Source: a virus. Taken from it: 20,145 nucleotides of DNA. The translations under genes and the position numbers were made by a program. Below, one piece after another: positions 1 to 20,145 of this stretch; within the stretch, counting starts at the first letter, position 1, and the number at the start of each line of letters is the position of its first letter. The DNA lies in the IMG/VR virus record IMGVR_UViG_3300046009_010860, positions 1 to 20,145 of that record; one strand, written 5' to 3'. Below the pieces are notes generated by a model. It saw only the letters and a program-made list of their open reading frames with translations. It ran no database searches and was not told where the DNA came from.

Positions 1-156
1 GTACAAGCAACGGGCTTTATCAGCGACGTCCTTGTATGGGGCGTCATTAATGACAACCAAACGCCTAACTGGCAGAATGTCGATGACTCGCAGACACAAA
101 ACTGGGTCATAGTCAACGACGGCAATACGGTGGTTTGGACACAGATCCTGACTTAA
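1..156 (+). CDS. C-terminal end of a phage virion-type protein with 11-residue Trp repeats (partial)
   Basis: Frame 1 is open from the first base to TAA at 154-156 and gives the last 51 residues of a protein that starts outside the window. Tryptophans fall at fragment residues 13, 24, 35 and 46, exactly 11 apart, in units such as WGVINDNQTPN, WQNVDDSQTQN and WVIVNDGNTVV. Such short W/N/D repeats are seen at the ends of phage structural proteins and suggest a beta-rich repeating fold. The reading is supported by the regular repeat and by the position 12 bases ahead of the tail fibre start, with that gene's ribosome site directly after this stop. The function of the whole protein cannot be told from this piece; a tail or fibre-associated protein is the best guess. 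Confidence 0.7.
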   Translation, partial: VQATGFISDVLVWGVINDNQTPNWQNVDDSQTQNWVIVNDGNTVVWTQILT

Positions 157-168
157 AGGAACAGGTTT

Positions 169-2520
169 ATGGCAAGTACATTCTCAACCAACCTGAAGAT
201 CGAGCTGCAAACGACCGGTGAAAACTCCGGCACTTGGGGCACGATTACCAACACCAACCTGGGCACCGCCCTCGAGCAGGCCATTGTCGGCTACGGCAAC
301 CCGAGCTACGCCTCGGACGCCAACCTGACCCTGACCTACACGGACACCAACGCCGCGCAAACAGCGCGTGCGCTGGTCTTGAATGTCACCTCCGCGGTCA
401 GCCTCACGGGCACGCGCGAGCTGGTCGTCCCGACGATCCAGAAGCAGTACATCGTCCAGAACAACACGACCGGATCCCAGAGCATCACGGTCAAGACCTC
501 TGGCGGTACGGGCGTCACGGTCCCGAACGGCCGCAAGGCGCATCTCTACGTCAACGGCACCGATGTCATCTACATGGATGACTACGTTGACATCAACGGC
601 GGTGCGATCGACGGTACTCCGATCGGTGCGAACAGCGCCTCGACCGGCGCGTTCACGACCCTCGCTGCCTCGGGCAATGTCACCCTCTCCGGCGGCACCG
701 CCAACGGCGTCCTGTACCTGAACGGCAGCAAGGTGGCGACGAGTGGGTCGGCGCTGCAATTCAGCGGGACAAAACTATCTTTAAGTGCGGCAGGCGGAGC
801 GGATTTTGTTGGCGTTTTTACAAACACAACCGCAGCAACGCCGTATATTTTGCGAATTCAAGAGCCAGCAACCCCGGCCAGCGGATACCCGTTGCTTGAT
901 GTTGTAAACAACGCGGGATCAACAGCCTACCTTCGTGTGGACAGCGGCACGGGCAACGTCGGCATCGGGGCAAGCAGTCCGGCTGGCAAGTTGGATATTC
1001 GGTCTGCATCGGGCAGCGGTAATACCGTTCTTATGCGCGGTGGTACTTACACAGACATTTTATATTCAACAGGCATTCGGTTTTTACAGCCAGCCAGCAC
1101 CCTTAACGCAAACAGGCAATTCCGATTTACAAGCGGAGATAACTCACTCACTTTGCAGGGAACAGATGGGGCTGGTACTGACGCAGCAGATACGAATCTA
1201 ATTCTGCAACCGTCTGGCGGCAACGTCGGCATCGGCACGGCGAGTCCTAGCAACAAACTAACTGTTCAAGCAAATGACGTATTTAACCAAGACTCAAGTG
1301 GTCAAATCGTTATTAAAGGTTCTAGCAACACGGCAAAAAACCTTCGTATTGGTTTTGATACGACAAGCGACTATGGATACATTCAGGCAATTGAGTCAGG
1401 TGTTGCAACTCGTTCGTTGGCTTTACAGCAATTTGGCGGCAACGTCGGCATCGGCACGGCGAGTCCGGGGTTTAAGTTAGATGTTCAAGGGTCGGCCACT
1501 GACTTTGTTGCTTTCAACGGACTAAACACCAACAACAGCGCCGGAACCATAACAAGTTCTGCGATTAAGTTTGGCTTTACGTCAACTGTCGGCACGCATT
1601 ACGCCACGTTGAAAATCACTGAAGATAGTGCCAACAGCAACAGCGGCGGCTTAACAATCTCTTTGCCAAATGGCGGAGTGGAAACCCCTTTGCTTGCGCT
1701 GACCAGTGCTGGCAACCTCGGCATCGGCACGACGAGTCCGGCTTATAAGTTGGATGTTGAGCGCTCTGGCGACGGAATTACCGCTGGTATTGCAGGCGGC
1801 ACCTATGGCATCCGCTTCGACAACGGCGGCACTTTCAGTAGCGGTGCATCGACTATTCACGGCGTGGACAGCACGCTAACCACATCGTATCAGCAGTTAA
1901 ATTTAAACGGCTCTGTTCTTACTTTTCAAACTAGTGCCACCGAACGCGCCCGCATCACGGCGGGGGGCTATTTCAAGGCGAGTAATACAGGGACGTATGT
2001 AGGCAGCACAAGTTCCTACCATGAACTACGAAGTGACGCAAATAGCCAGACGGCTTTTATCACCAACACGAACAGCGCATATACAAGTAACCTAATTCAA
2101 GCGGAATCTAGCACAACCGCTGGGTCTGGATTTAATTTAATTCGTTTGTTTTCAGATGGCGTTGCACAATTTCAAGTCCGTGGCGATGGAGTGGTTTTCG
2201 CACAGAACACAACGATTCAGTCAATTTCCGATGCTCGGCTTAAAGAAAATGTCCGTAATGCATCGGATGGATTAAATGTTATCAATGCACTTCGACCTGT
2301 TCGCTATGACTGGAAGGAAGGTTTTGGAAACGACCGTAAAAATCAACTTGGATTTATTGCTCAAGAAGTTGAAACGGTATTTCCCGATGCGGTTAGCGAA
2401 TGGGCGGCAAAAGAAGGCGATGAGGCTTACAAGACAGTCGGCCCTGCCGCACTGATTCCGGTACTGGTTAAAGCCATCCAAGAACTCTCTGCCAAAGTCG
2501 CCGCGCTGGAGGCCAAATGA
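169..2520 (+). CDS. Tail fibre/spike protein with C-terminal Peptidase_S74 chaperone domain
   Basis: A 783-residue receptor-binding fibre or spike. Residues 1 to about 200 look like the conserved N-terminal part of phage fibres (GTWGTITNTNLGTALEQAIVGY, then IDGTPIGANSASTGAFTTL), probably the virion-attachment part. The middle carries four GN(V/L)GIG-type repeats, each followed by a KL(D/T)(I/V) segment, typical of trimeric S74 fibres. The C-terminus is an intramolecular chaperone: S687-D-A-R-L-K692 is the Ser/Lys pair used for self-cleavage in endosialidase-type S74 proteins, followed by LGFIAQEVETVFPDAV and a terminal helix. Cleavage before Ser687 would release 97 residues. AAGGA at 156-160 sits 8 bases before the ATG. 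The middle is more AT-rich than both ends, as if exchanged. The receptor is unknown. Confidence 0.93.
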   Translation: MASTFSTNLKIELQTTGENSGTWGTITNTNLGTALEQAIVGYGNPSYASDANLTLTYTDTNAAQTARALVLNVTSAVSLTGTRELVVPTIQKQYIVQNNTTGSQSITVKTSGGTGVTVPNGRKAHLYVNGTDVIYMDDYVDINGGAIDGTPIGANSASTGAFTTLAASGNVTLSGGTANGVLYLNGSKVATSGSALQFSGTKLSLSAAGGADFVGVFTNTTAATPYILRIQEPATPASGYPLLDVVNNAGSTAYLRVDSGTGNVGIGASSPAGKLDIRSASGSGNTVLMRGGTYTDILYSTGIRFLQPASTLNANRQFRFTSGDNSLTLQGTDGAGTDAADTNLILQPSGGNVGIGTASPSNKLTVQANDVFNQDSSGQIVIKGSSNTAKNLRIGFDTTSDYGYIQAIESGVATRSLALQQFGGNVGIGTASPGFKLDVQGSATDFVAFNGLNTNNSAGTITSSAIKFGFTSTVGTHYATLKITEDSANSNSGGLTISLPNGGVETPLLALTSAGNLGIGTTSPAYKLDVERSGDGITAGIAGGTYGIRFDNGGTFSSGASTIHGVDSTLTTSYQQLNLNGSVLTFQTSATERARITAGGYFKASNTGTYVGSTSSYHELRSDANSQTAFITNTNSAYTSNLIQAESSTTAGSGFNLIRLFSDGVAQFQVRGDGVVFAQNTTIQSISDARLKENVRNASDGLNVINALRPVRYDWKEGFGNDRKNQLGFIAQEVETVFPDAVSEWAAKEGDEAYKTVGPAALIPVLVKAIQELSAKVAALEAK
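949..1760 (+). repeat. Four in-frame GNVGIGT repeats inside the fibre gene, including an exact 33-bp pair
   Basis: The coding motif for G-N-(V/L)-G-I-G begins at 952, 1219, 1438 and 1711. The distances are 267, 219 and 273 bases, all multiples of three. Copies 2 and 3 share an exact 33-base identity (1215-1247 and 1434-1466). The repeats stay GC-rich while the DNA between them is AT-rich. The encoded motif is common in S74 fibres, so it is structural, but the nucleotide identity goes beyond what the protein requires. Confidence 0.85.
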
Positions 2521-2789
2521 ACACCGGCCTCCTAATCCTCTTTTGCCTGCTGCAAGCCGCTGACGTCTACACGACGCTTACCGTGCTGAAGCAAGGCGGG
2601 CGGGAACTGAACCCGATCCTCGCCAAGTTGTTCACCAAAGCAGACCCGCTGGCCGTGATGGTCGGCATCAAGTTGGCGGGGGTGTGGGCGTTGTGGTACG
2701 TCAACCTTTGGTGGCTGACGCTAGCCGCTTGCTGCGTGTATGCGTATGTCGTGAATCAGAACTATGGAGTAATGACCCGTGGACGTTGA
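2517..2789 (+). CDS. Small membrane protein, DUF5658-like
   Basis: A 90-residue protein overlapping the fibre stop by ATGA, with GGAGG at 2508-2512. It has about three hydrophobic segments: residues 1-19, about 43-60, and 61-80 (rich in Trp, Leu and Tyr). The stretch ADVYTTLTVLKQGGRELNPI between the first two matches the D-x-x-T...GG-x-E-x-NP pattern I associate with the DUF5658 family of small membrane proteins. That name is from memory and unchecked. Function is unknown. Its place between the fibre and the lysis genes allows a lysis accessory role or a passive membrane role. A short basic tail ends the protein. Confidence 0.75.
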   Translation: MNTGLLILFCLLQAADVYTTLTVLKQGGRELNPILAKLFTKADPLAVMVGIKLAGVWALWYVNLWWLTLAACCVYAYVVNQNYGVMTRGR

Positions 2790-2928
2790 ACTGAAAGTCT
2801 CGCTAGAAGAAGCCGTTGCCATCGTGAACCTGTTGGGGTCACTCCCGACCTCGCAGGGCGCACATCCGCTCTGGGCCAAACTCAAGGCGCAGGTTGAGCC
2901 GCATCTGCCAAAGGAAGAACCGAAATGA
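2779..2928 (+). CDS. Hypothetical 49-residue protein (GTG start)
   Basis: A short gene starting with GTG at 2779-2781, nine bases after GGAG (2766-2769). It overlaps the preceding gene by 11 bases and ends TGA at 2926-2928, overlapping the next start as ATGA. The product begins VDVELKVSLEEAVAIVNLLG and ends PHLPKEEPK. It looks like two short amphipathic helices with an acidic/lysine tail, and has no membrane segment or cysteine. Coupled starts on both sides and a good ribosome site make it very likely real. Without it, 135 bases of an otherwise gap-free operon would be empty. I do not recognise a function. Confidence 0.75.
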   Translation: MDVELKVSLEEAVAIVNLLGSLPTSQGAHPLWAKLKAQVEPHLPKEEPK

Positions 2929-3245
2929 CTACGATCACTTGGAACATCAGCCAACTGAACTGCCTGCCGCAAGCCCCAGAGGGCGCGGATTACGTCGTCA
3001 CGGCGCACTGGCAGTGCAACGGCGTTGATGGCAACTACTACGGCAGCGTCTATAGCACCTGCTCGTTCCCGGTTGTGCAGGGTACGTCTTTCACCCCGTA
3101 TGCCTCGCTCACGCAGGATCAGGTGCTGGGCTGGATTTGGGCGAGTGGCGTGGACAAGGACGCTACGGAAGCCGCTGTAGAGCAGCAAATCCAGAACCAG
3201 ATCAACCCGCCGATTGTGACTCCGCCGCTGCCGTGGGCTAGTTAA
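2925..3245 (+). CDS. Small beta-rich phage protein, unknown function
   Basis: A 106-residue protein with AAGGA (2911-2915) nine bases before its ATG, which overlaps the previous stop. The N-terminus TTITWNISQLNCLPQ, then VTAHWQCNGVDGNYYGSVYS, resembles a small family frequent in aquatic phages. I recall that family as DUF7936 but cannot confirm it. It appears to be mostly beta strand up to about residue 60. A helix with a Q-rich run (AAVEQQIQNQINPP) and a proline-rich tail follow. Two cysteines (in LNC and WQC) lie in the beta part and a third follows in STCSF. The function is unknown; a minor virion or host-modifying protein is possible. Confidence 0.7.
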   Translation: MTTITWNISQLNCLPQAPEGADYVVTAHWQCNGVDGNYYGSVYSTCSFPVVQGTSFTPYASLTQDQVLGWIWASGVDKDATEAAVEQQIQNQINPPIVTPPLPWAS

Positions 3246-3247
3246 AA

Positions 3248-3661
3248 ATGACCGAGCCGACCGACATCGAGCTGCTGAAGGTCCAGATCCAAGCCGAGCT
3301 TCAGCGCCTGGAAGCGCATTCGTCCGCTAAGGACGTTGCCGGTAAGGCAATTGGTAAGGACGGGCTGAAGTACATCACGGCGATCGTCGTGATCGGTGTC
3401 GCGTCGAGCTTGCTGCTGGATAACGAGAAGATCGCGGCCGTCATGGGATTGCTGGGTGCGTCCCTGACGGCCTTGATTTCCATGCTTGCCAACATCGCAG
3501 GCGCGACCGAGAAGGAAGATAAGCCTGAGTTCAGCGTGATCAAGGATCTGATCGCGAAGCTCGACAAGCTCGATCGAAAGGAACAGCCCATGAGGGTTGA
3601 CGTTGAGGGCGATCATGTAGTCGTCACCAAGGGGGACGATGTGGTAAGAGCGTCCAAGTAA
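3248..3661 (+). CDS. Two-TM membrane protein, candidate holin or lysis regulator
   Basis: A 137-residue protein. Residues 1-40 form a charged helix (IELLKVQIQAELQRLEAH). Two hydrophobic segments follow, about 42-57 and 62-85, joined by a tight DNEK turn. After this come an amphipathic Lys/Asp-rich helix and a beta-like tail. This is a hairpin-holin-like layout with a long cytoplasmic extension. No ribosome site is obvious ahead of the ATG, which lies two bases after the previous stop, so translational coupling is likely. A ribosome site lies inside the gene before an in-frame ATG at 3590. The stop overlaps the next start by one base (TAATG). Its position four genes before the endolysin supports a lysis link, but this is inference. 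Confidence 0.7.
   Translation: MTEPTDIELLKVQIQAELQRLEAHSSAKDVAGKAIGKDGLKYITAIVVIGVASSLLLDNEKIAAVMGLLGASLTALISMLANIAGATEKEDKPEFSVIKDLIAKLDKLDRKEQPMRVDVEGDHVVVTKGDDVVRASK
3578..3661 (+). other. Possible internal in-frame translation start giving a 23-residue peptide
   Basis: AAGGA at 3578-3582 lies seven bases before ATG 3590-3592, in frame with the 137-residue membrane protein. Starting there would yield MRVDVEGDHVVVTKGDDVVR plus three residues, the soluble tail without the membrane hairpin. The spacing is as good as for real starts nearby, but AAGGA also arises from ordinary Lys/Glu codons, so this is only a candidate. Confidence 0.25.
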
Positions 3662-3816
3662 TGGAAGTCGTAGATCTTCTTGTAAAGGGCTGGCCGATTT
3701 TGCTGGCCATCATTACGTTGATCATAGTCCTTGCTAAATTAGACCTACGCGTCGCGGTTCTCGAAGACAAAATGAAGTCTGCCTGGGATCTGATCAATAA
3801 AGGTAGAGACAAATGA
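3661..3816 (+). CDS. Single-TM 51-residue membrane protein
   Basis: ATG at 3661 shares its A with the upstream TAA; TGA at 3814-3816 overlaps the next ATG. The 51-residue product has a short N-terminus, a hydrophobic segment at about residues 9-26 (KGWPILLAIITLIIVLAK) and a charged helix behind it (RVAVLEDKMKSAWDLINKGR). One membrane span followed by a coiled-coil-like helix is the shape of small phage lysis proteins such as inner spanin-like or pinholin-like subunits, but no family signature is visible. It sits between two other membrane proteins upstream of a holin-like gene. It was recognised from coupling on both sides and the membrane segment. Confidence 0.75.
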   Translation: MEVVDLLVKGWPILLAIITLIIVLAKLDLRVAVLEDKMKSAWDLINKGRDK

Positions 3817-4070
3817 ACATGCAGAAGGTTGTGGACATGTTGTTCCCTGTTCTGCTGGCCGCTGTTGGCTGGCTGCTGACGGAGATCGCATCGTTCAACA
3901 ATCGACTGCTGTCCATTGAGTCCAAGATGCCTGCGCTTATTACGTCTGAGGGCGTGCCGACAGACAGCCCGGTTAGCGCAGCCCGTAGGCAGGACATGAA
4001 GGATGACATCATGGAGGACATCCATGACCTTCAGGTGCGCGTCAAATTGATGGAGGAGCGTCAAAAGTGA
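3813..4070 (+). CDS. Single-TM protein with C-terminal coiled coil, lysis-region accessory
   Basis: An 85-residue protein starting inside the previous stop (ATGA). The hydrophobic segment at about residues 8-23 (DMLFPVLLAAVGWLLTEIA) is followed by a charged, helical stretch that ends in DDIMEDIHDLQVRVKLMEER, a likely coiled coil. The topology resembles the inner-membrane subunit of spanins, yet no lipoprotein partner (outer spanin) is recognisable in the window, so the spanin reading is weak. It could instead be a holin partner or antiholin. Its last codons carry GGAGGAG, which serves the next gene. Confidence 0.7.
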   Translation: MNMQKVVDMLFPVLLAAVGWLLTEIASFNNRLLSIESKMPALITSEGVPTDSPVSAARRQDMKDDIMEDIHDLQVRVKLMEERQK

Positions 4071-4609
4071 TCCCCGCAGCCTTGTTGCCGATTATCCAGC
4101 CGTTGCTCTCCAACGGCCTGAACCTTGTGGCCAATGCCGTCATGGCAAAGGGCAAGAAGGTGGTTGAGGAAAAGCTTGGCGTCGAGCTCAAGCCCGACAT
4201 GTCGCCGGAGGAGATCATTGCCCTCAAGACGGCGGAGATGGAGCACGAAGAAGAGCTGCTCAAGCTCAAGCTCGAAGAGAACAAACTTGGCCTTCAAGAG
4301 CTGGAGATGCGGCTCAAGGACACAGACTCGGCGCGAGACCGGGAGGTGCAGATCGCCACCTCAGATAAAGCCCCGTTGCTTAATAAGATCGTGACCCCCG
4401 TTCTCGCGCTGGGGTTGTTGACGCTGACCTTCATCCTCTTTGGCATTGTGATGTTCGACAACACCCCGGTGGAGTCGAGCCGCAAGGACATCCTGATCTA
4501 TATCCTGGGTGTCCTGTCTGCGATTAGCACGCAGATCGTGTCGTACTACTTCGGCTCTTCGCAGGGCTCGAAGGAAAAGACCGAGCAGTTGAAGGAGGCG
4601 CTGAAATGA
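4067..4609 (+). CDS. Holin-like membrane protein, similar to gene-transfer-agent 3TM holins
   Basis: A 180-residue protein with a GTG start at 4067, eight bases after GGAGGAG (4052-4058), overlapping the previous stop. The first third is amphipathic. A long charged helical region follows (about 50-100, rich in Glu/Lys). Two clear membrane segments, around 106-127 and 142-162, come next, then SYYFGSSQGSKEKTEQLKEA. The YFGSS-x-GS-x-x-K ending after the last membrane span is what I associate with the Holin_3TM/GTA-release family and related phage proteins. It would permeabilise the inner membrane so that the endolysin directly downstream, coupled by ATGA, reaches the cell wall. The family call is from memory; the membrane topology and the neighbour are seen directly. 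Confidence 0.78.
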   Translation: MIPAALLPIIQPLLSNGLNLVANAVMAKGKKVVEEKLGVELKPDMSPEEIIALKTAEMEHEEELLKLKLEENKLGLQELEMRLKDTDSARDREVQIATSDKAPLLNKIVTPVLALGLLTLTFILFGIVMFDNTPVESSRKDILIYILGVLSAISTQIVSYYFGSSQGSKEKTEQLKEALK

Positions 4610-4971
4610 GCAACGTCGCTGAACAGTCTGCCTTTCTGCTCGATGTCGGCCGTCTTGTGCAGAAGGCCACGGAGCTTGGCTTTTTAGTCACGGCCGGTGA
4701 GCTCTACCGCACGCCCGAGCAGCAGGAAATCTACGTCAAGACGGGGCGCAGCCGGACGATGAACAGTCTGCACATCCAGCGCCGGGCCGTGGACCTTAAT
4801 TTCTTCAAGGACGGCAAGCTCGTCTATGACAAGCACGTCCTTGCGCCGTTAGGCGCGTACTGGGAATCGTTAAACCCCCTCAACTCTTGGGGTGGCAACG
4901 GCGTGAAGCTTGTCGACACGCCGCACTTCTCGCGAGGCGTGGGCAAACCGGAGTGGAAGAGGGTCACATGA
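4606..4971 (+). CDS. Endolysin, M15-family zinc L-Ala-D-Glu/D-Ala-type peptidase
   Basis: A 121-residue single-domain peptidoglycan peptidase of the M15 fold. The zinc site is visible: His56 in SLHIQRRAVDLN, Asp63 in the same segment, and His107 in DTPHFS, with Asp104 as the likely catalytic acid three residues before the last His. The upstream GELYRTPEQQEIY segment matches the conserved region before the first zinc ligand. No cell-wall-binding domain and no signal peptide are present, so release would depend on a holin. AAGGAGG at 4592-4598 lies seven bases before the ATG, and the start overlaps the holin-like gene. The length is normal for a minimal M15 endolysin. The exact bond cleaved cannot be told. 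Confidence 0.9.
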   Translation: MSNVAEQSAFLLDVGRLVQKATELGFLVTAGELYRTPEQQEIYVKTGRSRTMNSLHIQRRAVDLNFFKDGKLVYDKHVLAPLGAYWESLNPLNSWGGNGVKLVDTPHFSRGVGKPEWKRVT

Positions 4972-5183
4972 AGATCGCACTAGAACCACGGACCACGGAC
5001 CTTGGGGTTATCGAGCCGGCGCATGCCATCGAGGTGGTGTGCGCGGAGTGCGGGTACGACTTGGATGAAGCGGAGCTAGAAGCGGACGCCTGTGCCGACT
5101 GCGGTCAGGCGTTAAATCTGCGGCGTCACGTGGCGATCCAGGTGACTACCGTGCCGGCAAGCGTAGGAGGAACATTGCCGTGA
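4968..5183 (+). CDS. Small zinc-ribbon protein
   Basis: A 71-residue protein; ATG at 4968 overlaps the endolysin stop. The frame is open further upstream, but a start there would lie deep inside the endolysin gene, so 4968 is chosen. Cys25-A-E-Cys28 and Cys42-A-D-Cys45, 13 residues apart, form a typical four-cysteine zinc ribbon with an acidic loop between (DLDEAELEAD). A beta-like tail follows. Ribbons of this size bind one zinc and often mediate protein or nucleic-acid contacts. There are few basic residues near the ribbon, so a protein-binding role is as likely as a DNA-binding one. AGGAGG at 5165-5170 within it serves the next gene. Confidence 0.82.
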   Translation: MKIALEPRTTDLGVIEPAHAIEVVCAECGYDLDEAELEADACADCGQALNLRRHVAIQVTTVPASVGGTLP

Positions 5184-5368
5184 AGAAAAAGGCAAAGAGC
5201 CGTGTCAATGCGGCGGGTAACTACACAAAACCGGAGCTGCGTAAGCGCCTGTTCAACTCGATCAAGGCCGCGAACACGCAGGGCACTGGCGCAGGGCGCT
5301 GGTCCGCGAGAAAAGCACAGCTTTTAGCCAAGCGCTATAAGGCCGCGGGCGGCGGGTACAGGGATTAA
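5180..5368 (+). CDS. Small, strongly basic conserved phage protein
   Basis: A 62-residue protein with a GTG start overlapping the previous TGA and AGGAGG nine bases upstream. It contains 17 Lys/Arg and only two acidic residues. The segments SRVNAAGNYTKPELRKRLF and GRWSARKAQLLAKRYKAAGG look like a family I have seen repeatedly in aquatic phage genomes, always beside structural genes and without a known function. The charge suggests binding to nucleic acid or to an acidic virion surface. The RWSARKAQLLAKRY part is probably a helix. It is the first of two basic proteins in a row. Confidence 0.8.
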   Translation: MKKKAKSRVNAAGNYTKPELRKRLFNSIKAANTQGTGAGRWSARKAQLLAKRYKAAGGGYRD

Positions 5369-5370
5369 CC

Positions 5371-5604
5371 ATGCGCGCACCCCAACAGTCACTGAAAAAC
5401 TGGACTGCCCAGAAATGGAGAACCAAGAGTGGTAAGCCATCTAGTAAAACAGGCGAAAGATACCTTCCAGAGGCTGCGATCAAGGCTCTCAGCCCTGCTG
5501 AGTACGCTCGCACAACGGCTGCGAAGCGCCGTGGCAAAGCTAAAGGGAAGCAATTCGTAAAGCAGCCAAAGTCCATTGCACGGAAGACCGCGCAGTACAG
5601 GTGA
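5371..5604 (+). CDS. Small basic phage protein, possibly DUF5872-like
   Basis: A 77-residue protein starting two bases after the preceding stop, with AGGGA at 5360-5364. About a quarter of its residues are Lys or Arg. Segments SLKNWTAQKWRTKSGKPS, TGERYLPEAAIKALSPAEYA and a C-terminal KQPKSIARKTAQYR resemble a short phage/metagenome family that I recall as DUF5872 (unchecked). The tandem arrangement with another small basic protein suggests they work together, perhaps on DNA or as packaged basic proteins, but nothing in the sequence proves this. Confidence 0.78.
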   Translation: MRAPQQSLKNWTAQKWRTKSGKPSSKTGERYLPEAAIKALSPAEYARTTAAKRRGKAKGKQFVKQPKSIARKTAQYR

Positions 5605-5608
5605 TCAC

Positions 5609-6052
5609 ATGGCGATGGTAAAAAAGGACGCGATTGGACAGGAGATCCGCAAGTCGTACGAGCGTGGCCAGAAGGGCTGCCCGGAGGCGACGGTGGACAT
5701 CCACGTCAATCTCAAGAATCGCAACAACGCGATCAAGGAGTACGGCTACGGGCCGTTGAACCCGGAGTCGGAGTCTCGTGCGTTCTGGGACAAGAAGGCG
5801 GAGCTCTGGGAAACCACCGTCCGCGAGGCCAAGAAGGCGCGCTGTGGCAACTGCGCGGCGTTCATTCAGACGCCACAGATGATTGCCTGTATCGAAAACG
5901 GCATCGAGGCGAGCGAAGAGGGGCCGGAACACGAGAATTACGCCCCGGACGTCGTCCAGGCGGCCAACCTCGGCTACTGTGAGCTCTTTCACTTCAAGTG
6001 TGCGGGCGATCGGACGTGTGATGCGTGGCTCGTCGGCGGCCCTATCAAGTAA
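5609..6052 (+). CDS. Cysteine-rich protein with a HiPIP-like C-terminal half
   Basis: A 147-residue protein. The frame is open from TTG 5576, but the ATG at 5609, just after AGGTGA (5599-5604) and five bases after the previous stop, is the natural start. The N-terminal half is charged and helical, with YGYGPLNPESESRAFWDKKA. The C-terminal half has Cys79-G-N-Cys82, Cys94, Cys124 in GYCELF, Cys131 and Cys137. The C-x2-C...C...G-Y-C-x2-F order recalls high-potential iron-sulphur proteins, which hold a 4Fe-4S cluster on four cysteines, although the third-to-fourth spacing (29 residues) is longer than usual. It may bind a cluster or zinc, and virion location is possible given the neighbours. It ends RTCDAWLVGGPIK. 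Confidence 0.75.
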   Translation: MAMVKKDAIGQEIRKSYERGQKGCPEATVDIHVNLKNRNNAIKEYGYGPLNPESESRAFWDKKAELWETTVREAKKARCGNCAAFIQTPQMIACIENGIEASEEGPEHENYAPDVVQAANLGYCELFHFKCAGDRTCDAWLVGGPIK

Positions 6053-6061
6053 TATGCAGCC

Positions 6062-7915
6062 ATGCCATACCTCAGACTCTTTCTCAAGCCGGGTGTAGAC
6101 AAGCAAAACACCGAATACGGCGCTGAAGGCGGGTGGATCGACTCGGATTACATCCGTTTTCGATACGGACTGCCCGAAAAGCTGGGCGGATGGACCGAAT
6201 TCAACGACACGGCGACCTATTTCGTCGGTATGCCGAGCGAAGTCTTCACCTGGACGGACCTCGAGGGCTCGCCATACGTCGTTATGGGCACGACGCGCAA
6301 GGTTTACGTCTTTTACGGCGGCTCCTGGGGCGATATCACACCGATTCGGGCTACCCAGGCCGGCGTTACCTTCGATACGACTAACGGGTTGACTAAGGTC
6401 ACGGTCAACGACACGGGCCACGGTTGCATTCCTGGCGACTTTGTCACCCTGTCAAACGTCACGGGCGATCCGGGCGGTATTCCGAACGCCAGTCTGACCG
6501 GCGAGTTCGAGGTTCAGGATGTTCCAAATGCCAATGAGTACACCATCATCTCGCCGGCAGCGGCGACCAGCACGGCAACGGCGGCAGGCACGGCCGACGC
6601 GGCCTACCAACTAAGTGTCGGCTCGGACGTCAGCTACAACGACTTCGGTTGGGGCACCGGCACGTGGGGCCTCTCGACCTGGGGCACCCCGCGGCCGCCT
6701 TCCGCGGCCCTCGCCCTGGGTTCGCGAGTCTGGCAGTTTGACAGCTTCGGCGAGAACCTGATCCTTCAGCTCGTCGACGGCGGCATTTACGAGTGGGATC
6801 CTGATTCAGGGATCACGTCCCGCGCGATGGCCATCTCCGGCGCGCCGACCAAGAGCAAGTACGCGCTGGTGTCGACGCCAGACCGGCACTTAGTCTGTTT
6901 TGGCACGGAGTCGGTCATTGGGGATCCTACTTCGCAGGATCCGATGTTCGTGCGCTTCTCCAACCAGGAGGATGTCAACACGTTTGTGGCAACGGCCACC
7001 AACACGGCCGGCGGACAACGGCTCACGGACGGCAACAAGATCGTCTCGGCGCTGCGTTCACGCGGCCAGATCCTGATTTGGACGGACACGTCGCTGCACG
7101 GCATGCAGTACCTCGGCCCGCCGTACACGTTCGGCTTCCAGCAGCTCGGTGCTAACTGCGGCTTGATCGGCCCACATGCCTCGGCGGACGTGAACGGTGT
7201 GGCGTATTGGATGGCCAAGGACGCGTTCTTCGTGTTCGACGGTACGGTCAAAAAGCTTGCCTGCACGGTGCAGGATTACGTGTTTAAGGATCTGAACACT
7301 ACTCAGACCGAAAAGGTACACGTCGGCATTAACACGCAGTTCAACGAAGTGACGTGGTGGTATTGCTCGGCCAACAGCGACTACATCGACCGCTTCGTCA
7401 CCTTCAACTACCTCGAGCAAGTGTGGTCCGTGGGCAGCATGGCACGCACTGCATGGGCGGACATTGGGGCGTTCTCCAATCCGCTTGCCACGTCGTACGA
7501 TCCTAACGGTACTGAAGCAACGATCACGACGATTAACGGATTGACTGCGGGTCGTTCGCGTATCTTCAACCAAGAGGATGGCAAGAACGGCGACGGATCG
7601 GCGATCACGGCCTACGTCAAGTCGGGATACTTCGACATTGGCGATGGCGACCAGATGATGTACATGCGTCGATTTGTTCCTGACTTCAAGAACCAGGAAG
7701 GCAACCTGACGATTCACCTCCTTCTGCGGCCGTACCCGCAATCCTCTGCCGTCCCGAGCTCTTTGGATCCTTACGTGATCAATCCTACAACGGATAAAGT
7801 CGACACTCGGGCGCGCGGGCGGCAGATCAGTTTGCGTATTGAGAGCACGGAGATAGATACGAACTGGCGTTTCGGCACGATGCGTGTTGACATCCAGCCG
7901 GATGGCTTGCGATGA
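6062..7915 (+). CDS. Large virion protein, P22 gp10-like/beta-propeller tail accessory candidate
   Basis: A 617-residue protein. The N-terminus contains GGWIDSDYIRFRYGLPEKLGGW, a signature I associate with a common phage structural protein. Several propeller-like strands follow, including RHLVCFGTESVI, QILIWTDTSLHGMQYLG and GVAYWMAKDAFFVFDGTVKKL. The C-terminus ends NWRFGTMRVDIQPDGLR. The order of repeated W/F beta strands and total size fit gp10-type tail accessory/DNA-stabilisation proteins, but the match is by pattern only. Residues about 113-183 look like an inserted beta module. No clear ribosome site precedes the ATG, nine bases after the previous stop. It overlaps the next start by ATGA. 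Confidence 0.72.
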   Translation: MPYLRLFLKPGVDKQNTEYGAEGGWIDSDYIRFRYGLPEKLGGWTEFNDTATYFVGMPSEVFTWTDLEGSPYVVMGTTRKVYVFYGGSWGDITPIRATQAGVTFDTTNGLTKVTVNDTGHGCIPGDFVTLSNVTGDPGGIPNASLTGEFEVQDVPNANEYTIISPAAATSTATAAGTADAAYQLSVGSDVSYNDFGWGTGTWGLSTWGTPRPPSAALALGSRVWQFDSFGENLILQLVDGGIYEWDPDSGITSRAMAISGAPTKSKYALVSTPDRHLVCFGTESVIGDPTSQDPMFVRFSNQEDVNTFVATATNTAGGQRLTDGNKIVSALRSRGQILIWTDTSLHGMQYLGPPYTFGFQQLGANCGLIGPHASADVNGVAYWMAKDAFFVFDGTVKKLACTVQDYVFKDLNTTQTEKVHVGINTQFNEVTWWYCSANSDYIDRFVTFNYLEQVWSVGSMARTAWADIGAFSNPLATSYDPNGTEATITTINGLTAGRSRIFNQEDGKNGDGSAITAYVKSGYFDIGDGDQMMYMRRFVPDFKNQEGNLTIHLLLRPYPQSSAVPSSLDPYVINPTTDKVDTRARGRQISLRIESTEIDTNWRFGTMRVDIQPDGLR

Positions 7916-9321
7916 GCAAGATCAACAACGTCCGTTTGCCGAACGCTGCGACGGATGGGTATAGCGCGCAGCAGTTTGATCAGCTCGTACGTTCGCTCGA
8001 ACAGGTCATTTTTCAGCTTAACAACACCTACACGCCTGTTGTCACTGAGGACAAGGACACCGCGTACGCGTGGTATGGGGATGGCGGAGGATGCATTGAT
8101 ATGAATGGAGTGCCTGTACCTATTTCCTTTCCCCCGACCGCATTAGATGCGTTTGGTCGGCAGCGAGTTAGTGAGCCTTACACTCTTTTTGACAGTCAAA
8201 ACCGTTACGCAGCGGACAATCAGTTTGATGTTGCCACGACCGGCACCGGCACCACATCGTTCCTGACGAACGAGGCGGCGGTGAAGATGGAGGTCACTGC
8301 TGGCGGCGTGGGCTCCGTGATCCGTCAGTCTTTCCGCTCGTTCCCGTATCAGCCCGGCAAGGGCCTGTTGGTGCTGGCCACATTTGTGATGGACGCCAGT
8401 ACCAGCGCGAATCTGACGCAGCAGGTGGGCTACTACAACGATCAAAACGGATTGTTCTTTAAACGCACAGGGTCAACTAACTCCTTTGTTCTGCGTAGTT
8501 ATGTGACGGGTTCTGTCTCCAATGTGCGGACCGTGAACCAGTCTTCTTGGAATGGCGACAAGTTGGATGGCACCGGCCCAAGTGGTCTGACGTTGGATCC
8601 CACCAAGGCACAAATCCTGTGGATGGACTTTGAGTGGCTGGGCGTTGGATCAGTGCGCTGCGGGTTCATCATCAACGGCGAGTACATCATTTGCCATACG
8701 TTCAACAACGCCAACGACATCGCTAATGTCTACATGACCACGGCCATCTTGCCGATGCGCTATGAGATCGTCACCACGACCGCTGCGGTGGCAGCTTCGA
8801 TGAAGGCAATCTGCTGTTCGGTGATGTCCGAGGGCGGGTTTGAACAGACATCCATTGACCATGTGGCGCGTCGCACCACGATCCTGGGCACCATCGGTAC
8901 GACCTTTTTGCCTTTGGTGTCTATCCGTTTGGCTTCTGGCCGAACGGGCGCAGTGGTACTGCCAAACCGTGTTCAGGTGTTGCCGACCACCAGCCAAAAC
9001 TACGAAGTGGTGTTGATTAAGAATCCAACCCTAACCGGGGCGACTTTTGCGGCCACGGTGCCTTCGGATTCCAACGTGGAGTTTGATGTCGCTGCAACGG
9101 CAACCACGGGCGGCACGATTGTTCAAAGCGATTACCTCTCCTCCAACACAGCGGGAGGCACGAGCAGCACTAGCTTTGCCAACGCCTATAACTTTGATCT
9201 TCAGCTTGGCGCGTCGATTGCCGGCGTCAGTGATATCTATACCGTAGCGATTCGGACAGTTTCCGGGGCCACGACTGGGGATGCGGTCGGTTCTCTGTCT
9301 TTCTTCGACCTGACGCAGTAG
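7912..9321 (+). CDS. Virion structural protein with 'FGRQRVSEPYTLFD' core
   Basis: A 469-residue protein coupled by ATGA to the preceding gene. Residues 1-60 are a short adaptor-like N-terminus (NAATDGYSAQQFDQLVRSLE). From about residue 76 it carries DAFGRQRVSEPYTLFDSQNR, then FRSFPYQPGKGLLVLATFVM, VGYYNDQNGLFFKRTG, WNGDKLDG and DFEWLGVGSVRCGFIINGEY. I recognise this series from a structural protein shared by cyanophages and many other marine and giant phages. It is beta-rich and repeated in many copies in some virions. The C-terminal 130 residues are a Thr/Ser/Ala-rich beta region. It is probably a tail or capsid-surface protein; the precise place is unknown. Confidence 0.8.
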   Translation: MSKINNVRLPNAATDGYSAQQFDQLVRSLEQVIFQLNNTYTPVVTEDKDTAYAWYGDGGGCIDMNGVPVPISFPPTALDAFGRQRVSEPYTLFDSQNRYAADNQFDVATTGTGTTSFLTNEAAVKMEVTAGGVGSVIRQSFRSFPYQPGKGLLVLATFVMDASTSANLTQQVGYYNDQNGLFFKRTGSTNSFVLRSYVTGSVSNVRTVNQSSWNGDKLDGTGPSGLTLDPTKAQILWMDFEWLGVGSVRCGFIINGEYIICHTFNNANDIANVYMTTAILPMRYEIVTTTAAVAASMKAICCSVMSEGGFEQTSIDHVARRTTILGTIGTTFLPLVSIRLASGRTGAVVLPNRVQVLPTTSQNYEVVLIKNPTLTGATFAATVPSDSNVEFDVAATATTGGTIVQSDYLSSNTAGGTSSTSFANAYNFDLQLGASIAGVSDIYTVAIRTVSGATTGDAVGSLSFFDLTQ

Positions 9322-9329
9322 AGGCGACC

Positions 9330-9656
9330 ATGGCAAACAAGTATCTTCGCAAGTATCTCATTCCAAGCGCCGCTACAGAGACCCTCCTGTACACCGTCCC
9401 CTCGGCCAACTCGACGGTCGTGCGTTCCTTGCGCGTCACGAACACTGGAACAGGCACCACGGCCATCACGGTGGCGCATACGGGCACCGGTACGACCTAT
9501 TACCTACAGAAAAACCGTTCCTTGGACGTAAACGGGACGTTTGACGTCTTCAACGGCATTCCCTGCGTGTTGGAAGCAGGGGACGTCCTACGGGTGACCT
9601 CGAGCCTGGCGGGGTCTCATTTCTATCTTTCCTACTTAGAGATGGACAGAACGTAG
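9330..9656 (+). CDS. Small beta-sandwich virion protein
   Basis: A 108-residue protein eight bases after the previous stop, with GAGG at 9321-9324. Almost all of it reads as beta strands: TLLYTVPSANSTVVRSLRVT, TGTGTTAITVAHTGTGTTYY (a TGTGTT duplication), then a GDVLRVTSSLAGSHFYLSYL ending. The pattern fits single-domain beta-sandwich proteins used as phage decoration or tail-tip parts. It ends the upstream transcription block, since the only large gap in the window follows. Confidence 0.7.
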   Translation: MANKYLRKYLIPSAATETLLYTVPSANSTVVRSLRVTNTGTGTTAITVAHTGTGTTYYLQKNRSLDVNGTFDVFNGIPCVLEAGDVLRVTSSLAGSHFYLSYLEMDRT

Positions 9657-9659
9657 GAG

Positions 9660-9689
9660 TGGACAACTCTTGACAACTTATTCGATAAT
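9660..9689 (+). promoter_or_regulatory. Candidate sigma70-type promoter before the large virion-protein genes
   Basis: TGGACA (9660-9665, one mismatch to TTGACA), an 18-base spacer and GATAAT (9684-9689) lie at the start of the only gap longer than 50 bases. A perfect TTGACA also occurs at 9670-9675 but is only 8 bases from the -10 box, so it is not used in this model. Transcription would begin near 9696 and read into the 803-aa gene at 9764. The call rests on motif match and place only. Confidence 0.4.
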
Positions 9690-9691
9690 CG

Positions 9692-9745
9692 GTGCCACTT
9701 CCGCGTCCTTTCCCGGCGCGCGACCCGCTTCAGGGTCTTTGGCAC
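9692..9745 (+). other. Foldable leader before the 803-aa gene
   Basis: GTGCCA (9692-9697) pairs perfectly with TGGCAC (9740-9745). Inside, GACCC (9722-9726) pairs with GGGTC (9733-9737) around a six-base loop, and CGCG at 9702-9705 can pair with CGCG at 9717-9720. The fold ends 18 bases before the ATG, leaving the ribosome site free. The inner hairpin followed by only three T is too weak to call a terminator. Confidence 0.3.
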
Positions 9746-9763
9746 AAACTGGAAAGGACCGCT

Positions 9764-12175
9764 ATGGAAAATGAAGGCATCATGGGCTTGCCCGCAGGGC
9801 AGGCTATGCAAAACCAAGGGTCAGAAAACCAGCCGCTCTATATCTCGAGTGCTGATTCGTATGACGCTGCGCTATCCGCTCTCGGCATGTCGGCCGATGA
9901 TCCTGCACAGGTGGAAGCCGTCCGTCAGGCGGTTCGCGAGAGCATTGATGAGCTAGATCTCAGCCCGACTGAGATGGACGCGCTACTCGAAGTCCTCGAG
10001 TACATGTCCCAGAACCCGGATCAGTATCCGCAGATCCGTCAGCGCCTAATCGATTCGGGCATGATGGATGCCGACGATCTGCCGGAAGCCTACGACCCGG
10101 CGTTCCTTGGTATGGCCATCATGGCCTTGAACGAAGCCATGTCCTCGCAGGCCCAAGGGGCCGCTGCGCCGATGGAAATGGCCCCGCAGATGCAGGGCAT
10201 GCAGGGTACGCCGGCTGCTATGGGCTTCGCCGAGGGGGGTCTCGCGGACGTTGCCAAGTACCTGGCGGCCCAGGGCCGTAACGGCGACTCGATCCTTGCT
10301 CACATCACGCCTGCTGAAGCGCGTCTGCTCAAGTCCATGGGCGGTTCGGGCACGATTAACCCGGAGACGGGGCTGCCTGAGTTCTTTTTGAAGAAACTCT
10401 TCAAGAAGGTCAAAAGCGCCGTCAAGAAGATCCTCAAGAACCCGATCGTGCGCGTTATTGCCACGGTCGCGTTGGCCACGGTCCTTGGTCCGGCGGCCGC
10501 TGCGGTCGCGGGTAAGGCAGGCGTTATTATGTCCTCCGCTGCCACGGCTGCGGTGGGATCCGCCGCTGCGGGAGCCGCGGTCTCGGCGATGTCTGGCGAG
10601 AAGATTTCGCTGCGCAACGTACTGGTCAACGCCGCGACGGGCTATTTCGGCGCAGGCGGCACGATCGGTAGGGTAAACCCCACAGCCGCGATTGCCGGAA
10701 AGGTGGGGCAGCTCACCGGCGCAGGCGCTCAGAGCGCGATCGCACAAGGCGTTGGCGCGGGCGTCACGGGCACGGGCATTGGCCTTCTTTCGGGTCTCAA
10801 GCCGCGCGAAGCCCTTCAGATGGGCGCGCAAGCAGGCCTCATGGCCGGCGCGACGCAAGCTGCGCAAAATTATCGGGCCGCCACACGTCCGACTTCGCCA
10901 AGCATGCAGGGCGATACTTCTGCGTTCAGCCCGGAAGGCGGAGCAGGGGCCGGACAGCCGCAAGGGGGCGCGCAGCCCGCGGGAGCGGCGGGGGCCAGCG
11001 CGACTGATGGTCCAACCTCTCTTATCATCAGGAACACTGGACAAGAAGTTTTCCCGGGCGGGCAGGGCCCGGCCTCGCCGGCCATGGGCGGCGACATGTC
11101 AGCCTTTGTGCCCGGTGGCGCAGGCGGTACGGGGGGCATCGCGCCCCCGACGGGCGCAACTTCGGCAGTGGAATATTACTCTCCCGCGTACGGTGTCAAA
11201 CCATCAACGGGGCTGTCTAGTATTTCACCGATGCCTACGACGGCTGCTCCGGCCGGGGCTGCCGCTGCGGATACGTTCTTCGGACGCGTTGGGCAGTTCT
11301 TCGAGAAGCCCTCTACAAGCACTTTTACAGATGCCTTCCTCGTCAATCCGAAGGCAACAACGACTCTTGGCAAGTACGCCCCAGGCGTAGCCACGGCGTT
11401 GACGGTGACGGGCGCGTTGGGCGGCTTCAAGCAGGGCGAAGTCAACGAAAACCCGCTCTTCAATCGCGACTACACTGGCGAAAGCTACATCCGCGACAAC
11501 CCGGAACTCTTCAAGAACCGCGTCGAGGCGACGAAGCTCGAGCCCTACAATCCTGTTGTGCCGACTCCGTCCTACGCGCAGCAGCCTCAAGCAGGCGCGC
11601 AGCCTGGACCAAGCACCACGGGCCAGCCGCCGCAGTACACGGCGCCGACGATCCCTGTTACGCCGGCTCCCACGTACGTGCCGCCGCCGTTCTCGGTCAC
11701 CAATCAGCCGCAAGGCATCCCGCAGCCCTATAACGTGTCAGGGCTCTACGGCGTACCGTTGCTTTACGGCAACAATCAGCCGCAGTCGGCCCGTCCGCCG
11801 GGCTATGCGCAAGGCGGAGCGGCCGTGAAGCGGGGCTTTAAGAACCCGCAGCATGTGGCGCAGACCGAAGCGATGCTGTACGCAGGCCCACAGGCCGCGC
11901 AACAGACCGCTGTAGCAATGGATTACTTAGCGAACAAGGGAATCATGGGCGCACAGGGACTTCGCAAGGGCGGGCAGCCGACGAAGTTCCCACGTAAGAC
12001 CGGTCCGATCAACGGTCCGGGCACGGGAACGTCGGATTCGATTCCGGCGATGCTTTCTGACGGTGAATTCGTGTTTACGGCAAAGGCCGTGCGCAATGCG
12101 GGTAATGGAAGTCGTCGAAAAGGCGCACGTCGCATGTACAAACTTATGAAAATGCTAGAAGGCGGTAAGGTCTAG
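9764..12175 (+). CDS. Large internal-virion/ejection protein candidate (803 aa)
   Basis: The frame is open from GTG 9692, but ATG 9764 after AAGGA (9754-9758) is preferred because the extra 24 codons lie in the structured leader. Residues 1-145 are acidic, with helical SPTEMDALLEVLEYMSQNP. FAEGG (about 155-159) leads to HITPAEARLLKSMGG. Residues 209-226 (LKKLFKKVKSAVKKILKN) are a cationic amphipathic helix followed by an Ala/Gly/Val-rich hydrophobic tract to about 285. A long Pro/Gly/Ala linker spans about 370-680. The C-terminus has YAQGGAAVKRGF and GPGTGTSDSIPAMLSDGEFV (751-770), an ending I have seen in other phage internal virion proteins. A membrane-interacting ejected protein is inferred; no enzymatic motif is seen. 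Confidence 0.75.
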   Translation: MENEGIMGLPAGQAMQNQGSENQPLYISSADSYDAALSALGMSADDPAQVEAVRQAVRESIDELDLSPTEMDALLEVLEYMSQNPDQYPQIRQRLIDSGMMDADDLPEAYDPAFLGMAIMALNEAMSSQAQGAAAPMEMAPQMQGMQGTPAAMGFAEGGLADVAKYLAAQGRNGDSILAHITPAEARLLKSMGGSGTINPETGLPEFFLKKLFKKVKSAVKKILKNPIVRVIATVALATVLGPAAAAVAGKAGVIMSSAATAAVGSAAAGAAVSAMSGEKISLRNVLVNAATGYFGAGGTIGRVNPTAAIAGKVGQLTGAGAQSAIAQGVGAGVTGTGIGLLSGLKPREALQMGAQAGLMAGATQAAQNYRAATRPTSPSMQGDTSAFSPEGGAGAGQPQGGAQPAGAAGASATDGPTSLIIRNTGQEVFPGGQGPASPAMGGDMSAFVPGGAGGTGGIAPPTGATSAVEYYSPAYGVKPSTGLSSISPMPTTAAPAGAAAADTFFGRVGQFFEKPSTSTFTDAFLVNPKATTTLGKYAPGVATALTVTGALGGFKQGEVNENPLFNRDYTGESYIRDNPELFKNRVEATKLEPYNPVVPTPSYAQQPQAGAQPGPSTTGQPPQYTAPTIPVTPAPTYVPPPFSVTNQPQGIPQPYNVSGLYGVPLLYGNNQPQSARPPGYAQGGAAVKRGFKNPQHVAQTEAMLYAGPQAAQQTAVAMDYLANKGIMGAQGLRKGGQPTKFPRKTGPINGPGTGTSDSIPAMLSDGEFVFTAKAVRNAGNGSRRKGARRMYKLMKMLEGGKV

Positions 12176-12192
12176 CAACAGCGAGCAGCAAC

Positions 12193-14421
12193 ATGGCTAC
12201 AGATACGTCAGTCCAACAACAGATTGTCCGGGAAGCCCCGGAGATCGAGGCTTATAAACTTGACCTGTTGAAGCAGGCACGAGATCTGGCCACGCAGCCG
12301 GGTTTCGCGCAGCAGATTCCGGGATATCAGGTTGCGGGCTTCTCTCCGGCGCAGCTTGCGGCAATGCAGGCCGCCGAACAGCAGGGCGTGGGCGCGTTCA
12401 CGCCGTACGTCACGGCGGCTAACCAGGCACTTGCTCGTGGCATGACGACGACGGGTGAAGCAGCCGACGTGTTGCGCGGCGCCGACACACGTGGCCAGTT
12501 CACCGATGCTCAGACGGCTATGCGTCAGGCGGGTGCTGCCGCTGCGGGCATGAGCGGTGGCATCAACCAGATCAATACGGGCCTTGGCTACATGGATCTC
12601 GCCGGCCAGCGTGCGCTGGCGGCGGATACGACCGGTCGCTTCGGCGCGGCGTATCAGGACATCGGCACCGGCATCAATGCGCTTGCCACTTCGCAGAACA
12701 TGGCGGCGCGTGCTTCGCAGGCGGACCTGACCCCTGCCACGGCCGCGATCGGCCAGGGCATGCGGGGTATCTCTGATGCGCAGCGCATGGCCGCTGGTGC
12801 AGCAGGCGCAGACTTCTCCGGCTCGCAGCAGCTCCTGCAACAGGCCGCGCAGCGTGGTGCGGCAGCCGTGCCGCAGATGGGCGGTGCGCAGCAGGCTATT
12901 CAGCAGGGCCTCGGAACGGGGCAAGAAGCCATCCAAATGGCGCGCGCGGCGGCTGCGGCTCCGGGCATGGCGCAGGGCGTCGGCGCTCTGTATGGCGGTG
13001 CGCAGCAAGCGGCTGCCGCTGCTCAACAGCCGGGATTCCAGACCGCACAGCAGGCCATTCAGCAGGGCATCGGTGCCATCGGTGGCGGTACGCAGGGCTA
13101 TGACCCGTCGCGTGCGCAGTCGTTCATGGATCCGTATCGTCAACAAGTCATCGACGAGACGATGCGGCAGATCAATCGCCAGGGCGAGATCGCGCAACAG
13201 GGTCTTTCGGCGCAGGCCGTACGAGCCGGCGCGTTCGGTGGCGAGCGCGAGGGCGTGCAGCGTGCCGAGATGCAGCGCGGCTTGATGGAGCAGAAGGCGA
13301 GCACGATCTCAAATCTTCTCTCGCAGGGCTACTCGCAGGCGCAGGCCCAATCGATGGCTGCGTTTGAGCAGCAACAGCAGCGTGCGCTGCAAGGTGCGCA
13401 GGCCACGGGCCAGCTCGGTGGTCAGGCGGCACAGGTCGCCGCACAGCAAGCGGGACTCGGTCAGGCTGCTGCGGGCATGCTTCAGCAGGCGGGACAAGGG
13501 CAAATTTCTGCCGCAGCGCAGCAGGCAGGGCTCGGTCAAACCGCGGCACAGCTTGCCGCGCAACAGGCGGGACTCGGCGTACAGGCCGGTAGCCAGTTAG
13601 GATCGCTCGAATCGCAGCGCGCGGCGGCTGAACAAGCCGCTGCGGGTCAGATCGCTAACATCGGTCAGACGATCGGCCAACAGGCGCAGCAGCAAGCACA
13701 GCTTGGGCAGTCGGCGGCCGGTCTTTACGGCAACCTCTCGCAGCAGCAGATCGCGGCCGGTCAAGGCCTTGGTCAGTTGGGCGTGGAGCAAGCACGTCTT
13801 GGCCAGTCCGCGGCCGGTCTCTATCAGCAGGCGGCACAGGGCTACGGCAACCTCGCTTCGCAGCAGGGCGCACTCGCCGGACAAGAGTCAAACATTCAGC
13901 AGAACATCTCCAACTTGCTCATGCAGCAGGGCGCGGGACGTACGTCTGCTGCGCAGGCGCTTGCCGGCATCTACGGCCAGCAGTCGGGGCAGCTCCAGAA
14001 CATCGCTCAGGGCATCGGATCGCTCGCCGGCCAGCAGTTTGGCATTGGCCAGCAGATGTCCCAGGGCCTTGGTCAGTTGGGCGGCCAGATGGGGCAGCAA
14101 GGCTTGCAGCAGCTTGGCGTGGGCCAGGCGGCGCAGGGCATGCAGCAGTCCGACATCAACTTCCTCTACAACGTCGGCCAGTCTCAACAGGCCTTCAACC
14201 AGCAGCAGCTCGATGCGCAGCGTGCGACGCAGATGCAGAAGCTTTACGCTCCGTATCAGCAGCTTGGGTTCCTTTCGGATATTTACCGCGGTGCGCCGTC
14301 CACGCAAATGGCGACGACTGCGGTCAGTCAACCTTCGGCAAGCCCGTTCCAGCAGGCAGCGGGCGTTGGACTTGCGGGCCTGACGGCCGCGGCAGGCGCA
14401 AAAACTGCCGGGCTTATTTAA
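12193..14421 (+). CDS. Gln/Ala/Gly-rich repetitive internal virion protein candidate (742 aa)
   Basis: A 742-residue protein very rich in Gln, Ala and Gly, and apparently without cysteine. Residues about 305-375 hold SFMDPYRQQVIDETMRQINR and QAVRAGAFGGEREGVQRAEM, a block I recognise from similar phage proteins next to ejection genes. Before and after it are degenerate helical repeats: AQQAGLG at residues 417, 442 and 456, LGQSAAGLY at 504 and 536, and AIQQG twice. The end includes QMQKLYAPYQQLGFLSDIYR. Long helical repeats suggest an elongated or coiled assembly, like T7-type inner core proteins. The ribosome site before ATG 12193 is poor (GAGCAGCAAC). The gap to the previous gene is 17 bases. 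Confidence 0.75.
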   Translation: MATDTSVQQQIVREAPEIEAYKLDLLKQARDLATQPGFAQQIPGYQVAGFSPAQLAAMQAAEQQGVGAFTPYVTAANQALARGMTTTGEAADVLRGADTRGQFTDAQTAMRQAGAAAAGMSGGINQINTGLGYMDLAGQRALAADTTGRFGAAYQDIGTGINALATSQNMAARASQADLTPATAAIGQGMRGISDAQRMAAGAAGADFSGSQQLLQQAAQRGAAAVPQMGGAQQAIQQGLGTGQEAIQMARAAAAAPGMAQGVGALYGGAQQAAAAAQQPGFQTAQQAIQQGIGAIGGGTQGYDPSRAQSFMDPYRQQVIDETMRQINRQGEIAQQGLSAQAVRAGAFGGEREGVQRAEMQRGLMEQKASTISNLLSQGYSQAQAQSMAAFEQQQQRALQGAQATGQLGGQAAQVAAQQAGLGQAAAGMLQQAGQGQISAAAQQAGLGQTAAQLAAQQAGLGVQAGSQLGSLESQRAAAEQAAAGQIANIGQTIGQQAQQQAQLGQSAAGLYGNLSQQQIAAGQGLGQLGVEQARLGQSAAGLYQQAAQGYGNLASQQGALAGQESNIQQNISNLLMQQGAGRTSAAQALAGIYGQQSGQLQNIAQGIGSLAGQQFGIGQQMSQGLGQLGGQMGQQGLQQLGVGQAAQGMQQSDINFLYNVGQSQQAFNQQQLDAQRATQMQKLYAPYQQLGFLSDIYRGAPSTQMATTAVSQPSASPFQQAAGVGLAGLTAAAGAKTAGLI
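13441..13830 (+). repeat. In-frame degenerate repeats coding AQQAGLG and LGQSAAGLY
   Basis: AQQAGLG is encoded at 13441, 13516 and 13558. LGQSAAGLY is encoded at 13702 and 13798, 96 bases apart. A further exact 19-base match, ggccttggtcagttgggcg, lies at 13765 and 14065. The codons differ between copies, so the protein pattern rather than the DNA seems to be kept. Copy number may vary between relatives. Confidence 0.7.
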
Positions 14422-14430
14422 GGGGTCGGT

Positions 14431-16515
14431 ATGAAAGACAAGATGATGAACGACATCGAAAACGTCGGAATCATGCAAGGATTCCTCGACGAGGCTGCGG
14501 AAAAAGAGGACGAGCTCGAGGAGGAGGAAGGCTCCGAAGAGGCGTCCGCTGCACGCGTGCTTAACCGCCGCCCGGACTCGCCCGAAATCCTCATGAACAA
14601 CCTTCGCGGCGACATGCGCTCGGTCGATGCACGTCGCGAAGAGCTTGCCGATCTTGTTGGCTACGATGCGGCGGTCGAAACGCCCGAATCAGTGCTGGCA
14701 ATGCTTCAGCCTGTACTCGCCCAGCAGGGTGGAATCGGCGCGTTGCCACAATCAGGGCCCATGGCCCAAGGACCACAGCCTCCGATGCCGCCGCCCCCGG
14801 GTGGAGAAATGGGTGCTCCGCCCGCAGGGGCTCCTCCGCTTCCTCCTGGAGGGCCTCAACCACCTCCTGGTGGTGACATGGCCGCGCTTTTAGCTTCAGC
14901 CGGCCCTCCGCCTGGGGGCGGCATGGCACCGGGCGGTCCGCCGCCGGGCGCCGGCCCGATGATCGGGCCTGATGGACAGCCTATCCCGCCGGAAGGCATG
15001 CCGCCGATTCAGATGTATCGCGGAGGCGAGGTCAAACATTTTTTTAATGGGTCGCCCGATCCCGACGAAGAGGACGAGGAGACCCAAAAAAATGACCTTA
15101 TGAACTCGCCTTACTCTGCCGAGCAGGTTGCCAACGCAAGAAGGCGGCTCATGAGTTTGGTCGAGCAGCAGGCGTTGCCTGAGCCCGATCTTGAGAAGCT
15201 CGCGCTTCAACGAGAGAAGCTTTACACAAAACTTTTGGGCGATGACCGAGAGTCTCAGAAGGCACAGCTTCTGTTCTCGATCGCTCAGAAAGGACTTCAG
15301 TTTGCGGGTAACGTCGATGCGCAGGGTCGTCCGTTGCGGGGCTCTCCCGTGAGCCGATTTGCGGCCGTGGCTGCTGACCTGCCCGCGGAAATCAACCGAT
15401 TCATCTCTGATGCCGACAAGCGTCGCAATGCGATCCGTCTTGCTGCGCTTGAGGGGGCGGAGAAGGAAGCAGGAAACATCCGCGAGCAGAACGTCAAGCT
15501 TATTGAAGCGCAGCGTCGTGCGGACAGCGCCCTCGTACGTCGAGGAACGGGGGAGAGCTATCCGGCCAGCAAGTGGTTTATGCGCACGGTCTACACGCCG
15601 GGCCTTCTCAATGCGTGGTCTGACGGCGTGTTGTCGAGTGACGATGACACTAGGGTTGAGCAGGCCGTAAACAGCCTTATTGCTGACTCAAAAGAGCGCA
15701 TTACCTACGAACCCTACAAAGACAGCATGAACATTGATCGGGTGCGGACGGTAAAGATTCCGGGCTATGAACTGCCTCGTGCCGTTCAAGAAGCCATTGC
15801 TAAGCGAAAGACGTTGCTGAATAGCGGTTGGCAGCCGATGGACATCAGCCCGACGTCTGGCGCGTTGATTGGCGATGATGCTGCATCACTTCCGACAGAT
15901 GAAGCTACGTTGGAAGCTGGGTCTGCTCCGGTAGAGGCTCCGGCGGCTCCGGCGGGTGCTTCGGCCACAGGCACGGCGCCTGTTTCGGCTCCCCCGCTCA
16001 AGACGCTTTGGGAACGCGCACCTAACCTGACAGACATTGATGTCGTAGAGGGCGTGGTTGCACAAAACGTACCCGGTTTTGGCACCATGAACTCAGCGGC
16101 GCAGGTCGATCAGCGCTTCTTTACGCAACAAGTCAATAACCTGGTTGCTGCTTTGCAGCAAAGCCCGCGCTATGCCGAAGGCGAACGAGAAGATATTAAG
16201 AAAGAGCTCAAGCTCAATCTTTCCCCGCTTCGCGATACGGACGCGATCCGTAATAACTTCGTAGGCGTCTACCAGGTGCTACGGCAAGAGTTGGATGATG
16301 CTCGTAGGGATGAAGCGGATACCTCACTATCGGGGGATTTCAGGAAGCAGCGGCAGATGAATGCCCGTATGATTGACGACTTCTTGAAGGTTTTGATGCC
16401 GCCTCCGATCTACAGCATTGATGACTATAAGAAGCTCCCCGTCGGTTCCAGTTTCTTGCGGCGAGAAGATGGAAAATGGAAAATGGGTGTAAAAGAATCT
16501 CCCTCTGGTGAGTGA
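14431..16515 (+). CDS. Large virion-associated protein with Pro/Gly linker and acidic N-terminus (694 aa)
   Basis: ATG 14431 follows AAGGGG (14420-14425) by five bases. Residues about 20-42 are strongly acidic (EKEDELEEEEGSEEAS). Residues 45-95 include NRRPDSPEILMNNLRGDMRS and TPESVLAMLQPVL. A Pro/Gly/Met-rich linker spans about 103-193. MYRGGEVKHFFNG (from 195) is followed by a second acidic patch, then a helical region (220-500) with SLVEQQALPEPDLEKLALQR. Another Pro/Ala linker comes near 498-525, and a C-terminal domain ends with FLKVLMPPPIYSIDDYKKLP. It is one of four large proteins in a row; an internal virion or ejection role is inferred from company and composition. No catalytic motif is seen. 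Confidence 0.7.
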   Translation: MKDKMMNDIENVGIMQGFLDEAAEKEDELEEEEGSEEASAARVLNRRPDSPEILMNNLRGDMRSVDARREELADLVGYDAAVETPESVLAMLQPVLAQQGGIGALPQSGPMAQGPQPPMPPPPGGEMGAPPAGAPPLPPGGPQPPPGGDMAALLASAGPPPGGGMAPGGPPPGAGPMIGPDGQPIPPEGMPPIQMYRGGEVKHFFNGSPDPDEEDEETQKNDLMNSPYSAEQVANARRRLMSLVEQQALPEPDLEKLALQREKLYTKLLGDDRESQKAQLLFSIAQKGLQFAGNVDAQGRPLRGSPVSRFAAVAADLPAEINRFISDADKRRNAIRLAALEGAEKEAGNIREQNVKLIEAQRRADSALVRRGTGESYPASKWFMRTVYTPGLLNAWSDGVLSSDDDTRVEQAVNSLIADSKERITYEPYKDSMNIDRVRTVKIPGYELPRAVQEAIAKRKTLLNSGWQPMDISPTSGALIGDDAASLPTDEATLEAGSAPVEAPAAPAGASATGTAPVSAPPLKTLWERAPNLTDIDVVEGVVAQNVPGFGTMNSAAQVDQRFFTQQVNNLVAALQQSPRYAEGEREDIKKELKLNLSPLRDTDAIRNNFVGVYQVLRQELDDARRDEADTSLSGDFRKQRQMNARMIDDFLKVLMPPPIYSIDDYKKLPVGSSFLRREDGKWKMGVKESPSGE

Positions 16516-16530
16516 CTTAGGAATTAACTG

Positions 16531-19500
16531 ATGGAAAACGAAGACGATAAGATAATGTCTGAAGAAGACGCCCTTAATCAGTATCTTGCCGAACAAGCAC
16601 TCGTCAGCCGTACTCCATCAAACGAGGCTGAGTCTGAAGAGGACGCTCTTAATCGATACCTTGCTGAACAAAAGACGTCAAGAGACGTTACAGAGTCTTC
16701 TGTCCGTGACATTCCTGCCGCAGAGCAGGCAAAGCTGGTCGCTTCTGGTGCTGTCGCCCAAGGAACGCCTCTGGCTGCGGGGCTTCAGGGGTTCAGAATG
16801 GGGTTTGCGGGCGGCGCTCCCCTGGCCGCGGCGGCAGCGCCTGTATTAGGCCCCGCTGCTTCTGCAATTCCGTTTGTCACGGGCGCAGGCGCGGCAGTTG
16901 CCGGCTATTACGGCACCAAGGCGCTTGCCAATTCGTTGATCGACGAGCCAGAGCCCACTGACATCGCAGCGCATGCGCTGTATGAGTCGGGCGGAACGCT
17001 TGGCGAGGCGATCGCTTTTGCGCCGTTGGCGTTTTATATCCCCGCCACGCTTGCTCCCACCTTTGGCCGTCTTGGCCAGTATGCGGTTCGCGTAGGGGAA
17101 GGCGCACGCAAGTACAAGAAGTCCTATCTGTTTGGTGAAACCAGTAGCGGTGGCATGTCCTCGCTCGGCACTTATCGTGCAGAGACGCAGTATCCAGGTG
17201 AAGCCGGTAAGCGCTTCATGTACGAAGTCGGATTTGGCCTTTTGGATCCGACAAAACTCGTCCCGTTGGTTACCTCCAAGGGGGTTGACGTCCTAAAGAC
17301 AGCGATCTCTTTGCGTAACCGAGAAGGGCGAGAAGCCTTCAAACAGTCGCGATCCATCGCGAGCCAGGACAAGGCCGCTACGCGTCTGATCGAGATCTTT
17401 GAACAGTACGGCGAGGATGTCCCTGCGCTGATCAAGGCCCTGGAAGAGCCACTTCCTGGCGCGCCGACGGTGTCCTATCCGCCAGCGGGTGGTTTGGCGG
17501 CGGTAACGGGCCCCACGGCTGCGCAAAAGACCGGATCGCTGACCGTTACGCAGCTCGAGGCGGCGCTCTCGTCGCTGAATCCGAAGTTCGCAGCGGACGT
17601 CAACGAGCAGGGACGGCAGTCACTGTTGGCGTACTCGCTTGTCCTGAACAAACTGACCGATATCGGTAGTCCTGATGCGTTGAAGGCCGCGGCGCTGATG
17701 CGTCAAAGCTTCTTTAATAGTGCGCTTGACGCGCGTCTTAACACGGCCGTTCGACGCGGCTGGGAGACCGTGCAGCGCACATTCAAGGGCGTGGAAGACA
17801 GCCCTGCTGTCCGCGCCGAAGTCGGACAGATCATCCGTAACGAAGTGGAACTCGCGCTGAAGAATGCGAGAACCGCGGAAAAGATTCTTTGGACCAACGC
17901 TCAGAAGGAAGCACTGACGCCGAAGGGCAAGGTGCAGCGCGGCGCTCGAGCCTTCGAGGTTCCCAACACGCTGCTGCCTGGAAACATGATTCAGGCGTAC
18001 CTGAAGCGCGTTTCCGAGATCGCCCCGGAGTTTAGAAACGAACTCGTTCCTGCTCCGATTCAGAACTTCATGAAGAGCCTTGGTGTCACCCCCGAGGTCA
18101 TTGATCGTTATAGAAAGGGCATGGAGAAGGGCGCGTTCGTAATCAAGAGCCGAGTAGACAAGCGCTACCAGCCTGATGCCGAGGTGCTCAACGATCGACC
18201 GGTCCTCGATCTCATCGAACTGCGTTCGACCTTTCTTGATCTCGTCAGGAATTCGGCCGCCAAGGGCGATCCGTCCCATGCCAGTTTCTATACGGACATG
18301 CAGCGGGCGCTGCTCAAGGATCTATCGACGCTTCCTGGGCAGGCGTACGACGTTGCGCGTAGCTTCTCGCGCGATCTGAACGACAAGTTCACTCGCACCT
18401 TTGCCAACGACCTGTTAGAGAAGACAGGCACTGGCGCGGATGCCATCCCCCCGGAAATGCTGGTCACCAACGCGTTTGGTTCCGGCACCGATCGCGTCGC
18501 ATTGAGAATGCGGCAGATTGAAGGTGCGGTTGGCTTCATGAAGGACCGTCTCAGCCAGGAAGTGCTGGACGGTGTGACCGATCCTGAAGTGCAGAAGAAG
18601 TTAAAGGACTTTGCGACGGTTTCTACCGATGGCGTCGTTTCAGTACAGGATGCTCAGTCGCGAGTCCTGCGACTCTTGGCCTCGAAGGCGCTGTATCAGG
18701 ATCCGAAGGAACTGGGCCGTGTGCGGGTCAATCGCACTCAATTGGACAAGTTCATCAAGGAAAACAAGCCGCTCCTCGATGAGATGGGGCTGACTCAAGA
18801 CTTGATGGACGCGAGCACAGCGGAAAACCTGCTTGCTTCGGCGATCAAGACGAACAGTGCGCTGAACACGAAAATCCGCAACCAGATGGCCTTCTCCAAG
18901 GTTCTGGATTCAAGCCCCACGATCGCGGTAGGCAACGCGCTTTCGCAGACCACAAAGGATCCTGCGCGCGCCATCCGTCAGCTCGTCCTGCTTGCTAAAA
19001 AGGGCGGCCCCGAGGCGATCGAGGGGCTCAAGAGCTCGATCTACGACTACATTGCCACCAAGGCATCTGATTCCACGGCAAAGATTGACCCGCAGAAGTA
19101 CTACGATGCGTTCTTCAAAGGCCGATACAAGGATCAGGTTCCGCTCGTCAATATCCTGAAGGGCATGGGCGTCATGTCCCCCGAAGAGGTCAACAACCTC
19201 CGGGCGGCGACGAACCAGATGTTCAAGATCGAAGACGTCCTCACGAATCGTCGCATGCTCGAGGACGTGATCCAGGGCGCCGACATCATGGGCGAACTCG
19301 TGATGCGCGTTGTGGGTTCCAAGATCGGTACGGCGGCAACGTCGGGCGGCCCTGGCTCACTCATCGCGGCTTCAGCCGGTTCCAAGGCCATCCGTCAGAT
19401 CTTTGATCAGATGCCGACGCTGGCTGCCCGCAACCTCATGGAAGAGGGGCTGCGTAACCCGCAGCTCATGGCGCAGCTCCTGCGTCGCGGCAAGTCGCAG

Positions 19501-19905
19501 CGCGAGAAGTTGATTTACGCCCGACGCCTACATTCGTACCTGATGGCCGCCGGCTACAACTATCTTCCCTCGACGTTCCCAACGGACGCGCAGTTGCAGG
19601 CTGAAGAGGAGGCCGAGCGCAAGGCAACACGGGAGGCTTACAAAAACCTCCGCGACATGCCGCCGCCCAACCCCGCGTTCTCTACTCCGAACTCCAGCCA
19701 GGAGCGTTTGCGCCGGGCGTTCCCGCCAGCTCCGCCTGCTCGAGGCATGCCGGGGATGGGAGGCGGTGGTGGTGGTCAACCGCCGGGAGGCGGCGGAGCT
19801 CCGCCGACGTCACAGAGTCGGATGATGCTCCAGCAGCTCTTCCCGAACGATGCGATTACAGGGGCGGCTGCGGCTCAGGGCGCGGCTCCGCCGATGCCTG
19901 GCTAA
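16531..19905 (+). CDS. Largest internal virion/ejection protein candidate (1124 aa)
   Basis: ATG 16531 lies seven bases after AGGAA (16519-16523). The N-terminus repeats a 13-residue motif, SEEDALNQYLAEQ at 10-22 and SEEDALNRYLAEQ at 35-47. Residues about 75-135 are Ala/Gly-rich and hydrophobic, enough for membrane insertion. The long middle is helical and charged, with no lysozyme, protease or polymerase motif that I can see. The region 930-1030 (RVVGSKIGTAATSGG, then MEEGLRNPQLMAQLL) looks conserved in style. The C-terminus is a Gly/Pro linker between two SQ-x-R...FP motifs (1056-1065 and 1094-1105). Its size and place last in the cluster resemble the largest ejection protein of podoviruses (compare T7 gp16), but there is no sequence proof. 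Confidence 0.72.
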   Translation: MENEDDKIMSEEDALNQYLAEQALVSRTPSNEAESEEDALNRYLAEQKTSRDVTESSVRDIPAAEQAKLVASGAVAQGTPLAAGLQGFRMGFAGGAPLAAAAAPVLGPAASAIPFVTGAGAAVAGYYGTKALANSLIDEPEPTDIAAHALYESGGTLGEAIAFAPLAFYIPATLAPTFGRLGQYAVRVGEGARKYKKSYLFGETSSGGMSSLGTYRAETQYPGEAGKRFMYEVGFGLLDPTKLVPLVTSKGVDVLKTAISLRNREGREAFKQSRSIASQDKAATRLIEIFEQYGEDVPALIKALEEPLPGAPTVSYPPAGGLAAVTGPTAAQKTGSLTVTQLEAALSSLNPKFAADVNEQGRQSLLAYSLVLNKLTDIGSPDALKAAALMRQSFFNSALDARLNTAVRRGWETVQRTFKGVEDSPAVRAEVGQIIRNEVELALKNARTAEKILWTNAQKEALTPKGKVQRGARAFEVPNTLLPGNMIQAYLKRVSEIAPEFRNELVPAPIQNFMKSLGVTPEVIDRYRKGMEKGAFVIKSRVDKRYQPDAEVLNDRPVLDLIELRSTFLDLVRNSAAKGDPSHASFYTDMQRALLKDLSTLPGQAYDVARSFSRDLNDKFTRTFANDLLEKTGTGADAIPPEMLVTNAFGSGTDRVALRMRQIEGAVGFMKDRLSQEVLDGVTDPEVQKKLKDFATVSTDGVVSVQDAQSRVLRLLASKALYQDPKELGRVRVNRTQLDKFIKENKPLLDEMGLTQDLMDASTAENLLASAIKTNSALNTKIRNQMAFSKVLDSSPTIAVGNALSQTTKDPARAIRQLVLLAKKGGPEAIEGLKSSIYDYIATKASDSTAKIDPQKYYDAFFKGRYKDQVPLVNILKGMGVMSPEEVNNLRAATNQMFKIEDVLTNRRMLEDVIQGADIMGELVMRVVGSKIGTAATSGGPGSLIAASAGSKAIRQIFDQMPTLAARNLMEEGLRNPQLMAQLLRRGKSQREKLIYARRLHSYLMAAGYNYLPSTFPTDAQLQAEEEAERKATREAYKNLRDMPPPNPAFSTPNSSQERLRRAFPPAPPARGMPGMGGGGGGQPPGGGGAPPTSQSRMMLQQLFPNDAITGAAAAQGAAPPMPG

Positions 19906-20145
19906 GGAACCGCTCGACGCGTTCCATCCACTCGGCCTTGTAGCGATCGAACTCGGCGCCCGTCGTGCTGAATTCCTGCGTGCCGCCTGATTGCAGCGCA
20001 ATCAACACGTAGCCGTGTTTGATTGTGGTGCCATGCACCACATCGTGCGCCATCGCGTACGCCGCAAGCTGATGGAAGTAGTCTTGAATCCACTCGTGCT
20101 TCTTCGGCTTTAACGACTGCTTGAAGTCGACGATCGCAGGGTTTC
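19856..20145 (-). CDS. PD-(D/E)XK nuclease, C-terminal part (partial; RecB/Cas4/MGME1-like exonuclease)
   Basis: The - strand frame is open from the window end to a stop at 19856-19858, giving the last 95 complete codons. The visible part begins NPAIVDFKQSLKPKKHEW, holding the D-x-K metal/catalytic motif (Asp-Phe-Lys), and continues QDYFHQLAAYAMAHD, the Q-x-x-x-Y motif of RecB-like nucleases. A beta region (GYVLIAL), a final helix (RYKAEWMERVERFL) and a Pro-rich tail follow. Phage members act as 5'-3' exonucleases in recombination or DNA degradation. The earlier acidic motif lies outside the window. Its last 50 bases overlap the end of the 1124-aa gene tail to tail. A Met codon exists at 20053, but starting there would cut off the active site. 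Confidence 0.87.
   Translation of the reverse strand, partial: NPAIVDFKQSLKPKKHEWIQDYFHQLAAYAMAHDVVHGTTIKHGYVLIALQSGGTQEFSTTGAEFDRYKAEWMERVERFLSQASAEPRPEPQPPL

Follow-up and report, generated by a model that had tools for sequence, protein, structure and literature searches.

A conserved set of four putative ejection proteins, one with arms of covarying length, in an uncultured aquatic podovirus

This work indicated that four adjacent genes (p1 to p4), which fill half of the viral sequence under study (IMG/VR record IMGVR_UViG_3300046009_010860, 20,145 nt, hereafter the window), probably encode the internal virion, or ejection, proteins of a LUZ24/P22-type podovirus, with p2 as a hairpin-shaped conduit wall and with no enzyme in the set. 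This assignment was made because the genes follow a nozzle gene, p2 belongs to a DNA ejection protein family, all four proteins lack cysteine and their order is conserved, so that the ejectosome of the original prediction is well supported. The most unusual feature, missed at that stage, is that p2 has two arms whose lengths vary together. The features discussed below are as follows (all on the + strand).

4606..4971, +: M15-type endolysin of the lysis cassette, 121 aa (PF13539, E 9.6e-5; phrog_465 endolysin, E 1.7e-13)
6062..7915, +: tubeB/nozzle protein, 617 aa, P22 gp10/LUZ24 type (phrog_3287, E 8.6e-93)
7912..9321, +: virion structural protein, 469 aa, between the nozzle and putative ejection genes (phrog_1645, E 5.8e-105)
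9330..9656, +: 108-aa protein (N-terminal part of phrog_1276, E 1.9e-7)
9764-12175, +: p1 gene, 803 aa
12193-14421, +: p2 gene, 742 aa
12400..13110 (approximate), +: p2 arm 1, 236 aa, Ala/Gly/Gln-rich, with QPG-marked repeats of ~23 residues (HMM block anchors, periodicity, QPG spacing)
13111..13350 (approximate), +: p2 conserved core, putative hairpin tip, RAGAFGGEREGVQRAE (alignment, HMM block)
13351..14150 (approximate), +: p2 arm 2, 265 aa, Gln/Ala/Gly/Leu-rich, with 25-residue repeats (HMM blocks, periodicity)
14431-16515, +: p3 gene, 694 aa
16531-19905, +: p4 gene, 1124 aa

Gene set and podoviral context

The four giant proteins first described are encoded by intact open reading frames, preceded in order by AAAGGA, a weak sequence, AAGGGG and TAGGA; the p1 start at 9764 is backed by the MENEGIM beginning common to its relatives. 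Homologues open over their full length were common among relatives, with 103, 113, 94 and 68 distinct complete proteins for p1, p2, p3 and p4, respectively. The order p1-p2-p3-p4 was kept in 119 locus entries, corresponding to 72 distinct sets, 68 of which had every intergenic gap below 150 nt.

The nozzle gene, 2 kb upstream, is the mark of a podovirus tail. Its product matched PDB 9nwi_Y (E 3e-25) and the nozzles 8zkk_O and 8zkm_E (E about 2e-10), and was aligned by hhalign with phiM5_25 and Pa223_059 (probabilities of 100 and 98), while the adjacent phrog_1645 protein has more than 590 relatives in viral contigs. A podovirus bearing an ejectosome is recognised by tubeB with candidate ejection genes after it (PMC10386132). 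Both were found here, large candidate genes lying downstream of the nozzle gene, and at least one protein is homologous to a recognised ejection family, through p2 and phrog_4287. Eight of 17 members of the p2 family matched phrog_4287, named DNA ejection protein, a label that we did not trace to an experiment (best E 1.8e-11; window p2 alone, E 0.007). Pa223_056 and pelagiphage proteins also belong to it, as does phiM5_27 over its full length (E 6.5e-91), which, according to its record, was detected in phage particles and is followed by internal virion proteins.

Cysteine is absent from the 3363 residues of p1-p4, where about 18 would be expected from the neighbours, and from 108 of their relatives. 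Among 21 established ejection proteins and 48 other virion proteins, a comparison that leaves tape measure proteins outside, 19 of the former were cysteine-free vs. 14 of the latter (P = 2.9e-6); cysteine-free scaffolds and tail needles exist too. Cysteine absence offers a strong and simple marker for podoviral ejection proteins. The Ala/Gly/Gln/Pro bias ascribed to all four proteins was as described in p1 and p2 (44% and 58%) and lower in p3 and p4 (35% and 32%), for 23-29% in four neighbouring proteins and 18.5% in the 108-aa protein. As for the hydrophobic tracts, a clear transmembrane-like one was seen in p1 only, with a weaker one in p4.

That the set has four members instead of the usual three held in part. 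By order, p2-p4 match the usual three, as illustrated by the LUZ24-like Pseudomonas phage Pa223, in which the nozzle (059) is likewise followed by the phrog_4287 protein (056), then by 054 (505 aa) and 053 (1055 aa), both cysteine-free and comparable in order and size to p3 and p4. However, 056 has 313 aa, under half of p2, 054 and 053 show no detectable sequence similarity to the window, and p1 is missing. In P22 (gp7, gp20, gp16) and Sf6, several large, cysteine-poor proteins without a hydrolase domain are also encoded past the nozzle gene (PMC8954989), but those of P22 are of 229-609 aa and no sequence similarity to p1-p4 was found. In Sinorhizobium phage phiM5 (genes 27-31) and Octadecabacter DB virus 2 (gp18-20), the p2 core is homologous (hhalign probabilities of 96 and 98), and in phiM5 virion-detected internal proteins come after the p2 homologue; both phages differ in lacking p1. 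All four genes were found, in the same order and with 35-48% identity over the matched parts, in DSL-LC04 (proposed Dishuiviridae, PMC10611076), where p2 nevertheless has only 294 aa and is annotated as hypothetical.

The remaining protein, p1, is best read as an extra member of the ejection set, common to pelagiphages (HTVC027P gp82, psg01_127, HTVC103P gp79). It has a hydrophobic, transmembrane-like tract (residues 223-249) kept in 28 of 28 long relatives, then a long linker and a C-terminal IPAMLSDGEFV motif, common to tape measure proteins (20-member alignment). Its DSL-LC04 homologue is annotated as a tail tape measure protein, and PHROG tape-measure families (E 5e-8 to 4e-6) and PDB 8rk3_A were matched, so p1 could be the tape measure of a long-tailed phage and the locus a tail module rather than an ejectosome. 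We consider this very improbable: the similarity covers only about 40-65 C-terminal residues (within 716-784 for PHROG, 34 positions for 8rk3_A), the window encodes a podoviral nozzle, the same motif protein occurs in pelagiphage podoviruses, and the structural annotation of DSL-LC04 lists a portal, adaptors (one Pam1-like) and a stabilization protein, whereas a tail tube, a sheath and a baseplate are missing from it. Tape-measure identity was rejected, the similarity being a short C-terminal motif in the presence of a nozzle, and the label, which in DSL-LC04 comes from a motif of 40 residues, is probably an artefact of that motif in p1-type proteins.

Covarying arms of p2

Arm length was clearly coordinated within p2. 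Over 92 relatives, arm 1 ranged from 15 to 402 residues and arm 2 from 22 to 437, with a correlation of r = 0.98 between paired arms (92 pairs), rising to r = 0.994 (slope 1.10) with independent contrasts, of which 52 went in the same direction vs. 1. Insertions and deletions mirrored each other on either side of the core (r = 0.90), one arm changing by modules of about 23 residues and its partner by modules of about 25, whereas control linkers in p1 and p3 showed no such covariation and, as judged by eye, p2 length bore no obvious relation to the lengths of p1, p3 and p4. Long tandem repeats were not found in the DNA at p2, so that the modules are seen at the protein level only. The arms display the periodicity of helices, Q/N, A/G and hydrophobic residues occupying three distinct faces, and Pro and charged residues are nearly absent from arm 2.

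The covariation and the mirrored indels imply, at the level of sequence, that p2 would fold as a helical hairpin, antiparallel and adjustable in length, with the N and C blocks at its base and the conserved core at its tip, which would lengthen via paired modules of about 23 + 25 residues. SMC and Rad50 proteins share this layout of terminal blocks, arm, central tip and matching arm, which form an antiparallel coiled coil; they differ in that no homology links them to p2, the arms of which are rich in Gln, Ala and Gly and carry no ATPase head. A covarying two-arm rod was not found described for ejection proteins in the literature. The H-tube of phiX174, a tailless ssDNA phage, is a helical, amide-lined DNA conduit (PMC7354561); the likeness to p2 lies in a helical, amide-rich conduit and we claim no homology.

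Long rods of variable length are also typical of fibres, and p2 might be an external needle, fibre or spike, only p1, p3 and p4 being ejected. Indeed, the p2 homologues phiM5_27 and DB2_18, annotated as tailspikes, finish with the Peptidase_S74 chaperone that trimeric fibres typically have, gene 26 (the P22 needle) also sits between nozzle and ejection genes, and the P22 and Sf6 needles are cysteine-free. This reading appears unlikely, since the S74 domain is absent from p2 of the window and its relatives, the window having a separate S74 tail fibre (169-2517), phrog_4287 bears an ejection name, and gp26 was not among the top matches to the p2 profile, although its gene position is compatible.

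Taking p2 as an ejected hairpin, the length of the latter perhaps sets that of the DNA conduit. It is possible, albeit doubtful, that p2 acts as a modular ruler in which each paired ~23/25-residue insertion adds a step of roughly 3.7 nm, the module count (from about 1 to 17 depending on the phage, and about 10 in the window) fitting the ejected conduit to the host envelope. Fully helical arms would measure about 40 nm in the window and, in relatives, as much as about 65 nm; this exceeds the usual periplasm and counts against the conduit reading.

p3, p4 and wall-cutting enzymes

The two other proteins were placed in the ejection set by order, size and composition, a putative assignment in line with a review according to which gp15-like proteins are mostly matched through size and synteny. 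HMM-HMM comparison of p3 and p4 with the ejection proteins of P22, T7, SP6, phiKMV and N4 gave hhalign probabilities below 3%, and no resemblance in sequence or fold to ejection proteins, whether classical or of solved structure, was detected. Fold searches with p4 and p3 returned no PDB match at E <0.001, the best viral match being the uncharacterised A0A6J5TB49 (probability 0.96). In p3, a conserved N-terminal part (100 residues) is followed by disordered, proline-rich linkers and helical regions (250-420 and 600-655), the model attaining a pLDDT of about 80 within residues 250-420 and 600-690 only. Alignments and a low-confidence model (mean pLDDT 57) describe p4 as all-helical, with a Gly-rich hydrophobic helix (63-136) and a C-terminal SRxMLQQLFPxD motif; it is best read as a large ejection protein in the gp16 position. 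Hhalign aligned it with a 1003-aa protein of MW202711 (probability 100), and a scan with this homologue gave no matches. PHROG 2534 (P22 gp20 family), matched at E 0.058 by one of ten p4 members, was set aside.

No lysozyme, transglycosylase or protease motif had been recognised in p1-p4, and we found none either, nor an amidase, using Pfam on p1, p3 and p4 family members and on the window p2, together with catalytic-motif regexes, which yielded generic, loose patterns only. SLT, Hydrolase_2, M15 and phage lysozyme were searched over whole relatives. Pfam lytic domains were absent from 34 p4 and 36 p3 relatives, and the T7-like transglycosylase/lysozyme domain was not found in the gp15/gp16 counterparts. 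The lysozymes seen in four relatives are separate small open frames (164-258 aa) outside p1-p4, and the endolysin is the sole peptidoglycan hydrolase found in the window.

A new mode of wall crossing had been proposed on this account, as one of two possibilities, and is not supported: P22/Sf6-type ejection proteins are also devoid of the peptidoglycan-hydrolase domain of T7 gp16 (PMC8954989), and the Hydrolase_2 domain encoded directly after the p2 homologue in DB virus 2 (gp19), unlike in the window set, points to the enzyme as a swappable module. That a wall-cutting enzyme is hidden in p3 or p4, too diverged to see, seems quite improbable. The positional relative DB2_19 does have Hydrolase_2, phiM5_28 is annotated as an exolysin, and LT_GEWL (lytic transglycosylase) proteins rank among the best viral fold matches of the p4 model (probabilities of 0.75 and 0.12), but the poor model makes these matches weak, the p3 and p4 relatives carry no lytic domain, and P22-type sets manage without an enzyme.

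Proposed ejection and significance

From a mechanistic point of view, p1-p4 would pass out of the head via the portal and nozzle before the DNA and build a channel across the envelope without carrying a wall-cutting enzyme, like P22. An oligomer of p2 would most likely provide the amide-rich conduit wall, and the membrane ends would most likely come from p1, with its conserved transmembrane-like tract, and from p4, which is large and helical with a Gly-rich hydrophobic N-terminal part.

Little is understood of how short-tailed phages bridge envelopes of differing thickness, since the sequences of ejection proteins diverge past recognition. In the p2 family, found in a widespread uncultured aquatic lineage, rod length varies more than tenfold while the ends and the tip are kept, which makes the question of whether the length of an ejection protein sets that of the conduit directly testable.

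Gene layout and phage type

The four large proteins of the window (p1 to p4) are best read as the ejection set of a podovirus of LUZ24/P22 type, which lacks an enzyme and has one protein more than usual. This viral record of 20,145 bases is organised as follows.

169-2520, tail fibre with S74 chaperone
downstream of the tail fibre, small ORFs
4067-4971, holin-like and M15 endolysin region
4606-4971, M15 endolysin, adjoining the holin-like gene
6062-7915, nozzle protein, 617 aa (phrog_3287)
7912-9321, structural protein, 469 aa (phrog_1645)
between the 469-aa structural protein and p1, 108-aa protein
9764-19905, + strand, four large ORFs separated by 9 to 17 bases: p1 (803 aa), p2 (742 aa), p3 (694 aa) and p4 (1124 aa)
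19856-20053, - strand, small convergent ORF overlapping the end of p4

The 617-aa protein matched phrog_3287 (E 8.6e-93) and two nozzles of known structure, 8zkk_O and 8zkm_E, as well as chain 9nwi_Y, whose 513 residues equal the length of the Pa223 nozzle; tubeB of phiM5 aligned with the 617-aa protein along its full length. According to Hardies and colleagues (PMC10386132), the best sign of an ejectosomal podovirus is tubeB with candidate ejection genes after it, and marine metagenomes are rich in a LUZ24-like lineage. The window answers to this description. The phrog_1645 family is also common to Synechococcus and other cyanophage genomes of ~170 kb, and to HMO-2011, so that the 469-aa protein is not specific to short-tailed phages. 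In several relatives (L004, L005, L015, L033), a phage lysozyme ORF stands in place of the window's M15 endolysin, and these phages thus appear to swap their lysis enzymes.

A conserved cassette whose p2 is related to known ejection proteins

Viral contigs were fetched, then searched by tblastn and HMM for p1 to p4. The p1-p2-p3-p4 order was complete in 72 distinct sets, with all gaps below 150 nt in 68 of them, and no rearranged order was seen in these searches. Identity to the window was 25-50% for p3 and 29-50% for p4, which indicates frames under selection. The same four genes occur in DSL-LC04 (OR003939), a metagenome-assembled phage of the proposed family Dishuiviridae (PMC10611076), where p1 is annotated as tail tape measure protein, p2 and p3 as hypothetical and p4 as DNA transfer protein; its convergent neighbours at the p4 end are a PD-(D/E)XK nuclease and a helicase.

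By sequence, p2 links the cassette to a known ejection family, PHROG 4287 (DNA ejection protein), matched by 8 of 17 p2 relatives (best E 1.8e-11) and by the window p2 alone at E 0.007. Among its members are phiM5_27 (E 6.5e-91), for which detection in virions is on record, gp18 of Octadecabacter DB virus 2, the pelagiphage proteins HTVC023P gp81 and HTVC027P gp83, and Pa223_056. In Pa223, the latter is followed by proteins of 505 and 1055 aa, at the positions of p3 and p4. The original prediction had set four proteins against the usual three: four are indeed present, but by order p2-p3-p4 correspond to the usual three, and p1 is additional.

Relatives of p1 were found at the same place in the pelagiphages HTVC027P, psg01 and, more weakly, HTVC023P, and between the portal and capsid genes in HTVC103P. 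Its C-terminus (11960-12160) carries an IPAMLSDGEFV...AVRNAG motif common to tape measure proteins of unrelated phages, which explains the tape-measure annotations of p1-type proteins. A related-looking LAHITPxEA motif lies in its N-terminal third, and DUF4214 domains are inserted in the linker of some relatives (L051, L069, L073; Pfam best E 6e-11, 2 of 20 members).

AlphaFold models of p4 and p3 were of low confidence (mean pLDDT 57 and 59), mainly helical with disordered linkers, and better in p4 at 481-600 and 740-900. Neither had a significant PDB fold match; among viral models, the match at prob 0.96 to an uncharacterised protein and that at 0.75 to an LT_GEWL protein are no more than weak hints. 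After a Gly/Pro-rich linker, the p4 C-terminus (19650-19900) carries an SRxMLQQLFPxD motif, present in 42 of 68 p4 relatives, which could be a docking peptide.

Absence of a lytic domain and of cysteine

As originally predicted, no wall-cutting enzyme was recognisable, no lytic domain being detectable in p1 to p4 or their scanned relatives. The further suggestion of a new wall-crossing mode is not supported, since this absence is ordinary: P22 and Sf6 also lack the T7 gp16 hydrolase domain (PMC8954989). Such enzymes come and go, as indicated by a Hydrolase_2 domain in DB virus 2 gp19, adjoining the p2 homologue.

Cysteine was absent from the 3,363 residues of p1 to p4 and from 108 relatives, vs 8.7 per 1000 in the nozzle and 469-aa families; in a larger set of stop-to-stop frames, it occurred beyond the first 20 residues in only 8 of 378 proteins. 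In an independent test, 19 of 21 ejection proteins from P22, Sf6, T7, phiKMV, SP6, N4 and phiM5 were Cys-free (0.13 per 1000), N4 gp50 having none across 3,500 residues; among 48 other virion proteins, 14 were Cys-free, at 6.0 per 1000 (Fisher P = 2.9e-6). Because scaffolds and needles are frequently Cys-free too, this absence supports an ejection role for p1 to p4 without proving it. A literature search with related terms did not find this signature described for ejection proteins, which is no proof of novelty.

Length-variable arms of p2

In p2, the N block, the C block and, between them, a core around RAGAFGGEREGVQRAE all keep a fixed length, while the two stretches that separate these three blocks (arms 1 and 2) vary. 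Measured with block HMMs, arm 1 spanned 15-402 and arm 2 22-437 residues, with Pearson r of 0.985 in 67 and 0.984 in 92 distinct sequences. The lengths step closely together, for instance (213,240), (236,265), (265,297), (288,322) and (357,397), with outliers such as (135,253) and (324,437). Phylogenetically independent contrasts on a constant-block tree gave r = 0.994 and slope 1.10 (same direction 52, otherwise 1; shuffled null 0.00 +/- 0.07). Some related pairs differ mainly by a single gap in each arm; in these pairs, which are not independent, the gap positions mirror each other about the core (r = 0.90, with a mean difference of 4% of arm length). Such co-variation was absent between variable-linker pairs in p1 and p3 (-0.15, 0.28), and reached at most 0.59 among three p4 segments.

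Hydrophobic autocorrelation in arm 2 peaked at 7, 18, 25, 32, 50 and 57 residues; proline is nearly absent (4 in 10,207 residues), and a period of 25/7 separates hydrophobic, Gln/Asn and Ala/Gly faces. Arm 1 has repeat spacings of 7, 23 and 30, with QPG/QPA motifs every 23; the ratio 25/23 = 1.087 is consistent with the measured slopes of 1.07-1.10. An antiparallel hairpin, as in SMC-type arms, demands that its arms co-vary and that their indels be mirrored, and p2 shows both. From sequence, a length-variable antiparallel hairpin in p2 is well supported. Straight alpha helices would give ~3.7 nm per module and arms of ~40 nm here. The phiX174 H-tube (PMC7354561) is an earlier example of a Gln-lined tube. 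The predicted hairpin may serve as conduit wall or length ruler. It is this hairpin which is the part of the cassette worth following.
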